Source: Shewanella cutis
GTDB taxonomy: Bacteria > Pseudomonadota > Gammaproteobacteria > Enterobacterales > Shewanellaceae
DNA: 64,000 nt
Assembly: GCF_022410515.1 (NCBI RefSeq)
Contig: NZ_JACSDI010000005.1
Span: 1 to 64,000, forward strand
Reading direction: 5' to 3'
Numbering within the stretch: the first letter of the stretch is position 1; the number at the start of each line of letters is the position of its first letter. The translations under genes and the position numbers were made by a program. Below are positions 1 through 64,000 of the stretch, one piece after another. The notes beneath the pieces are model-generated. The model saw nothing but the letters and a program-made list of their open reading frames with translations, made no database searches and was not told the DNA's origin.

Positions 1-64
1 TCTAGTTTCTAGTTTCTAGTTTCTAGTTTCTAGTTTCTAGTTTCTAGTTTCTAGTTTCTAGTTT
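1..64. repeat. CTAGTTT heptad tandem array (window edge)
   Basis: Nine consecutive 7-bp units of CTAGTTT run from position 2 to 64 and are cut by the window edge, so the true copy number is unknown. The ninth unit starts at 58, where CTA is the complement of the TAG stop codon of the aminopeptidase gene. The array therefore supplies that gene's stop codon and lies immediately 3' of it. Related CTAGNNN heptads occur at 50989-51104, 59666-59714 and 60750-60777. Confidence 0.95.
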
Positions 65-1593
65 TGCGCTTTGGGCTGGGTTAGCCAAGTGCTAAGTAAA
101 CGCACGCCATAACCTGTTGCACCTGCTGGGACTACAGCGGTATCAGTTGCGGTGAGGGCATGACCAGCAATATCAAGATGCGCCCAAGGCTGATCGCCCG
201 CAAAGCGTTTAAGGAACATAGCTGCCGCAGATGCTCCTGCGCTGCCTTCCTTACCGGTATTCTTTAAATCAGCGATGGTGGATTTGAGTTCATCGTCGTA
301 GGCTTGATCCAAGGGTAAACGCCAAACTTTTTCACCCACCTGCTGGCCAGCAAAGGTGAGCTGCTGCACTAGCTGCTCTGAATCAGTAAATAATCCAGCA
401 TAAACAGTGCCTAGCGCACTGACTTTTGAGCCTGTAAGGGTGGCAACATCGATGATTACCGATGGTCGGTAGTTTTCACGGGCATACCATAGGCCATCGG
501 CTAACACTAAACGACCTTCGGCATCGGTATTTAGCACTTCAACAGTCAGCCCCTGCGCAGTGGTGATCACATCGCCAGGGATCATCGCATGGCCCGACAC
601 CATATTTTCAGCCATCGGCATAATAGCGACCAGGTTCACCGGTGCCTTTTGAATCGCCATGGCTTTTACGGTGCCAAGCACAGTTGCTGCGCCCGCCATA
701 TCGGACTTCATCCGCGCGATAGAGGTTCCCGTTGCTTTTATGTTGTAACCGCCAGAGTCAAAGGTAATCCCTTTGCCGACGAGGGCGATTGGCGCGTCTT
801 TACTACCGGGCCAATGGGCAACCACCAGTTTTGGAGGGCGCTCGCTGCCTTTTCCTACTGCGGCTAAGGCCCCAAGGTTTAAACGTTCAATATCTTTCGC
901 TTCAAGTACGGTGACTTTAACGCCCAAGGATTTGAGCTTACGAGCCTCATTAGCAAAGCTTTCGGGATACATGTTCCCCGCAGGTGCATTGGTGAGATCC
1001 CGCGCTAAAAACACACCGGCTTCTACGGCTTGTAGATTCTTATGGTGTTTTTGGTTGAGGCTTAAATCATCAACGCCGATTTGATAGTTTTTTTCAACGC
1101 GATTGCTCGCTTTAAATTGGGTGTAGCGATAGCTGCGCAGCTCGATGCCGTGGGCCAGTTCTGAGCCAAACAGCGGCGCGTTATTGAGGCCTTGGGTCAG
1201 TACACGTACTGTGGCTTGCGGCACGGTTTCAAGCTTGGCGGCAATGTTGCCACCTAACGTATTGATTTCACCAGGTGTTAGAGTCTTAGCATCGCCAATT
1301 CCAACGAGTAACACACGCTTGGCATCGATTTCGCTCGGGACTAAAATCTCTAATACTTCGCCGCGTTTACCCGAAAAACTATTGTCGGCCACGGCAAGAT
1401 TGAGTTGGTCTTGGGTCGACTGGGGCAAAAAATCGAGACTATAGGTTGTTGAATCTGCACTGTGGAACAGAACTAAAGTATCTGAATTCAGTGAATTACG
1501 AGTGTCAAAACTAAAGGTTTCGGCGTTAGCATTGAGAGAGTTAAGGCACGCCAGAGCCATAACGCTTAACAAAAATTTATTCTTATTTTTCAT
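58..1593 (-). CDS. exported leucyl aminopeptidase, M17 (PepA) family
   Basis: M17 family metallo-aminopeptidase that removes N-terminal residues from peptides using two metal ions. The metal-binding and catalytic signature NTDAEGR is present, as are the upstream GKGITFDSGG and MKSDMAGAA blocks that carry the lysine and aspartate ligands. The 511-residue length suits the family. Unlike the cytosolic E. coli PepA it begins with a clear signal peptide (basic start, hydrophobic core, ANA cleavage site near residue 24), which suggests a periplasmic or secreted enzyme. No partner gene is apparent; the next gene on this strand starts about 90 bp upstream of this one's start. The stop codon lies inside the CTAG heptad array. 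Confidence in family is high; export is inferred from the N-terminus. Confidence 0.93.
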   Translation of the reverse strand: MKNKNKFLLSVMALACLNSLNANAETFSFDTRNSLNSDTLVLFHSADSTTYSLDFLPQSTQDQLNLAVADNSFSGKRGEVLEILVPSEIDAKRVLLVGIGDAKTLTPGEINTLGGNIAAKLETVPQATVRVLTQGLNNAPLFGSELAHGIELRSYRYTQFKASNRVEKNYQIGVDDLSLNQKHHKNLQAVEAGVFLARDLTNAPAGNMYPESFANEARKLKSLGVKVTVLEAKDIERLNLGALAAVGKGSERPPKLVVAHWPGSKDAPIALVGKGITFDSGGYNIKATGTSIARMKSDMAGAATVLGTVKAMAIQKAPVNLVAIMPMAENMVSGHAMIPGDVITTAQGLTVEVLNTDAEGRLVLADGLWYARENYRPSVIIDVATLTGSKVSALGTVYAGLFTDSEQLVQQLTFAGQQVGEKVWRLPLDQAYDDELKSTIADLKNTGKEGSAGASAAAMFLKRFAGDQPWAHLDIAGHALTATDTAVVPAGATGYGVRLLSTWLTQPKAQN

Positions 1594-1682
1594 GGTGACA
1601 ACTCATATCTGTGGAGAGTGAGAAGCATAGCAAAGCTGAGTCTTAGGGTTAACTAATTTACGCTATTTGACTGAGATTAATC

Positions 1683-2426
1683 TTAATTCCAAGGGCCAAA
1701 ACGTGTTAGTGAGCGCTCAAGGGCAAAATCCAGTTGCTGTGACAGGGTTTGCGCCTGACTCTTTAGTGCCGATGCGCCCAAAGATTGCGGTGTTTGACTG
1801 GCAAATATCACCCAGTTGCCACCGCTGGTGAGGCAGGCATGAACGTGGGCAAAATGCTGTTGCAGATCAGCCAGTAACTCACGATTTTGGCTATGCTCCT
1901 TCCAGCAGTTGAGTACTAAATAGCCATTGGGTTTAATCCGTTGAGTACATTGCTCAAGGAAGGTGGCAGAGAGTTGCCCTGTGTTAACGCCCTTGGCGCT
2001 GTAGATATCAGCAAAAATCACATCCACTTTTTTATGCTCGGCCGATGCCATAAAGACGAGGGCATCATCGTTGATAACATTTAGTTTTTTACCTATTGGT
2101 AGCTGGAAGTAACGCTTGGCCAGCTCGATAACTGTGGGACGAAGTTCTACAGCGGTCAACTTGATGGCTGCGTCAAATCGGCGCAGTACATGGATAAGCG
2201 CACCGCCACCCAGACCCAGTACTATCGCACTTTTGGGTTTACAAAATAACAAGACGAGCATCATGCCCTGTACATAGGTATGTTGTGGGATATGGGGGGC
2301 CGTTTTTAGGATTTTGCTTTGCTCATCGTTGTCACCGAAGGAGAGCACGCGCGAATCTCCATAGTCGAGCACGCGGATCGGCCCGAATGTATCTTGAGTT
2401 TCGTGTAACAGAATTGCGTCGGCCAT
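1683..2426 (-). CDS. spermidine-synthase-like SAM methyltransferase-fold protein
   Basis: Rossmann-fold protein of the spermidine synthase/polyamine aminopropyltransferase superfamily. A glycine-rich VLGLGGGAL motif is followed by an acidic residue in TAVELRP and by a DVIFADIY block equivalent to the catalytic aspartate strand. There is no N-terminal membrane domain. I chose the ATG at 2424-2426 rather than the TTG 48 bp upstream, because homology-like sequence begins at MADAILL and the upstream extension is uncharacteristic. Substrate cannot be read from sequence; such SpeE paralogues are often annotated as spermidine synthase without proof. It is divergent from the MscS-type channel gene, 81 bp away. 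Confidence 0.75.
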   Translation of the reverse strand: MADAILLHETQDTFGPIRVLDYGDSRVLSFGDNDEQSKILKTAPHIPQHTYVQGMMLVLLFCKPKSAIVLGLGGGALIHVLRRFDAAIKLTAVELRPTVIELAKRYFQLPIGKKLNVINDDALVFMASAEHKKVDVIFADIYSAKGVNTGQLSATFLEQCTQRIKPNGYLVLNCWKEHSQNRELLADLQQHFAHVHACLTSGGNWVIFASQTPQSLGASALKSQAQTLSQQLDFALERSLTRFGPWN

Positions 2427-2507
2427 GGTCGTTATTACTCTATTTGCGTTGAGCTGATTTGCGTGCAGGTGCAAAAAAGATAGAATTCAGCTGGTTTCGT
2501 TTTTTAA

Positions 2508-3062
2508 GTGACTATTATGACAAATCAAATCCTACTTGCCTGTATTTATCTTACGGTGTTTATCTTTTTGCAGCGCGCATTAACTCAATGGGTGAAAAAA
2601 CTCTCATTGATGAAGCAAGTCAGTGCGGCCCGTACCAGTCTTGTGACTCGGTTTATTTCCTATGTGATGTTTTTTATCACCTTGTCTCTAATGGCGGTGT
2701 CCCTTGGATTGGGCTATCAGGATGTGTCGCTGTTTGTCTCCTCCGCATTTGCGGTGATGGGGGTCGCTTTAGTCGCCCAGTGGTCGATATTGAGTAATTT
2801 AACTGCCGGAGTGCTGATCTTTTTTGTGTTTCCATACCGTATCGGTGAGCGCATTCGGGTCGTGGATAAGGATGAAGATATCAGTGGCGTGATCATTGAA
2901 ATCGCGCTCTTTCATGTGCTTATCCATCGTGATAATGGCGATACCATTACCTACCCCAACAACCTAATGTTGCAAAAGGCGGTATTAAAACTGGCGGATC
3001 AGGCGCCTTTAGCCGAGCGCCAAGCGTTGCAGGATGGAAAAAAGAAGTTTGATCTGGAGTAA
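2508..3062 (+). CDS. small MscS-family mechanosensitive channel protein
   Basis: A 184-residue inner-membrane protein with two or three hydrophobic helices, then the MscS pore and beta-domain region. The stretch from FAVMGVALVAQWSILSN to the GERI-V and TYPNN motifs is the usual MscS pore helix followed by the cytoplasmic beta domain. It is shorter than E. coli MscS (286 residues) because the C-terminal cytoplasmic cage domain is missing. This makes it a minimal member, and pressure-gating is inferred only. The start may be GTG at 2508 or ATG at 2517; neither has a strong ribosome-binding site. Confidence 0.8.
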   Translation: MTIMTNQILLACIYLTVFIFLQRALTQWVKKLSLMKQVSAARTSLVTRFISYVMFFITLSLMAVSLGLGYQDVSLFVSSAFAVMGVALVAQWSILSNLTAGVLIFFVFPYRIGERIRVVDKDEDISGVIIEIALFHVLIHRDNGDTITYPNNLMLQKAVLKLADQAPLAERQALQDGKKKFDLE

Positions 3063-3307
3063 TCCCCTTTCTACGTGCGCCGCAGCTGTACATGTATTAG
3101 CAAACTGTTGTCGGCGCACTCGTAAGCTCTTAGTTTTATTATCTTGGCGTGAGTTTTCGTTGCTTAACATATTTTTTATAACAAAATCAGTGGTGTTGAT
3201 TACATTTCCCTCCATTTGTTTACCTTAGATTGTGCCCTGTTGCACGGTTTAGTGCTCACGAATCCGTAAAATCCGCGCTTTTGTTTTTATCTAATGGATC
3301 GAATCTA

Positions 3308-3832
3308 ATGAAATCTAAACTTTTAGCGGTGACGATTGGCACGCTGCTCGCGACCCAACTAACAGGCTGTATGGGACAAATGGGCTTAAGCCAATTGGTG
3401 ACTAAGGGAAATTTAAGTGCGGTGGATAATCGTTATGGTCGTGCAGGCTTGTTTATGCTGTTAAGCCCAGTGTATGGCATCGCGGCGACAGGCGATCTAT
3501 TCATCTTTAATACCATTGAGTTTTGGACTGGTAAGAATCTGATTACCGATAAAGCTCCCGCGGTGGTTGATATGCCAGTCGAGGCCATCTTTAAGATCAA
3601 TCCCCATGTGAGTGATGATCTGAAATCGGCGCCCGTTAAATTGACTCAGGCGCAAATTGCTTACCCTGATGACCAGACGGTTACTATGACCTTGGCTTAC
3701 GAGGATGGCAGCACTCAGTTGTTATCAGGCCATAAAGTTGGCAATGATGTAGACTTTTTCCTCGATGATGCTTTTATCACTCGTGTCAGCAACCAAGAAC
3801 TGATTGCTTATAGTCAAAGCCGTTTAAGATAG
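3308..3832 (+). CDS. DUF3332-type lipoprotein
   Basis: Small envelope lipoprotein of 174 residues. It has a signal sequence ending in a lipobox (LTGC, Cys21), so it should be lipidated. The body carries the pattern of DUF3332 family proteins: a hydrophobic LLSPVYGIAATGDLFIFNTIEFWTG-like stretch around residues 45-70, then a mostly beta C-terminal part. The ATG at 3308 was chosen because the lipoprotein signal begins exactly there; the open frame extends 26 codons further upstream without any reason to use it. A strong inverted repeat follows at 3924-3959. Function is unknown. Confidence 0.8.
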   Translation: MKSKLLAVTIGTLLATQLTGCMGQMGLSQLVTKGNLSAVDNRYGRAGLFMLLSPVYGIAATGDLFIFNTIEFWTGKNLITDKAPAVVDMPVEAIFKINPHVSDDLKSAPVKLTQAQIAYPDDQTVTMTLAYEDGSTQLLSGHKVGNDVDFFLDDAFITRVSNQELIAYSQSRLR

Positions 3833-3923
3833 TTTTAAATCAACTACTTAAGTTGCTTGAATATGATGTGTGTATTACCACTATATAATGCCATGGCAGC
3901 TTAAGATTGAGATTGGTGCGAAA

Positions 3924-3959
3924 GAAATGAAGGGCTTAAAGAGTTAAGCCCTTCATTTC
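3924..3959. terminator. bidirectional intrinsic terminator
   Basis: A 16-bp perfect inverted repeat (GAAATGAAGGGCTTAA, loop AGAG, then its complement) followed by a T-rich tail. It sits between the convergent DUF3332 lipoprotein gene and the YgdI/YgdR-like gene, so it can serve both strands. Confidence 0.8.
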
Positions 3960-4031
3960 TTCATCTTTAGGTGCGCAATATTATTGATAGTTACCTTTAG
4001 AGAAGGTGTGTACGCTAAAATTTTTAACTTG

Positions 4032-4241
4032 TTATCGCTCAATAATTTGAGTGACATCATCTTGTTTTATCATCACTTCTCGTCCATCTTCATCATAATA
4101 AAGATACATCCCCGTAGTTTTATCCAGTTTAGGCTTGCTATCGGAGGTGATCATTTTGCCATCCTTAGTACTCATAATGTACTGTGAGCTGCAACCAACG
4201 AGTCCCACTAAACAAGCTAGAAGTAATATGGTTTTGTTCAT
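4032..4241 (-). CDS. YgdI/YgdR family small lipoprotein
   Basis: A 69-residue lipoprotein with lipobox LVGC followed by SSQYIMSTKDGKMI, the hallmark of the YgdI/YgdR (DUF903) family. These have an SH3-like fold with the pattern YxMxTKDG, then a tail rich in D and Y. The ATG at 4239-4241 is preceded by a good Shine-Dalgarno sequence (GGAAGAAAAG on the minus strand), so the longer frame to 4268 is rejected. It should be anchored in the inner or outer membrane. Function is unknown across the family. Confidence 0.88.
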   Translation of the reverse strand: MNKTILLLACLVGLVGCSSQYIMSTKDGKMITSDSKPKLDKTTGMYLYYDEDGREVMIKQDDVTQIIER

Positions 4242-4405
4242 CTTTTCTTCCCTAGTCTTCATTCTCACCGCGAGAATGCCTAATTAAGCCTAGTTGAAGC
4301 CTAATCTTTTCGACAGGGCAGCCAGATTTTTTCTATCGCTGAAGATTAAAGTTGCGATGATCAGAACCTTATGTTTTCAACAGAACTTAGTATAGATGAT
4401 GTTAA

Positions 4406-5143
4406 CTACCTGAGGACTCTGCTAAAAAATGCGATTGCTTGCTGATACATTTGCAGTGCCAGTGCGGGATCGTAACGCTCGCCTTCATCACGCATAAAGG
4501 CATGTTGAGCATTGACCTCAAGCCAACTGAAATTGCGGTTTTTAGCCATCAGTTGCTGGTGGATCAGTACCCGACCTTCAGGTGATACATGGGGATCTTG
4601 CTTGCCAAACACTAATACTAATTCCCCTTGAATATCGCCTGTGCGAGTGAGAGAGTCATTACCATAGGCACAGGGTAAGGTATTGGAATGTATGTCGGTG
4701 GGATAAAGGCAAAAAGCTCCTAAAATCTTAGGATTGAGTGCAGCGCGGTAGGCTAAATGGCCGCCAATACAGACGCCCATGCTGCCAACGTGACCTGTAC
4801 AATAGCTTTGCTGACGGGCAAAATCGATCAGGGCTTGGGTGTCGCTATCATGCTGCTCTAAGGGTTTGGCGAATTTATCAGCATTGCCTTTGTCTTTACC
4901 GACATCATCGTAGGCGAGCACTGTGCCGATAGGATTAAGCTCGTGAAACACCTCAGGGACTAACACCATAAAACCATGGCCAGCGAGTATGGTTGCGGTA
5001 CGGGCAATGGGCGTCGTTTGCTGAAATATCTCAGAATAAAAAATGATACATGGGAATTGCCCGCTGGCATCTGGGCGATAGAGATAAGTACGCATTAGCC
5101 CTGAGGGCGTGTTGATATCCTGAGTTTGCTGAGTCACTAACAT
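4406..5143 (-). CDS. dienelactone hydrolase family protein
   Basis: Alpha/beta hydrolase of the dienelactone hydrolase family, 245 residues, cytoplasmic. The nucleophile elbow is GVCIGG with Cys125, and the rest of the triad is visible as Asp183 (GKQDPH) and His214 (NAQHAF), so the enzyme should be active. Start at the ATG ending at 5143, which has AGAGAGAA upstream; the frame continues 9 codons further. The natural ester or lactone substrate cannot be read from sequence. A second, Tat-exported member of the family is at 47776-48738. Confidence 0.88.
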   Translation of the reverse strand: MLVTQQTQDINTPSGLMRTYLYRPDASGQFPCIIFYSEIFQQTTPIARTATILAGHGFMVLVPEVFHELNPIGTVLAYDDVGKDKGNADKFAKPLEQHDSDTQALIDFARQQSYCTGHVGSMGVCIGGHLAYRAALNPKILGAFCLYPTDIHSNTLPCAYGNDSLTRTGDIQGELVLVFGKQDPHVSPEGRVLIHQQLMAKNRNFSWLEVNAQHAFMRDEGERYDPALALQMYQQAIAFFSRVLR

Positions 5144-5211
5144 ATTGAGATTCTCTCTGTGAGGCTTCAATGTTGAAGCCTCACTTTAGCAGTCAGGTAT
5201 TTATCTGTCAG

Positions 5212-6201
5212 TTAAAACAGTTCATTACCACAACGTTTACCCGCGAGTACCGCTTGCACATTGCTTAGGGTGGTGTTGGCAATCGCGCCTAATGCTTCTT
5301 CGGTGAGAAAGGCCTGGTGACCGGTGAAAATCACGTTATGGCAGGCTGATAGGCGACGGAAAACATCGTCTTGAATGATTTGGTTAGATTTGTCTTCGAA
5401 AAAGAGTTCTTTTTCGTTTTCATATACGTCTAGCCCTAATGCACCAATTTGCCCTAGTTTTAAGGCTTCCATTGCATCAAAGGCATTGAGTAAGCCGCCG
5501 CGGCTAGTGTTGATCACCATAACGCCGGGTTTCATCTTGGCAAAACTGTCTTTATTCAGCAGATGATGGTTATCGGGTGTTAACGGGCAATGCAGGCTAA
5601 TAATATCGCTGGTGGCGTAAATGGTATCCAGATCCTGATATTCCACATCGAGCGCTTCTACCGCTGGATTAGGGTAGGGGTCAAAGGCAATCACTTTACA
5701 GCCAAAACCGAGTAGCACCTTAATGGTGGCTACTCCAATTTTCCCCGTGCCGATCACACCAACGGTTTTACCAAACATATTGAAGCCGACTAAGCCTTCG
5801 AGGGAAAAGTTCGCATCACGGGTACGTTGGTAGGCTTTATGGATCTTGCGGTTCAACGTGAGCATTAAGGCAACGGTATGCTCGGCTACGGATTCGGGGG
5901 AATAGGCGGGTACGTTGACCACTTGCATCCCTAAACGTTTCGCGGCGACTAAGTCGACATTGTTAAAGCCTGCACAGCGCATGGCGATGATTTTGGTGCC
6001 GCCCTTAGCGAGCTCGACCAGTACTTCTTCACAAAGAGAGTCGTTAACAAATGCGCAAACGACCTCGAAACCTTCGGCAAGTTTTACCGTTTGCATGCAG
6101 AGACGATAATCGAAATACTCAATTTGCGCACCAAATGCGGCATTAGTACGATTAAAATGCTGCATGTCGTAGTGTTTTGCGCTAAAAAATCCAATTCTCA
6201 T
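5212..6201 (-). CDS. ldhA: D-lactate dehydrogenase (NAD-dependent D-2-hydroxyacid dehydrogenase)
   Basis: Reduces pyruvate to D-lactate with NADH during fermentation. The N-terminal catalytic domain leads to the NAD-binding GTGKIG motif around residue 150, then the family signature INTSRGGLLN, a catalytic Arg in that block, and the catalytic His in FTGHQAFLT near residue 294. About 330 residues, the usual length. Start at the ATG ending at 6201, with GAGGTG 7 nt upstream. Very similar in layout to LdhA of enterobacteria and S. oneidensis. It stands alone, just downstream of fccA on the same strand but separated from it by a terminator, so it probably has its own promoter between 6202 and 6330. 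Confidence 0.92.
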   Translation of the reverse strand: MRIGFFSAKHYDMQHFNRTNAAFGAQIEYFDYRLCMQTVKLAEGFEVVCAFVNDSLCEEVLVELAKGGTKIIAMRCAGFNNVDLVAAKRLGMQVVNVPAYSPESVAEHTVALMLTLNRKIHKAYQRTRDANFSLEGLVGFNMFGKTVGVIGTGKIGVATIKVLLGFGCKVIAFDPYPNPAVEALDVEYQDLDTIYATSDIISLHCPLTPDNHHLLNKDSFAKMKPGVMVINTSRGGLLNAFDAMEALKLGQIGALGLDVYENEKELFFEDKSNQIIQDDVFRRLSACHNVIFTGHQAFLTEEALGAIANTTLSNVQAVLAGKRCGNELF

Positions 6202-6325
6202 TCCAATCACCTCAGGGTTACATTGTTACTGGCACTGAGTGTATGTGACTCGACGACATTTGTCCTCTGGTGATGAATTTACCCCGTAAAAAGAGTGAGC
6301 TTTGTCATCTATTGCACAAAAAGCC

Positions 6326-6356
6326 ATAAAAAAAGCGAGCCCCTGACGGCTCGCTT
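6326..6356 (-). terminator. intrinsic terminator of fccA
   Basis: On the minus strand a GC-rich stem (AAGCGAGCC / GGCTCGCTT, 9 bp, 6-nt loop) is followed by a run of seven T. This is a textbook intrinsic terminator, about 90 bp past the fccA stop. A second, weaker inverted repeat AAGCTTGA-gtat-TCAAGCTT lies at 6365-6384, just ahead of it. Confidence 0.88.
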
Positions 6357-6445
6357 GTATGGATAAGCTTGAGTATTCAAGCTTGGCTCTCATGGTCGTG
6401 CTATGTGAGCTTAAGGTTAGTCCATTAACCTAGAACTTATTGATA

Positions 6446-8236
6446 TTAATTATCTTTAGCGAATTTAGCGGCAGATGCACCCGCGATACGGCCGTAGGTG
6501 ACGATATCAGAGATAGCGTTACCACCTAAACGGTTAGCACCGTGAACACCACCAGTCACTTCACCCGCAGCGTATAAACCAGCGATAGGTTTACCGGTTT
6601 TCTCACTCTTCACTTCGGCTTTAGTATCAATCACCAGACCACCCATAGTGTGGTGAACCGCTGGTGCGATTTCTAAGGCGTAGAAAGGTGCTACAACTAA
6701 TTCACGTGGTAAATCAGGACGTTCAAATTGAGCATCTTTACCTGATTTAACGAAACCGTTGTAGGCCGTTACTGTTTTTGCCAATTCAGCTGCAGGTACA
6801 TCGATTTGTTTCGCTAACTCTTCGATGGTTTTACCTTCTTTAACAATGTTCAAGTGAACATAGCCTTCGATGGCTTTTAAGCTCTTACGGATAGAGTCAT
6901 CGAATACTAGGTAAGCGCTTTCACCTTTTTGTTTCAGGATCGCAGCAGATGCTTTGTCACGGGTAGTGATTTCGTTCATGAAACGGTCACCATCACGGTT
7001 CACCACGATCGCACCGTTACCACGTACTGCCTCGGTGATCATTACGCCACCCGCTGGAGAGTAAGTGGGGTGAGCTTGGATGTATTCTAAGTCACGTGTT
7101 GCTGCACCCGCTTGCAGAGCTACGTCTAAGCCATCACCCGTCGCACCTGGGTGGTTGGTCGCTTTAAAGCCTTTTAACTTAGGATCGTATTTAGCAACAC
7201 GTTCGTTGTTTTTCGCAAAACCACCCGCTGCAATGACGACTGCATCGGCTTTGATCACATAGTAACCAGTGTATTCACCTTTCACTAAAACGCCGGTCAC
7301 TTTACCGCTCGCATCTTCAAGGATACGCACTACACGGCTGTTTAAGCGAATGTCGGTACCACGCTTAACAGCGTTGTCCCACAGTACTTGCGCAACGTGA
7401 GCACCTACACCCGCACCACCAGTTGGACGGTGACTACGGTTAACGCTCGCACCACCCATACGACCCACGTCAGTCATGTCGGCACCCATAGAGGTTAACC
7501 AATCGATTGAGTCTGAGGAGTTGTTAGCTAGTACTTTGACTAATTCAGGATCGTTGATGTTACGACCACCTTTCATAGTGTCGTCGATCATGATTTGTTT
7601 CTTATCTTCGATACCTAACTTAGCCTGTGGCTTAGTTTCTGCGGCGTTCATACCACCAGCAGCCAGTTTAGTGTTACCACCTGGGATAGGTTCTTTTTCT
7701 AACAGAATCACTTTCGCGCCAGCATCTCGGGCAGATACGGCAGCGGCAAGACCAGCACCACCAGAACCGATAATCACAACGTCTGTGGTTTCTTTCACAC
7801 CTGCTGCAATGGCTTTATCTTGAGCGGCTTTGTCTGCATCAACAGGGACAAACTTACGTTCCCACTTGCCGCCAAATGGCATATCGAAGCCGAAGCTATG
7901 GCAAGCATCACAATAAGCTACTGATTTTTCGTGGCCTTTGTGGCAGCTAGTACAAGCGATTTCACCAATTAAGTGAGATTTGTGCGGAGAAACTTTATCT
8001 TTGGGTGCTGCTGCAGCCAGTTCTTTTAAATCACCGTGGCAGCTAACGCATTGGGCATTTTCATGGGTCAGGTTGTCGTTAGTTACGCCACCTTTGTCTG
8101 ATACGTGGCAGCTATCACAGCCGCCCATTTCACCGTGAAAATCGGCTAGTACTTCTGGAGCGGCATAGGCTGTGCCTGCCATTGCGCCAGAGATCAGCAT
8201 GGCTAGTGCTGTTTTTTGAATCTTTCTTGTGAACAT
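6446..8236 (-). CDS. fccA: periplasmic fumarate reductase, tetrahaem flavocytochrome c3
   Basis: Soluble periplasmic terminal reductase that converts fumarate to succinate; in Shewanella it also works as an electron reservoir between CymA and outer-membrane systems. The precursor is 596 residues, as in S. oneidensis. It has a Sec signal (cleavage after AYA, residue 25), four CxxCH haem sites in the first 120 residues (CDSCH, CVSCH, CTSCH, CDACH) and an FAD-binding [10 protein letters not shown] motif. The flavin/succinate domain carries HRPTGG, REAVRG-like (TEAVRG) and VHHTMGG active-site blocks. ATG at 8236 has a strong GGAGGAA site. It is monocistronic by position. Expression is expected to rise without oxygen; I found no convincing CRP or FNR site. 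Confidence 0.98.
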
Positions 8237-8737
8237 AGTAGTTCCTCCGCCGTACATTTCATCTACTTAATAAGGGGTATTAATTATGGCGTGATATTTA
8301 TATTTTGCTTAGCTCACGCACTTTTAGAGCATTCTCCATGGACAAAGTTATCACTATCTAAAGAGGTATATGCGTACTTAGGTCACATAACGATTGTTAC
8401 ACCGAGAATTACATAATTGAAATGTGCAATACGGCTTAAAATATTAACGAAATTGAAGTTAATCACCTAAGTTATACGGTAAAACTTGCGCTAGTTAACA
8501 TAATTTGGTGGGCTAAATTATATTTTATTAATTGACATTTAATCGGGAAGGATAAGTGAAAGTATTTTTAATTATTTGATTTGTTTGTGATTGTTTATTT
8601 ATTTGTGCTTGGGTTTAAATATGCGAGCTCTTATAATGTGAGTATTCAATAAATAATTAACTGTCACCAGTGTTTTTTTGAAAAATGAATTATATTTTTC
8701 CAAAATGTTACCTGTGTGGTGTTAAGGGGTTAAATCT
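8237..8737. other. AT-rich divergent intergenic region (fccA / membrane protein)
   Basis: About 500 bp of AT-rich DNA between divergent genes. It should hold the fccA promoter and that of the 8738 gene. I looked for TGTGA-N6-TCACA and TTGAT-N4-ATCAA sites and found none that was convincing. No small ORF with a good ribosome-binding site is apparent. The best promoter candidate on the plus strand is listed separately. Confidence 0.6.
8609..8637 (+). promoter_or_regulatory. candidate sigma-70 promoter for the 8738 operon
   Basis: A perfect TATAAT (8632-8637) with a TTGGGT at 17-bp spacing upstream (8609-8614, matching the first three bases of TTGACA). It lies about 100 bp before the membrane protein start. 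The -35 match is weak. Confidence 0.4.
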
Positions 8738-9148
8738 ATGTCTGGGCAGCAGATTTCTGAAAAAAGTTTTTGGGTACAGAGACTTAGTAAAACAACCTTA
8801 AGGGCTTTGCATATCTTGGGGATTGCGGGCGCGGGCGGAGGGATATTACTTTCTGTCGAAAAATCCTTTTGGCTGAATTATTGGTATCTGGCCATGAGTA
8901 CCGGCATCATATTAATGATGTGGGAAATCTTCAGGGATTGGCGTTGGCTCATTCAGCTTAAAGGTGTGTTAACCTTAGGGAAATTAGCTATGCTTTGCCT
9001 TTTTGTCCCATTCGCCAACTACAAGCCTGAGTTGTTTATCTTAGTGTTATTTTTATCTGTAATAGTCTCGCATGGTCCATCGGGACTGAGGCATTATTCG
9101 ATAGTGCATCGCAGACAAATTGATACTAAGAAAGAGATAAAGGGATGA
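8738..9148 (+). CDS. hypothetical inner-membrane protein (four predicted helices)
   Basis: A 136-residue hydrophobic protein not recognised by family. Hydrophobic stretches lie around residues 20-38, 48-62, 76-92 and 97-110, with basic residues at both ends, so both termini are probably cytoplasmic. The start has AAGGGG 8-10 nt upstream. Its stop codon overlaps the start of the methyltransferase gene by the ATGA arrangement, so the two are translationally coupled. Function cannot be assigned. Confidence 0.75.
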   Translation: MSGQQISEKSFWVQRLSKTTLRALHILGIAGAGGGILLSVEKSFWLNYWYLAMSTGIILMMWEIFRDWRWLIQLKGVLTLGKLAMLCLFVPFANYKPELFILVLFLSVIVSHGPSGLRHYSIVHRRQIDTKKEIKG

Positions 9149-9678
9149 CGCACGCCACATTCTGCAAGGCCTCGAGCTTAATTACCCAGTTTACATGGCC
9201 AGAGCTTGTGGGGCTAAAGGTACTGGATTTAGCCTGTGGCTCGGGCCGAAATGGCTTTTGGTTTTTGGCACAAGGTTGTGAAGTAACTTTTATCGACCAA
9301 GATTTGAGTGCCATGGCCAAGCTGGCACACGACAAAGCACATCATTGGCAGTGGAATTTAGAAGATGGCAGTGCACCTGAATTACCCCAAGAAACCTTTG
9401 ATATAGTGCTCGTCTTTAATTACTTACATCGGCCACTGTTTCCGCAAATCGCTTCAAGCATAAAACATGGTGGGCTGATTGTTTATGAGACCTTTACTTG
9501 GCAGCAAGCGCAAATTGGTCGCCCTCGCAACCCTGATTTTTTACTCAGAGAGAACGAACTGCAATCCGTATTTGCTAACTGGCAGCCATTGCATTACTTT
9601 GAAGGGCGGTTAAGCGATCCAGTTTCAGGTGCGCAGAGTTTAAAGGCACAGCTAATCGCGCGAAAACCATCGCAGTGA
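9145..9678 (+). CDS. class I SAM-dependent methyltransferase
   Basis: A 177-residue cytoplasmic methyltransferase. Motif I is LDLACGSGRNGFW (residues 29-41), followed by the acidic strand end FIDQD and motif IV FDIVLVFNYLHRP. It resembles the TehB/UbiE-like small methyltransferases; the substrate is not evident. The start ATG overlaps the previous stop (ATGA). The next gene begins 55 bp downstream on the same strand, so a three-gene operon (8738-10023) is likely. Confidence 0.85.
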   Translation: MTHATFCKASSLITQFTWPELVGLKVLDLACGSGRNGFWFLAQGCEVTFIDQDLSAMAKLAHDKAHHWQWNLEDGSAPELPQETFDIVLVFNYLHRPLFPQIASSIKHGGLIVYETFTWQQAQIGRPRNPDFLLRENELQSVFANWQPLHYFEGRLSDPVSGAQSLKAQLIARKPSQ

Positions 9679-9732
9679 GCCCACGTGGCTTTATTGACAA
9701 AGTTGCTAATCATTAAGTGTAAGAGGCCTAGG

Positions 9733-10023
9733 ATGTTTCCCTATCCAGAGCAGTATCGTGTTGCAACCCCACCTTTAACTACAGCCTTAATGGTGGGCTG
9801 GGCACTGTTGAGTCATAGCCTGTTAGCCGATGCCAGTCCTTTTGCCTTGTACCCGCTATTTCTCCTGTTTCCCTTGGTTATTGGTTTGCATCTGTATCTG
9901 ATTTGGCTTGCCAAAGGGATGAGCCGGCTCGATCAATGTTTTTATGCTTTAGTGCATATCCCTCTGGCCTTTGTGGTGTGGACGTTCACTATTATGCATG
10001 TCAACGGTAATGCTTTTTCTTGA
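9733..10023 (+). CDS. hypothetical small membrane protein
   Basis: A 96-residue protein with three hydrophobic segments (roughly residues 16-32, 38-58 and 70-90). No family recognised. I placed the start at the ATG at 9733, which has GAGG just upstream, instead of the GTG at 9685. It is the last gene of the 8738 operon, since a strong terminator follows at 10068. Confidence 0.7.
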   Translation: MFPYPEQYRVATPPLTTALMVGWALLSHSLLADASPFALYPLFLLFPLVIGLHLYLIWLAKGMSRLDQCFYALVHIPLAFVVWTFTIMHVNGNAFS

Positions 10024-10067
10024 GCTAGCTTGCTGCTTACGGCGAATAGTTTAACAAGCGGTTTGAT

Positions 10068-10099
10068 AAAAAACGCCCCGAATATTGGGGCGTTTTTTT
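10068..10099. terminator. intrinsic terminator
   Basis: Stem CGCCCC / GGGGCG extended by flanking A and T runs, 7-nt loop, ending in seven T. It has A- and T-tracts on both sides and so can stop transcription in both directions between the convergent genes at 9733 and 10120. Confidence 0.9.
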
Positions 10100-10119
10100 A
10101 GTAAAACCTTGAGCTAGGA

Positions 10120-10305
10120 TCAGGCCGTGGTGTTGATATTGTGGCCGGAATTTCCCACTGGCTGAGGTGTGGCTGCGTTAATTAAATCAACCGCAATTTG
10201 ACCTTCTGCCTTTTGCTGCTCCTTGGCTAACTGGGCCACTTTTACGCCAACGGCACCGTTTTCTAAGTTTGGCGTGATAGCTTGGGTGTTCAGTGAAATA
10301 GACAT
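10120..10305 (-). CDS. small protein, possibly YjfB-like putative motility protein
   Basis: A 61-residue soluble, alanine- and glutamine-rich protein. The ATG at 10303-10305 has GAGGT upstream. The layout (short helical N-terminal part with LAKEQQKAEGQ, then a turn and a C-terminal GNSGHNINTTA tail) resembles short proteins annotated as YjfB-type putative motility proteins. The resemblance is from memory of the pattern only and the assignment is tentative. Confidence 0.5.
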   Translation of the reverse strand: MSISLNTQAITPNLENGAVGVKVAQLAKEQQKAEGQIAVDLINAATPQPVGNSGHNINTTA

Positions 10306-10402
10306 AACTAACCTCAATTGTAAGCTGAGTCTTTGTATCGGCAAGCTCAGGATCTACTTTAGTCCTTTATCCCAAGTTTGCCAATCCAACCCCTGCTATA
10401 GC

Positions 10403-11827
10403 TTATGCCGTTTTATTGGCTTTTGCCGCGAGTAACTTACGGCTAAGTACTATGATGGCGGTTAACCCTAATGACCCCAGAATTAATCCCAGTGCTAGCC
10501 CTACATTCTGTAGCGCAGTTGGATCAATTACTAGCGCGATACCCATACCAAACATCATCACGCCGGACATTAGCTTGAGTGCTTGTCCTTCTTTTTCGGT
10601 CAATTTACGTTTACCTAGGGTCGCACTAAAGACAATGACAATAATTGCCAGTGGGATTACATAGACAATATTGTATAAAACTAGATACATATAGCGCTCA
10701 ATGTCTGGCAAGTTATGCATTGACAGTACACTGGTATAAATCATTGGAAAGCCTGCAGTGCAGAGCAACTCATAGGCATTAGCTAAAATGGCTAGCACCG
10801 TTGACCCCAGAATCAAGGCGCCTAAACTACTGGAATTAGAGAGTTTGGCCATACGTTTGATAAGGCTAGTGCGGTTTTCCGCTGACATTGAGAGGGTGAC
10901 TTCACCTTTGGTAAAGAAGTAGTCTTTTACGTTAATCGTCCCAGCGATCAAGGCCAAGATCCCTGCGGCTAAGATGATCATTCCGCCATCACTACCCGCA
11001 CCTAACAGTTTGAAGATATTCAGCCACGCTGTCATAAACAGGAAGTAAATAAAGCCGGAGAAGAATACGAAGATACCACCTACCAACAGCATGCGGCTGC
11101 GGCTCTTGGCGTTAACCATAATAGACAGTAAAAACAGTAACACGAAGAAAGCACAAGGGTTAAAGGCATCGACCCCTGCTAACACTAAGGTCAATAAAGG
11201 GAGTGACATTGTCTCGGGAGTAACCACTCCAACCAGTGGTAATTCAACGGGTTGTACTTCGGCTTGGTCGGTACTTGTCAGGCTTGATGCATCACAGGTG
11301 CCTTCGCCCGAGTCAGAACCACAAGTACCAAACAATGGCGCATTACTGGTAGGAGCTGAACTCGGCGTGCCTTTTGTCGGCATATCCGCTTCACTTAGCT
11401 GACCACCTAAGGATAAGTAACAATTCTTCAAACGATTTACGAGAAACTCTCCGGTCACGGCTTCACTCGAGTAACCCACAATGGCTTTTTCACAGCTAGC
11501 CATATAGGGGACTGAGCGAGCTTCAGTGGTGGTTTTCGCGGCGATATTTTGCCAAATATCCTGCACTCCCGGCGCAGAAACCATATGGGATTCGAGTTCT
11601 ATCCATGGATATTTTTGTGGCAGTGAATCGATAAAGGGGTGTGCTTCAGCACAGTGTGGGCAGGTTTTAGACCAAAAAAAGTAGAGTTTGATCTTAAGCT
11701 CACCTTGGGCGTTTACATAATGCCAAGTTTGATCGGATGTATTTGGGGTGTCGGCCCAACTCGGTGTGCTTAGCATTGCTAATGCTAGGGAGCATAGCAG
11801 AGCGAATTTGGTTAAGTATTTAGTCAT
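10403..11827 (-). CDS. thioredoxin-like / CcdA-like membrane thiol transporter fusion
   Basis: A 474-residue protein joining two redox modules. Residues 1-25 are a signal sequence, and the following periplasmic thioredoxin-like domain has a CPHC active site (Cys56, Cys59). A linker rich in Ser and Thr includes several Cys (FGTCGSDSGEGTCD). The C-terminal half is a polytopic domain with DAFNPCAFF and ELLCTAGFP, each carrying one of the paired cysteines expected of CcdA/DsbD transmembrane domains. Electrons would pass from the cytoplasm through the membrane pair to the periplasmic thioredoxin domain. GGAGG precedes the ATG at 11827; the frame runs 30 codons further upstream without a ribosome-binding site. 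Confidence 0.82.
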   Translation of the reverse strand: MTKYLTKFALLCSLALAMLSTPSWADTPNTSDQTWHYVNAQGELKIKLYFFWSKTCPHCAEAHPFIDSLPQKYPWIELESHMVSAPGVQDIWQNIAAKTTTEARSVPYMASCEKAIVGYSSEAVTGEFLVNRLKNCYLSLGGQLSEADMPTKGTPSSAPTSNAPLFGTCGSDSGEGTCDASSLTSTDQAEVQPVELPLVGVVTPETMSLPLLTLVLAGVDAFNPCAFFVLLFLLSIMVNAKSRSRMLLVGGIFVFFSGFIYFLFMTAWLNIFKLLGAGSDGGMIILAAGILALIAGTINVKDYFFTKGEVTLSMSAENRTSLIKRMAKLSNSSSLGALILGSTVLAILANAYELLCTAGFPMIYTSVLSMHNLPDIERYMYLVLYNIVYVIPLAIIVIVFSATLGKRKLTEKEGQALKLMSGVMMFGMGIALVIDPTALQNVGLALGLILGSLGLTAIIVLSRKLLAAKANKTA

Positions 11828-12042
11828 AGTGCCTCCACAATCGTGGACAAGATGTGTTTTAAATGGATTTCTGACTATTACTCTACTTAATTCAATCCCC
11901 TTGATTAAATTAAGCATTAAGAAATGTTAGTTAACTCGCGATTAGCTGTTTTTTGGGAAGTGAGGCAGGTTTACTGTTGGGGAAATAAGCAGCGAATAAC
12001 TGAAAGCACCCCAAGGTGCTTTTCAGCCTATTTTTTAGTAGC

Positions 12043-12468
12043 TTAGTTTAATGCTGTACCATTAACGTTCAGTTTTACATCGATATTATTACGCGTGGCA
12101 TTGGAATAGGGACACACTTGGTGGGCATGACGCACTAAGGCTTGCGCATCTGCTTGAGGAAGATCGAGGCTGACCTCTAAGGCCACTGTTAACGCAAATC
12201 CACCTGACTCATTTGCGCCGATTCCGACGACGGCACTCACAGGAGCCTCTGTAATGGCGACTTTAGCCATTTTGGCAACGTGCAAAATGGCATTCGAAAA
12301 ACACGCCGCATAACCTGCTGCAAAGAGTTGTTCAGGGTTGGTCGCAAGCCCACTTCCGCCCATGGCTTTTGGATAAGCCAGTGCCACATTTAATAAGCCA
12401 TCATCTGTGCTGACTTGTCCTTGACGACCTGCGCTTGCTGTTGCTCGTGTTTCATACAATGTTTTCAT
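12043..12468 (-). CDS. ohr: organic hydroperoxide resistance protein (OsmC/Ohr family)
   Basis: Thiol peroxidase that detoxifies organic and fatty-acid hydroperoxides. At 141 residues it has the Ohr length and both catalytic cysteines: Cys56 in AACFSNA and Cys119 in VCPYSNATRNN, the last block being diagnostic for Ohr over OsmC. It is divergently transcribed from the MarR-type regulator, with two copies of a candidate operator in the 129-bp gap. Confidence 0.95.
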   Translation of the reverse strand: MKTLYETRATASAGRQGQVSTDDGLLNVALAYPKAMGGSGLATNPEQLFAAGYAACFSNAILHVAKMAKVAITEAPVSAVVGIGANESGGFALTVALEVSLDLPQADAQALVRHAHQVCPYSNATRNNIDVKLNVNGTALN

Positions 12469-12503
12469 GTTTTGCTCCTCGGTTTTTAAATGAATGATTT
12501 AAA

Positions 12504-12576
12504 TTGTGTGCAATATAATTGTGATAAACTATAATTCGACCTTTAGTGTGAATGCAAGTATATTGTGCGCAATATA
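12504..12576. promoter_or_regulatory. paired OhrR operator motif between ohr and ohrR
   Basis: The motif TTGTGNGCAATATA occurs twice in direct orientation, at 12504-12517 and 12563-12576. The second copy lies in a near-palindrome (ATATTG-N4-CAATAT). The spacing is 59 bp. Copy 1 lies next to ohr and copy 2 just before the ohrR start. MarR/OhrR proteins bind such AT-rich inverted repeats, so these are probable sites for derepression of both genes by peroxide. Confidence 0.65.
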
Positions 12577-12597
12577 TTTAAGTTTTTTGGATCGACT

Positions 12598-13095
12598 ATG
12601 CCAAATACTGAGTTATCTTCAGCGGTAAATACGCTAGAAATGCCTGAAAATCCCCATACTGACAATGTGTTATGTTTAGAGAATCAGGTTTGCTTCTCGC
12701 TTTACAGTGCTGCCAATGCCATGGTCCGCGCTTATCGTCCTATGTTAGATAAGCTCGATTTAACCTATCCCCAATATCTGGTGATGTTGGTGTTGTGGCA
12801 GGAGCAGGGGATTAGTGTTAAAACCTTAGGGGATAAATTATTCCTCGATTCGGGTACATTGACGCCCTTACTCAAGCGTTTAGAGTCAAAGGGATTGGTA
12901 AGTCGTGGTCGTAGCGATCAGGATGAAAGAGTTAGGGTGCTCTGTTTGACGCCTTCTGGACAGGCGTTAAAGCGTGAGGCCAGTGAGATCCCACATTTAA
13001 TGCGCTGTAAAATCGGTGCTGAGCTTGATGATCTTAAGGCGCTAAAAGCTATGTGTGATAAAGCCTTAGCACAGTTGCATGCCAGTATAGATTAG
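12598..13095 (+). CDS. ohrR: MarR-family organic peroxide sensor
   Basis: Winged-helix repressor of ohr. The peroxide-sensing cysteine is Cys32 in the N-terminal block LENQVCFSLYSA, as in OhrR. An additional Cys26 lies nearby, and the DNA-recognition region is LFLDSGTLTPLLKRLESKG followed by the wing (SDQDERVRVL). C-terminal cysteines could form the second thiol of a two-Cys sensor. The start is the ATG at 12598; the frame extends 11 codons upstream into the operator. The gene sits divergent from ohr, as is usual for this pair. Confidence 0.92.
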   Translation: MPNTELSSAVNTLEMPENPHTDNVLCLENQVCFSLYSAANAMVRAYRPMLDKLDLTYPQYLVMLVLWQEQGISVKTLGDKLFLDSGTLTPLLKRLESKGLVSRGRSDQDERVRVLCLTPSGQALKREASEIPHLMRCKIGAELDDLKALKAMCDKALAQLHASID

Positions 13096-13159
13096 GGAGC
13101 TATCTTAGAAAGTATTGGGATACGTTAGCCATAAGCACGCAAAGATGGATAAAATCTCT

Positions 13160-14335
13160 ATGAGTTCATACGATATTGCGATTATCGGTGGCGGGATCAG
13201 TGGTGTGGGTATTGCCCAATATGCTGCTGCAGCGGGCTACTCGACCTTACTTATCGAAAAGGGTGAGATTGGCGGCCAAACCTCAGCCAATTCCAGCAAG
13301 CTTATTCACGGTGGCTTACGTTATCTCGAAAGTGGCCAAATTAATCTCGTGCGTAAGTCATTGCTCGAGCGGCGCAATTTGCTGGATCTGGCGCCTAGCT
13401 TAGTGAAACCCGTTCCTTTCTACATTCCCGTTTATCAGGACAGCCAGCGCAATCCGTTGACGATTCGTGCCGGATTGAGTCTATACGCGCTATTAAGTGA
13501 ATTCGACCCACTGGGGCGTTTTGTCTCTATTCCCGCGGTGCATTGGCATCGTTTTAAAGGGCTTAAACTCTCTGGTTTAAAGGCGGTATTCCAATATTGG
13601 GATGCCCAAACCGACGATAAATTACTTACCCAAGCAGTAGCGCGTAGCGCTCAAGCACTCGGCGCCCATATCTATGTCGAGGCAGAGTTTTTGCAGCTCA
13701 ATCATTTAAAAGAGCATATTGAACTGAGTTTTCGCCATTGCGGCGAAGTACAACAGATTGCAACTAAGTTAGTGATAAATGCTGCAGGCCCGTGGGTTAA
13801 TCAGGTATTAGCTCACGTAGACCCGCCACTTGCGGGTGTTGAAATCGATTGGGTGCAGGGAGCGCATTTATTGCTCGACTTGCCTGCACCAGAGGGGATT
13901 TTATATTTAGAATCCTGCTTCGATAAGCGAGTGATTTTTGTGATGCCTTGGTATGGCCAAATGCTCATCGGCACCACTGAAACAGTGCTGGCGTCCATCG
14001 ATACCCCTCCCCAAGTAACGGAATCTGAAACTCATTACCTCTTAGGTATTTATCGTCATTACTTTCCACTTTCCCCATCGATTGATGAGCTTAAGGCTAA
14101 GATAGTGCAAACCTATTGCGGCGTGCGAGTGCTACCTAAACAGGCAAGCTCTGCCTTTGAGCGGCCTAGGGATACCTTGATGCAAACCTCAGTTTCGCAT
14201 CCAAGGCTGCTGAGTTTATATGGTGGCAAGCTCACCACCTTTAGAAGCACTTCTGCTGAAGTAATTGAATGGATTGAACAAAAGTTAGGAAAACGTCCAC
14301 CAATCGCCGATGTAGACAGCCTCAGATTAACTTAA
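13160..14335 (+). CDS. GlpD-like FAD-dependent glycerol-3-phosphate dehydrogenase, short form
   Basis: A 391-residue flavoprotein. It opens with the FAD-binding GGGISG motif and the GlpD signature SSKLIHGGLRYLE. Further GlpD blocks are INAAGPW, the IGTTE strand and the GGKLTTFR C-terminal FAD contact. It ends about 100 residues earlier than E. coli GlpD (501 residues), because the C-terminal alpha-helical domain is missing. The start at 13160 (MSSYD) fits the flavoprotein fold; an ATG at 13145 is also possible. Substrate could be sn-glycerol-3-phosphate or a related alpha-hydroxy phosphate. Confidence 0.8.
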   Translation: MSSYDIAIIGGGISGVGIAQYAAAAGYSTLLIEKGEIGGQTSANSSKLIHGGLRYLESGQINLVRKSLLERRNLLDLAPSLVKPVPFYIPVYQDSQRNPLTIRAGLSLYALLSEFDPLGRFVSIPAVHWHRFKGLKLSGLKAVFQYWDAQTDDKLLTQAVARSAQALGAHIYVEAEFLQLNHLKEHIELSFRHCGEVQQIATKLVINAAGPWVNQVLAHVDPPLAGVEIDWVQGAHLLLDLPAPEGILYLESCFDKRVIFVMPWYGQMLIGTTETVLASIDTPPQVTESETHYLLGIYRHYFPLSPSIDELKAKIVQTYCGVRVLPKQASSAFERPRDTLMQTSVSHPRLLSLYGGKLTTFRSTSAEVIEWIEQKLGKRPPIADVDSLRLT

Positions 14336-14514
14336 TTCTGTCTAACATTGGGCGTGATGCTGTGGTTCAAGGTGATTTTTCGGCATAAAAACGCTAAAGT
14401 GTGGCGCTTTTTGACTGTGGCCTTGACTGTGTTGGTTATGCTTCAGTTGTCATCTCAATTTCACTCGCCATCTCAATAGATAAGATAGACGGGAACTGCT
14501 GTGGGTACGATGCT

Positions 14515-15675
14515 GTGAGTACATTAGTGCAATGTGGGTATTTTGAACGAGGCCAATGCCAATCCTGTCGCCATATTACGCTCCCGATGGCACAGCAATT
14601 GGCGGCGAAAACCCAAGAATTGCAGCAATTGTTAGCCCCTTTTGTTGTGAGCACTAATACTCAATTTTTGCCCCCCGTAGTGGGTGAAGACAAGGGCTTT
14701 CGTAACAAGGCGAAAATGGTGGTGCTTGGCGCCGCCCATGCGCCTGTGCTGGGGATTGTCAGTCCAAATGGAGAGGCGGTAAGTCTTTGTGACTGCTTGC
14801 TGTACCCTGCTGATATGCAAGCGTTACTCCATCGCCTAGAACGTTTTGTGCAGCAAGCGGGTATCCCGCCGTATCGTATCGATAAAGCTAAAGGCGAGCT
14901 TAAGTTTATTCTACTGACGCGCAGCCTAGTGCGCGGCGAATATCTGCTGCGTTTTGTGCTGCGATCGCCTAATGCTATTGCCCGTATCGAACGGGAATTA
15001 CCCGCGCTGATGGCTGAATTTCCACAAATCAACGTCGTATCGGTAAACATTCAGCCCATTCATATGGCTATTCTTGAGGGGGATGAGGAAATTTTCTTAA
15101 CTGAAAATACTCGCCTCGAAGAGCGCTTTAACGATGTGCCTTTGTTTATTCGCCCAAAGAGCTTTTTTCAAACGAATCCACAGGTTGCTGCAAAACTGTA
15201 TCAAACCGCCCGTGAATGGGTTGGTGAATTTGCGCCAAACTCGCTGTGGGATTTATTTTGTGGTGTGGGCGGCTTTGGTTTGCACTGTGCCTCCAAAGAT
15301 ATCCCATTAACTGGGATTGAAATCGAAGCCGAGGCAATTGCTTGCGCGAAGATGTCGGCGCAAATGATGGGGCTGAATAACGTGCAGTTTATGGCGCTCG
15401 ATTCCACCGATTTTGCCAAGGGTGATGCGGCGCAAACAAAGCCCGATTTGATTATCGTTAATCCGCCGCGCCGCGGGATTGGTGAGTCCCTATGCGATGC
15501 GTTAAGTGAATTTGCCCCAAGGGCGATTTTGTATTCCAGTTGTAATCCTAAAACACTGGCGAAGGATTTAGCCCACATTCGTGGCTACCAGTTAACTCGG
15601 GTGCAACTGTTTGATCTGTTTCCCCATTCAGATCACTTTGAAGTATTAGCCATGTTGGTAAAAGATTCGCGTTAG
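14515..15675 (+). CDS. rlmC: 23S rRNA (uracil-747-C5)-methyltransferase
   Basis: Iron-sulfur cluster RNA methyltransferase of the RumB/RlmC group that makes m5U747 in 23S rRNA. The N-terminal cysteines [12 protein letters not shown] ligate a [4Fe-4S] cluster, together with a further Cys (SLCDCLLYP). The SAM motif is [12 protein letters not shown], and the catalytic cysteine sits in [12 protein letters not shown] start it at the GTG at 14515, since family sequence begins there and the length becomes 386 residues. The open frame runs 38 codons further upstream with unrelated sequence. Confidence 0.92.
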
Positions 15676-15677
15676 CT

Positions 15678-15704
15678 GAAGGTTAGTTACTGATAACTAT
15701 CTTC
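15678..15704. terminator. imperfect inverted repeat between convergent genes
   Basis: GAAG-g-TTAGTTA and TAACTA-t-CTTC form a stem with a mismatch and a small loop between the ends of rlmC and the histidine kinase gene. There is no strong T-run, so it is only a moderate terminator candidate. Confidence 0.4.
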
Positions 15705-15706
15705 AA

Positions 15707-16933
15707 TTAGTCAGAACCTATATCAGCTTTATGTACTAACTTATCATCCCAAATAATGCTGATTTCGGCGCCGCCCAAGGTTTTTGAGCGGCAGAGTTCC
15801 AGCTGGCCATAATGCCAAGTGGCGATTTTTTTGACTATATACAGCCCTAAGCCATAACCACTGGTATCGCTCTGCTGGGAATCCCGTTCAAAGGCGGCAA
15901 AGAGTTTTTTACCTTTACCTTCAAAGCCCGGACCGTCATCTTCGACACTGATACGATTTACGTTTCCTTCTTGATAGAAATGCACATGGATCTCATTATG
16001 TGCAAAACGCATTGCATTTTGGATTAGGTTTTGAATTGCAATGGTCATTGTAATGGGATCGAAATGGGCCAGCTGCGCTTGATGGTGAAATACAATATTA
16101 AACTTAGGCTGATAGATGGCGTATTTATGTGCGAGTTTATCCATAAAAAGGGTTAATGATTGTAACTCTTGACTTAAGGTTTCTTCCTTATGCTCTAGAC
16201 GGGCAAAAGAGAGGTAATTAGCTGCAAGTTGTTCGATATCATCAATATCTTCACTTAATCGCTTGGCATAATTGGGCGCAATTTGTGGTCGAATGATTTC
16301 CAGCACAAATCGCATTCTGGCCAAAGGTGTACGAACCTCGTGGGAGATGGTGCGGGACAGCTCCTTATGCATTTGTACGAAGTCGACAATTTGGTGGCTG
16401 ATACTATTAAACACCTTAGCCAAGGGAAAAATAGTCGAATGCTTATTCGTTTCTAAGGGACGTTTACGGGGCAATTGCCCAAACTCAATTGCTGACTGTT
16501 GCAAATGGTGAAGATCCCGAAAAATGGGCCAGATCCATCCAAATGCAACTAAGCAAAGTGAAGAATATAATCCTAATAGAACTAAGCTAGTATTTTGTTC
16601 TTTAGGGGTTGATGTCTGTATAGGGCCTAACATTAATATGGCATTAGTGGTTTTATCTAGGCGATAGTAATAGAGATCATTATCACTATGACGCAGTGCG
16701 ATGGTTGCCCCTTGCTGTAGAGAGGCATGTAAATCGGCGGGGAGGGAGAGTGAATCGGCGGTTATGCGCATTATTTGAGGAGTTTTTTTATCGACTCGTA
16801 GCAGGTCATCGACATTGATTTGGTAACTGTATTCATCATCAGCGAAATGTTCGGCAAGCTCCCCAAAGCTCCAAATGACCAATCCACATGAGAGTAATAA
16901 AAATATAAATAAACGGTAGAACTGAAATTTCAT
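15707..16933 (-). CDS. sensor histidine kinase (RstB-like)
   Basis: Membrane sensor kinase of 408 residues. Two transmembrane helices (about 7-25 and 116-136) bracket a small periplasmic domain. The H-box SHEVRTPLARMRF puts the phospho-accepting His at residue 198, and the catalytic domain has an N-box (QNLIQNAMRFA), DDGPGF and GYGLGLYIVKK. It starts 3 bp after the end of the response regulator gene and is the last gene of the mipA operon. The signal sensed is unknown. Confidence 0.92.
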   Translation of the reverse strand: MKFQFYRLFIFLLLSCGLVIWSFGELAEHFADDEYSYQINVDDLLRVDKKTPQIMRITADSLSLPADLHASLQQGATIALRHSDNDLYYYRLDKTTNAILMLGPIQTSTPKEQNTSLVLLGLYSSLCLVAFGWIWPIFRDLHHLQQSAIEFGQLPRKRPLETNKHSTIFPLAKVFNSISHQIVDFVQMHKELSRTISHEVRTPLARMRFVLEIIRPQIAPNYAKRLSEDIDDIEQLAANYLSFARLEHKEETLSQELQSLTLFMDKLAHKYAIYQPKFNIVFHHQAQLAHFDPITMTIAIQNLIQNAMRFAHNEIHVHFYQEGNVNRISVEDDGPGFEGKGKKLFAAFERDSQQSDTSGYGLGLYIVKKIATWHYGQLELCRSKTLGGAEISIIWDDKLVHKADIGSD

Positions 16934-16936
16934 GGG

Positions 16937-17659
16937 TCAGACTCTACCTTGGATTGGCAAGTAGTTGAATAAATAACCCTTACCATGAATAGTTGTAATA
17001 GCTAATCCTGGCACATATAGCTCATCTAAGCGTTTACGCAGACGGCTAATTTTTAAGTCGATAGCCCTGTCTAAACCATCATACTCGCGGCCGACAAGTT
17101 GCTCGAATAAAAACTCCCGAGAGAGCACTTTCCCTGCATGTAAGGCGAAGATCCACAGTAAAGAAAATTCCTTAGTAGTGAAGGATAAGACTTCATCTCC
17201 TAGACAAACTTGCTGCAGGTTAGGGTTTAGGGATAAGTCGTATATTTTGAGCTGACTTCGGCTAAGGGGGTTATGCTGTTTCCTTAGAGTTGCTTTGATG
17301 CGTGCTAACAGTAGTGGTGGTACTACGGGTTTAAGTAAGTAGTCGCAGGCACCTAGATTCAGGCCACGAATTTGATCGGTATGATTATCGAGCGCTGTCA
17401 GGAAGATAATCGGGCAGGGATAACTCGCGGCCAATTGCGGGTAAAAACTAAAGCCATCTAATCCTGGTAACATGACATCACAAATGATTAAGTCAAAGTT
17501 ATCGGTATCTCGCCTAGCTAAAGCATCCTCAGCATTATCAATGTGGATTGTCCTGTACCCTTCTTGAGTTAAATAAGTACAGACTAACTCTGCGAGGGGA
17601 ATATCGTCTTCTACTAATAAAATCTGCGTTAGTGACTCAGGTGTTGGTGTACTTATCAT
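16937..17659 (-). CDS. OmpR/PhoB-family response regulator
   Basis: Two-component regulator, 240 residues. The receiver domain has acidic Asp18/Asp19 and the phospho-acceptor Asp61 (IICDVMLPGLDGF); the C-terminal winged helix is of the OmpR type (SREFLFEQLVG, then RAIDLKISRLRKRLD). The ATG ending at 17659 overlaps the stop of the upstream DUF3019 gene (ATGA), so the genes are coupled. It is the natural candidate to bind the TGCTAC direct repeats at 19009-19101. Confidence 0.92.
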   Translation of the reverse strand: MISTPTPESLTQILLVEDDIPLAELVCTYLTQEGYRTIHIDNAEDALARRDTDNFDLIICDVMLPGLDGFSFYPQLAASYPCPIIFLTALDNHTDQIRGLNLGACDYLLKPVVPPLLLARIKATLRKQHNPLSRSQLKIYDLSLNPNLQQVCLGDEVLSFTTKEFSLLWIFALHAGKVLSREFLFEQLVGREYDGLDRAIDLKISRLRKRLDELYVPGLAITTIHGKGYLFNYLPIQGRV

Positions 17660-18075
17660 AATAAGTTCCAATTTAGACCGCGGCGTCTTCTGGTGTTTGC
17701 TGGTTCAAATTTTGCGACTTTAACTAACGCCGTTGTAACTATCTGATTGTTTTTAAAATCCCTTAATTCAAACATTGTGTCTTCTGCAATCGTTAGCTGT
17801 ACCTGATATTTAAAATCGAGGCGATCGTTGAAACAGGCCAGTGCAGTGGTATGTTTTACTACCCAAAGGCACAGGGATTGTGGGACCTGTGATTGGTACT
17901 CTATAAGTAGATCTAAGTGGCAGGTAGGTCTTTCTAAGGTAATTGCACAAGTGTCTGGTGTGATCCTGATCTCGTCGGCTAGTATGGATGAGCTGAGTAA
18001 ACAGATAAGGGCTAAGCTGCAATAAGCACAATATGAGAACCAGAGTGAACCTAAACGATAGGGTTTAGAAGTCAT
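17656..18075 (-). CDS. DUF3019 family exported protein
   Basis: Small exported protein of 139 residues with a signal peptide ending near residue 34 (SSILAD). Cysteines in DTCAITLERPTCHLDLL and SLCLWVVKHTTALACF could form two disulfides. This matches DUF3019 proteins, which in Shewanella and relatives are found beside MipA and a two-component pair. It overlaps the mipA gene by 11 bp at its start and the response regulator by 4 bp at its end. Its role may be to connect envelope state with the kinase; that is inference. Confidence 0.8.
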   Translation of the reverse strand: MTSKPYRLGSLWFSYCAYCSLALICLLSSSILADEIRITPDTCAITLERPTCHLDLLIEYQSQVPQSLCLWVVKHTTALACFNDRLDFKYQVQLTIAEDTMFELRDFKNNQIVTTALVKVAKFEPANTRRRRGLNWNLL

Positions 18076-18904
18076 AACTAATCCCTACAAACCCAGAGAA
18101 ATAGCCTGCTTTATCAATTACCACACTATCAGTGATTTCTTGTCCCAACCAAGTATATTCGAGGATCCCAATAAAATTCACATTGTCGAAAATGGGCACA
18201 TTGACCACGGTACGGGCATGGTAATTGATGGCGGCCGAGGGTTGATATTTGCTACGCAGTGGGCCTTGTTCAGCCTCGGTGAGTTTGTAGTAGTAACTGA
18301 CGAGGTTTTCACTTTTTCGAATCGCACCGACTTCAAAGCCGAGCGCCCCCCATGAAAACGCTTGACTGCGTTTGAGTCTAAGCTGGATCTCGTTACCTTG
18401 GTGCACTCCAGTAATATCGTGGAAGTACCCGAGACTCACATCGAGATAGGGCGTCACCCAAGTGGTATTGACTCCACCTAGGTAGGAAAGATTGCGTTCA
18501 ATTTCCTCAAATTTTTTGATCTTAGGGTTTAATGGTTCTTTCACTGGGGTATAACCTAAAATATCACTCAATAATAGTTTATTCAGTCCATCGAATTCGT
18601 AGAAAAAACCGTCCTCATTAAAGCGTGTCTGCAGGTCAACAATAAAGCTTTCTGACTCGTACAAGCTGTAACCTAAGGTGAAGTTTTCGACATAAAAGTT
18701 CTCACCGTAGTAATACCAAGTGGGCAGTATCCAAGTGTTGATATTTTCAACTTTTGCCCTTGGGTTTTCGAGTGCGCCATAACCTGCAGCAAGGGAAATC
18801 TGCCAGTCTCCGGCGGAAACTGTTTCAATTTCTTTAGCTTGCAGTGTGGTGCACCAACTCAGTAATACGAGCAGTAAGAATCGTTTTCTAACGTTAACCG
18901 TCAC
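18065..18904 (-). CDS. MipA/OmpV-family outer-membrane protein
   Basis: Outer-membrane beta-barrel protein of 279 residues with a signal peptide (cleavage near LQA). The barrel has alternating amphipathic strands rich in aromatic residues and ends in the outer-membrane C-terminal signature GISYDF. MipA/OmpV proteins scaffold murein enzymes or form porins. First gene of a four-gene operon (mipA, DUF3019, regulator, kinase), so it is probably under the control of this two-component system. Confidence 0.87.
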   Translation of the reverse strand: MTVNVRKRFLLLVLLSWCTTLQAKEIETVSAGDWQISLAAGYGALENPRAKVENINTWILPTWYYYGENFYVENFTLGYSLYESESFIVDLQTRFNEDGFFYEFDGLNKLLLSDILGYTPVKEPLNPKIKKFEEIERNLSYLGGVNTTWVTPYLDVSLGYFHDITGVHQGNEIQLRLKRSQAFSWGALGFEVGAIRKSENLVSYYYKLTEAEQGPLRSKYQPSAAINYHARTVVNVPIFDNVNFIGILEYTWLGQEITDSVVIDKAGYFSGFVGISYDF

Positions 18905-19008
18905 TTTTTAGATAATCCCCAATGTTGTTTAAATGCATTGCTAAACCGCATTAAGACGAGCCTCAGCCTATCATTTTGTTTACAGAATTTAAGCATAATT
19001 ATCCATGG

Positions 19009-19101
19009 TGCTACAAAATGCTACATCTTTGTCTGTTAAAAGGGGGGGGGGGGTGTGACTTTTGTGTTTACGCTTTGTTATCTAGATGTACAAAATGCTA
19101 C
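19009..19101. promoter_or_regulatory. OmpR-type direct-repeat sites (TGCTAC N4 TGCTAC)
   Basis: Site 1 is TGCTAC-AAAA-TGCTAC (19009-19024), a 10-bp-period direct repeat. Site 2 is ATGTAC-AAAA-TGCTAC (19086-19101). They share a 13-bp identical core, TACAAAATGCTAC, 77 bp apart. OmpR-family regulators bind direct hexamers at about one-turn spacing, so these are candidate sites for the regulator at 16937-17659. Confidence 0.6.
19042..19053. repeat. G12 homopolymer run
   Basis: Twelve consecutive G between the two direct-repeat sites of the divergent promoter region. Runs of this length are prone to slippage and could alter spacing of promoter elements. Sequencing error in copy number is also possible. 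Confidence 0.8.
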
Positions 19102-19205
19102 CTGAAAGTGTTGAGGTTTTCTCCTGATTGAGTGGTTACATGGTATGCCGCTAGGCAGCTTGTCCGTGATAAACGGCTTGCGATAACAATAATGGAGAAA
19201 GCAAA

Positions 19206-22200
19206 GTGAAGCTTAAAATACTAACTTGTACTATTGCTGCTGCCCTTTATGGTGCTGGTGCTATGCAGGCTGCTGCGAGCATAGGCGATGTACATCAACT
19301 TAAAGGTATGCAGTTAACACCAGAACAAATTGCAAAGTTAAATGCTCCCCAAGCCGAGATCGATGATTCGGCACAAGGGGTTGGGCTCAACCTTCAAATT
19401 ACCCCTCAAGCTAACAAATTTGAATATGAGGAAGGTTTGACCGGTGAGCAAGTCTACATCGTTCGCTTAAACCAAAAACCACTGGCACAAGTGAGTACGG
19501 AACTGTTTGCTAGCAGCAACGCCAGCAAAACCGTTGCGAAATCGTCAAGCCAAAAATTATTCGTTGCCGGACAACCTGCAAGTAGTGCGGTAAAGAACTA
19601 CCGTAGCCGCTTACTCGACAGCCAAAGACAAGTGATTGCTGACATTCAATCGACCGTCGGTGCGCGCCAAGTTCGCCAACAATTTACTAATGCGGTCAAC
19701 GGTTTCTCCATTGCGATGACTCAGGAAGAAGCGCAACGTGTGTCTCAATTGGCAAATGTCTCTTCTGTTCGTCGCTCTAAAACCTATGAATTATTATCGG
19801 ATGCAGGCCCTGAACTAATCCAAGCCAATAAAATTTGGTCTGGTGAAGCAACAGATTCAGTATCTTACAAAGGTGAAGGGATTATTGTTGGTATCGTCGA
19901 TACTGGGATTAACTCGGATCATCGCTCATTTGCTGATTTAGGCGATGATGGTTACGATCACACCAACCCTTGGGGAGCCGGCAAATATATCGGCGACTGT
20001 ACCAAGAGTGATTTTGAGTCCATGTGTAACGACAAGTTAATTGGCGTACGCTCATATCCGGTCATTACCGACAGCTTTACCAGTGGGGTTTACGGTGCGA
20101 CTCGTCCTGCCGTGGGTGAGGACTATCAAGGTCACGGTTCCCACGTAGCCTCTACCGCTGCGGGTAACGTTTTACTCGATGTGGATTATGTGAGTCCAGA
20201 CGCGGGCAAAACCGCATCCGATGGTTCAGTGATTAAGCCTAAGCTATTTCCGCGTATGAGTGGTGTCGCGCCACACGCGAACATTGTGGCTTATCAAGTG
20301 TGTCATCCTGATAACAATATCAATAAGGGATGTCCTGGTGAGGCATTAATTGCGGGCATTGAAGATGCGATTAGCGATGGCGTAGATGTCATCAACTTCT
20401 CAATCGGTGGTCAAGACTCAAATCCATGGGCCGACGATGTAGAGTTAGCTTTCCTATCGGCTCGTGAAGCGGGTATCTCTGTTGCGGTAGCGGCGGGTAA
20501 CTCTGGCCAACCTACTGGTTATAAAGAATATTTTGGTGCAATTGACCATGCTTCACCTTGGTTGATGAATGTGGCGGCCAGCACTCATGCTCGTGAAGTG
20601 GAAGTGGAAACCAAACTGATTGATCCAATGGGGGGCAAAGAGCAACCTAAATGGACCGAAATTGTGGGTGGTGTGATTAACAGCCAATCAGTGACGGGTA
20701 TGGTGGTTAACGCCAGTGATTATGGTGATGAATTCTGTGGCAAGCCTTTCCCTGCGGGTACATTTGATCTGAAAGATATTAATGGTAATCCGACCAATGT
20801 GATTGTGGTGTGTAAGCGAAATAGCTTAACGGATGCCAACGGCATTGGCCGTGGGGTTAAAGCCGACAATATTAAAGCGGGCGGCGCCGATGGCATGATT
20901 ATGTATAACTATGCTAATGGTGATCCACTCGTTGCGACGGCATCTTACTCTGTTCCTAGTATTCATATTACCAAGGAAGAGTGGGATGGTCGTTGGGATA
21001 ATGACATGGCGGGTTACGGATTAGTTGATTGGTTGAACAAAGGCACTAACCATGTTCTGACCATTTCTGAGACGAAAATCGAGCGTACGTTAGATCCTGA
21101 ACGTGCCGATTGGTTAGCCGCATTCTCATCCCGTGGACCAAGCCCATCAACACCTGAAGCCTTGATCCCGGCGGTTGCTGCACCTGGGGTGGATATTTAC
21201 GCGGCCTTCGCCGACGAGCATCCATTCAGTGCTGCATCAGCATCGGGTGATTTTGCATTTTTAAGTGGTACTTCAATGGCATCGCCACACGTTGCTGGTG
21301 CTATGGCACTGTTACGTCAAGCGCAGCCGAGCTGGAGCGCAACTGAAATCCAATCTGCATTGGCGATGACGGCTGAAAACAAAGTGCAATACCATCGTTT
21401 AGATGACAAAAATGGGGATGTTGCTATAGCGTCAACTTACCGTGCGGGTACTGGCCGTATCAACGTGGCCAATGCAGTGAATGCGGGCTTTGTGATGGAT
21501 GAAACCGTCGATAACTTCAAGGCGGCGGATCCACACAATGGTGGCGCGGTTCATAAGTTGAACATCCCACAGTTAGTGAACTTTGAATGTAAGCCAAAGT
21601 GCCAATGGATCCGTACCATTAAAGCGACCAAAGACGGTACTTGGAGTGTGACCAACGGTGATGTGATTAACTGGAGCGTCGATTCACGTTCACAGTTAGT
21701 GCAAAACGGGGTGTCGATTAAGGTGTCACCAAGCGAGTTTACTTTAGCAGCTGGTGAAACCATGGATATCGTGGTTGAAGCATCAATCATGGATACTCAA
21801 GATTGGTTTAGTAATGCGGAAGTTGAACTGCATTCAAATCTAACATTCACTGAAACGAATGGTACTTCTGCAGAAGCTCATTGGCCCGTGGTGTTTAAAT
21901 ACGATAAAAACGGTATGCCTGGGAGTTTAAATGCGGTTGCTCATCGTAACGATGCTAATGCGTTGATTAAAGGCATAAATTTACCTGAGGGTGATAATAT
22001 CCATGGTCGAATTTTTAGCCCAGTAAAAGCCGATATTAAGACCATCGTATTACCTAAGGATGGTGATGGCAGCTTCCCATGGTCAACGAATCCTGACTTA
22101 AGTGTACCAATGGAAGATCGTATCGATGAAGCAACTCATATCGAGATGATCGATGTGCCTGCGAATGCGCGCCGTTTAGTCGTGGAATCCTTCGGGACGC

Positions 22201-24323
22201 AAAAATCACCACTTAAGGGCACATTCGATGTAGGCAATTTAATGGTGTACGTCGGTAAGGACTACAACGGTAACGGTAAAGCCGATCCTTTCGAAGAACT
22301 GTTATGTGTCTCTAACCACATTCAATACAACAACTTCTGTAATATTAACCAACCAGAAGAAGGCCAATATTGGGCGATTTTCTATAACCCAAGAAAGGGC
22401 ACTCCTCAGAATAACTATTTTGATTCTCCTGAGGAAACGTTTAAATATGCTGCTACGGTAGTGACTGACCAAGTTGCCAGCGACATGGGTGTAGAAGTGC
22501 CTGTGAGCAACGGTCGCGATGCTGTTGATATCAAAGTCAGCTGGGATATGCCAGAGATGAAAGAAGGTGACGTGTATTACTCGTTACTGGATTTTGGCAC
22601 TTCGCCCGTGAACGCCGGTAATATTGGTAAAGTCGCCTTTAAACTAGAGCGCGGCATAGATGATGTTCACTTAGACTCAACCCAAACGGCGGCTGTGGCT
22701 GGCGATCAAATTCCATTTACCTTTGAGGTGCAACCTAACGATTCTGGTGTTGACCGTGCATTTAACATAGTTGCGACCATTCCGTCAGGATTGAGCTTGC
22801 GTGCAGAGGATGTACTGACTTCTTCAAGCGCTATCGTTAAGGACATAAAACTGGAAAATGGTAAGTTAACCATTAGTGGTATTCAACCCGATACTCGTGA
22901 TCTGGATCCAGGCTACAAGATCACCACCAACGTCGATGATACTATGTGCCGTACACCAAACTTTGGTAACAAAACGCCGGGCGGGTATGTGAACTTAGAA
23001 GAGTTTGCTATCTACCCAATCTTTAGTGGTTTTGCGCCAGTTGAATACGGTACTAATGGTAAGGCATTAAGTGGTAAGGATAATAATATCCTGTATCGCA
23101 GTGGTATTAACTTACCTATCAGTACGATCTTTAATGGTGCTTACGATGGCTTCCATCTGTACAACAATAAAGATAAAACCAACGTTGGCCAACAGAACTC
23201 ACTAGAAATTCGTGGTCACGGTATTGTGTCGCTTTTTGAAAAACAACCGTTTTTCTTCCCGTACCATGACATCTTCCCATATAAGAGCTTCCCATATTCT
23301 TCGATAGGTATGCTGTGGCGAGGATGGGGCTTAGGCGTTGGGGCGAGTAAAGCCATTTTAAGTGCACCATTAATCAATACTTCAGCTGAACGTGCGGGTA
23401 TCTCTATTGCGAGTACTCAAACGGGTTGGGGGATTTTGGAATATGATAATGCCCGTTCTTATGTTTCATTGGGTACAGATGCGAATCGTGTTAACCAATG
23501 GGAAGCAAAAGACGATCGCTTTGACTTTGAGTTACTCTTCAATGTAAACACCCGCTTCGGTGACGGTGAATATGAACTGATGATGGCCTACGACAATATC
23601 AATTTTGGTAATGAAGATGGTCGTGGTTCAATCGGTCTGCAGGGCTTTGTGGGCAATTTGTATGAATATGGTCCACTGGAGGGGTACCGTGGTGAACAGT
23701 ATGCCTTTAATGATTTGAAGGGCAAAATCCACAACGGTTTAGTGATTTGTTATGACTATGTTGGCCCTGAGTCGTCACAGTTTGAAGTGACTGCATGGAC
23801 TACCGTGAAAAATAACGCAGCAGGTCAGGTGCTGACAGTTGATGCAGTTAGCCAAGTCGATGGCATCGCCGATATTCAGATGAGCCAAAGTGTGACGGTA
23901 CCATCCAATATCAGTATCGGTGCGATTGCTGACCAAACGATTGCAGAAAACACGAGCTTAGAAGGTCTGAAGGTTATGTTTGCCGATGAGCAAAACAGCG
24001 TGAATAAGATCACCGTAACGGGTGAGCACATCAGCGCAGTGGTGAATGGCAATACCTCTGGTTCAACTATCACTATTACACCAGAAGCTAACTTCCACGG
24101 TGACGTAGAAGTCACAGTAACTGTGAGTGATGTGGAAAACCCAGCCGATGCAGCGAGCACCAGCTTTATGCTGACCGTTGAATCCGATGGTGTAGAGCCA
24201 CAGCCTCCGGTTGTGGCACCCGAGCCGAAGCCTCAACCGAATAAGGATAGCGGCGGTGCTTTAGGTGGCCTATCTATGCTATTTGCTTTAGGAGTAATGA
24301 TCAGAAGAAGAAAAGCTCACTAA
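19206..24323 (+). CDS. secreted subtilase (S8) with PA insert and GlyGly-CTERM anchor
   Basis: A 1705-residue secreted serine protease. It has a signal peptide (residues 1-24, ending MQAAAS), an inhibitor_I9-like propeptide to about residue 200, and an S8 catalytic domain with Asp232 (VDTG), His310 (HGSH) and Ser690 (GTSMASPH). A protease-associated-type domain is inserted between His and Ser (around 480-590). A long C-terminal region with several beta domains follows, then a linker rich in Pro and Glu. The tail is GGALGGLSMLF with an RRRK end: a GlyGly-CTERM, the signal processed by rhombosortase in Shewanella and Vibrio. Start is GTG with GGAGAAAG 7 nt before. It is a single gene followed by a terminator. 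Confidence 0.93.
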   Translation: MKLKILTCTIAAALYGAGAMQAAASIGDVHQLKGMQLTPEQIAKLNAPQAEIDDSAQGVGLNLQITPQANKFEYEEGLTGEQVYIVRLNQKPLAQVSTELFASSNASKTVAKSSSQKLFVAGQPASSAVKNYRSRLLDSQRQVIADIQSTVGARQVRQQFTNAVNGFSIAMTQEEAQRVSQLANVSSVRRSKTYELLSDAGPELIQANKIWSGEATDSVSYKGEGIIVGIVDTGINSDHRSFADLGDDGYDHTNPWGAGKYIGDCTKSDFESMCNDKLIGVRSYPVITDSFTSGVYGATRPAVGEDYQGHGSHVASTAAGNVLLDVDYVSPDAGKTASDGSVIKPKLFPRMSGVAPHANIVAYQVCHPDNNINKGCPGEALIAGIEDAISDGVDVINFSIGGQDSNPWADDVELAFLSAREAGISVAVAAGNSGQPTGYKEYFGAIDHASPWLMNVAASTHAREVEVETKLIDPMGGKEQPKWTEIVGGVINSQSVTGMVVNASDYGDEFCGKPFPAGTFDLKDINGNPTNVIVVCKRNSLTDANGIGRGVKADNIKAGGADGMIMYNYANGDPLVATASYSVPSIHITKEEWDGRWDNDMAGYGLVDWLNKGTNHVLTISETKIERTLDPERADWLAAFSSRGPSPSTPEALIPAVAAPGVDIYAAFADEHPFSAASASGDFAFLSGTSMASPHVAGAMALLRQAQPSWSATEIQSALAMTAENKVQYHRLDDKNGDVAIASTYRAGTGRINVANAVNAGFVMDETVDNFKAADPHNGGAVHKLNIPQLVNFECKPKCQWIRTIKATKDGTWSVTNGDVINWSVDSRSQLVQNGVSIKVSPSEFTLAAGETMDIVVEASIMDTQDWFSNAEVELHSNLTFTETNGTSAEAHWPVVFKYDKNGMPGSLNAVAHRNDANALIKGINLPEGDNIHGRIFSPVKADIKTIVLPKDGDGSFPWSTNPDLSVPMEDRIDEATHIEMIDVPANARRLVVESFGTQKSPLKGTFDVGNLMVYVGKDYNGNGKADPFEELLCVSNHIQYNNFCNINQPEEGQYWAIFYNPRKGTPQNNYFDSPEETFKYAATVVTDQVASDMGVEVPVSNGRDAVDIKVSWDMPEMKEGDVYYSLLDFGTSPVNAGNIGKVAFKLERGIDDVHLDSTQTAAVAGDQIPFTFEVQPNDSGVDRAFNIVATIPSGLSLRAEDVLTSSSAIVKDIKLENGKLTISGIQPDTRDLDPGYKITTNVDDTMCRTPNFGNKTPGGYVNLEEFAIYPIFSGFAPVEYGTNGKALSGKDNNILYRSGINLPISTIFNGAYDGFHLYNNKDKTNVGQQNSLEIRGHGIVSLFEKQPFFFPYHDIFPYKSFPYSSIGMLWRGWGLGVGASKAILSAPLINTSAERAGISIASTQTGWGILEYDNARSYVSLGTDANRVNQWEAKDDRFDFELLFNVNTRFGDGEYELMMAYDNINFGNEDGRGSIGLQGFVGNLYEYGPLEGYRGEQYAFNDLKGKIHNGLVICYDYVGPESSQFEVTAWTTVKNNAAGQVLTVDAVSQVDGIADIQMSQSVTVPSNISIGAIADQTIAENTSLEGLKVMFADEQNSVNKITVTGEHISAVVNGNTSGSTITITPEANFHGDVEVTVTVSDVENPADAASTSFMLTVESDGVEPQPPVVAPEPKPQPNKDSGGALGGLSMLFALGVMIRRRKAH

Positions 24324-24371
24324 AACGGGTTTTATTTTCTAATTAATTGATATTTATCCTGAATTTAGGAT

Positions 24372-24401
24372 GCCGGCAAAATGGATTTTTGCCGGCTTTT
24401 T
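24372..24401 (+). terminator. intrinsic terminator of the subtilase gene
   Basis: Perfect 10-bp stem GCCGGCAAAA / TTTTGCCGGC with a 5-nt loop, then a run of T, about 50 bp after the stop codon. Confidence 0.9.
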
Positions 24402-24503
24402 ACTTTTGGGGTCGTGTTATTAAGTCCTGTTGATTTGGCCTTAATCAAATAGTCATTTTAGTGGCATAATCTTGGTCACTTTATGCATAGAAGGACAAAG
24501 CAT

Positions 24504-25655
24504 ATGCTACAGATATTCCTACGTTTTTTGACTCTTGGCCTGATGAGCTTTGGTGGGCCAGCGGCGCATATCGGTTATTTTCGCCAGACCTTTGTCAACG
24601 AACTCGGCTGGCTTGATGATAAACACTACGCCAGTTTTGTAGCCTTAAGCCAATTTATGCCGGGGCCAGGATCGAGTCAGGTGGGGTTTGCCATTGGTTA
24701 TCATCGTGGTGGGCTTTTAGGGGCGATAGCCGCCTTTGCTGGATTTACCTTACCTTCCTTTATATTGATGTATTTACTCGCTGTGACCACTGCCGCTTGG
24801 CTAGGCAATGAATATATGCAAGGCATTGTGCATGGCTTAAAACTGCTGGCTGTAGTCGTGGTGGCGGATGCGGTAATCGCGATGTTTAAGCAATTTTGCC
24901 AACGTCAACCCAGCCGCTTACTGATGCTAGGCAGCGCTGCCGCTATACTTATTTTGCCCTTCTTATGGACACAAATTGCGCTATTAATCCTTGCTGCTAT
25001 TTTGGGGGGATTATTCCTGAGTGCGACCGAGAGTGAGCCTAATCAGCCTGAACCCATTAGATTAAATTACTTAAGCTTAGGGTTATTTGTCGTCTTATTT
25101 GTTGCGAGCTTTTTTAGCTTACATCTTGGGGTTGAAGCCGGACTCTTTGGCGAGTTTTTCCGCGTTGGGAGCCTCGTTTTTGGTGGCGGCCATGTGGTGC
25201 TGCCACTGCTTGAAACCGCTGTGGGTGATACGATGAGCGGCGATCGATTTCTTACTGGATACGCTTTTGCTCAAGCCGTACCTGGGCCTATGTTCACCTT
25301 TGCCACCTTTCTTGGGGCCGAGATGATGCTCGACAATCCCTTTATCGGTGCAGCGATTGCCACAGTAGCGATATTTTTACCCGGATTTTTGCTGATGTTG
25401 GTTGGATTAAGAAGCTGGCATGCGATTGCTGCAAGACCCAAGATGGCGGGGATGCTTGCAGGGGTAAATGCCTGTGTGGTGGGATTGCTGGCGGGTGCGC
25501 TGTACCAACCTGTATTTACCCAAGGGGTGTTATCTGCGGTGGATATGGCTGTTGTCTTGCTTGGTTTTGGTGCATTAAAACTTTTTAAACCGCAGATGTT
25601 ATTACTGGTCTTAGGTTTTAGCGTATGCGGTATCGGATTAATATTCATGGCGTAA
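24504..25655 (+). CDS. chrA: chromate transporter, long-chain CHR family
   Basis: Inner-membrane chromate efflux protein of 383 residues with two homologous CHR halves. Each half shows the family blocks: SFGGPAAHIGYFR and MPGPGSSQVGFAIGY in the N-half, FGGGHVVLPLLE and AVPGPMFTFATFLG in the C-half. About ten hydrophobic helices. The ATG at 24504 has AAGGA at the right distance, and I prefer it to 24483. There is no linked regulator (chrB) or other metal gene. Confidence 0.93.
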   Translation: MLQIFLRFLTLGLMSFGGPAAHIGYFRQTFVNELGWLDDKHYASFVALSQFMPGPGSSQVGFAIGYHRGGLLGAIAAFAGFTLPSFILMYLLAVTTAAWLGNEYMQGIVHGLKLLAVVVVADAVIAMFKQFCQRQPSRLLMLGSAAAILILPFLWTQIALLILAAILGGLFLSATESEPNQPEPIRLNYLSLGLFVVLFVASFFSLHLGVEAGLFGEFFRVGSLVFGGGHVVLPLLETAVGDTMSGDRFLTGYAFAQAVPGPMFTFATFLGAEMMLDNPFIGAAIATVAIFLPGFLLMLVGLRSWHAIAARPKMAGMLAGVNACVVGLLAGALYQPVFTQGVLSAVDMAVVLLGFGALKLFKPQMLLLVLGFSVCGIGLIFMA

Positions 25656-25784
25656 AATCAATTAAAGGTACTTTTTACGAGCTAAAGAAAATTTTGTTAA
25701 CCGATACGTTAAGCTAATGCACCTTTTTGGCTATACTTCGACCATATAAAAAATATAAGCTAAATCACTCTGGAGTAAGCAAGC

Positions 25785-27449
25785 ATGTCGAATTTAAGCC
25801 TGCGTAATAAATTACTGCTGTTATCTTTGTTTCCCCTCATATTTACCTTATTAGTACTCATTACGCTCTCCTACTATGTTGAACAGGAGTCCCTCGCTGA
25901 AGAAGTGGTGACCTTTAGAACAAAATTAGTCGGTGAACGTAAACAACAAATTAAAGAAGCGACTGAAATTGCGGCTGGCATTGTGCAATACCAACTGTCC
26001 TTAAAGGATAAAGGTAATGTAAATCAAGCGCTGCGAGATATTCGCTTCGGCAGTGCTGGTTACTTTTTTATGTATGATTCCCAAGGCAAAAATATTTTCC
26101 ATGCCTTAATGCCCAATTTAGAAGGGCAAAACAAAATCGATATGACCGACCCGCGTGGAACCAAGATCATTGTTGGTCTATTGGATGCGGCAAAACGGGG
26201 CGATGGTAATTTTTCTTATTATTACCAAAAACCTAATACTAACGAGCAAATTGAGAAAATAAGCTTCGTGATGATGGTCCCCGGTACGGACTGGATGCTG
26301 GGCACTGGTGCTTACATTGACGATATTGAGGCTGTAGTGGAGGATTATCGTCAAACCGTGACTGAGCAAATGGCTGAGAAATCTCTCATGATCCTCTTAA
26401 TTGCCTTGGTCTTAACCGGCGGCACGGCCTTTGTCATCATGGTTGCCGCCCATCGAATGGTCGTGCCTATCAAAAATATGGCTGATAATCTTAATGATAT
26501 CGCTAAAGGTGAAGGGGATTTAACTAAACGCTTAAGTGTTAAAGGCGAAGATGAGATTGCGCAACTAGGTCGAGCCTTTAACTTATTTGTCGATAAGCTA
26601 CAACACATTATCGGCGATGTGGCGAGTGCGACAGCCAAAGTGAAAACAGCCGCTAATGCAATCCACGATCAAACCAAGGTGATGTCAAGCCAACTGCTTA
26701 GTCATAACAATGAGACAGATCAAGTCGTTACCGCGATTACTGAGATGTCTTCAACCGCGAGTGAAGTGGCACAAAATACCACTCAAGTGGCTGAGGCGAC
26801 TCAAGCGGCAACAGGTGATGTGGCTAATGCTCAGCGCTGCGTCGATGCTTCACTAGAAGAAATTGCCGCTTTGATGGAACAAATCAACCATGCGGCGGGC
26901 AGTATCAAGTCCTTAAGCGAGCAATCACAAAAGATTAATAGTGTACTTTCGGTGATAGGGGGGATTGCTGAACAGACAAACCTATTAGCCTTAAACGCGG
27001 CGATTGAAGCGGCCCGAGCGGGAGAGCAGGGGCGAGGTTTTGCAGTGGTTGCCGATGAGGTACGCAATTTAGCCAGCCGCACCCAAGCAAGTACTCTAGA
27101 GATCAACGAGATGTTATCGGCACTGCATAAATTGGTATCGCAGGCGGTGAAAACCATGGATGAGAGCCAACAAAGCTGTGTGCGTTCGGTTGAATCTTCC
27201 CGAGCGATTTCTGAAAGTCTAGGTTCTGTCACTTCGGCGGTAACGGCGATTAATGATATGAGTACCCAAATTGCTACCGCGGCGACTGAGCAAAGCTCTG
27301 TGACTGAAGAAATTAACCGCAACGTGTACGCCATACAAGAAATCGTCAATGAGCTGCTGCATTCCAGTGAAGATGCGGCCAGGGTGAGTCAGACTATGTC
27401 GCAGGAAGGCATTAACCTTGGCAAGTTGGTTGGGCAGTTTAAAGTTTAA
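25785..27449 (+). CDS. methyl-accepting chemotaxis protein with single-Cache sensor
   Basis: Chemoreceptor of 554 residues. A short N-terminal helix (9-28) leads to a periplasmic Cache domain (about 40-190) containing the typical YFFMYDSQG and [10 protein letters not shown] blocks. A second helix (about 200-222), a HAMP domain and a cytoplasmic signalling domain follow. The hairpin tip [19 protein letters not shown] is intact, so it should couple to CheA/CheW. The ligand is not predictable; sCache_2 domains often bind small carboxylates. GGAGT precedes the ATG. Confidence 0.93.
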
Positions 27450-27476
27450 TACTGATTTATTATTGGGTTATAAAAT

Positions 27477-27507
27477 AAAACGGGAGATAACATCTCCCGT
27501 TTTTTTA
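27477..27507. terminator. bidirectional intrinsic terminator
   Basis: Stem CGGGAGAT / ATCTCCCG with an AAC loop, A-run on the left and T-run on the right. It sits between the convergent chemoreceptor and formate dehydrogenase genes. Confidence 0.92.
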
Positions 27508-27544
27508 TATCAGTCTATTGGGTGCTCACCCACAAGATGTCAGC

Positions 27545-30500
27545 TTAGGCGGGCTCACACAGTTGCTTTGTCACCTTTTCAACTCTTACCGCACACACTT
27601 TATACTCGGGGATATAAGCCACGGGATCTAAGGCATTGATGGTGAGTTTGTTCGCTGCGGCTTCGACAAAATGGAACGGCAAGAACAGTACACCGGCTTG
27701 CGCGCGTTTAGTCACAAAGGCATCTATCTCAATCTCGCCGCGGCGGGTGATAAGGCTAATTCTGTCGCCATTATTAATCCCGAGTTGTTCGGCATCGTAG
27801 ACAGAAATCATCACTTTAGGTGCACCAAGTAAGTCCAGCCCGAGCGTTTTGCGCGTTAAGGTGCCCGTATGGAATTGCTCCAATAAACGCCCCGTCGAGA
27901 GCGTAAGTGGATACTCGCTACAGGGCATTTCAGCAGGCAGGCGATAACTGACGGGCGTAAATAAGCCTAAACCGCGGGTGAATTGGCTTTGGTGCATAAT
28001 CGGCGTTCCGGGATGGGTTTCATCTGGACAGGGCCATTGAATACCTTGAGGGATTTGACCATCCGCACCAGCGGTTAATCTCTCCCAAAGAATGCCGCGA
28101 TACTGTGGCGTTAATGCATTAATTTCAGCCCAAATTGCTGCTTCATCTTTGTAATCCCAGTTTGCGCCCATGGCATTAGCCAGCGCTTGTACGATTTGCC
28201 AATCGGGTAAGGCTTCCCCCGGTGAGGCAAGCGCTTGCTCGAGTCGCTGCACGCGACGTTCGGTGTTGGTAAAGTGGCCGCGTTTTTCCACAAATGCGGC
28301 GGCGGGTAAAACGACATGGGCAAGCTCGGCCGTCTCGGTTAAAAAGATATCCTGTACAACTAAAAACTCAATCTGGCTAAAGGCATTAAGCACATGGGCT
28401 TGGTCTGGGTCGCTCAGCACTGGGTTTTCACCCATCACATATAAGGCTTTGATTTTGCCCTTGGTAATGTCGTGCATCATATGGGTTGCTGTGACGCCAA
28501 TTTCCCCCGATAACGGCGTTTGCCAGTGGTTTTCGAAGCGCATTCTGGCATGAATATCCGTGACCTTTTGATAGCCTGTGAAGTAGTTGGGTAATGCACC
28601 CATATCGCAGGCACCTTGCACATTACTCTGGCCGCGCAGCGGATTGATACCCGCCCCTGTTACTCCGATATTGCCGCAGAGTAGTTGCAGGTTAGAAATG
28701 GCGGTGACGTTATCGTGGCCTGTCGTATGCTGAGTAATACCCATGGCGTAGTACACCGCCGTTTTTTGCGCTGTGCCTATGGTACGCGCGATGCGGGCGA
28801 TATCCTCAGCCTTAACACCTGTGATAAGTGCCGCGTTTTCAAGGGAGTAATCCTCCTTGGTAAGCTCGGCATACAGTGCCTCAATGCCTTCGGTACGCTC
28901 GGCGATATAGTCTTTATCCTGCCAATTATTGCGAATAATCTCCGCCATGATGGCGTTTAATAGCATCACATCCGTGCCCGGTCTGTGGGCAACATAGAGT
29001 TCGGCCTTTTCTGCTATGCCTACGCGTTTCGGGTCGGCCACGATTAATCGTGCGCCGTGCTGCATTACCGCCTGCTGGATTTTTGAGGCAATAATCGGGT
29101 GGGCGCAGGTGGTATCGGAACCCAGAATAAAAATGACGTCGGAGTCCTTAATACTAGGAATATCATTGGTCATCGCGCCACTACCAATACTCTGCTGTAA
29201 GCCCGTTACCGTCGAGGAGTGGCATAGGCGGGCGCAGTGATCGATATTATTGGTACCAAGAACGCTACGAACAAACTTTTGCAGTACAAAGTTATCTTCG
29301 TTGGTGGCTTTGGCCGAGGCGAGACTTGCTAAGGCATTGCTGCCATCTTTTTGTTTTATCTCACTTAAGCGTTTTGCTACATAGTCGATAGCATCAGACC
29401 AACTACAAGGTTGCAGCTTGCCGTTTTTACGAATTAGTGGGGTGGTGAGGCGTTTGTCGCTATGAATAAAATCGAAGCCAAAACGTCCTTTAACACATAA
29501 CATGCCTTGGTTAACGACCGAGTCTTTGTTGCCTTCGATATGGCGAATGCGATTGGTGCTGGGGTCGATTTTAAGATCCAGACGACAGCCTACACCGCAG
29601 TAAGTACAAATCGTCGAGGCGGTTTTAAGCGCTGTTTTATCGCCTTGGCGTTTGTCCCGCGCATCGACCAGTGCGCCAGTGGGACACACTTGCACGCAGT
29701 TGCCACATTGTACACAGAGACTATCGGCCATACTTGCGCTAAAGCCAACTCTCGGCGCGCGGCGCACGTGGCTTTGACTGATGCCCTGTGGCAGCGCCTG
29801 ATAGGAATCTTCGGTAAATTGGATGGCGCAGTGACCACTCTGCTGCTGGCACACATCAACGCATTTGCCGCAGCTAATACAACGGTTAGCATCGAATTGA
29901 ATAAAGGGTGAACTCTTATCTACGCTGAAATGCCTTGCATTTTCAGTGGCTAAGCTTTTGCTCTCAACACCGTAATCCGTAGCGTAATCCCTGAGTTTAC
30001 AGTCGGTATTGGCTTGGCAAGCGCACTCAAGGCAACGCGCAGCTTCTTGCATCGCCGCATCTGCGGGAAAGCCCAATTCCACTTCACTGTAATTGAGCAG
30101 CCGTTGCAGCGCCGTGAGTTCGGGCATTTTTAAGCGGGGCTGACGTTTTGTATGGGGATAGAGGGTTGAACTTGCTTCTGCTGATTTGACCTCAGCCTGT
30201 TTAAGGGGGCCCGGAATGGTTTTTACCGAGTTAAATTCATGGGCATGTAAATCGCAGCTAAGGCCAATTTGAAGCATTTTATCAATGGCTTTTGCTGCTT
30301 TTCGGCCATCACCAATGGCGGCAACGGCAGTGGCTGGGCCGCGGCGGGCATCGCCCATCACAAACAGCTTTTCCACGCCCGATGACATGGTTTGCTCACA
30401 ACCCATTAGCGTGTTCCAACGGCTCAGCGCCAGTTCGCCATGGCTGAGTTGCCCCATAGGATCCTGCATAAAGCTCAGGTCTGGCGCTTGAGATACGGCG

Positions 30501-31831
30501 GCAATGACAGTGTCAAAGGTTTCGGTAAAGGTTTCCCCTGTGTCTACTGGCGCGCGTCTGCCCGAGGCATCGGCTTCGCCGAGCGTCATTTTGCTAAAGG
30601 TGACCGACTGTACTCGTCCGTTTTCATCACTATGATTTTCAATGGGATTGGTTAAGAAGTGAAACTTCACTCCTTCAACTTCGGCCTCGTGCACTTCGTA
30701 GGCTTCAGCGGGCATTTCGGCGCGGGTACGGCGGTAGATTAAGGTGACATCGCAGCCTTCGCGCACCGCTGTGCGAGCACAATCTATGGCGGTGTTGCCG
30801 CCGCCAATTACTGCCACTTTTTTTCCAAGCTTCAATTGCTTATCGAGACAATGGTCCTTAAGAAAATCCACCCCAAGGTAACAGCCTGCTAGCTCGGAGC
30901 CTTTATAGTGCATCGGCACCGCTTTTTGGGCGCCGATGGCAAGGCACACGGCATCAAAATCAGTGACCAACTGGTTTAAATGGATCTCATGACCTAGGCG
31001 CATTTGGGTATGAATGGTTAACCCATTACGACACAGCAACTCAATTTCTTTATCGAGAATATCCTTGGGTAAACGGTATTCGGGAATACCATAGCGCAGC
31101 CAGCCGCCAGCCTTGGGCATGGCTTCAAAAATCTCAACATTATGCCCTTGGTTTGACAGGTAATAACCGGCGCTTAAGCCCGCAGGACCCGCGCCAATAA
31201 TGGCAATCTTTTTACCGGTGTCTGCGAGGCGTGGTGGTTGATAACTGCCGCCTTGTTCATCGTCGGCCAAGTCTAAATCGGCGGCGTGGCGCTTAAGTTG
31301 GCGAATGGCAATCGGGTCGTCGACGAGACCGCGGCGGCATTCGGTTTCGCAAAACGCGGGGCAGACTCGGCCAATCGACAACGGTAGCGGAAGGGTGTCT
31401 TTTATGACTCTAATCGCTTGGGTATGGTCGCCCTGGGCAATGTGGTAGAGGTAACTTTGCACATCGACGCCCGCAGGGCAGGCCTGTTGGCAGGGCGCTT
31501 CACAATCGGCAAAGTGATCGCTCAAAATAGCGCTTAATGCTGCTTGGCGTTGTTTGGTTAAAAACGCCGATTGGGTGATGACTTTCATGCCGGTTTGGAC
31601 TGGTGTTTCGCAGGCTTTTACGCAGCGCAGACTCGCATCGCTATTTTCAATTTGTACTACACATAAATCACAGGCCTGTTTATCAGGCTGGGGATTGGTG
31701 CCCAATTGAGAGGATGCGTCAGTGGGATCGCACAGGCTGGGAATAGCAATGCCAGCCTTACGAGCGGCGTGTAATAGGTTATCGCTCGGCTCGGCCGAGA
31801 CTATCTTATTGTCGATTCGAAGTTCTATCAT
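27545..31831 (-). CDS. single-chain formate dehydrogenase fused to ferredoxin and GltD-like NAD(P)H flavoprotein modules
   Basis: Cytoplasmic 1428-residue protein. In order: a 2Fe-2S ferredoxin domain (about 1-80, Cys34 first), a cysteine-rich GltD N-terminal Fe-S domain (about 100-195), and a GltD-like NAD(P)/FAD domain with GAGPAGLS near 213 and VIGGGNTAID near 343. Two 4Fe-4S centres follow (CISCGKC from 651, CVQCGNC from 706), then the 4Fe-4S of a molybdopterin enzyme (CTYCGVGC from 742). The molybdenum ligand is Cys870 (RLCHSS), where E. coli FdhF has selenocysteine. The C-terminus is a bis-MGD-binding domain. It should couple formate/CO2 to NAD(P)H in a single chain. No accessory fdhD or second subunit is adjacent. 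Confidence 0.88.
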   Translation of the reverse strand: MIELRIDNKIVSAEPSDNLLHAARKAGIAIPSLCDPTDASSQLGTNPQPDKQACDLCVVQIENSDASLRCVKACETPVQTGMKVITQSAFLTKQRQAALSAILSDHFADCEAPCQQACPAGVDVQSYLYHIAQGDHTQAIRVIKDTLPLPLSIGRVCPAFCETECRRGLVDDPIAIRQLKRHAADLDLADDEQGGSYQPPRLADTGKKIAIIGAGPAGLSAGYYLSNQGHNVEIFEAMPKAGGWLRYGIPEYRLPKDILDKEIELLCRNGLTIHTQMRLGHEIHLNQLVTDFDAVCLAIGAQKAVPMHYKGSELAGCYLGVDFLKDHCLDKQLKLGKKVAVIGGGNTAIDCARTAVREGCDVTLIYRRTRAEMPAEAYEVHEAEVEGVKFHFLTNPIENHSDENGRVQSVTFSKMTLGEADASGRRAPVDTGETFTETFDTVIAAVSQAPDLSFMQDPMGQLSHGELALSRWNTLMGCEQTMSSGVEKLFVMGDARRGPATAVAAIGDGRKAAKAIDKMLQIGLSCDLHAHEFNSVKTIPGPLKQAEVKSAEASSTLYPHTKRQPRLKMPELTALQRLLNYSEVELGFPADAAMQEAARCLECACQANTDCKLRDYATDYGVESKSLATENARHFSVDKSSPFIQFDANRCISCGKCVDVCQQQSGHCAIQFTEDSYQALPQGISQSHVRRAPRVGFSASMADSLCVQCGNCVQVCPTGALVDARDKRQGDKTALKTASTICTYCGVGCRLDLKIDPSTNRIRHIEGNKDSVVNQGMLCVKGRFGFDFIHSDKRLTTPLIRKNGKLQPCSWSDAIDYVAKRLSEIKQKDGSNALASLASAKATNEDNFVLQKFVRSVLGTNNIDHCARLCHSSTVTGLQQSIGSGAMTNDIPSIKDSDVIFILGSDTTCAHPIIASKIQQAVMQHGARLIVADPKRVGIAEKAELYVAHRPGTDVMLLNAIMAEIIRNNWQDKDYIAERTEGIEALYAELTKEDYSLENAALITGVKAEDIARIARTIGTAQKTAVYYAMGITQHTTGHDNVTAISNLQLLCGNIGVTGAGINPLRGQSNVQGACDMGALPNYFTGYQKVTDIHARMRFENHWQTPLSGEIGVTATHMMHDITKGKIKALYVMGENPVLSDPDQAHVLNAFSQIEFLVVQDIFLTETAELAHVVLPAAAFVEKRGHFTNTERRVQRLEQALASPGEALPDWQIVQALANAMGANWDYKDEAAIWAEINALTPQYRGILWERLTAGADGQIPQGIQWPCPDETHPGTPIMHQSQFTRGLGLFTPVSYRLPAEMPCSEYPLTLSTGRLLEQFHTGTLTRKTLGLDLLGAPKVMISVYDAEQLGINNGDRISLITRRGEIEIDAFVTKRAQAGVLFLPFHFVEAAANKLTINALDPVAYIPEYKVCAVRVEKVTKQLCEPA

Positions 31832-32356
31832 CCCAAGGCCTTTTATATTTGTAGGGTGCTTGCTGCATAGCGTAAAGCGGCAGGCTTAAGGTGGATTTGA
31901 GTATAACTAGAGCGCTTTAGAAGACGCTTATGGGCGAGGGAAGTTTGATGCTAATTTGCCGCGCTTATCACAAACTCATCGTAGATTGTGCGCTGTTAAA
32001 GCTTTGCGGGAGGAATATTGTGATTATCTTGGCATTTTAAGTGGGTTGTATTCGTATCTTGTTTAATCAATAAGTATTTTTAGTGGTTACTACTATTTTG
32101 ACTTTACTATTCTCAGCGGAGCTGGGCATCAAGCTGGCAATTTTATGTAAGATCACAGTCTTAACTGGGCTTTGTCTGTTAATCTCACACCGCTAGCTGT
32201 GCTTTTTATGCTTAGAAAATCGCAGCGAAAGGCCAACACGCCCTAGGTTTACCAGCGTTGTTAGGTTAAAATGCGCGGTTGCAATTACCGTTAAGCGCCG
32301 CCTCCTTTGATGGAAACTCCATTGAAACGGCAAAAATAAAGCGAAGTTAAAAATCC
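31832..32356. other. intergenic region, divergent fdh / prfB
   Basis: About 525 bp with no recognised gene. I saw no riboswitch, tRNA or convincing operator. No open frame with a usable ribosome-binding site was noted. It should contain the promoters of both the formate dehydrogenase gene and prfB. Confidence 0.5.
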
Positions 32357-33455
32357 ATGTTTGAAGTTAATCCAGTAAAATTCAAAATTAAGGAGCTTGC
32401 CGAGCGTACGCAGCTTCTTAGGGGGTATCTTTGACTACGATGCTAAGCATGAGCGTCTAGAAGAAGTCAGCCGTGAACTTGAAAGTTCTGAGGTGTGGAA
32501 CGAGCCTGAACGTGCTCAAGCCCTAGGTAAAGAGCGCGCTAGCCTCGAAGCCGTTGTCAAAACTATCGATGATATGGACTCAGGTCTTGAAGACGTTGAA
32601 GGTCTACTTGAGCTTGCCATCGAAGAAGAAGACGAAGACACCTTCAATGAAACCACCAAAGAGCTGGATTATTTAGAGAGCCGTTTGGCTGAACTCGAAT
32701 TCCGCCGTATGTTCTCTGGTCCACAGGACGCCTCAAACTGTTACTTAGACATTCAGTCGGGCAGTGGTGGTACTGAGGCGCAAGATTGGGCCAACATGGT
32801 ACTGCGTATGTATCTGCGTTGGGGCGAAGCCCACGGATTCAGCCCTGAGCTGATGGAAGTGACCGACGGTGACGTGGCCGGTATTAAGGGCGCGACCATT
32901 AAGTTTACCGGTGAGTATGCCTTTGGTTGGTTACGTACCGAAACTGGCGTGCACCGTTTAGTGCGTAAATCGCCATTTGACTCATCGGGTCGTCGCCACA
33001 CGTCTTTCTGCTCGGTATTCGTTTACCCTGAGATTGATGACGATATCACCATCGATATCAACCCTGCTGACTTACGTATCGACGTATACCGCGCCTCGGG
33101 TGCGGGTGGTCAGCACGTTAACCGAACCGAATCTGCGGTACGTATTACCCACTTACCGACCAACACGGTAGTGCAGTGCCAGAACGACCGTTCACAGCAC
33201 AAGAACAAAGATTCGGCGATGAAACAGTTAAAAGCCAAACTGTTCGAATTAGAAATGCATAAGCAAAATGCCGAAAAGCAAGCCGCTGAAGATGCCAAAT
33301 CCGACATCGGTTGGGGCAGCCAAATTCGTTCTTATGTATTGGATGATTCCCGTATTAAAGACTTACGCACTAGCGTGGAGACGCGCAATACCCAAGCGGT
33401 ACTCGATGGCGATCTGGACAAGTTTATCGAAGCCAGTTTGAAATCAGGGCTGTAA
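32357..33455 (+). CDS. prfB: peptide chain release factor 2, with programmed +1 frameshift
   Basis: Release factor RF2, which terminates at UGA and UAA. The protein is made as 25 codons from ATG 32357, then a +1 shift at CTT TGA C (in-frame TGA at 32432-32434), then frame 32433-33455, giving 365 residues as in E. coli. The shift site has its internal Shine-Dalgarno-like AGGGGG (32420-32425) three bases before CTT. The UGA-reading tripeptide SPF (VRKSPFDSS) and catalytic GGQ (GAGGQHVN) are visible. Autoregulation: low RF2 promotes frameshifting. Followed closely by lysS, the usual order. Confidence 0.98.
32420..32434 (+). promoter_or_regulatory. prfB +1 frameshift signal
   Basis: AGGGGG (internal Shine-Dalgarno), TAT spacer, slippery CTT followed by TGA C. 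This is the conserved prfB recoding signal. Confidence 0.98.
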
Positions 33456-33484
33456 TTAATTCAAAGGTATAGACGAGAAATAAC

Positions 33485-34987
33485 ATGACTGAACAAGTAC
33501 AAGATGAAAACAAACTGATTGCCGAGCGTCGTGCCAAGCTAGACAGCATTCGCCCGAACTGCAGCGCTAATGCTCACCCTAATACCTTCCGTCGCACCCA
33601 TAAAGCGGCTGAGTTGCAGGAAAAATACGGTCAAAACACGAAGGAAGAACTCGAAGCCTTAGGTTTTAGAACCAGCATCGCTGGCCGTATCATGGCAAAA
33701 CGTGGCCCATTCCTGGTGATCCAAGACGTGTCTGGTCGTATCCAAGCTTACGCTGAAAAGGGCGTTCAAGCGGATCTAAAGGATCGTTACCAAGGTCTGG
33801 ATATCGGTGACATCATCGGCGTAACTGGTCAGTTGCACTTGTCTGGTAAAGGCGATCTGTACGTCAACATGGAAGAGTATCAACTGCTGACTAAAGCACT
33901 GCGCCCTCTGCCAGAAAAATTCCACGGCTTAACTGACCAAGAAACCCGTTACCGCCAACGTTATGTTGACTTAATCGTTAACGAAGAATCTCGTCAAGCC
34001 TTCGTAATGCGTTCAAAAGTGGTTGCTGCTATCCGTAACTTTATGATCAAAAAAGAGTTCATGGAAGTTGAAACCCCAATGATGCACGTGATCCCAGGCG
34101 GCGCTTCAGCGCGTCCATTTATCACTCACCACAATGCGCTGGACATGCCAATGTACCTGCGTATCGCGCCAGAGTTATACCTCAAGCGTTTAGTGGTAGG
34201 TGGTTTTGAGCGTGTGTTCGAAATCAACCGTAACTTCCGTAACGAAGGTCTGTCGCCACGCCATAACCCAGAATTCACTATGATGGAATTCTATATGGCC
34301 TATGCTGACTACAAAGATCTGATGGACTTAACCGAAGAACTGTTAAGCTCTATCGCGATTGAACTGTTAGGCAGTGCGCAAATGCCATACGGCGAGCACA
34401 CCGTTGATTTCGGTGGCCCATACGCTCGTTTAAGCATGTTAGAAGCGATTCAGAAGTACAATCCTGACAACGCGACTATCCAAGCCATGACTTACGAGCA
34501 AGTGAAAGATCTTGAATTCATGCGTGAACTGGCTATCAGCCTAGGCATCAAGATCGAGAAGTTCTGGACCTGTGGTCAACTATTAGAAGAAATCTTCGGT
34601 GAAACTGCTGAATGGCAGTTAATGCAACCGACCTTCATCACTGGCTACCCAGCGGACATTTCGCCACTGGCACGTCGTAACGATGACAATCACTTCATCA
34701 CCGACCGCTTTGAATTCTTCATCGGTGGCCGTGAAGTGGCTAACGGCTTTAGCGAATTAAACGATGCGCAGGACCAAGACAGCCGCTTTAAAGCGCAGGT
34801 TGACGCCAAAGACGCAGGTGACGACGAAGCCATGTTCTACGATGCAGACTACATCACTGCACTGGAACACGGTTTACCACCAACAGCGGGTCAAGGTATC
34901 GGTATCGACCGTTTAGTGATGCTATTCACTAACACTCACACTATCCGTGACGTGATCCTGTTCCCAGCAATGCGCCCACAAGCTTAA
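33485..34987 (+). CDS. lysS: lysyl-tRNA synthetase, class II
   Basis: Charges tRNA-Lys. The 500-residue length is standard. An N-terminal OB-fold anticodon-binding domain (about 65-150) is followed by a class II catalytic domain. Motif 2 is [14 protein letters not shown] and motif 3 is [10 protein letters not shown]. It lies 29 bp after prfB and is probably co-transcribed, as in many gammaproteobacteria. A strong terminator follows. Confidence 0.97.
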
Positions 34988-35039
34988 TTGCTTATTGGGT
35001 TGCAGATAAAACCTGCGACCCAATGCATTGGATGAATAT

Positions 35040-35070
35040 AAAAAAACCAGCCTTTTGGCTGGTTTTTTTA
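35040..35070. terminator. intrinsic terminator after lysS
   Basis: Stem AACCAGCC / GGCTGGTT with a TTTT loop, flanked by an A-run before and a T-run after. It can act in both directions for the convergent lysS and VOC genes. Confidence 0.92.
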
Positions 35071-35092
35071 TGGGCTATTAAGAGTGAATGAC

Positions 35093-35593
35093 TTATTGAT
35101 AAGCACCACTGGCATAATGTAGCTCGTAACTATGGCTATAGATTTCGAGAATGTTGCCAAAGGGATCTTCCATATAGATCATGCGGTACGGCTTTTCGCC
35201 TGGATAGTAATATCTTGGTTCCTTCATGCGTTTTTTCCCTCCAGCGGCGACAATTTTTTCAGCCAACTCTTCTAGGTTTGGATCTTGAATACAAAAATGG
35301 AATACACCGGTTTTCCAATATTCAAAGTTGTTCTCTGGGTTTACTTGATTAGCAAATTGGAATAGTTCGACGCCAATTCTGTCGCCTGTTGATAAATGGG
35401 CAATTTTAAAAGATCCCCAATTCGGGCCAAATACATCGGTACACATTTCACCAATCGCCGAATTATCCTCGATGATTTCTGTGGGCTGCATAATCAAATA
35501 CCAGCCGAGTACCTCAGTATAAAACTTCACTGCGGCATCGAGGTCGGGCACAGAAATACCAATATGCGAAAAAGTACGTGGATACGGTTTCAT
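35093..35593 (-). CDS. VOC/glyoxalase family protein
   Basis: A 166-residue member of the vicinal-oxygen-chelate superfamily. Two beta-alpha-beta-beta-beta halves are visible: FSHIGISVPDLDAAVKFY at the start and GVFHFCIQDPNLEELAEKI in the middle, with a metal-binding ending DPFGNILEIYSHS. The likely metal ligands are His11, His96 and Glu in LEIY. It may act as a lyase, dioxygenase or dehalogenase; substrate is unknown. It is divergent from a LysR regulator 148-163 bp away, which probably controls it. Confidence 0.87.
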   Translation of the reverse strand: MKPYPRTFSHIGISVPDLDAAVKFYTEVLGWYLIMQPTEIIEDNSAIGEMCTDVFGPNWGSFKIAHLSTGDRIGVELFQFANQVNPENNFEYWKTGVFHFCIQDPNLEELAEKIVAAGGKKRMKEPRYYYPGEKPYRMIYMEDPFGNILEIYSHSYELHYASGAYQ

Positions 35594-35692
35594 ATTAACT
35601 CCTTACTGAGAATGGAATAAGCGCCAATGAAGCTGAACCATCACCGCCTCATTTTGTATAGGGTTAGTTTATGGTGTTGTATTGAATATTAA

Positions 35693-35723
35693 AAATTATC
35701 ATTTATTCTTATTTTGATAATTT
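35693..35723. promoter_or_regulatory. inverted-repeat candidate operator between VOC gene and LysR regulator
   Basis: AAATTATCA and TGATAATTT form a 9-bp inverted repeat with a 13-bp spacer. It lies in the divergent gap, in the place where a LysR-type protein would bind. Confidence 0.5.
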
Positions 35724-35756
35724 ATAGTTATTATTTGATGAGTGCTTGATTCGGAA

Positions 35757-36695
35757 ATGCTTATGCTTAATCAACAATGGTTAGCCACGTTCGTCAGCTT
35801 AGTTGAGGTTGGACACTTTACTCATACTGCCAATAAGCTGTTTATGACACAGCCGGGAGTTAGCCAACATATTAAAAAGCTTGAAGAACAAGTTGGTGTG
35901 CACCTATTGCTTAGAAAGGGTAAGCGGTTTGAATTAACGGAGGCGGGAGCCATTCTCTATCAACATGCTAGACAATATCAGCTAGCTGAAACAGAGCTGC
36001 TAGCGCGCTTGCAAACGGATAATGCCTATGTTGGCGAGTGTCGTTTTGGCTGTTCTGGGGCGATTGCGAGTTTGCTCTATCCCCATTTTCTTGAGCGTCA
36101 AATCCAGTACCCTGAGCTTTGCGTGAAGATAGAGGCGGCGCCCAATCAGCGAATCGTATCTGGCATTTTAACTAACCAGCTCGATATGGGCATAGTGACA
36201 AAACGAGGAGAGGAGGCCGATCTCACGTATCAAACCTTAGGTTACGCTGAGTTATCTTTGGTGCTCCCAAGCCAATATCTGGTTGATAAGATTGGCATTG
36301 AACTCCTTGAACAAATTGGCTTTATAGATCATCCAGATGGTGACTATTACCTCCAGCAAGTATTGCAGGCCAATTTTGGTGGGAGAGCGCCAATGGTGAA
36401 TTCTCGCCCTGGATCGCCAAGCAAAGCGCATACCATGGCTTTTACCCATCATATCCGCCGCACGGGTTATGTTAACCAACTGAGTCAAATTCTGCTGCCC
36501 GTAGCTAAAGGGCTAGGTTTTACAGTACTTCCCTTAAGTACGGTCAACGCCTTTATTCCAAGGGAGAGTCTATGGGCCGTTGATCTTGAACAAAAAGTGC
36601 AGGAGTCGCTGTATTTAGTGCATAATAGCACTCGACCTTTGCCATCACGCTTTGATGCTTTTATCGAGATGGCGGCTCGCTTAATTGCTAATTAA
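35757..36695 (+). CDS. LysR-type transcriptional regulator
   Basis: About 312 residues. The N-terminal winged helix-turn-helix (FVSLVEVGHFTHTANKLFMTQ through GVSQHIKKLEEQVG) is standard LysR. The C-terminal substrate-binding domain begins around residue 90. The start may be ATG at 35757 or 35763; GTG 35742 is also in frame. It is divergent from the VOC gene, with which it shares a palindrome. Effector unknown. Confidence 0.9.
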   Translation: MLMLNQQWLATFVSLVEVGHFTHTANKLFMTQPGVSQHIKKLEEQVGVHLLLRKGKRFELTEAGAILYQHARQYQLAETELLARLQTDNAYVGECRFGCSGAIASLLYPHFLERQIQYPELCVKIEAAPNQRIVSGILTNQLDMGIVTKRGEEADLTYQTLGYAELSLVLPSQYLVDKIGIELLEQIGFIDHPDGDYYLQQVLQANFGGRAPMVNSRPGSPSKAHTMAFTHHIRRTGYVNQLSQILLPVAKGLGFTVLPLSTVNAFIPRESLWAVDLEQKVQESLYLVHNSTRPLPSRFDAFIEMAARLIAN

Positions 36696-36988
36696 TAAGA
36701 AGGCAATAACCATTGATTAATGATGCTTTTTTAGTTTTTTACTCTATTTTTATCTTTATTAAAGGTTTGTTTGTTTGTTTATTTGATGTTTTTTGATTGT
36801 TGGTACTTTTTTTCTCAAGTGTTTTGGAACCAAAAACAAAGATGTTTTTATAATTTTTGCTTAAAAAGTGCTGATATTGCTGATAAAAGTGGCGTTCTGT
36901 TCTATTCCTTTCACCATATACCTCTTATACTTAGCCACAATCCTGTGCCGTAGCACATTCGACTTATTAACGACTCAGTGACATCTAC
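36696..36988. other. T-rich intergenic region
   Basis: About 290 bp with repeated TTTG/TTTA runs (36760-36790). It presumably carries the pbpG promoter. No hairpin terminator for the LysR gene was found. Confidence 0.4.
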
Positions 36989-37954
36989 ATGAAGATCTCT
37001 TATCTGCTTGGTAGTTTTATTTTGGTATGCAGCAGTTTAACTGTTGCCGCGACAGCGCATTCAGCCGATTCGGCCTCTGTCACTACAAAAAGCACCACCA
37101 CTAAAGCAACAACTCCTAAAAAAGCTAATACGAAGCAAGAAGTTGCGGCCAATAGTGCACTGGTGGTTGATCTTAAAACCAATGAAATTCTCTATTCCAG
37201 TAATCCTGATGCGGTGAGGCCAATTGCCTCAGTGACTAAGCTGATGACAGCCATGGTGACCTTAGACGCTAAGTTGCCGATGGATGAAAAGCTCACCATC
37301 AATATCAAGGATACTAAGGAAATGCGCGGTGTATATTCTCGGGTGCGCATAGGTAGTGAAATTAGCCGTAAAGAGATGTTATTGCTGACATTAATGTCAT
37401 CTGAAAACCGTGCAGCCGCAAGTCTTGCCCACCATTATCCCGGTGGGCATAAAGCTTTTATCAAGGCGATGAATGCTAAAGCCAAAGCCTTAGGGATGAA
37501 AAATAGCCGCTTTGTTGAGCCTACAGGGCTATCGGCGAAAAACGTATCCAGTGCGCGCGATTTAGTGGTGTTACTCAAGGCCAGCCAAGGTTATCCCATG
37601 TTAGGCCAGTTAAGCTCAACCGAAAAGAAAACCGTTACCTTTGGTAAGCCAAAGTACAGTCTTGATTTTAGAAATACTAACAGATTGGTTTATAAAGATA
37701 ATTGGGATATTCACCTCACCAAAACCGGCTTTACCAATGCAGCTGGCCATTGCCTTGTGATGCGTACTGAAATGGCCAAGCGTAAAGTGGCTTTTGTGGT
37801 GCTTGATGCCAAGGGTAAATATACCCACATGGCCGATGCCAACCGTTTACGCAACTGGCTAGAAACGGGTAAAGTCACGCCGATCCCAGCAGATGCTAAG
37901 CAATATAAAAAGCAGCGCAGTCAGCAGCAATTGGCTAAGGTCAGCGAGACCTAA
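36989..37954 (+). CDS. pbpG: D-alanyl-D-alanine endopeptidase (PBP7)
   Basis: Periplasmic low-molecular-weight penicillin-binding protein that cleaves D-Ala-mDAP cross-links in peptidoglycan. Signal peptide (about 1-25) is followed by a Thr/Lys-rich linker. The penicillin-binding motifs are all present: SxxK at Ser81 (SVTK), SEN at 138-140, KTG at 245-247. It is 321 residues, typical for PBP7 (S11 family). A terminator follows immediately. Confidence 0.94.
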
Positions 37955-37984
37955 GATTTCCCTTTAAAATCATTAAATAAATAG

Positions 37985-38008
37985 GCCAGAAGCGATTCTG
38001 GCTTTTTT
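37985..38008 (+). terminator. intrinsic terminator after pbpG
   Basis: Stem GCCAGAA / TTCTGGC, loop GCGA, then six T, about 30 bp after the stop. Confidence 0.9.
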
Positions 38009-38128
38009 ATTGTCAATGCGGCATCCACTTAGTAAAGGACGATTAGCGACATCTAACACAACCATCAATTGACCCATATAAGGGTGCTTTGTGAGTTGAT
38101 TGGCCGTATCATTGGATGGTTTTCTACC

Positions 38129-39715
38129 ATGGATGATATGCGTGTGGCGTTAGTATTTAAAAAACTCCAACTGATTTATGTGCCTTTTCTATTACTTAGT
38201 CTGTTATTTGTCTCAGGTTACAGCTTGCTGCACTGGTTGTTGCTGATCAAGCTGCAACTGGTGAGTATTGATGAATCCCTTGTTAACTTTTGGCTGCCGA
38301 TGCTATTGCCATGGCCCTTGTTGTTTTTCTATTTAAGACCAAGGCTTAAGTTATGCCACTTTACTAAAAGTAATAGCCGCTTTATTTATCTATTGATTGC
38401 TTCGCTGTTACTGGCGGTGCCAACTATAGTGGCGCAGGAGTACCTAAATAGCGCAACCGGTAAGTTGACACAGCTTGATTCTATTAACGAGTTATCGCTA
38501 CAGCCGCAGACCAAGTATTACCAATTAAAACAGTTTTATATCGATAAAAAGCACATAGGCGTACAACGTAATATTGAGCCGGTGGGAAAGGGTAATAGTG
38601 AGCTACAAATGAGCCTGTATGTTGCCATGCCGATTTTTTCCCGTCGCAGTGAGAGTTGGCGGGAGGGGGCAAAGGCTATAGCTTGGTATGGTAAGCACTA
38701 TCAGCAGACGATTAGCAATAGACTCGAAAAACATGAAAAAGAATCACTATATCAGGAGTTTATCTATCAAAGTCAGCAAGAGTTTAATGGGTTTAATCCC
38801 GATGATTTTGTCTATCTTGACCGTATAGGCCCTTCTAGTCGTTACACTCAACTATTAACGGCTGCTCAAAAAAGCACTGTGTACCATGACGCCTATCAAA
38901 CGATCTTAATGCCAGTGAATCAGCCTTTTGAAGCACGTAATGGGCATAAACTGGCTTGGATGCTGGGATGGTTAAGCTTTGGCGCCATTCTGTGGTTGGT
39001 GATGAGTCTAATGTTAACATTGGATGGCACTCAACTAGCGCCAAAAGCCCTCGCTGCGAAGTTAACAACGGCCGAACCCAAGGCTGTGCTTTATGCTTTT
39101 TTAGCTGAATTTAAACCTAGATCAGGCTTTGTGATCACGCCCATTTTGCTCTTGAGCAACGTCCTGATATTTATGTTGATGGTGTTTGCGAGCCATCACT
39201 TTATTACCTTACCTAACAGCGTGTTACTCGACTGGGGAGCTAACCTGCGTCAACTGGTGCTTGACCAGCAAGTCTGGCGTTTAATCAGTAATGTGTTTTT
39301 ACATGGCGGTTTAATGCATCTGATGTTTAACCTCTATGGGCTATTTTTTGCGGGCATATTTTTAGAACCGTTACTCGGCAAATGGCGCTTACTTGGGGTT
39401 TATCTGATGAGTGCTCTAGCGGCGAGTATTGCCAGTATTAGTTGGTACGAGGCGACCATCAGCATAGGTGCCTCCGGTGCCATTATGGGATTATTTGGCG
39501 TGTTGAGCATGTGGATTTGGATGGGGTTCCTGCCCTTAGCCAGCCATATGCTGCTGGCATTACATCTCACACTGTTTGTATCCGCAAGCTTAGTGATGGG
39601 GCTATTGGGCGGCGTGGATAATGCGGCACATCTAGGTGGTTTAGTGAGTGGTTTGTTATTGGGATGCGTTTTACGGCCAATAGCGCTGAATCAAATGCAT
39701 AAAAAGCCGAGGTAA
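38129..39715 (+). CDS. rhomboid-family intramembrane serine protease with extra N-terminal domain
   Basis: Polytopic membrane protease. The C-terminal rhomboid core has the VFLHGGLMHLMFN block, catalytic Ser449 in GASGAIMG and His501 in AAHLGG, with numbering from ATG 38129. The roughly 320 residues before the core are unusual: three hydrophobic segments, then a soluble domain of about 180 residues between helices with no recognised family. The start is uncertain (ATG 38129 or 38138, or an upstream TTG). Its stop codon lies in the loop of the chaA terminator. It is too large and differently built to be the rhombosortase for GlyGly-CTERM proteins. Confidence 0.85.
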   Translation: MDDMRVALVFKKLQLIYVPFLLLSLLFVSGYSLLHWLLLIKLQLVSIDESLVNFWLPMLLPWPLLFFYLRPRLKLCHFTKSNSRFIYLLIASLLLAVPTIVAQEYLNSATGKLTQLDSINELSLQPQTKYYQLKQFYIDKKHIGVQRNIEPVGKGNSELQMSLYVAMPIFSRRSESWREGAKAIAWYGKHYQQTISNRLEKHEKESLYQEFIYQSQQEFNGFNPDDFVYLDRIGPSSRYTQLLTAAQKSTVYHDAYQTILMPVNQPFEARNGHKLAWMLGWLSFGAILWLVMSLMLTLDGTQLAPKALAAKLTTAEPKAVLYAFLAEFKPRSGFVITPILLLSNVLIFMLMVFASHHFITLPNSVLLDWGANLRQLVLDQQVWRLISNVFLHGGLMHLMFNLYGLFFAGIFLEPLLGKWRLLGVYLMSALAASIASISWYEATISIGASGAIMGLFGVLSMWIWMGFLPLASHMLLALHLTLFVSASLVMGLLGGVDNAAHLGGLVSGLLLGCVLRPIALNQMHKKPR

Positions 39716-39724
39716 AACCTCGGC
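39701..39724 (-). terminator. intrinsic terminator of chaA, overlapping rhomboid gene end
   Basis: Stem GCCGAGG / CCTCGGC with a 5-nt loop. On the minus strand it is followed by a T-run. The left arm encodes the last codons of the rhomboid gene and the loop contains its TAA. Confidence 0.88.
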
Positions 39725-39745
39725 TCAGTTGTGTACTCATTGTGT

Positions 39746-40843
39746 TTATGCGTGCTCAAACATCAAAAATAGATACACGATAAACAGCACTAAATGGGTC
39801 GCACCATGTAATGCATTGGTGCGGCCGCTACTAAAGCTTACTTTGCAGACCATTAAAGTGGTGGCCAGCAGTACCATATCCGCCGCCGATAAGCCTAAAT
39901 GCACCTCTTGATTTATGACACTACCCACAATCAACACGGCTGGTACTGTGAGCGCAATCGTTGCCAGCACTGAGCCAAAATACAGATTCATCGCCCGCTG
40001 AAGTTGATTGTTAAGTGCAGCCTTAAAACCACCGACAGCCTCGGGGGATAAGATCAAACAGGCGACAACAAAACCGCCAAGTGCTGGCGGCGCACCGAGG
40101 GACGCAACACTGTAATTAATGGGCATGGCTAAGGTTTTTGCCAGCAAAATGACCACCAATAAGTAACCAATCAACAGTAAGGTATGGTAGATATTGCTGC
40201 GCAATATGCCGTGGTGCTCTTCGTGATCTTCATTATCGGCATCAACAAAGAAGTGACTGTGGCTCTTGGTTTGGACCACTAAAAAGATGCCATAGAGCAA
40301 AATCGAAATAATGATCAGCATCCAAGACATTGGCTTTGACATACCACCGACAGTGCCACCCTCGGTAAAATTAGGTAGCACTAAACAGAGTAGGGCAAGG
40401 GGAATGATCGCCACTAAATAGGATTTAACCCCATCTAAGTTGAAGTGTTGGGTATGATAGCGCCAACCGCCCAGCAGTAGGGTAAATCCCACTAACCCGT
40501 TGGTAATAATCATGACTACGGCAAACATAGTATCCCGAGCCATGACGGGGTTGGGTTCGCCAGTTAACATTACCGAGGAAATCATCACCACTTCGAGTGA
40601 AATCACCGACAGGGTTAAAATTAAGGTGCCATAGGGGTCACCCAGTTTTATCGCAAGGGCGTCAGAGTGTCGCACCACGGAAAAAATAGCCCAAGTCACT
40701 ACGCCTAAGAGGGCGAGAGAGACGGGAATGTAAGTTGATAGTGCGGTGTCATCGGCCAGTAAACTATCACCGCCCGTCTTAAAGAATACTAAGGTGAGTA
40801 TTCCGAGTAATAGGGCAAATTCGTCTTTGATAAATGTCTTCAT
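39746..40843 (-). CDS. chaA: ChaA-type Ca2+(Na+)/H+ antiporter
   Basis: Inner-membrane cation/proton antiporter of the CaCA family, 365 residues and about eleven helices. It has two alpha-repeat motifs with acidic residues: GTLILTLSVISLEVVMI in the first half and ACLILSPEAVGGFKAAL in the second. The acidic histidine-rich loop (DADNEDHEEHH) between the halves is typical. The ATG ending at 40843 is preceded by GGATC; the upstream TTG is less likely. Confidence 0.88.
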   Translation of the reverse strand: MKTFIKDEFALLLGILTLVFFKTGGDSLLADDTALSTYIPVSLALLGVVTWAIFSVVRHSDALAIKLGDPYGTLILTLSVISLEVVMISSVMLTGEPNPVMARDTMFAVVMIITNGLVGFTLLLGGWRYHTQHFNLDGVKSYLVAIIPLALLCLVLPNFTEGGTVGGMSKPMSWMLIIISILLYGIFLVVQTKSHSHFFVDADNEDHEEHHGILRSNIYHTLLLIGYLLVVILLAKTLAMPINYSVASLGAPPALGGFVVACLILSPEAVGGFKAALNNQLQRAMNLYFGSVLATIALTVPAVLIVGSVINQEVHLGLSAADMVLLATTLMVCKVSFSSGRTNALHGATHLVLFIVYLFLMFEHA

Positions 40844-41037
40844 AGGCAGTTGATCCAAAGCGGAAAAAGGCCATTAGTATAGACATTGGTTATGACACAC
40901 TTTGCATGAATTTTCCTTTAGATTTTGGGTTGAGAATAAATGTTTGAGCTTGATCACTTTTTATTCAAAACCCATTCCTCTGGCTAATCCATGGATTGAG
41001 CGGTCTTTACGAGCAATTTCAGCTTAACGCAATTGCT

Positions 41038-43350
41038 TTATCCATGGTGCTCGGTATTAATTAACTTGCCGAGTTGGTCAAAGTGGTTCCAATCTCCTGC
41101 TTGGCGGTCGGCAAGATAGCTGCCTTCACTGCGTTTTTCGCCATTTGGCCAAAATTGTTGCCATAAACCTTCCCTGCGATCCTTGAGATAAGTGCCTTGC
41201 TCGGCGAGTTTGCCATTGGCGTGATAATAGCTGGCATCGCCTTCCTTCTGGCCTTTTAACCAAGTTTCGCTCAGTTTGGGTTTACCATTTTGGTGGTATT
41301 CCTTGAGTTCGCCATCAAGTAGCCCTTTGCTGTATTGGGCTTCACGTTTTAGTTGGCTATTGCTGTAATACTCTTTGCTAGTGCCATGCTGTTGATTATC
41401 CAAAAACTCGCTACTGCTGGCTAAAATACCGTCCTCATACCAGCTTTCCCACAATCCGGTTTGTTGTCCCTTATCCAGAGTGCCGCTGAGTTTAAGCTGG
41501 CCATTATTGGGATAATATTCGGCATAGGTGCCAGTTTTTTCATTATTATCATAGGTTTCTAAGCGGTAAACCACTTGCTTAAAGCTGTAGTACTCGCTAG
41601 TGCCATGGCGTTTATTATCTTTCCAGTAGGTTTTTTGACTGACATTGCCTTCAGGGATTGCACCATAGGTTGGATCTTTGGCTTCATAGCGGTAATCAAT
41701 CCAGAGACCCGTTTTTTGATTATCCTCGTATTGACCAGTGACGCGGCGGCGACCTTGGTAATATTCGACGTAATCGCCATTGAGTTTACCCTGTTCAAAG
41801 GTTTGCTCTTTTTGCTTAAGGCCTGAAGCATATTGGACCCAAATCCCTTGCTTTAAGCCTTCTTTGTAATCGCCTTCTTCATTAAGATCGCCATTGTAGT
41901 ACCAGCGGCTAAAGTGGCCGTCGAGGGGATAACTATTGCTGTTATCCGCCTTGCTGCGGGCGTAGTGGGCAAGTTCTCTGGGTTTACCATTGTCATAAAA
42001 GGACTCATATTTACCGACCCAAGCTCCTTCGAGGCGCTCGCCGCGCTCATTAACTGAGCCATCTTCGTAAAAGGATTCTGAGCGGCCAGTCAGTTTGCCA
42101 TTCACATAGACATCTAAACTGCGGAGCTGGCCATTGGCGTGGTAGCGACGAAATTCACCGTCACGTTGGCCTTGTTTCCACACTTCTGCGGTTTGCAATT
42201 TGCCGGCGTGATAGCGCTCAAACAATCCATCCTTTAACCCCATGTTATAGCTGCTTTTTTCGATGATGTTGCCATCAGCGTCATAACGCTCTGAGGGGCC
42301 ATGTAGGGGATACTGGCCATTATCGGCCTGTTGGGAATCATGGTAGGTTCGCAGTTCTTTAAGTTGGCCATTAGGGTGAAAGTACTTTTGCACACCCGCG
42401 AGCATATCCTGCTTATAGTACAAATCGCTGGTCAAAACGCCCTCAAGGCTAAAGTATTGCTGACGTCCATCTAACATATCATCGAGGTAAAGCTCTTCGA
42501 CTTGGAGTTTGCCGAGTTCATTAAATTGCTGGCACTTACCGTGGCGCAGCCCCGCTTGATAGTGGCACAGGCTCGCCAGTTCACCACTGGGGTAAAAGGT
42601 GCGTTCTTCACCCTCGAGTTTATCAAGATTAAATTGGCTGGCACTGGCTTTTTTGCCGTCGTCGAAAAAGGTTTCCCATACCCCTTGGCGGCGGCCGTCG
42701 GTATCAAAACGGCCACTTACGACCACTTGGCCTTCGGGATTTTGTTCAAGATAGGGGCCGGTGAGTTGGTTATTGGCGTAGGTTTGGCTCTGGGATAGGG
42801 TGCCGTTTTCATAAAAGCTTTCCCATTTGCCGTGGCGCAGGTTATCAAGATAACTTTCTTGCGCCTGCAATTTTCCGCTAGGGAAGAAACGTTTTACTTG
42901 GGATTTTTGACCATTTTGATAGACAGTGCTTTGGGTAACATGGCCTGTGGCGCTAAATTCTTTCCATTCGCCAATGGGGACGCCTTTGGCAAATTGCTGC
43001 TCTTCGGTTATCGAGCCATCTAAATCGAACAGTCGCCATGTGCCATCTTGGTAGCCCTGCAGGTAGTTACCTTCAACGATTCTGCTGTTATTAGTATGAA
43101 ATACTTGCCATTTCCCATTAGGTATTCCCTGAGAAAATTGCCCTAAGGTATAGCCTTGGTTATCGCGGACGATGGCAATATCACCATTTAGCGGCATGCC
43201 AGTAGCGAGATTGTAATAGCTGGGGATGCCATCCTGCTGACGGATTTCGACCATCATAGAGGAGAGGTTTTGGGCCGCCTGTGCATAGGCGCAAACTAGG
43301 CTGGTTCCCGCAATCGCGAGGCTGATAAAGCGAAATGGCGTATTATTCAT
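41038..43350 (-). CDS. exported MORN_2-repeat protein (about 28 repeats)
   Basis: A 770-residue exported protein. The signal peptide (1-26) is followed by a nearly continuous run of 22-24-residue repeats of the YwqK/MORN_2 type, with pattern GxxxGxWxxYxxxGxLxxxxxYxxG, for example repeats around GKWESFYENG and GLWQQFWPNG. Such repeats make a beta-rod. No catalytic motif is seen. It has its own AAAGGATC ribosome-binding site and lies 140 bp after the 43491 gene. The gap has a 7-bp GC hairpin (43375-43395) but no T-run. Function unknown; some databases call these YwqK antitoxins, which the context does not support. Confidence 0.82.
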   Translation of the reverse strand: MNNTPFRFISLAIAGTSLVCAYAQAAQNLSSMMVEIRQQDGIPSYYNLATGMPLNGDIAIVRDNQGYTLGQFSQGIPNGKWQVFHTNNSRIVEGNYLQGYQDGTWRLFDLDGSITEEQQFAKGVPIGEWKEFSATGHVTQSTVYQNGQKSQVKRFFPSGKLQAQESYLDNLRHGKWESFYENGTLSQSQTYANNQLTGPYLEQNPEGQVVVSGRFDTDGRRQGVWETFFDDGKKASASQFNLDKLEGEERTFYPSGELASLCHYQAGLRHGKCQQFNELGKLQVEELYLDDMLDGRQQYFSLEGVLTSDLYYKQDMLAGVQKYFHPNGQLKELRTYHDSQQADNGQYPLHGPSERYDADGNIIEKSSYNMGLKDGLFERYHAGKLQTAEVWKQGQRDGEFRRYHANGQLRSLDVYVNGKLTGRSESFYEDGSVNERGERLEGAWVGKYESFYDNGKPRELAHYARSKADNSNSYPLDGHFSRWYYNGDLNEEGDYKEGLKQGIWVQYASGLKQKEQTFEQGKLNGDYVEYYQGRRRVTGQYEDNQKTGLWIDYRYEAKDPTYGAIPEGNVSQKTYWKDNKRHGTSEYYSFKQVVYRLETYDNNEKTGTYAEYYPNNGQLKLSGTLDKGQQTGLWESWYEDGILASSSEFLDNQQHGTSKEYYSNSQLKREAQYSKGLLDGELKEYHQNGKPKLSETWLKGQKEGDASYYHANGKLAEQGTYLKDRREGLWQQFWPNGEKRSEGSYLADRQAGDWNHFDQLGKLINTEHHG

Positions 43351-43490
43351 GCTGATCCTTTGCTCTGGGTCTTAAGGCCGCGCCGTTTGCGGCCTATATA
43401 AGAGTCCTAATTTTTTTGCTGTTGAGTTTATCTCTTTGGCGCAGGACATAATGCAGTGCCCGGCGCCAATGTTTACGTTAATTGATTAAG

Positions 43491-45224
43491 CTAAAACGCT
43501 GAGAAAACAGGGTCAGGAGTCACTACTGGCGGCGGTGTTTCCTGATTTAAAAACTGCCCATGATCATAGCGATTAATCACCTCTATCCAGCCATGCTCCT
43601 CAAACTCGTATTGCTTACCATCAAGCCTGCCCTGCTCATCATAATTGGCGATTTGGAGCACATAGTCCTCAGATGAGCGCAGTTCCCAATGGCCGACTTG
43701 TTTACCTTGGTCAAAGCGACCATACCAATAGCGTCTTTCAGGGTTGGGTATTGGGCGGAAACCGTACTCACCATCGGTAAAGATCCAATCGCCATCCTGT
43801 TGGCCATTGCGGTATACGCCTTTTTCATACAATTGACCATTGTTGGCGTAACGTTGCACTAAGCCGTCGGGGGTGCCATGGTTGAAATTTATTAATTCAA
43901 GCAGTTGCCCTGAACTTGTCTGATTACGAAACTCGCCATGGAGTTCACCATTGTCATCATAGCTAAAGGTGAGGCTGGTATCCTCTTGCAGCTTCTTCCA
44001 TTTGCCCGAGGGCTTGTCATTGGTGTATTGACCCTGCTCAGCCACCCAACGCTTACCGGTTTCATGGTCGAATTTCACCATTTCATAGGCGCCTTCACGC
44101 TTGCCTGCGTTAAAATGCTCGCGGGTGATAACGTCGGTACCACTACGGCTCTTGACGGATTCCACATACAAGCCAGTTAATTTTTTATCGAGTTCCTCGC
44201 GACGATTGACTAACTCGCCTTGCTCGTAATCTTCGCTAAGTGACCAGTTTTTGAGTAGGTCGTTTTCTGTGCTCTCAATCAGTTGCCCCTTGCTAAAGCG
44301 CTGCTGCTTACGATAAACCCAGCGATTACCTTGGTATTTGCTGTTGGTGGTTTTTTTAATTTGCCCTTGCTCATCGTATTCGATGGCTTGGAGGGCATCA
44401 CCTTTATCGTTAGTCACTTCCTTTAATTGGATTTGGCCATTTTCATAGTAAGTCAGTTGCTCACCGACCTTATAATCTGCTTGATATTGGAAGTGGTGTT
44501 TGACTTTGCCATTGTCAAAATATGCAAAATAGTCACCGTGCCTTTTGTCTTTAACATACTCTTGGGTCGAGATGACTTGCCCATTCAGGCCCCAAGTGGT
44601 CTCAGTGCCTTGCAGTAGGCCATCAACACGATGTTCTTCACGGTTAAGTTTGCCAAGATTAAAATATTGGCTCACACAGGTCGGCTCATTGCAGATTTTG
44701 GCGGTGACTTCGCCTTCTGGGCCAAAATGTTCGCTGATGCCGACTTCTTTGCCTTTTTGAAAGTTCACTTTGTAGCGGATATTGCCGCCATTCCAATAAC
44801 CCGTTTCGAGGCCTTGTTTCACACCATTTTCATAGTGCGATTCACTATATAATTGGCCGGTGGCAATGTATTTTTTAAGCAAGCCATGAAGTTGGCCTTG
44901 TTCGTTACGAAAGCCTTGTTCGTACGGCTTGCCATCCTCAAAATAACATTGATAAGCACCGCGGAATTGTTCGCTGGTGAGTGTTTTACCTATGTTGTTA
45001 TCGGCGAGGGCACTGGCGCAAAAAAGTATATCTTTGTTTTTGTAATAAACCTCAGCCTTATAATGGCCATCGATCACTTCGGTCGATTGTTTTAGATAGT
45101 ACTGAGCCTGTTTTTCATCTTTGACAACCTTCCAATGGGCATCGAGTAACACCTTTTGCGCATTGGCATGGGTGCTGGTAAGTACGAGTGCTCCTAGGAG
45201 CAGTTTTAAGGTAAATGGACGCAT
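43491..45224 (-). CDS. exported MORN_2-repeat protein (shorter paralogue)
   Basis: A 577-residue exported protein. Signal peptide ends near ANA (residue 22), then a distinct N-terminal domain (about 23-90, with two Cys) before about 16 MORN_2 repeats (e.g. GLLKKYIATGQLY, GDYFAYFDNGKV). Its ribosome-binding site GAGGAG overlaps the stop codon of the upstream lipoprotein gene, which is 9 bp away, so translation is coupled. It is paralogous in repeat type to the 41038 gene but its N-terminal domain is not shared. Confidence 0.82.
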   Translation of the reverse strand: MRPFTLKLLLGALVLTSTHANAQKVLLDAHWKVVKDEKQAQYYLKQSTEVIDGHYKAEVYYKNKDILFCASALADNNIGKTLTSEQFRGAYQCYFEDGKPYEQGFRNEQGQLHGLLKKYIATGQLYSESHYENGVKQGLETGYWNGGNIRYKVNFQKGKEVGISEHFGPEGEVTAKICNEPTCVSQYFNLGKLNREEHRVDGLLQGTETTWGLNGQVISTQEYVKDKRHGDYFAYFDNGKVKHHFQYQADYKVGEQLTYYENGQIQLKEVTNDKGDALQAIEYDEQGQIKKTTNSKYQGNRWVYRKQQRFSKGQLIESTENDLLKNWSLSEDYEQGELVNRREELDKKLTGLYVESVKSRSGTDVITREHFNAGKREGAYEMVKFDHETGKRWVAEQGQYTNDKPSGKWKKLQEDTSLTFSYDDNGELHGEFRNQTSSGQLLELINFNHGTPDGLVQRYANNGQLYEKGVYRNGQQDGDWIFTDGEYGFRPIPNPERRYWYGRFDQGKQVGHWELRSSEDYVLQIANYDEQGRLDGKQYEFEEHGWIEVINRYDHGQFLNQETPPPVVTPDPVFSAF

Positions 45225-45233
45225 AACCGCTCC

Positions 45234-47504
45234 TCAAGGCAAAGGTTTAAAGGTGAATTCATAGGGGATATCGACGCTTTCTTTGGCTATCGTCATATAA
45301 CTCACCTTGGCGGCGGGGCCAGCAACACTTAAATAGCGGCCATCAATTAGCACCTCGTTAATCCGCTGCTGAGTATTTTCGGGGAGTCGAATAGTTAACT
45401 GATTGCCTTGGGCATCTTCGACCTTAAAATAATTGTTAAGATTGCTACTCGGCTCATTACCATATCCGGTTTGCGTCAGCCAAGACTGTAAATCGATTAG
45501 CCAAGGGCGGTGAGTGGCGGGCAGCACCAGTGGTTGCCAATTGATATCACCTTGGCAACGGATCTTACCCTTTATCTGTTTATCGTAGAAAAACTGCCGC
45601 ACATGATCCGGAGTCATCAAAATATAAGCACTGCCGTTTAGGCCATTGGGATCAAACTGCCAAGTGACTGGGTTTTTACCCTCATTAAAACCTTGTTCTA
45701 TTTCAGGTTTACAGGAAGTCGCCAAAGCCGCTGACATGGGAATATACAGATTATGGCCATTGTCAGACACAGGTTTTATTCCTTGGATCGTATTGATCTC
45801 ATTTTTAGCGGTATCTAGCGTCGGATTGGTGAAGCTACCTAGGCTAGTGCTGCCAAACTCGCTAGGAGGGTTTGCCAGATTTTTGTTGTACTCGGTAAAT
45901 TGTACAAAGCGGATCGTCTTGGTTTGGCTTAACTCTGGCTGGGGTTGCTGCTCTATCAACATCACCGTTTTGGGGATTTCATCCAGCTTGAGTAGCAGGG
46001 CGTTAGTGGTCAGATGATGGCTCTCATCGGCACCTATTAATTGCTCTAGCAGTTCCTTTTCCGTCGCCGCAAGCCATGTAGGATAATTACCCTCGCGACG
46101 AGCTTCCGCCATCATGCCTTTAAACTGTTGGAAAGGAAGATTAATACTCTGATTGTCACTCTGCTTTGATATGACTTTAAACAGTTTTGCCTCGGCATCG
46201 AGCACTTGGATTGTTAGGCTGGCATCACCAAAGGTGTAGGGTTTTGCGACCAGTTCATCCCAGGACTTTTCGACGATCTTATTCGCCTGAGGGATAAGCG
46301 TTAGCTTGGCATTAATATGGTCTATCTGCTTGAGTTTATTCGCGGTGTTATCCCAACCTGTGGCAATAATATCGGTTGAAGACTCAATCGTGCGATTGTA
46401 ATTCCTCGCCCAACCTTTGCCATGTTGCCAGAAGTGAATGTCAATCGGTTTACCGCTTGCATCATAGGCGCTTAAGTCTTCATAGCGCACATCGGCCTCT
46501 ACATATTGCGGACTCATATTGTGGACAAAGCGCAATTGCAGATCTTCGGGGGTATCTGTACCCCAAGGGCCAACATTATCTAAAATACCTTGCTGCTCAG
46601 GTAATAAGGATTTAATAAATTCCTCGTCATTAGGGCGATATTGCTGCGGTACATCGCTAATGCGGTACAACTCTTTTTGCCGATCATCCCTATCGCGCTC
46701 AGCATCAAAGGTATCATCGGCATGCCAAAGCATGCTCATGATATAAGGTCGATCCTTAGGCGTCATCACGGTACGGTGGGTGAAGGTGCTGCCTTGGCGT
46801 TCTTCCCGTTGAAAAAACACCATGCTCTCTAACCAACCGGTTTTGCGGTTAACTTCGAACTTGCCATAGGCCTTATACTTGCCTTTTTCACCTTGTAAAA
46901 CGGCGAGCAACTTATCTTCGCTGACCTGCTCAACCGTCCAAGTTAAGCGCGCATCCATTGGGGCGCTAGTGCTATAACCGACGCGAGGCTCAAGCATCAC
47001 TGGCAAGGTTGGGGCTTGTTTAAACAAGTTATTAAGATTCACCCAGTGGTCAAATAATTCCTTGATATCTTTTTGATCCATCTTGGCAATGGGGGTTAAT
47101 TGGCGAACTTCGCCATTACTAAACTCCACCTTAAAACCATCTTTAACCAACTGAGCGATTTCATTGGACTTGGCTTTTGGGTCGATATTACTCACTGGGA
47201 TCGGTATGCCGAAATCGTTAATTTGCAGCAGGTTAGGTTGGATAAAAAAGCGGGCGTTATGGGTTAATGGCGTGGTTAAGCTGGCCGCCTTACCTTCTGC
47301 ATCCGGTAATTGGTAATCCAGCAGCAATCTTGCCTGCAACACTTTGCGGGTTTCGAAACCATCATTGAGGTGCGAGGTGGAAATAATCTGATACTCGCGC
47401 TCAGTGGGTATGCCAGCCGACGTGGCAGAAACGCTATTATCGCAAGCGGTTAACAGCGTGAGCGTGGCAGTGATGCAAATTATCCTACATATCCCTATAG
47501 CCAT
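45234..47504 (-). CDS. large lipoprotein of unknown function
   Basis: A 756-residue lipoprotein with lipobox LTAC (Cys21). No domain recognised. Predicted to be a soluble envelope protein, with mixed alpha/beta composition and few cysteines; the C-terminal part contains repeated-looking beta segments (e.g. SYMTIAKESVDIPYEF). It is first in a three-gene set with the two MORN_2 proteins; a TATAAT box on the minus strand lies at 47567-47572, 63 bp upstream. An envelope complex is the simplest reading, but it is inference. Confidence 0.72.
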   Translation of the reverse strand: MAIGICRIICITATLTLLTACDNSVSATSAGIPTEREYQIISTSHLNDGFETRKVLQARLLLDYQLPDAEGKAASLTTPLTHNARFFIQPNLLQINDFGIPIPVSNIDPKAKSNEIAQLVKDGFKVEFSNGEVRQLTPIAKMDQKDIKELFDHWVNLNNLFKQAPTLPVMLEPRVGYSTSAPMDARLTWTVEQVSEDKLLAVLQGEKGKYKAYGKFEVNRKTGWLESMVFFQREERQGSTFTHRTVMTPKDRPYIMSMLWHADDTFDAERDRDDRQKELYRISDVPQQYRPNDEEFIKSLLPEQQGILDNVGPWGTDTPEDLQLRFVHNMSPQYVEADVRYEDLSAYDASGKPIDIHFWQHGKGWARNYNRTIESSTDIIATGWDNTANKLKQIDHINAKLTLIPQANKIVEKSWDELVAKPYTFGDASLTIQVLDAEAKLFKVISKQSDNQSINLPFQQFKGMMAEARREGNYPTWLAATEKELLEQLIGADESHHLTTNALLLKLDEIPKTVMLIEQQPQPELSQTKTIRFVQFTEYNKNLANPPSEFGSTSLGSFTNPTLDTAKNEINTIQGIKPVSDNGHNLYIPMSAALATSCKPEIEQGFNEGKNPVTWQFDPNGLNGSAYILMTPDHVRQFFYDKQIKGKIRCQGDINWQPLVLPATHRPWLIDLQSWLTQTGYGNEPSSNLNNYFKVEDAQGNQLTIRLPENTQQRINEVLIDGRYLSVAGPAAKVSYMTIAKESVDIPYEFTFKPLP

Positions 47505-47775
47505 CTGAACTCCATTGGCAATTTATGTTATTGAAATGTAAACTTATTCATTTGTAAATTGGCGACATTATACACAAAAAAGCCCCTAGGAAATAAAAAG
47601 CACACGCCAATATGGGAGCAAGATCAGTCATAAGTTTGGCTGATGAACTTCAGCCTAAGGTGAGAAAGCCGGTTGCTCAAATCAGGCTTCATCCTTTACT
47701 CTTGTGAGCACAGCTAGATAACTCACAAGCTAGGGAAGATAAACCTGTGGTAGCTTGTTCAATGGAGAAAGAACG
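47505..47775. other. divergent intergenic region
   Basis: About 270 bp between the lipoprotein gene and the Tat-exported hydrolase. A minus-strand TATAAT box lies at 47567-47572. The -35 region is not clear. No other signal seen. Confidence 0.4.
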
Positions 47776-48738
47776 ATGAGCCCACAACCTAAGTCCGACA
47801 ATAACGCCCATACTTCTCAGCCTATCCCGCAGGAAGCCTTTGATTGGTATGATGAGTATGCCCATGGCATTATCGATCGCCGTGAGTTTATGGCGCGCCT
47901 TGCAGGTCTAGTGGCTCTGGGTTTTACCCTCAGCACACTCACAGGCGCACTGATGCCTAATTACGCCTTAGCCGAACAAGTGTCCTTTAACGATCCCACA
48001 ATCCAAGCCAGTTATGTGAAGTTTCCGTCCCCCGAAGGCTATGGCGAAGGGCGGGGTTATTTAGTCTTGCCAAGCGCGTTGCTGATCCCAGGCCAAAAGG
48101 CGGGCGATCCTAAGACCTTAGATCCCACTAAAAAAGCGCCCGTGGTGTTAGTGGTACACGAAAACCGTGGCCTTAATCCCTATATCGAAGATGTGGCCCG
48201 CCGCTTAGCGGCCAAGGGCTATATTGCTTTTGCCCCCGATGCGCTTTATAGCCTTGGTGGATATCCTGGTAATGATGATGCGGGCCGCGCCATGCAAGCG
48301 AGCCTCGATAGGGCCAAAATCGAGCAGGATTTTATCGCCGCCGCGCGCTTTTTAAGGGCGCACCCGCAGAGTAGTGGCAAACTCGGCGCCGTCGGATTTT
48401 GCTTTGGTGGCTATATCGTCAATATGCTTGCCGCTACCATTCCGGACGAGCTTGCCGCAGGCGTGCCTTTTTATGGCACACCCGCAGCAACTGAGCTGCG
48501 TAGCCGAGTTAAAGGCCCGCTAATGTTACAATTTGCCGCTTTAGATCAACGAATTAACGATACATGGGCCGAGTATGAAGCCCAATTAAAGGCCAATAAA
48601 GCCGATTACGTCGTGTATCTTTACCCGAATGTGAATCATGGTTTCCACAATGATTCCACCGCCCGTTATGATGAGCCAACGGCTGAGCTTGCATGGGCAA
48701 GAACCTTGGATTTCTTTGGTAAACATTTACTCGTATAA
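47776..48738 (+). CDS. Tat-exported dienelactone hydrolase family protein
   Basis: Alpha/beta hydrolase with a visible Tat-type leader: DRREFMA at residues 34-40 followed by a hydrophobic stretch, LAGLVALGFTLSTLTGALM, and an ALA cleavage site near 66. The hydrolase triad is Cys209 (GFCFGG), Asp257 and His288 (NVNHGF), all present. It is about 320 residues. ATG 47776 has GGAGAAAG. Twin-arginine export implies folding in the cytoplasm. Substrate unknown. A cytoplasmic relative is at 4406-5143. Confidence 0.9.
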   Translation: MSPQPKSDNNAHTSQPIPQEAFDWYDEYAHGIIDRREFMARLAGLVALGFTLSTLTGALMPNYALAEQVSFNDPTIQASYVKFPSPEGYGEGRGYLVLPSALLIPGQKAGDPKTLDPTKKAPVVLVVHENRGLNPYIEDVARRLAAKGYIAFAPDALYSLGGYPGNDDAGRAMQASLDRAKIEQDFIAAARFLRAHPQSSGKLGAVGFCFGGYIVNMLAATIPDELAAGVPFYGTPAATELRSRVKGPLMLQFAALDQRINDTWAEYEAQLKANKADYVVYLYPNVNHGFHNDSTARYDEPTAELAWARTLDFFGKHLLV

Positions 48739-48885
48739 GGCCATTTTGCGCCATTGCGACGGTTGAAAAGCAGATGTTTCTTCCGTTGCCAACTTGTAGG
48801 TGATTCGTTGTTTTATGCGCGAATGGGATCAAAATACTTGCTATCAGTTCCCATCTCGCTAGAATGCCCGCTCGAATACCTTTAA

Positions 48886-49045
48886 GTAGAGGCGCGCTGC
48901 CTATGACTACTTGTGCGGAGGGTGATGCCGCAGATGTACAAGGAAAGGAGTCAGCGCCGAAGTAGCCAGGTCATCAAACCGAGCTGCTGGTTTTGCATCA
49001 AATAGGTGCAAGACTGCCATAGTCATCCACTATGGAGCGCTACCT
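48886..49045 (+). ncRNA. lysine riboswitch (L-box) aptamer
   Basis: The region carries conserved blocks of the lysine aptamer: AGAGGCGCG at the start, GGAAAGGAGTCAGCGCCGAAG in the middle, GCTGCTGG, and ACTATGGAGCGCTACC at the end. The P1 helix pairs GTAG..GCGC near 48886 with GCGCTAC near 49042. It immediately precedes lysW, a known target of lysine riboswitches in Shewanella and Vibrio. Confidence 0.93.
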
Positions 49046-49136
49046 GAAGGGGCTGAGGAGTATTACCTCCCTATAGGTTTTGTTTCTTTATCCTCTCGGT
49101 AGATCTCCACCCGTTTTCTTTAGGTGAAAAGAGATC
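49034..49136 (+). promoter_or_regulatory. lysine riboswitch expression platform (RBS sequestration)
   Basis: Two alternative structures can be drawn. OFF: GATCTC (49102-49107) with GAGATC (49131-49136) plus CACC (49108-49111) with GGTG (49123-49126), enclosing the ribosome-binding site AGGTG. ON: P1 3' strand GGAGCGCTACC (49034-49044) with GGTAGATCTCC (49098-49108), 9 of 11 pairs. The two share 49102-49108, so they exclude each other. Confidence 0.72.
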
Positions 49137-50717
49137 ATGGACATTAGTCATTTTGCCGACTCCGGTTGGTCAGTACTTCCCCCTTTGTTAGCCGTCGCCT
49201 TGGCGATCATCACTCGCCGCGTACTGTTATCCCTTGGCGTAGGGATTGTGGCCGGCAGTTTGTTACTCAATCAGTTTTCTCCCCTTGATTCATTGCACTA
49301 TATGTTTAATACCGTGCTGAAGATTTTTTGGGTCGATGGCGCACTTAATCGCGACAATATCAATATGTTGCTATTTATGTTGCTGCTTGGCGGACTCATT
49401 AGTCTGATGACGGTTTCAGGCGCCACCCGCGCCTTTGCCGAGTGGGCGGCTAAGCGCGCTAAGACCCGTCGCGGCGCAAAAGGCTTAACTGGCGTGATGG
49501 TGTTTGCGTTTTTTATTGACGACTTTTTCCATAGTTTATCGGTTGGCGCCATTTGCCGTCCGGTGACCGATCGCTTTCAAATCTCCCGCGCCAAACTGGC
49601 TTATCTGTTAGATTCTACCGCTGCGCCCGTGTGCGTGCTGATGCCAATCTCTTCTTGGGGCGCTTATATTATCGCGCTTATCGGTGGCATTATGGCCGCC
49701 CACGGCATTACCGAGCAAAGCCCAATCTCAGCCTTTGTTGAGATGATCCCGATGAATCTGTATGCCGTGTTTACCCTGTTAATGGTGCTGGTGGTGATTG
49801 CGTTTCAAATGGATATCGGCCCGATGCGTAAACATGAAGCATGGGCGCTGGAGGGGAAGCTTTGGGATCCGTCTAAGCCTCGTCCAATCGGCTTAGATAT
49901 GGAAAGCCCTGAAGAAAGTAACGGTGGCATGATCGATATGGTATTGCCGATCCTAACCCTCACAGGCGCGACCGTGTATTTTATGATTTCCTCTGGTGCG
50001 GCAGTATTGGATGAAAAAGGGCTGCCATTTAGCGTACTTGGCTCCTTTGAAAACACCAATGTGGGCTCCTCGCTCGTGTATGGCGCGCTGTGCAGCTTGG
50101 CGGTGTCAATTCTGCTTGCACTGCGGTTAAAATTGGGCGCTAAAAACTGGCTTAAAGCCGCCCCGCAAGGGGTGATGGCCATGCTACCTGCGATCAATAT
50201 CTTGCTATTTGCATGGGCGATTGGTGCGGTTGTTCGCGATGTTGAGACCGGCAAATATCTGGCCTCCCTTGCCAATGGTAACTTGCCAATTGAAGTGTTG
50301 CCCGCGGTGGTGTTTGTGTTGTCCTGCGCCATGGCATTTGCCACCGGAACCAGTTGGGGCACCTTTGGTATTATGTTGCCACTGGCTGGCGATATAGCCG
50401 CAGCCAGCGATATCGCGTTAATGCTGCCAATGCTGGCCGCAGTGCTCGCAGGTTCAGTGTTTGGCGATCATAGCTCGCCGATTTCGAGCACCAGTATTTT
50501 GTCGGCCACAGGTGCAGGTTGCCACCATATTGACCATGTGATGACCCAGCTACCCTATGCCTTAGCCATCGCCTTTGGTGCCACCTTAGGCTATTTAGCC
50601 ATGGGGATTATGCATTCAACCTTAGCTGGATTTGCCGTAAGCGCCCTGTGGTTTGTGCTCTTCACTGCCTATCATCTGCGTAAAACGAAAAATCAGCCTT
50701 TGTTAGCCACGGCATAA
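49137..50717 (+). CDS. lysW: lysine transporter candidate, NhaC-type antiporter family
   Basis: A 526-residue polytopic membrane protein of the NhaC Na+/H+ antiporter superfamily with about 11-12 helices. Family blocks: FFIDDFFHSLSVGAICRPVTDRF (the conserved charged transport motif), DSTAAPVCVLMPISSWGAY and the later GTSWGTFGIMLPL and FGDHSSPISSTSILSATGAGC. A lysine riboswitch lies directly upstream, and comparative work on lysine regulons named this type LysW, predicted to import lysine or a lysine precursor in a Na+-coupled way. The substrate assignment rests on regulation, not experiment. Confidence 0.88.
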   Translation: MDISHFADSGWSVLPPLLAVALAIITRRVLLSLGVGIVAGSLLLNQFSPLDSLHYMFNTVLKIFWVDGALNRDNINMLLFMLLLGGLISLMTVSGATRAFAEWAAKRAKTRRGAKGLTGVMVFAFFIDDFFHSLSVGAICRPVTDRFQISRAKLAYLLDSTAAPVCVLMPISSWGAYIIALIGGIMAAHGITEQSPISAFVEMIPMNLYAVFTLLMVLVVIAFQMDIGPMRKHEAWALEGKLWDPSKPRPIGLDMESPEESNGGMIDMVLPILTLTGATVYFMISSGAAVLDEKGLPFSVLGSFENTNVGSSLVYGALCSLAVSILLALRLKLGAKNWLKAAPQGVMAMLPAINILLFAWAIGAVVRDVETGKYLASLANGNLPIEVLPAVVFVLSCAMAFATGTSWGTFGIMLPLAGDIAAASDIALMLPMLAAVLAGSVFGDHSSPISSTSILSATGAGCHHIDHVMTQLPYALAIAFGATLGYLAMGIMHSTLAGFAVSALWFVLFTAYHLRKTKNQPLLATA

Positions 50718-50740
50718 GGCTCTTTTACACGCGATCAACC

Positions 50741-50766
50741 AGGGGCCCACGGGCCCCTTGCTTTTT
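50741..50766 (+). terminator. intrinsic terminator after lysW
   Basis: Stem AGGGGCCC / GGGCCCCT with a 2-nt loop, followed by TGCTTTTTG, 24 bp after the stop codon. The T-tail is short. Confidence 0.75.
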
Positions 50767-50988
50767 GTGGGCTTACTCAAGCCCATAGCCATCTAAGTTA
50801 ATTTATGTTAGTCATCACTTAACTATCTAATTTGTAATGTGAAAGTGGTAGACAGATGTTAAACAGAACGTTATCTTACGTTTTTAACAAGGATGAGACT
50901 TGTCCGTGACCACGGCTAAGTTCACTTGCATCAGGAAGATGTGTCTTTATTTCGCAAGAACACCTCCTGAACAATATGCGATAAGACT

Positions 50989-51104
50989 CTAGGTGCTAGG
51001 TGCTAGGTGCTAGGTGCTAGGTGCTAGGTGCTAGATTCTAGATTCTAGATTCTAGATTCTAGATTCTAGATTCTAGATTCTAGATTCTAGATTCTAGATT
51101 CTAT
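50989..51104. repeat. heptad array: 6 x CTAGGTG then 10 x CTAGATT
   Basis: Six perfect CTAGGTG units (50989-51030) switch without a break in register to ten perfect CTAGATT units (51031-51100), followed by CTAT. The two blocks differ only at heptad positions 5-7. The abrupt switch suggests separate block expansions of a mixed seed. Confidence 0.95.
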
Positions 51105-51564
51105 AAAAGCATTACAGCAGTGCAATCCCTTGGCTAATGGGTGTTGGCCAAGTGCGGTAGCCATGGCAGAGCTTTTTTGTCGAACGACAAAGTTGAAACG
51201 TTTTGATGGTGCTGATTTGCTTGGCGCTGCGAATTGGCAATGTTATCTCGGTTATCTGTTTATGGCGGCCTGTCGGCCGAGGTGGATCAAGGTCGTGGGG
51301 CTTCACCCCACACCCGACCAAGGAGGACTGCTCGTCCTATCCTCCTTGGATGCTCCAAGACGCCCCTAACGGAGTTGAAAGCCCCTTGGGCATTAAGCGT
51401 TCTTATGCTATCGCGTCAGACGCTCGTCCCTGATTCGACTGACGCTATCTCGGCCTCCATGCCTCGCTCACGCAACGAACGCAAATGCCCTGCGGCAACT
51501 CCGAGGGGATGGTGTATTCCTTCGGCTCAGGTGTTATTGGACGATTGTTAAGGCATAATAATGC

Positions 51565-51580
51565 GCCTGTCCGATCTTTT
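51565..51580 (+). repeat. 16-bp direct repeat, left copy
   Basis: GCCTGTCCGATCTTTT; an identical copy is at 52834-52849. The pair brackets the two orphan genes and is 1269 bp apart. Confidence 0.8.
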
Positions 51581-51797
51581 CTAAAACGCTTCTCGGTATG
51601 TAAGGTCTCGATTTTTCTGTATGAAAAATGTTGAAAACTCATCATAAGCGAAACTAAGTTGCTGCAATATTTAAATTATTTATTCGGATTGTTCGAAGGT
51701 TAAGCCATTTACCGCTTAGGTTTTGTTAGAAGTCCGAGTTATGCACTGTTAGGGTTCAACTTTCACCTCATTTTTTAAACAAGGAAATTATAAAAAT

Positions 51798-52100
51798 ATG
51801 CAAGAAGCAAATAAATTAGAGCTGCATTATTTTTTTAATGACAATTCTCATCAAATAGACGCTTTGGTTAGAAATAAGTGTGAAGCAGAGCTTCTCGCTA
51901 TAGCATATGAAGCTGCTGTGGCTTTAGAAATAAGCTTAAATATAAATTCAGACATAGTAGCTGAAGGCGGATTTAGAGACTTTTGGAATTTTCTAGGAAA
52001 TAATAATAACCAAATTTCGTTAATTTTAGTTGTGATAACCATTATTTTTCAAGAGTACCAATGTCCGATCCTGAAGCCGAAACATTGGAGAATGAGCTAA
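51798..52100 (+). CDS. orphan protein with C-terminal membrane segment
   Basis: A 100-residue protein in AT-rich DNA, unlike its neighbours. AAGGA precedes the ATG. Residues 1-65 look soluble and helical with many acidic residues; a single hydrophobic helix (about 73-87, SLILVVITIIF) is near the C-terminus. It overlaps the next gene by 40 bp in a different frame. No family recognised; an accessory, probably transferred gene. Confidence 0.6.
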   Translation: MQEANKLELHYFFNDNSHQIDALVRNKCEAELLAIAYEAAVALEISLNINSDIVAEGGFRDFWNFLGNNNNQISLILVVITIIFQEYQCPILKPKHWRMS

Positions 52101-52741
52101 AAAAGTTATCTATCGAAGAGAAAAAATTAAACATCCAAAAACTAAAGCAGGAGTTAGAACAAAATGAGTTTAACCCTGAAACGATAGGTAAAGTAACAAA
52201 GGTAGTCGATTCAAATTTAAAAATACTAAAAAGAAAATCAAATTTTTATACTCACTTGAGTAAGTATAACAAAGTCACTGAAGTTTCATTTGCAGCAGTT
52301 AATGATAAATATGAAGCAGTTTTTGATGAACGCCATGTCAAATCAAGTGAATTTCGGAAGTTCATACTTTCAACTAACAAACTTCGTTCGGAAGTTGATT
52401 CTGAAGCAATCATACAAATTGTGTCACCAGTCTTACGAGAGACTAAGCACAAATGGAAAGGCATATATAATGAAGAAACAATTAGTTTTGATATGCTAGA
52501 CGTCCAGTTCAGGGACGAGGTTTTGTTGGAAAAGCATAGTTTTAAGCATGGTTCGACAATAAGGTGTGTATTAAATGTACACCGCGAGTTAGATGAAGTT
52601 GGTGATATAAAAATTAAAGGCTATAGTGTTTCAACGGTGCTTGAAAAAATAGAAGGTGGTGTTGTCTATGAGACAATGCAAGGTAAGTCATACCGACAAG
52701 CTTCTAAGTTTTCAAAATCTCAAACAGATCTCTTTGATTGA
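52061..52741 (+). CDS. orphan cytoplasmic protein, coiled-coil N-terminus
   Basis: A 226-residue protein in low-GC DNA. Residues 5-40 are a strong amphipathic helix with many Glu, Lys and Leu (likely coiled coil). The rest is mixed alpha/beta with a C-terminal beta segment (IKGYSVSTVLEKIEGG). No family was recognised. It overlaps the 51798 gene, so the pair is likely to be expressed together: a small membrane protein plus a cytoplasmic partner. Confidence 0.62.
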   Translation: MSDPEAETLENELKKLSIEEKKLNIQKLKQELEQNEFNPETIGKVTKVVDSNLKILKRKSNFYTHLSKYNKVTEVSFAAVNDKYEAVFDERHVKSSEFRKFILSTNKLRSEVDSEAIIQIVSPVLRETKHKWKGIYNEETISFDMLDVQFRDEVLLEKHSFKHGSTIRCVLNVHRELDEVGDIKIKGYSVSTVLEKIEGGVVYETMQGKSYRQASKFSKSQTDLFD

Positions 52742-52833
52742 CCCTGAACAAATCCGTCAAGGAAAAGGATTTAATGGGTCTTCCATTGTTAAATCCGTAG
52801 AATAAAATGGATATCCATCGTTAATAAAAATGT

Positions 52834-52849
52834 GCCTGTCCGATCTTTT
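52834..52849 (+). repeat. 16-bp direct repeat, right copy
   Basis: Identical to 51565-51580 (GCCTGTCCGATCTTTT). It lies just before the attC-like site. Confidence 0.8.
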
Positions 52850-52864
52850 TTGCAAAGCGGCTTC

Positions 52865-52953
52865 GTTCAACAATGAGCTTAACTGTCGCTCACTTTGTTC
52901 GCTGGACTCACAAAAGCTACGCTTTTGCTCGCCAGTTAGTTTAATTGTTAGGT
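52865..52953 (+). other. attC-like recombination site (integron cassette remnant)
   Basis: The stretch starts with GTTCAAC (fits RYYYAAC) and ends with GTTAGGT (fits GTTRRRY). Its arms are imperfect inverted repeats: AACAATGAGCTTAACTG on the left against the complement of CAGTTAGTTTAATTGTT on the right. An internal hairpin AAAAGC-tac-GCTTTT sits near the middle. Size 89 bp is in the attC range. No integrase gene is in the window. Confidence 0.6.
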
Positions 52954-52983
52954 GTTTGAGCACTAATCCAGATTGAGAGTATT

Positions 52984-53142
52984 ATGGAAGAAAAGAAAAT
53001 TAGTGATGTCGTTTTTGATTTTATTGAAAACATGGATGCTTTAAACGAAAGTGCGCCACTAGTCTTATCAACAGAAGTAAAATCTAGCGAAGTAAAATCT
53101 AGCCACCCATTACAAATCGCGTTATTTAGGCTCCTCTACTAG
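52984..53142 (+). CDS. short ORF with tandem 15-bp duplication, likely remnant
   Basis: An open frame of 52 codons starting 31 bp after the attC-like site. A 15-bp unit GAAGTAAAATCTAGC is duplicated in frame (residues EVKSS twice). The sequence is acidic at the start and then turns hydrophobic before a stop just ahead of the transposase gene. It may be the front of a cassette gene cut off by the transposase insertion. Confidence 0.4.
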   Translation: MEEKKISDVVFDFIENMDALNESAPLVLSTEVKSSEVKSSHPLQIALFRLLY

Positions 53143-53175
53143 ACTCAGTAAAAGTGTTTATGTGGAGGAGTTGCT

Positions 53176-54153
53176 ATGCCGAGGCCTAGAAGAACTCAGA
53201 TTAGTGTTGAAGACACGCCCTTCTATCACTGTTGTAGTCGCGTTGTTCGGCGTGCATTTTTATGCGGCGATGATACTTATTCAGGTAAAAACTATGACCA
53301 TCGCCGCGCTTGGGTAGAATCGCTACTGTTTGAACTTGAAGCAGTTTTTTCTATTGATATAGCGGCCTTTGCGATAATGTCGAATCATTTGCATGTGGTG
53401 TTACGGGTGGATATCGACCGTGCTAATCGTTGGACTGATCGCGAAGTGCTTGAGCAGTGGCATAAGCTATTTAAAGGTGATGAATTAACGCAAAAATTCG
53501 CTAAAGGTGAGTTGGTTGAACCTCACCAAGTCCTCAGGCTAAAACATGCAATAGCAATTTACCGTAGCCGTTTATGTGATATCAGTTGGTTCATGCGTTG
53601 CTTAAACGAACCAATAGCAAGACAAGCAAATCAAGAAGATAACTGTAGTGGTCGTTTCTGGGAAGGTCGCTTTAAGTCACAGGCTCTACTTGATGAAGCT
53701 GCGGTTTTAGCCTGTATGACCTATGTTGATTTGAATCCCATCAGAGCCAAAATGGCTAACACGCCAGAACAATCAGACCATACCAGCATTCAGCTACGCA
53801 TTAGGGCTGCATTGAAAGGTGAACAGCCTAACAATTTACTGCCTTTCATTGGTAATGAACGCGATAACCAACCTAATGGAATCGCGTTTACGCTCAAGGA
53901 TTATCTTGAGTTAGTTGAGGATACAGGGCGGATCATCCGCAACGATAAGCGTGGTGCAATAAGTGGAAATAGCAACAAGTTACTGACCAGATTAAATATA
54001 TCCCAAGACAATTGGCTTAAACTGACCACCGAGTTTGGCAAGCTATTTCATGGCCCAGTCGGTACGTTGCAAGAACTGACCGATTACTGCGAGCATTTAG
54101 AGAAGCGACGACGGCACTTTGCTAAATGCTGTCGTTACCTTAACACAGGCTGA
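53176..54153 (+). mobile_element. Y1 (HUH) transposase-like protein, REP-associated type
   Basis: A 325-residue single-domain Y1_Tnp protein. The HUH motif is NHLHVV (residues 70-75) and the GRFWEGRFKSQ block and the YVDLNPIRA region are typical of REP-associated tyrosine transposases. GGAGGAG gives a strong ribosome-binding site. No classic insertion-sequence ends or a partner gene were found; REP-associated enzymes are usually stand-alone. The C-terminal part from about 210 is additional and of unknown role. Confidence 0.85.
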
Positions 54154-54164
54154 TTTCAAGCCTG
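54146..54164 (+). terminator. small inverted repeat at transposase end
   Basis: CAGGCT / AGCCTG with a 7-nt loop spanning the stop codon, followed by TTTC. Weak terminator candidate. Confidence 0.4.
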
Positions 54165-54580
54165 TTTCATTGCTCGTTCCTTCAAAAGCTCCAACACCTC
54201 CAACGAGGCAATGGGTTGGGCTTGTTTTACTAAAAATATCGTTTTTTCAGCCAAATAGGTCAATTTAGTCAGTCATCATCCTTTGTAACCCTACTTCGCT
54301 ACCCTTTTAACGGCTAAGTGACTTTTCGTCACTTGAATGCCCTCATAAAGTACATTATGTTCTTGTTTTATTTTGGGTGGCCTGATGTATCGATAGCCTG
54401 ATGTATCGGCCTGATGTATCGCTGCCTGATTTATTTGTAGTGGAAGAGGACTAAAAAAGTAAATTTAGAATCAGCAAATTGGCATGAAAATTTAGCTATA
54501 TGGTCATTTTTACCTAATTAACTGCCGATAGACTAATAATATAAAAATCTAACAATAATTTGCATGGAGTATGGCGATAA
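54154..54580. other. intergenic region with tandem 13-bp repeats
   Basis: About 430 bp between the transposase and the MORN gene. It contains three copies of GCCTGATGTATCG (54381-54422), listed separately. The rest is AT-rich with no clear ORF or promoter. Confidence 0.5.
54381..54433 (+). repeat. GCCTGATGTATCG imperfect tandem repeat
   Basis: Copies at 54381-54393, 54397-54409 and 54410-54422, and a partial fourth from 54425 (GCCTGAT). Spacing is 16, 13 and 15 bp. Confidence 0.85.
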
Positions 54581-55318
54581 ATGAAATTGAAACAGGCTTT
54601 GCTAATTGGTTTAGCACTTTTTATATCAAAATCTGCTTATTCAAACCCTTCAGAATGTTGGGTTGAAGATCCTGATGTTCAAGGAACTTATGAGGGAGAT
54701 TGTGTAGCTGGTAAAGCTAATGGTTTTGGAGTTTCAACAGGAAAGGATACCTATAAAGGTGAATTTAAAGATGGGTATTTACATGGAAAAGGTACCTATA
54801 CATGGCAAAGTGGTAGGGTATATGAAGGGGATTGGGTCGATGGGAAGCGGACAGGGAAAGGCAAATGGCAAGAATGTGGTCCAGCCTCTGGTTGTGACTA
54901 CTATGAGGGAGAATGGCTGAATAGTAAGTTTAATGGATTTGGTACGTTTTCTTACCGTTGTAACTGTAAGTTTATTGGTTGCCAACGTTGTACAGATCAC
55001 GGATTGTTTGAAGATGGAAAATTAATTGAATCAGCACCATCAGATGTGACGTCTATAAAAGAGTTCAAAGCTTGGAAAATGAAAGAGAGTAAAAAAATTA
55101 ATGCTTATGAAGATAAGGTTCGCTCTTTTAGATCTAACTTATCTGTAGGTGATGATTCTTCAGTTGGTATTATTATAGAAGTAAAAGAAAATATAGTAAA
55201 AGTACAGACAAATGATAGCCAATGCACACAGCGAAATAATGATGGAGATTGCTTAAATTGGATTACTACACCTGTAGAAAAATGGTTTAAGAAAAATGAT
55301 ATTTATCCTAGAGATTAA
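54581..55318 (+). CDS. exported MORN-repeat protein with Cys-rich loop
   Basis: A 245-residue protein with a signal peptide (1-21). Residues 36-122 hold four classic MORN repeats (YEGDCVAGKANGFG, YKGEFKDGYLHGKGTY, YEGDWVDGKRTGKGKW, YEGEWLNSKFNGFGTF). A short Cys-rich segment follows (RCNCKFIGCQRC), perhaps a disulfide-bonded or metal-binding knot, and then a C-terminal domain of about 90 residues without a recognised family. The MORN repeats here differ from the MORN_2 type of 41038-45224. AT-rich, so possibly acquired. Confidence 0.78.
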   Translation: MKLKQALLIGLALFISKSAYSNPSECWVEDPDVQGTYEGDCVAGKANGFGVSTGKDTYKGEFKDGYLHGKGTYTWQSGRVYEGDWVDGKRTGKGKWQECGPASGCDYYEGEWLNSKFNGFGTFSYRCNCKFIGCQRCTDHGLFEDGKLIESAPSDVTSIKEFKAWKMKESKKINAYEDKVRSFRSNLSVGDDSSVGIIIEVKENIVKVQTNDSQCTQRNNDGDCLNWITTPVEKWFKKNDIYPRD

Positions 55319-55756
55319 ATCCTCATCGCTTTAATGTTTAATTGGAAATCCATTGCTAAATCTCTAAAATTGGTAGTAAACATTACTCGGCATACTTTGC
55401 ATGGCTAGCGAGCAACACAAAAGCAGCAGAAGTTCACCTATCCCCTGCGAAGTTGCTGAAGGGCGTTGAAGAAAATCGCGTGACGCAGACAGGACGTCTG
55501 CGTAGCTTTCGGGGGGAAGGGACGCCCCATCGGAAGCGTTAGCGATTTTCGAATAAGCACGAAGCCAGTATTCAATGCATGTAACTTCGCTAGGGGCGGC
55601 AAGGGGAGATGCAAGAGGGGGATTGCTGTTGATCCCCTTCTTGCCCTGGTGTGGAATGGAATTCCACGACTTTGATTTAAAATTTCAAACGAAGTTTGAA
55701 TCAGCTTTTCAAACCGCGTTAGCGTAAGTCCGATCCAGCTTACTCTGGATCACTCT
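55319..55756. other. noncoding region with hairpins, 3' of metH
   Basis: About 440 bp. Inverted repeats seen: GCAAGAGGGGGAT / ATCCCCTTCTTGC-like (55611-55644), CAAAC-gaa-GTTTG (55687-55699) and GATCCAG / CTGGATC (55732-55751). None is followed by a T-run. No convincing gene. The last one is just past the metH stop and may mark its transcript end. Confidence 0.5.
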
Positions 55757-58700
55757 CTATTCAGGATCATAATCCAACACTGGCGCTAGCCACTTCTCCG
55801 TCTCTGCAACTGTCATCCCCTTACGCTTCGCGTAATCTTCCACCTGATCGCGACCAATATTACTCACGCCAAAGTAGCGGGATTTCGGGTGGGCAAAGTA
55901 CCAGCCGGATACTGCGGCGGTGGGGAACATGGCGTAGCTTTCGGTAATGTTTAAGTCGATGGTTTCATTCGGCTTTAACAGTTCCCACAGCAGGCCTTTT
56001 TCGGTGTGATCCGGGCAAGCGGGGTAACCCGGTGCGGGGCGAATGCCTTTGTATTTCTCGCGAATTAACGCTTCGTTATCCAGCTGCTCATCGGCGGCAT
56101 AACCCCAAAACTCCTTACGCACCCGCTCGTGCATCCGCTCGGCAAAGGCTTCGGCTAAACGGTCGGCTAAGCATTTGAGCATAATGGCGTTGTAGTCATC
56201 GTGATTGGCCTCAAAGCGCGCGACATGCTCATCAATCCCATGGCCTGCGGTGACCGCAAAGCCGCCCATATAGTCGGCAACGCCGCTGTCTTTGGGCGCC
56301 ACAAAGTCGGCGAGACAGAAGTTATCGTTACCCACCCGCTCAAGCTGCATCCGCAGGTGATGGGTGGTCATTTCGACCTCTGTGCGAGTCTCATCTGTGT
56401 ACAGTTCAATATCATCGAAGTTGACGGTATTGGCGGGGAATAACCCAATCACGCCCTTGGCGGTGAGCCATTTTTCTTCGATGATTTTTTTAAGCATCGC
56501 CTGACCATCGGCGAACAGCTTTTGCGCCTCAACGCCGACTACTTTGTCGGTTAAGATCTCGGGGTAATGGCCATGCAACTCCCACGCGCGGAAAAACGGC
56601 GTCCAGTCGATACGGTCAACTAAGTCGGTTAATGGATAATCATCAAATACTTGGCGACCCAGCACATTGGGCTTGAACGGGGTGTAATTGGCCCAATCGT
56701 GCTGGCAGCGGTTTTCGCGGGCGGCCTCTAGCGAGACGATTTCCTTACGCTTGGTTTGGGATAAACGCTTGGTGCGCATATCGTCGTACTCGGCATAGGT
56801 TTCATCAATGGTTGCTTGGCGGGTTTCGTTATTGACCAGTTTGCTGACCATAGGCACGGCGCGCGAGGCGTCGGCAATGTAGATGGCGCCATGGGGATAA
56901 TGGGGCGCAATCTTCACCGCGGTATGGATTTTCGAGCAGGTTGCGCCGCCGATAATCGCCGGAATGGTGAGGCCTTCACGGTGGAAGGTTTTGACGTTAT
57001 GCACCATCTCATCAAGGCTTGGGGTAATCAGCCCCGACATGCCGATAATGTCGATATTGTGTTCTTTCACCGCCTCGAGAATGCGCTCTACCGACACCAT
57101 CACGCCCAAATCGAACACTTCAAAGCCATTACAGGCGAGCACCACGCCGACAATATTCTTGCCGATATCGTGCACATCGCCTTTTACGGTCACCATCAAA
57201 ATCTTACCGTTCGACTGGCCTGCAACCTTTTCCTTTTCAATAAACGGATTGAGGTAGGCCACGGCCTTTTTCATCACCCGCGCGGATTTGACCACCTGTG
57301 GCAGGAACATTTTACCCGAGCCAAACAGGTCGCCGACGATATTCATACCGTCCATCAGCGGGCCTTCAATCACATCCAGCGGACGGGAGGCGAGTTGGCG
57401 AGCGGCCTCGGTATCTTCGTCGATAAATTCGGTGATGCCTTTGACCAGCGCATGGGCGAGACGTTGATTAACTGGCCATGAGCGCCATTCTAAATCTTCT
57501 TTTTTGGCGCTACTTGAGCCATCGCCACGGAATTTTTCAGCAATCTCAAGCAATTGCTCGGTATTGCTCGAGCCTTCAACTGGGCAAGGTAGGTTGAGCA
57601 CCACGTTCTCGACCTTATCCTTAAGCTCAGGGTCGATATCGTCAAAAATCGCTAACTGGCCCGCGTTGACAATCCCCATATCCATGCCGACTTTAATCGC
57701 GTGGTACAGGAATACCGCGTGGATCGCCTCACGCACTGGGTTGTTACCGCGGAACGAGAACGACACGTTCGACACCCCGCCCGAAATCATGGCATGGGGC
57801 AGGGTGGCCTTAATCTCTTTAATGGCATCAATAAAATCGACAGCATAGTTATCGTGCTCATCGATACCTGTGGCAATGGCGAAGATATTCGGGTCGAAGA
57901 TAATATCTTCGGGCGGAAAGCCGACCTTATCGACCAGCACGCGGTAGGCGCGGGTACAGATCTCGACTTTGCGTGCCTTCGTATCGGCTTGGCCTTGCTC
58001 GTCGAATGCCATAATAATGGCCGCGGCGCCATAGCGTTTAACGAGGGTCGCCTGCTCGATAAACTTCTCTTCGCCTTCCTTCAAGGAGATTGAGTTAACA
58101 ATGCCCTTGCCTTGAATACATTTGAGGCCCGCTTCAATCACCTCCCACTTCGAGGAGTCGATCATAATCGGCACCCGGCTGATATCCGGCTCAGAGGCGA
58201 TAAGATTTAAAAACTTATGCATCACCTCCACGCCATCGAGCATGCCTTCGTCCATGTTGATGTCGATGATCTGCGCGCCGCTTTCTACCTGTTCACGGGC
58301 GACATCGAGCGCCTGCTCGAACTTGCCTTCTTTGATCAGTTTTAAAAACTTGGCCGAGCCGGTGACGTTGGTACGTTCACCCACGTTCACAAACAGGGTT
58401 TGGGCGTCGATAGTGAGCGGTTCCAAACCCGATAAACGGCAAGCGACGGGGATCTCGGGTAACACGCGCGGCGCAAAGGGCTCCACGGCTTCACGGATCA
58501 CCTTAATATGCTCGGGCGTGCTACCACAGCAGCCGCCGATAATGTTGAGCATGCCTTCACGGGCCCATTCTTGGATAACCTTGGCCATGTCCTCTGGGGT
58601 TTCATCGTAACCGCCAAACTCGTTCGGTAAACCCGCGTTAGGGTGCGCCGACACATAACATTCGGCGATACGAGACAGTTCTTCGACGTAGGGGCGCAGT

Positions 58701-59491
58701 TCTTTGGGCCCAAGGGCGCAGTTAAGGCCGATGGATAAGGGCTTGATATGGCGAAGGGAGTTATAAAAGGCTTCGGTGGTTTGTCCGGTAAGCGTTCGGC
58801 CCGAGGCATCGGTAATGGTGCCGGAGATCATCACTGGCAAACGCGCTGGAGAGTTTGGCCCAAAGAGTTCATCGAACACGGTTTCGATGGCAAATAAGGC
58901 GGCCTTGGCATTTAAGGTATCGAAAATGGTCTCGACCATAATGATATCGGCGCCGCCCTCAATCAGCGCGCGGGTCGATTCGCAGTAAGCGGTGACTAAC
59001 TCATCGAAGTGGATATTACGAAAGCCTGGGTCGTTAACATCTGGGCTGATAGAGCAGGTGCGGTTAGTGGGCCCTAACACACCGGCGACATAACGAGGTT
59101 TCCCCGTGGCTTGCTCGATTTCATCACAGGCCTTACGCGCGAGGCGCGCGCCTTCGCGGTTAATTTCGGCGGACAATGACTGCATGTCATAATCGGCCAT
59201 GGCGATAGTGGTGGCGTTAAAGGTATTGGTTTCAATAATATCCGCACCGGCTAATAGGTAGTCGGTGTGAATTTGTTTGATAATATGTGGCTGAGTCAGG
59301 ACCAACAGGTCGTTATTACCCTTTACATCGGTATGCCAATCCTTGAAACGCTCGCCGCGATAATCGGCTTCTTCCAGCTTGTAGCCTTGGATCATCGTGC
59401 CCATGGCACCGTCTAAGATCAGAATGCGCTTCGACAGTTGGTTACGAATGTCTGCCAGTGTGTGGCTCGCTCGATTGGGTGATATCGCCAT
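55757..59491 (-). CDS. metH: cobalamin-dependent methionine synthase
   Basis: Transfers methyl from methyltetrahydrofolate to homocysteine using methylcobalamin. The 1244 residues are the full four-module enzyme: homocysteine domain with zinc cysteines (including GGCCGST near residue 310), a pterin domain, a cap and B12-binding domain with the [11 protein letters not shown] signature (lower axial His), and the C-terminal activation domain that binds SAM ([15 protein letters not shown]). ATG ends at 59491. MetJ boxes lie at 59595-59610 upstream. Genes for B12 uptake are next, consistent with its cofactor need. Confidence 0.97.
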
Positions 59492-59594
59492 AAAATGATT
59501 ACCTTTACTACAGCTAAGTTGAGTCCAAAAGTATGCAATTTTGCGGCAAATTGCATTTTATTATTGAATGTCGTTCGTTTTGTTTTGGACATTT

Positions 59595-59610
59595 ATACGT
59601 ATAGACGTCC
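59595..59610. promoter_or_regulatory. tandem MetJ operator boxes upstream of metH
   Basis: Two adjacent octamers, ATACGTAT (6 of 8 with AGACGTCT) and AGACGTCC (7 of 8), without a gap, as required for cooperative MetJ binding. They lie about 100 bp from the metH start. Confidence 0.72.
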
Positions 59611-59665
59611 ATAATACGCGACATCGGATTGTCAGGGCAAGGTGAAAGTCATTAGGAGCGAGAAT

Positions 59666-59714
59666 CTAGATTCTAGGCTTTGGTTCCTAGCACCTAGATT
59701 CTAGGTCCTAAGAT
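59666..59714. repeat. degenerate heptad array between metH and the CobC-like gene
   Basis: Seven consecutive heptads in one register: CTAGATT, CTAGGCT, TTGGTTC, CTAGCAC, CTAGATT, CTAGGTC, CTAAGAT. Most keep CTAG at the start. It ends about 15 bp before the start of the phosphatase gene, so it sits in its 5' leader. Confidence 0.85.
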
Positions 59715-59729
59715 TTTTAAAAGGCAGAT

Positions 59730-60452
59730 ATGAAACAAGTTCGCTTATTACTGTTGCGCCACGGGGAATGCGAAGGTGGGGCGATTTTACGTGGCCGTGT
59801 TGATGTGCCCTTAAGTGACAAGGGCTGGCGGCAGATGTCGGCGGCGGTGGAGGCTCATGCGACTGTGTGCCACGGTATTTATAGCTCCACCTCAAGGCGC
59901 GGCGCTGAATTTGCCAAGGTGTTGGCGCTGGAGCCGCATTCCAGGTTGTCTGAGAGTTCACATTTAGCGGCACCAACGCCTTCGCCGCTTGAGGTCAACC
60001 TGCTGGAGGATCTACAAGAAATGGATTTTGGCGATTGGGATGGTCGCGTGCTCGATGAGTTATATCAACAGGATGGCGAGCGCATGGCGGCCTATTGGCA
60101 AGATCCTTGGGCCGTGTCGCCGCCCAATGGTGAAACGATGGCAAGTTTCGAGGCTCGTATCGATGGCGCAATAGAGCAGATCCTCAATAAAGAGTTTGCC
60201 CTGCTGGCGTTGGATGATGAACAGGCCCACGGCGAGCGTAATGCCAATGCACCCACAGCCAATATTTGGGTTCTGACCCACGGCGGGGTGATCCGTCATT
60301 TAATGGCAAGAGCGTTGGGGGCGGTGAGAACGGTAGGGTTTTACAGTCAACTTACTTTACCGGTTGCCGCGGTGGTGACGATTAATGTACTCGAAGATAA
60401 ACATGGGACTCGATACTGGCGCTTAGACTGGCCATCGGGCCATGGTGATTGA
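59730..60452 (+). CDS. cobC: histidine phosphatase, probable alpha-ribazole phosphatase
   Basis: Cytoplasmic phosphatase of the histidine phosphatase superfamily, 240 residues. The phospho-histidine motif RHGE is at residues 10-13, a second conserved His in VLTHGGVIRH near 190, and an acidic catalytic block DFGDWDG near 95. The position before a B12 riboswitch and next to btu and cobT genes favours CobC (dephosphorylates alpha-ribazole-5'-phosphate or cobalamin-phosphate). The family has many roles, so the specific name rests on context. Confidence 0.8.
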   Translation: MKQVRLLLLRHGECEGGAILRGRVDVPLSDKGWRQMSAAVEAHATVCHGIYSSTSRRGAEFAKVLALEPHSRLSESSHLAAPTPSPLEVNLLEDLQEMDFGDWDGRVLDELYQQDGERMAAYWQDPWAVSPPNGETMASFEARIDGAIEQILNKEFALLALDDEQAHGERNANAPTANIWVLTHGGVIRHLMARALGAVRTVGFYSQLTLPVAAVVTINVLEDKHGTRYWRLDWPSGHGD

Positions 60453-60590
60453 GTTTGAAATCTCATGCTAAATGGGATGATGAAAATTTTCTGATTTAAA
60501 CTGCATTGCCTAATGAGCAAGATATAGGATAATGCTTTTCCCTGACGTTTGAGCGAGATAGCGCATTGTGTTCGCTAAGTTTAAATGTCG

Positions 60591-60814
60591 CAGAAATAGG
60601 TGTTGGGAATTTCGCTTTATCCTGCGCTATTCGCTTAAGGCAATAGTCGTTATAAACGCCGGATCAACCCAAACATAATAGGGAATCGGGGTGCTGCCCG
60701 TCAGCCAGCCCGAACTGTACCCGCAACTGTGAGTAGTTAAAAGAAGCGCCTAGATTCTAGATTCTAAAGCCTAGCTCCTTCTTTTCTACAAGTCAGGAGA
60801 CCTGCCTATTTCTG
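60591..60814 (+). ncRNA. cobalamin riboswitch aptamer with heptad-filled peripheral arm
   Basis: Conserved AdoCbl-type features: GGGAA (60681), the CCCGCAACTGTGAG block (60720-60733) and the B12 box AGTCAGGAGACCTGCC (60791-60806). P1 is a perfect 10-bp helix, CAGAAATAGG (60591-60600) with CCTATTTCTG (60805-60814). Between the CAACTGTG block and the B12 box there is one variable arm: GTAG-tt-AAAAGAAG (60733-60746) with CTTCTTTTCTAC (60778-60789). Its loop is CGC plus exactly four heptads (60750-60777). Confidence 0.92.
60750..60777. repeat. four heptads inside the riboswitch arm
   Basis: CTAGATT, CTAGATT, CTAAAGC, CTAGCTC in register; together they form the loop of the variable arm of the B12 riboswitch, apart from three bases at its 5' side. 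Confidence 0.9.
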
Positions 60815-60838
60815 TTGTCGCTGCATGCAGCCTTAGTT

Positions 60839-60862
60839 CTCGAGCGGGTGACTCGAGGGAGC
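60839..60862 (+). promoter_or_regulatory. B12 riboswitch regulatory hairpin overlapping RBS
   Basis: CTCGAG (60839-60844) and CTCGAG (60852-60857) form a hairpin with a 7-nt loop; its 3' arm runs into GGGAG, the ribosome-binding site of the leader ORF. The loop-side GCGGGT (60844-60849) is complementary to ACCCGC (60719-60724) in the aptamer, as expected for a kissing interaction that controls RBS access. Confidence 0.62.
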
Positions 60863-60867
60863 AGAAA

Positions 60868-60951
60868 ATGAAATTGATACATTTCGCCCTGTGGCCTATG
60901 GCGCTGCAAGGTTTTGGTAACACCAAATATGCCTGTGGGAGTGGCTTGTAA
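60868..60951 (+). CDS. 27-codon leader ORF coupled to btuD
   Basis: ATG 60868 has GGGAG at 7 nt spacing. The 27-residue peptide is slightly hydrophobic with one basic start residue pair. Its TAA (60949-60951) shares a base with the ATG of btuD (TAATG), so ribosomes finishing it can restart on btuD. Thus the riboswitch hairpin could control btuD through this ORF. Confidence 0.6.
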   Translation: MKLIHFALWPMALQGFGNTKYACGSGL

Positions 60952-61883
60952 TGAAGCCTTCCACATCAACAGCTAGATCAACAGCTAGATCAACAGCTGT
61001 GCAACCTTCGGCGGCGCTACCCCATGTGGCACTCAATGTCAGCCAATTGAGTTGGACCATCGAAGGTAAAACCATTCTCTCTGGGGTTAACTTTGCCCTG
61101 CAACGTGGTGAAATGCTGGGATTAATCGGCCCTAACGGGGCGGGTAAATCCAGTTTACTGCGTTGTCTATATCGCTTTATTCGCCCGACGCAAGGGCAAA
61201 TCAGCTTGTTTTCGCAGGACATTAGCGAGCTTTCGCCCAAGGCGTTTGCCTGTAAAGTGGCCGTAGTGCAGCAGGATACGCCGCACTATTTTGATATGAC
61301 CACAGAGCAACTGGTTGCTATGGGGCTCACGCCCCACAAAGGGATGTTCGATACTAATTCCAGCGGTGATAGCGAAAAAATTAGCAAGGCACTTGAAAAG
61401 GTTGGACTTAGCCACAAGCTGTATCAGCAATATGAGCGGCTTTCGGGCGGTGAGAAACAACGGGCGCTGATTGCCCGTGCTATCGTTCAGCAACCACAAT
61501 TACTGATTTTAGATGAACCCACAAACCACCTCGATGTGCGCTATCAAATACAAATTTTGGAGCTGGTTCGAAGCCTTGGCATTAGTGTGATTGCCTCGAT
61601 TCATGATCTGAATTTAGCAAGCGCCCTGTGTGATAGCTTGCTGCTACTGGATAATGGGCAAGTGAGCGCCATGGGCACGCCAACTGAGGTGTTGACGGAG
61701 GAGCGCATTGCTCAAGTCTTTGGGGTTTGCGCCCAAGTGATGCCCCATCCTCAACATGCTAACCCGTTGATTAATTACTTTTATGGCTATCAAAAATCAT
61801 ATGGTCATCAAAAATCGACAATGGATGAGGTGGTTGTATCCCACTCTCCCGACACCATCAATGGGGTGAAAACCCCATCATGA
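60951..61883 (+). CDS. btuD: cobalamin ABC importer ATP-binding protein
   Basis: ATPase subunit of the vitamin B12 importer; 310 residues. Walker A GPNGAGKS, ABC signature LSGGEKQ and Walker B LLILDEP are all intact. The N-terminus has a short repeat (STAR STAR STA) encoded by 12-bp tandem repeats, and the C-terminus has YGYQKS/YGHQKS from 18-bp tandem repeats; neither is part of the ABC fold. The start overlaps the leader ORF (TAATG), and the stop overlaps the btuC start (ATGA). Regulated by the upstream riboswitch. Confidence 0.9.
   Translation: MKPSTSTARSTARSTAVQPSAALPHVALNVSQLSWTIEGKTILSGVNFALQRGEMLGLIGPNGAGKSSLLRCLYRFIRPTQGQISLFSQDISELSPKAFACKVAVVQQDTPHYFDMTTEQLVAMGLTPHKGMFDTNSSGDSEKISKALEKVGLSHKLYQQYERLSGGEKQRALIARAIVQQPQLLILDEPTNHLDVRYQIQILELVRSLGISVIASIHDLNLASALCDSLLLLDNGQVSAMGTPTEVLTEERIAQVFGVCAQVMPHPQHANPLINYFYGYQKSYGHQKSTMDEVVVSHSPDTINGVKTPS
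60966..60998 (+). repeat. 12-bp tandem repeat at the btuD N-terminus
   Basis: TCAACAGCTAGA twice (60966-60977, 60978-60989), then a partial third copy. It encodes STAR STAR STA and adds an unstructured tail before the ATPase core. Confidence 0.9.
61782..61817 (+). repeat. 18-bp tandem repeat at the btuD C-terminus
   Basis: Two near-identical 18-bp units encode YGYQKS and YGHQKS, after the conserved ABC domain. Confidence 0.85.
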
Positions 61884-63040
61884 TAAGCAGACTTAAGCTG
61901 ATGAAGCTGTTAGCCCCTATTTTTACGCCCTTAACTCGCCAGCAATGGCTGATGTTAGCCTTGGCGGGGTTTACTCTGCTGACGCCGATTGCGGCCGCCA
62001 GTTTTGGCGCAGCGAATATCAGTTTTTTAGATGTGCTGCATGTGTTTATCAATCAATTTAATCAGTTTTTTGCTAATGACGATGCGCCAACTTCTGCCGC
62101 GATGACGGAGCGGATTGTGATGGAATTAAGGCTGCCACGGATATTGCTTGCCTTTGTGGCGGGAGCAGGGCTGTCTTTGGCGGGGAGTGTGTTGCAAACC
62201 GTGACTCGTAATCCCCTTGCCGATCCTTATTTGTTTGGGATTAGCTCAGGAGCCTCCTTTGGTGCAGTGGTGATGCTGACCTTGTTTACGGGGTCAGGCC
62301 TATTTGGCAATGCTGGGGTGATTGCCAACTCGGCGATGTTGGGGGGCTCGGGCCTATTGGGTGGGACGAAAATATTGGCGGGGCTTCTCTGGTTTAGCTT
62401 ACCTTTAGGCGCTTTTATTGGTGCCAGTTTATCCGTGCTGATTGTGCTCGCGTTGGCAGGTTTAGGGTTAAAGAGCCAAGTTGAACGCATGCTGCTCTCT
62501 GGGGTGGCAACTTCCTTTATGTTTGGCGCATTAACCAGTTTACTGCTGTATTTTGCCAGCCCGCAGGCTACAGCATCCGTGCTTTTTTGGAGTTTGGGCA
62601 GTTTTGCTAAGGCCAGTTGGTCGCTATTAATTTTGCCGTCCATCGTTGTGCTGGTGAGTTTTTTTATCATCCTCGGTTGGAAGCGGCAGATTATGGCCCT
62701 GCAAGCAGGAGATGAAACCGCCCACACCTTAGGGGTGAATGTGCCCAAATTACGCCTCAATATGTTGCTGCTGTGCTCGTTAATTACGGCCATTTTAGTG
62801 GCGACCTGCGGCGGCATCGGTTTTGTTGGATTAATGATCCCCCATACGGTGCGCTTGTTATTTCCTGGTCGCCAGCCAATCCTGCTCACTGCGTTAGTGG
62901 GCGGCCTGTTTATGGTGTGGATTGATGTGCTAGCGAGATGTTTGCTGGACAATCAAGAGCTGCCCGTGGGGATTATCACCGCTTCGATAGGCAGTTTTTT
63001 CTTTTTGCTTATTCTGCGTCGGCGAAAGGTTGCCAGTTAA
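61880..63040 (+). CDS. btuC: cobalamin ABC importer permease (FecCD family)
   Basis: Membrane permease of 386 residues and about ten helices. Family blocks include ELRLPRILLAFVAGAGLSLAG near residue 80, NPLADPYLFGISSGASFGAV, and GFVGLMIPHTVRLLFPG near 315, which contacts the ATPase. It overlaps btuD by 4 bp. No binding-protein gene (btuF) is in the operon within the window; it may be elsewhere. Expressed with btuD from the riboswitch-controlled transcript. Confidence 0.92.
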   Translation: MISRLKLMKLLAPIFTPLTRQQWLMLALAGFTLLTPIAAASFGAANISFLDVLHVFINQFNQFFANDDAPTSAAMTERIVMELRLPRILLAFVAGAGLSLAGSVLQTVTRNPLADPYLFGISSGASFGAVVMLTLFTGSGLFGNAGVIANSAMLGGSGLLGGTKILAGLLWFSLPLGAFIGASLSVLIVLALAGLGLKSQVERMLLSGVATSFMFGALTSLLLYFASPQATASVLFWSLGSFAKASWSLLILPSIVVLVSFFIILGWKRQIMALQAGDETAHTLGVNVPKLRLNMLLLCSLITAILVATCGGIGFVGLMIPHTVRLLFPGRQPILLTALVGGLFMVWIDVLARCLLDNQELPVGIITASIGSFFFLLILRRRKVAS

Positions 63041-63118
63041 TTTAATGCTTAAGATGTATGGAAAATAGGCGTGGGATGCGCCTTAGTTATTCAATTTGGA
63101 TTAGCGAGTGGAGTGTGA

Positions 63119-64000
63119 ATGTCTCAATCAAGTCTGTCATTTCAAATCGAGCCTGTAAGTAAAGCGCAGGATCACGTTATTCAACAGAAAATCGATCTTA
63201 AGACTAAGCCGCCCGGTGCCTTAGGGATGCTCGAATCCTTAGCTCTGCAAATCGCTCGCATCCAAGGGCCGCAGCAATTACAGATAGTCAAACCGACCAT
63301 GTTGGTATTTGCAGGGGATCATGGCATTGCCGCTGAAGGGGTGTCCATAGCCCCAAGTGAAGTGACCCACCAAATGGTGCAAAACTTTGCCCACGGCGGC
63401 GCGGCCATCAATGTGTTTTGTCGCCAATTAGGTTTTACGCTCGAAGTGATTGATTGCGGTATTTTGACTCCGGTTGAGGGAGTTGAAGGGATTATCGATC
63501 AACGCCTTGGTGCGGGTACGGGGGCCATTCACTTAGAACCCGCTATGTCTTTGGATAGCGTGGATAAGGGTTTTGCCATGGCACGGGAGTTAATTGAGCG
63601 TCACCATCAAGCGGGTTGTAATCTGGTTGCGTTTGGCGAAATGGGTATAGGCAATACTTCCTCTGCCGCGGCGATTATGGCGGCGATGATGCAATTAGAA
63701 GTGGCCGATTGTGTGGGCCGAGGTACGGGCATTAATAGCGAGACCTTAGCGCGTAAGTTAACGCTGGTCGAGTTGGCGCTGCTGTCGCATCAAAGTGCCA
63801 TGACGGGGCCAAAACAAGTGCTGGCGTGTCTTGGCGGATTTGAAATTGTGCAAATGACTGGCGCTATGCTGGCTGCTGCCGAGCGGAAAATGTTGGTGGT
63901 TGTGGATGGTTTTATCGCGACTGCCGCTGCGTTAGTGGCGGTGACTATCAATGCTAATGTGCGGGATTATCTGATTTTTGCCCATCGCTCAGAGGAGCAA
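63119..64000 (+). CDS. cobT: nicotinate-nucleotide-dimethylbenzimidazole phosphoribosyltransferase (5' part)
   Basis: Makes alpha-ribazole phosphate from dimethylbenzimidazole and nicotinate mononucleotide for the lower ligand of cobalamin. The frame is open from ATG 63119 to the window end (294 codons), without stop. Recognisable blocks: [46 protein letters not shown] and TGPKQVLA. The C-terminal catalytic Glu lies beyond the window. It is 78 bp after btuC on the same strand and probably in the same operon. Confidence 0.95.

Follow-up and report, generated by a model that had tools for sequence, protein, structure and literature searches.

Units of a dispersed CTAG heptad repeat form what is probably a short minisatellite in a side arm of a Shewanella cobalamin riboswitch

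In Shewanella cutis, a cobalamin riboswitch possesses a hairpin arm whose loop is composed of consecutive 7-nt units. We consider it highly probable that these units represent a short minisatellite of a dispersed CTAGNNN repeat residing in a side arm of the B12 riboswitch, and that ladder-like closure of the units permits the arm to tolerate the gain or loss of whole units. The arm follows the register GAAG-NNN-(CTAG-NNN)n-CTTC. The tetranucleotide CTAG is its own reverse complement, and added units could therefore pair with one another, folding back into CUAG/CUAG helices with 3x3 internal loops between them. The arm would thus grow outward in 7-nt steps with its base staying closed, a change that would be tolerated. 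Whole units would be gained or lost when copy number changes, replication slippage being the simplest route, and such changes may be nearly neutral.

The window, that is, the whole stretch of DNA analyzed, comprises 64,000 nt of one S. cutis contig, and its relevant features are listed in Table 1. A family-model search of the window matched RF00174 over its full length (model positions 1-189), and the heptads coincide with the long variable insertion of this model. The arm (60733-60789) is located between the CAACTGTG core and the B12 box. Its stem consists of 12 bp, in which GTAG (60733-60736) pairs with CTAC (60786-60789) and AAAAGAAG (60739-60746) pairs with CTTCTTTT (60778-60785), with a TT bulge at 60737-60738. 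An earlier note on this DNA had described a 12-bp stem and a 31-nt loop comprising CGC and exactly four heptads, and the arm agrees with this description base by base. The heptad count holds in that four 7-nt units stand in register in the loop (60747-60777); only units 1 and 2, however, are identical, and units 3 and 4 are degenerate, sharing CTA or CTAG with them. In both sequence and predicted fold the S. cutis arm reads as a single hairpin, and the second four-way junction of P7, P8, P10, and P11 that belongs to the P8-P12 type extension of class I cobalamin riboswitches is not apparent. Downstream of the B12 box, GCGGGT (60844-60849) is complementary to L5 ACCCGC (60719-60724), as read from the sequence. 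Both the kissing-loop complementarity and the B12 box are present, the core of the switch looks intact, and neither ligand binding nor switching is expected to involve the heptad arm, which is a side arm.

Table 1. Coordinates of the riboswitch, its arm, the heptad arrays and the neighbouring genes in the window.
Feature	Position	Strand	Basis
CTAG-heptad array (TCTAGTT x 9.1) with which the contig opens	1..64	.	
Intergenic CTAG-heptad array, CTAGGTG units followed by CTAGATT units (the riboswitch unit)	50984..51103	.	sequence
Short CTAG-heptad array between a metH-like ORF (-) and the histidine phosphatase gene (+)	59666..59704	.	
Histidine phosphatase gene, upstream of the switch	59730..60452	+	PF00300
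Cobalamin riboswitch aptamer	60628..60823	+	RF00174 family model, 51.4 bits (gathering score 31.5)
L5 element ACCCGC, complement of L13	60719..60724	+	read from sequence; L5/L13 naming after PMC11260477
Arm stem, 5' side: GTAG, TT bulge, AAAAGAAG	60733..60746	+	sequence; predicted fold
31-nt insert: CGC + CTAGATT CTAGATT CTAAAGC CTAGCTC	60747..60777	+	sequence; counterparts in relatives vary by whole heptads
Arm stem, 3' side: CTTCTTTT, CTAC	60778..60789	+	sequence; predicted fold
B12 box core GTCAGGAGACC	60792..60802	+	sequence and model alignment
P13/L13 hairpin CTCGAG-CGGGTGA-CTCGAG, adjoining Shine-Dalgarno-like GAGGGAG	60839..60857	+	sequence
ABC ATPase (BtuD-like), downstream of the switch	60951..61883	+	PF00005, E 2.3e-35
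FecCD-family permease (BtuC-like)	61880..63040	+	PF01032, E 6.8e-82

Orthologues of the ATPase are present in 128 of 129 Shewanella genomes, and the DNA upstream of each was taken for comparison. The switch could be parsed in 113 of the 128 with a pattern that combines the core with several B12-box variants. Among the 15 unparsed cases, the arm of G067 is too long for the pattern, G071 ends at a contig end, and 13 yielded no core within about 700 nt. Because L5 and the B12 box were used for parsing, their conservation is partly by construction. In 111 of the 113 parsed switches the B12 box is followed by the GCGGG of L13, and this element is present in all 21 members of a set that comprises 20 heptad-type arms and G092 and excludes G042, G089, and G047.

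By our reading, 23 of the 113 parsed arms are of the heptad type, including some with a single unit (G045, G109, and G115) and others that are strongly degenerate (G111, G106, and G014). Successive CTAGs in the 113 arms are spaced by 7 nt 39 times, by 14 nt five times, and by 21 nt and 6 nt once each; a CTAG pair exactly 7 nt apart occurs in 16 of the 113 genomes versus at most 2 in 1000 letter shuffles. A loop could be defined between the anchors GAAG, GACG, or AACG and CTTC, CTTG, or CTTTC in 21 of the 23 heptad-type arms, G089 and G047 being without anchors. The loop measures 3+7n nt in 17 of these 21 (10, 17, 24, 31, 38, 45, 59, and 66 nt). Since related species share lengths by descent, the 21 loops do not represent 21 independent events. 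The departures from this rule are G115 (9 nt), G010 (29 nt), G062 (39 nt), and G014 (44 nt). Several close relatives (G083, G006, G036, G097, and G015) possess a plain hairpin without heptads. The arm of S. xiamenensis JCM 16212 is that of G093, the arm of S. decolorationis S12 is that of G045, and the arm of S. morhuae is the heptad-free arm of G006. The check set beforehand for the insertion proposed in the earlier note was an alignment of the riboswitch across Shewanella; among the parsed switches, close relatives do not share a conserved heptad-free arm, and the loop is not constant at 31 nt with a single sequence. The insertion view is supported by anchored loops ranging from 9 to 66 nt, most of them in the 3+7n series, and by neighbouring species that differ by 7, 21, or 28 nt. 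A search for two adjacent heptads between CAACTGT and CAGGA, a pattern whose gap limits let long arrays (G061, G120) escape, found 14 of the 129 genomes, with one place in each, and its reversed control found none. That the repeat is carried by other cobalamin switches is unsupported: the second cobalamin switch of the S. cutis genome (L001) has no CTAG pair by eye, and no pair at 7 nt was found in 29 other RF00174 loci (the 30 highest-scoring further loci with L004 left out).

Pairs of related genomes reveal the steps by which the arm varies. These comparisons use one genome per species, and the length differences are accordingly differences between species. In the cleanest pair, G002 and G029, both flanks are identical at 95 of 95 positions, and the arms are identical at 52 of 53 positions with one 7-nt gap corresponding to one heptad. 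S. cutis (G000) and G061 are sisters on the tree described below, and their arms differ by a 28-nt gap of four units but otherwise agree at 59 of 60 aligned bases. G042 differs by 21 nt from G081 and by 28 nt from G109. The arms of G011 and G120 also differ by 28 nt, but only 58 of 69 aligned bases are identical, and the 8-nt difference between G058 and G074 goes against the whole-unit rule. Overall, the units stand head to tail and the lengths of relatives differ in whole units, as in a tandem repeat. The differences of G036 from G029 and G002 (14 and 21 nt) were ruled out as heptad steps, the G036 arm being an unrelated hairpin.

A quickly built BtuD+BtuC tree, in which some branches are long, covers 70 chosen genomes of the 128, namely the 30 best matches plus 40 that bear heptads or neighbour those that do. 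Heptads occur in two separated clades of this tree, with at least nine changes of presence among 69 rows (G067 left out), and both clades contain different plain hairpins (G083, G006, G036, G097, and kin; G027 and G094). The unit sequence, the number of units, and even their presence vary among close relatives, and we therefore reject the heptads as a conserved functional sequence. The G002 arm is identical to the S. cutis arm at 57 of 60 positions, yet the tree groups G002 with G036 and its unrelated hairpin. This mismatch hints either at an exchange of arms or at ancestral arm types that were sorted differently.

The units of the arm recur far beyond the riboswitch. In the window, CTAGNNNCTAG has 27 matches versus 0.52 expected and a maximum of 4 in 100 shuffles, and one of the 27 lies inside the riboswitch. 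When the window was dinucleotide-shuffled 100 times, no shuffle contained a match to the 17-mer CTAGATTCTAGATTCTA of the riboswitch, even with one mismatch allowed. In S. cutis alone, where just two of four units are identical, one might suppose that an ordinary variable loop merely looks periodic; given these shuffle controls and the 7-nt steps between relatives, we reject such a chance similarity, whose probability we regard as close to nil. The short array at 59666..59704 lies about 1 kb upstream of the switch. With three CTAGs in 7-nt register as the pattern, the S. cutis genome yields 50 matches per strand on seven contigs, overlapping matches being counted separately, and the reversed control yields none. 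All 18 arrays examined in this genome (four in the window and fourteen in seven chosen stretches) lie outside ORFs of at least 90 aa, and none of them overlaps an Rfam match except the riboswitch array itself. One heptad array shares its stretch with tRNAs. The contig itself starts inside a heptad array (window positions 1-64), and such arrays may break assemblies.

Four CTAGs in register were found in 85 of the 129 Shewanella genomes, compared with 3 of 129 for the reversed control. An order-wide sample of 345 genomes, 26 of them Shewanella, contained four-CTAG arrays in 64 genomes and 17 of 108 genera, with at least 8 genomes matched by the reversed control in a table read by eye. CTAG heptad arrays in other genera of the order, notably in groups g22, g12, and g26, carry other third-position triplets (AAG, CCC/GGA types). 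In all eight genomes searched, the units of the riboswitch arm are also present in arrays elsewhere. As judged from these occurrences, the riboswitch unit CTAGNNN is one of a family of heptads dispersed between genes in Shewanella and in some further genera of the order, and, as in a dispersed minisatellite, the same repeat is present at other loci of the genome. The earlier note had further proposed that a minisatellite colonised a structured RNA, a reading that fits the data, since these genomes also have intergenic arrays of the same units at other places. Arrays that are intergenic and genus-wide, with CTAG as the constant part of the unit, could instead be kept by a role at the DNA level, the palindromic CTAG units serving as a binding or recombination site and the riboswitch arm being merely a tolerant place. 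We regard this as improbable, because 44 of the 129 Shewanella genomes are without a four-unit array. We know of no binding partner for CTAG heptad arrays.

The proposed tolerance of the arm for additional heptads rests on their predicted folding. Minimum-energy folds show a ladder of 4-bp CUAG/CUAG helices and 3x3 internal loops in G061, G093, G002, G082, and G081, and among 28 arms folded the base of the arm is predicted to be lost only in G014. Relative to shuffled loops, z-scores fall below -2 in 6 of 16 scored arms (G082, -4.49; G061, -3.74; G093, -3.14; G042, -3.07; G081, -2.87; G120, -2.22), and the other ten range from -1.48 to +0.42. The S. cutis arm (+0.42) and the G062 arm (+0.41) are not more stable than their loop shuffles. 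Inspection by eye revealed no convincing compensatory changes between paired units. The loop of the S. cutis arm is probably not simply open, since its units are self-complementary and predicted in part to pair. Taken together, the predicted ladders and the mixed z-scores make tolerance through self-closure likely and leave selection on ladder stability unproven.

The six arms that are clearly more stable than shuffles, together with close relatives that have near-identical flanks and different unit counts, would also be compatible with an adaptive copy number, in which arm length tunes folding speed, stability, or the response to B12 as a slow tuning knob or contingency locus. However, close relatives manage without heptads, the sequence and number of units vary without visible pattern, and the S. 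cutis arm shows no extra stability, and we judge this explanation unlikely. A more speculative possibility, to which we assign quite a low probability, is that the heptads are a shared sticky module whose CUAG ladder pairs in trans with other heptad transcripts or with a second copy of its own leader or, more modestly, that copy number tunes the switch. Were the sticky module real, copy number would set how strongly the B12 uptake mRNA joins an RNA network or a dimer. A minisatellite tolerated because its units close on one another remains our preferred reading.

In two genomes the same arm is filled by a different repeat. G067 (L161, L242) and G092 (L153, L240) possess, between the AAGAAG and CTTCTT sides of the arm, a tandem repeat of about 25 nt instead of heptads; the G092 arm measures 270 nt and includes a further insert with inverted repeats. 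A query consisting of the G067 arm and its flanks had 16 matches in G067, 13 in G092, 18 in G011, and 2 in G000, some of which are the riboswitch itself, including both in G000. The repeat of about 25 nt is dispersed elsewhere in G067, G092, and G011. Since heptads and this repeat are both found there, the arm has received two unrelated dispersed repeats.

Repeats within structured RNAs have precedents. STRR sequences, reportedly noted by Vioque in 1997, lie inside cyanobacterial RNase P RNA; like the heptads, they are a dispersed short tandem repeat within a structured RNA gene, and the RNA and the lineage differ. The P6b arm of the Nostoc tRNA-Leu(UAA) group I intron is described as built on mutually pairing heptanucleotide repeats, with variation by units (PMC4476775). 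Like the Shewanella arm, it is a peripheral stem-loop with 7-nt repeats that come and go as whole units and pair with one another, and two repeat classes occur in one arm. It differs in that its host is a cyanobacterial self-splicing intron with TDNGATT and NNTGAGT units rather than a Shewanella riboswitch with a palindromic CTAG unit (PMC4476775). Cobalamin riboswitches are described as sharing a conserved core, the B12 box, and an L5-L13 kissing loop and as differing in a peripheral extension (P6) that lies between core and B12 box (PMC11260477); unlike those variable P6 extensions, the heptad-bearing extension is a simple hairpin made of a genomic minisatellite. In the pneumococcal trp operon, a BOX element lies between two T-box riboswitches (PMC3049150). 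As with the heptads, a dispersed repeat with variable tandem modules is transcribed there in a riboswitch leader, but BOX stands between two riboswitches (PMC3049150), whereas the Shewanella heptads are inside the arm of one. No paper describing heptads in a riboswitch arm or the CTAG heptads of Shewanella turned up in a literature search that covered few subscription papers. As far as we have seen, the phenomenon is of a known kind, and what is new is the host RNA, the palindromic unit, and the 3+7n register.

Genomic minisatellites inside structured RNA, known from the cyanobacterial intron and RNase P, are thereby extended to a riboswitch. Because the core of the unit is self-complementary, each addition can close on itself, which suggests a simple reason for the tolerance. 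Furthermore, Shewanella offers a natural length series of one riboswitch arm, with loops equivalent to 1 to 9 units and heptad-free relatives in otherwise similar leaders, in which the weight of a peripheral arm for riboswitch function can be asked about without designed variants.

The S. cutis switch is located upstream of a B12-related gene. The ABC ATPase and the FecCD permease form a probable B12 uptake operon, B12 being the cargo suggested by the riboswitch, since FecCD covers iron uptake as well. Because the L13 hairpin runs into the Shine-Dalgarno-like GAGGGAG, the output of the riboswitch is likely a B12-dependent block of translation, with control presumably exerted through the L5-L13 contact. 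An ORF of 27 codons (60868-60951) begins just past the L13 hairpin, and its stop codon overlaps the start of the ATPase gene (TAATG). Many relatives have a short ORF at the same place that ends in a TGATG-, ATGA-, or GTGA-like overlap, and the peptide is not conserved between clades. The recurrence of the overlap without conservation of the peptide suggests translational coupling rather than a conserved peptide. The window also contains a lysine riboswitch at 48879-49050 (125.2 bits).
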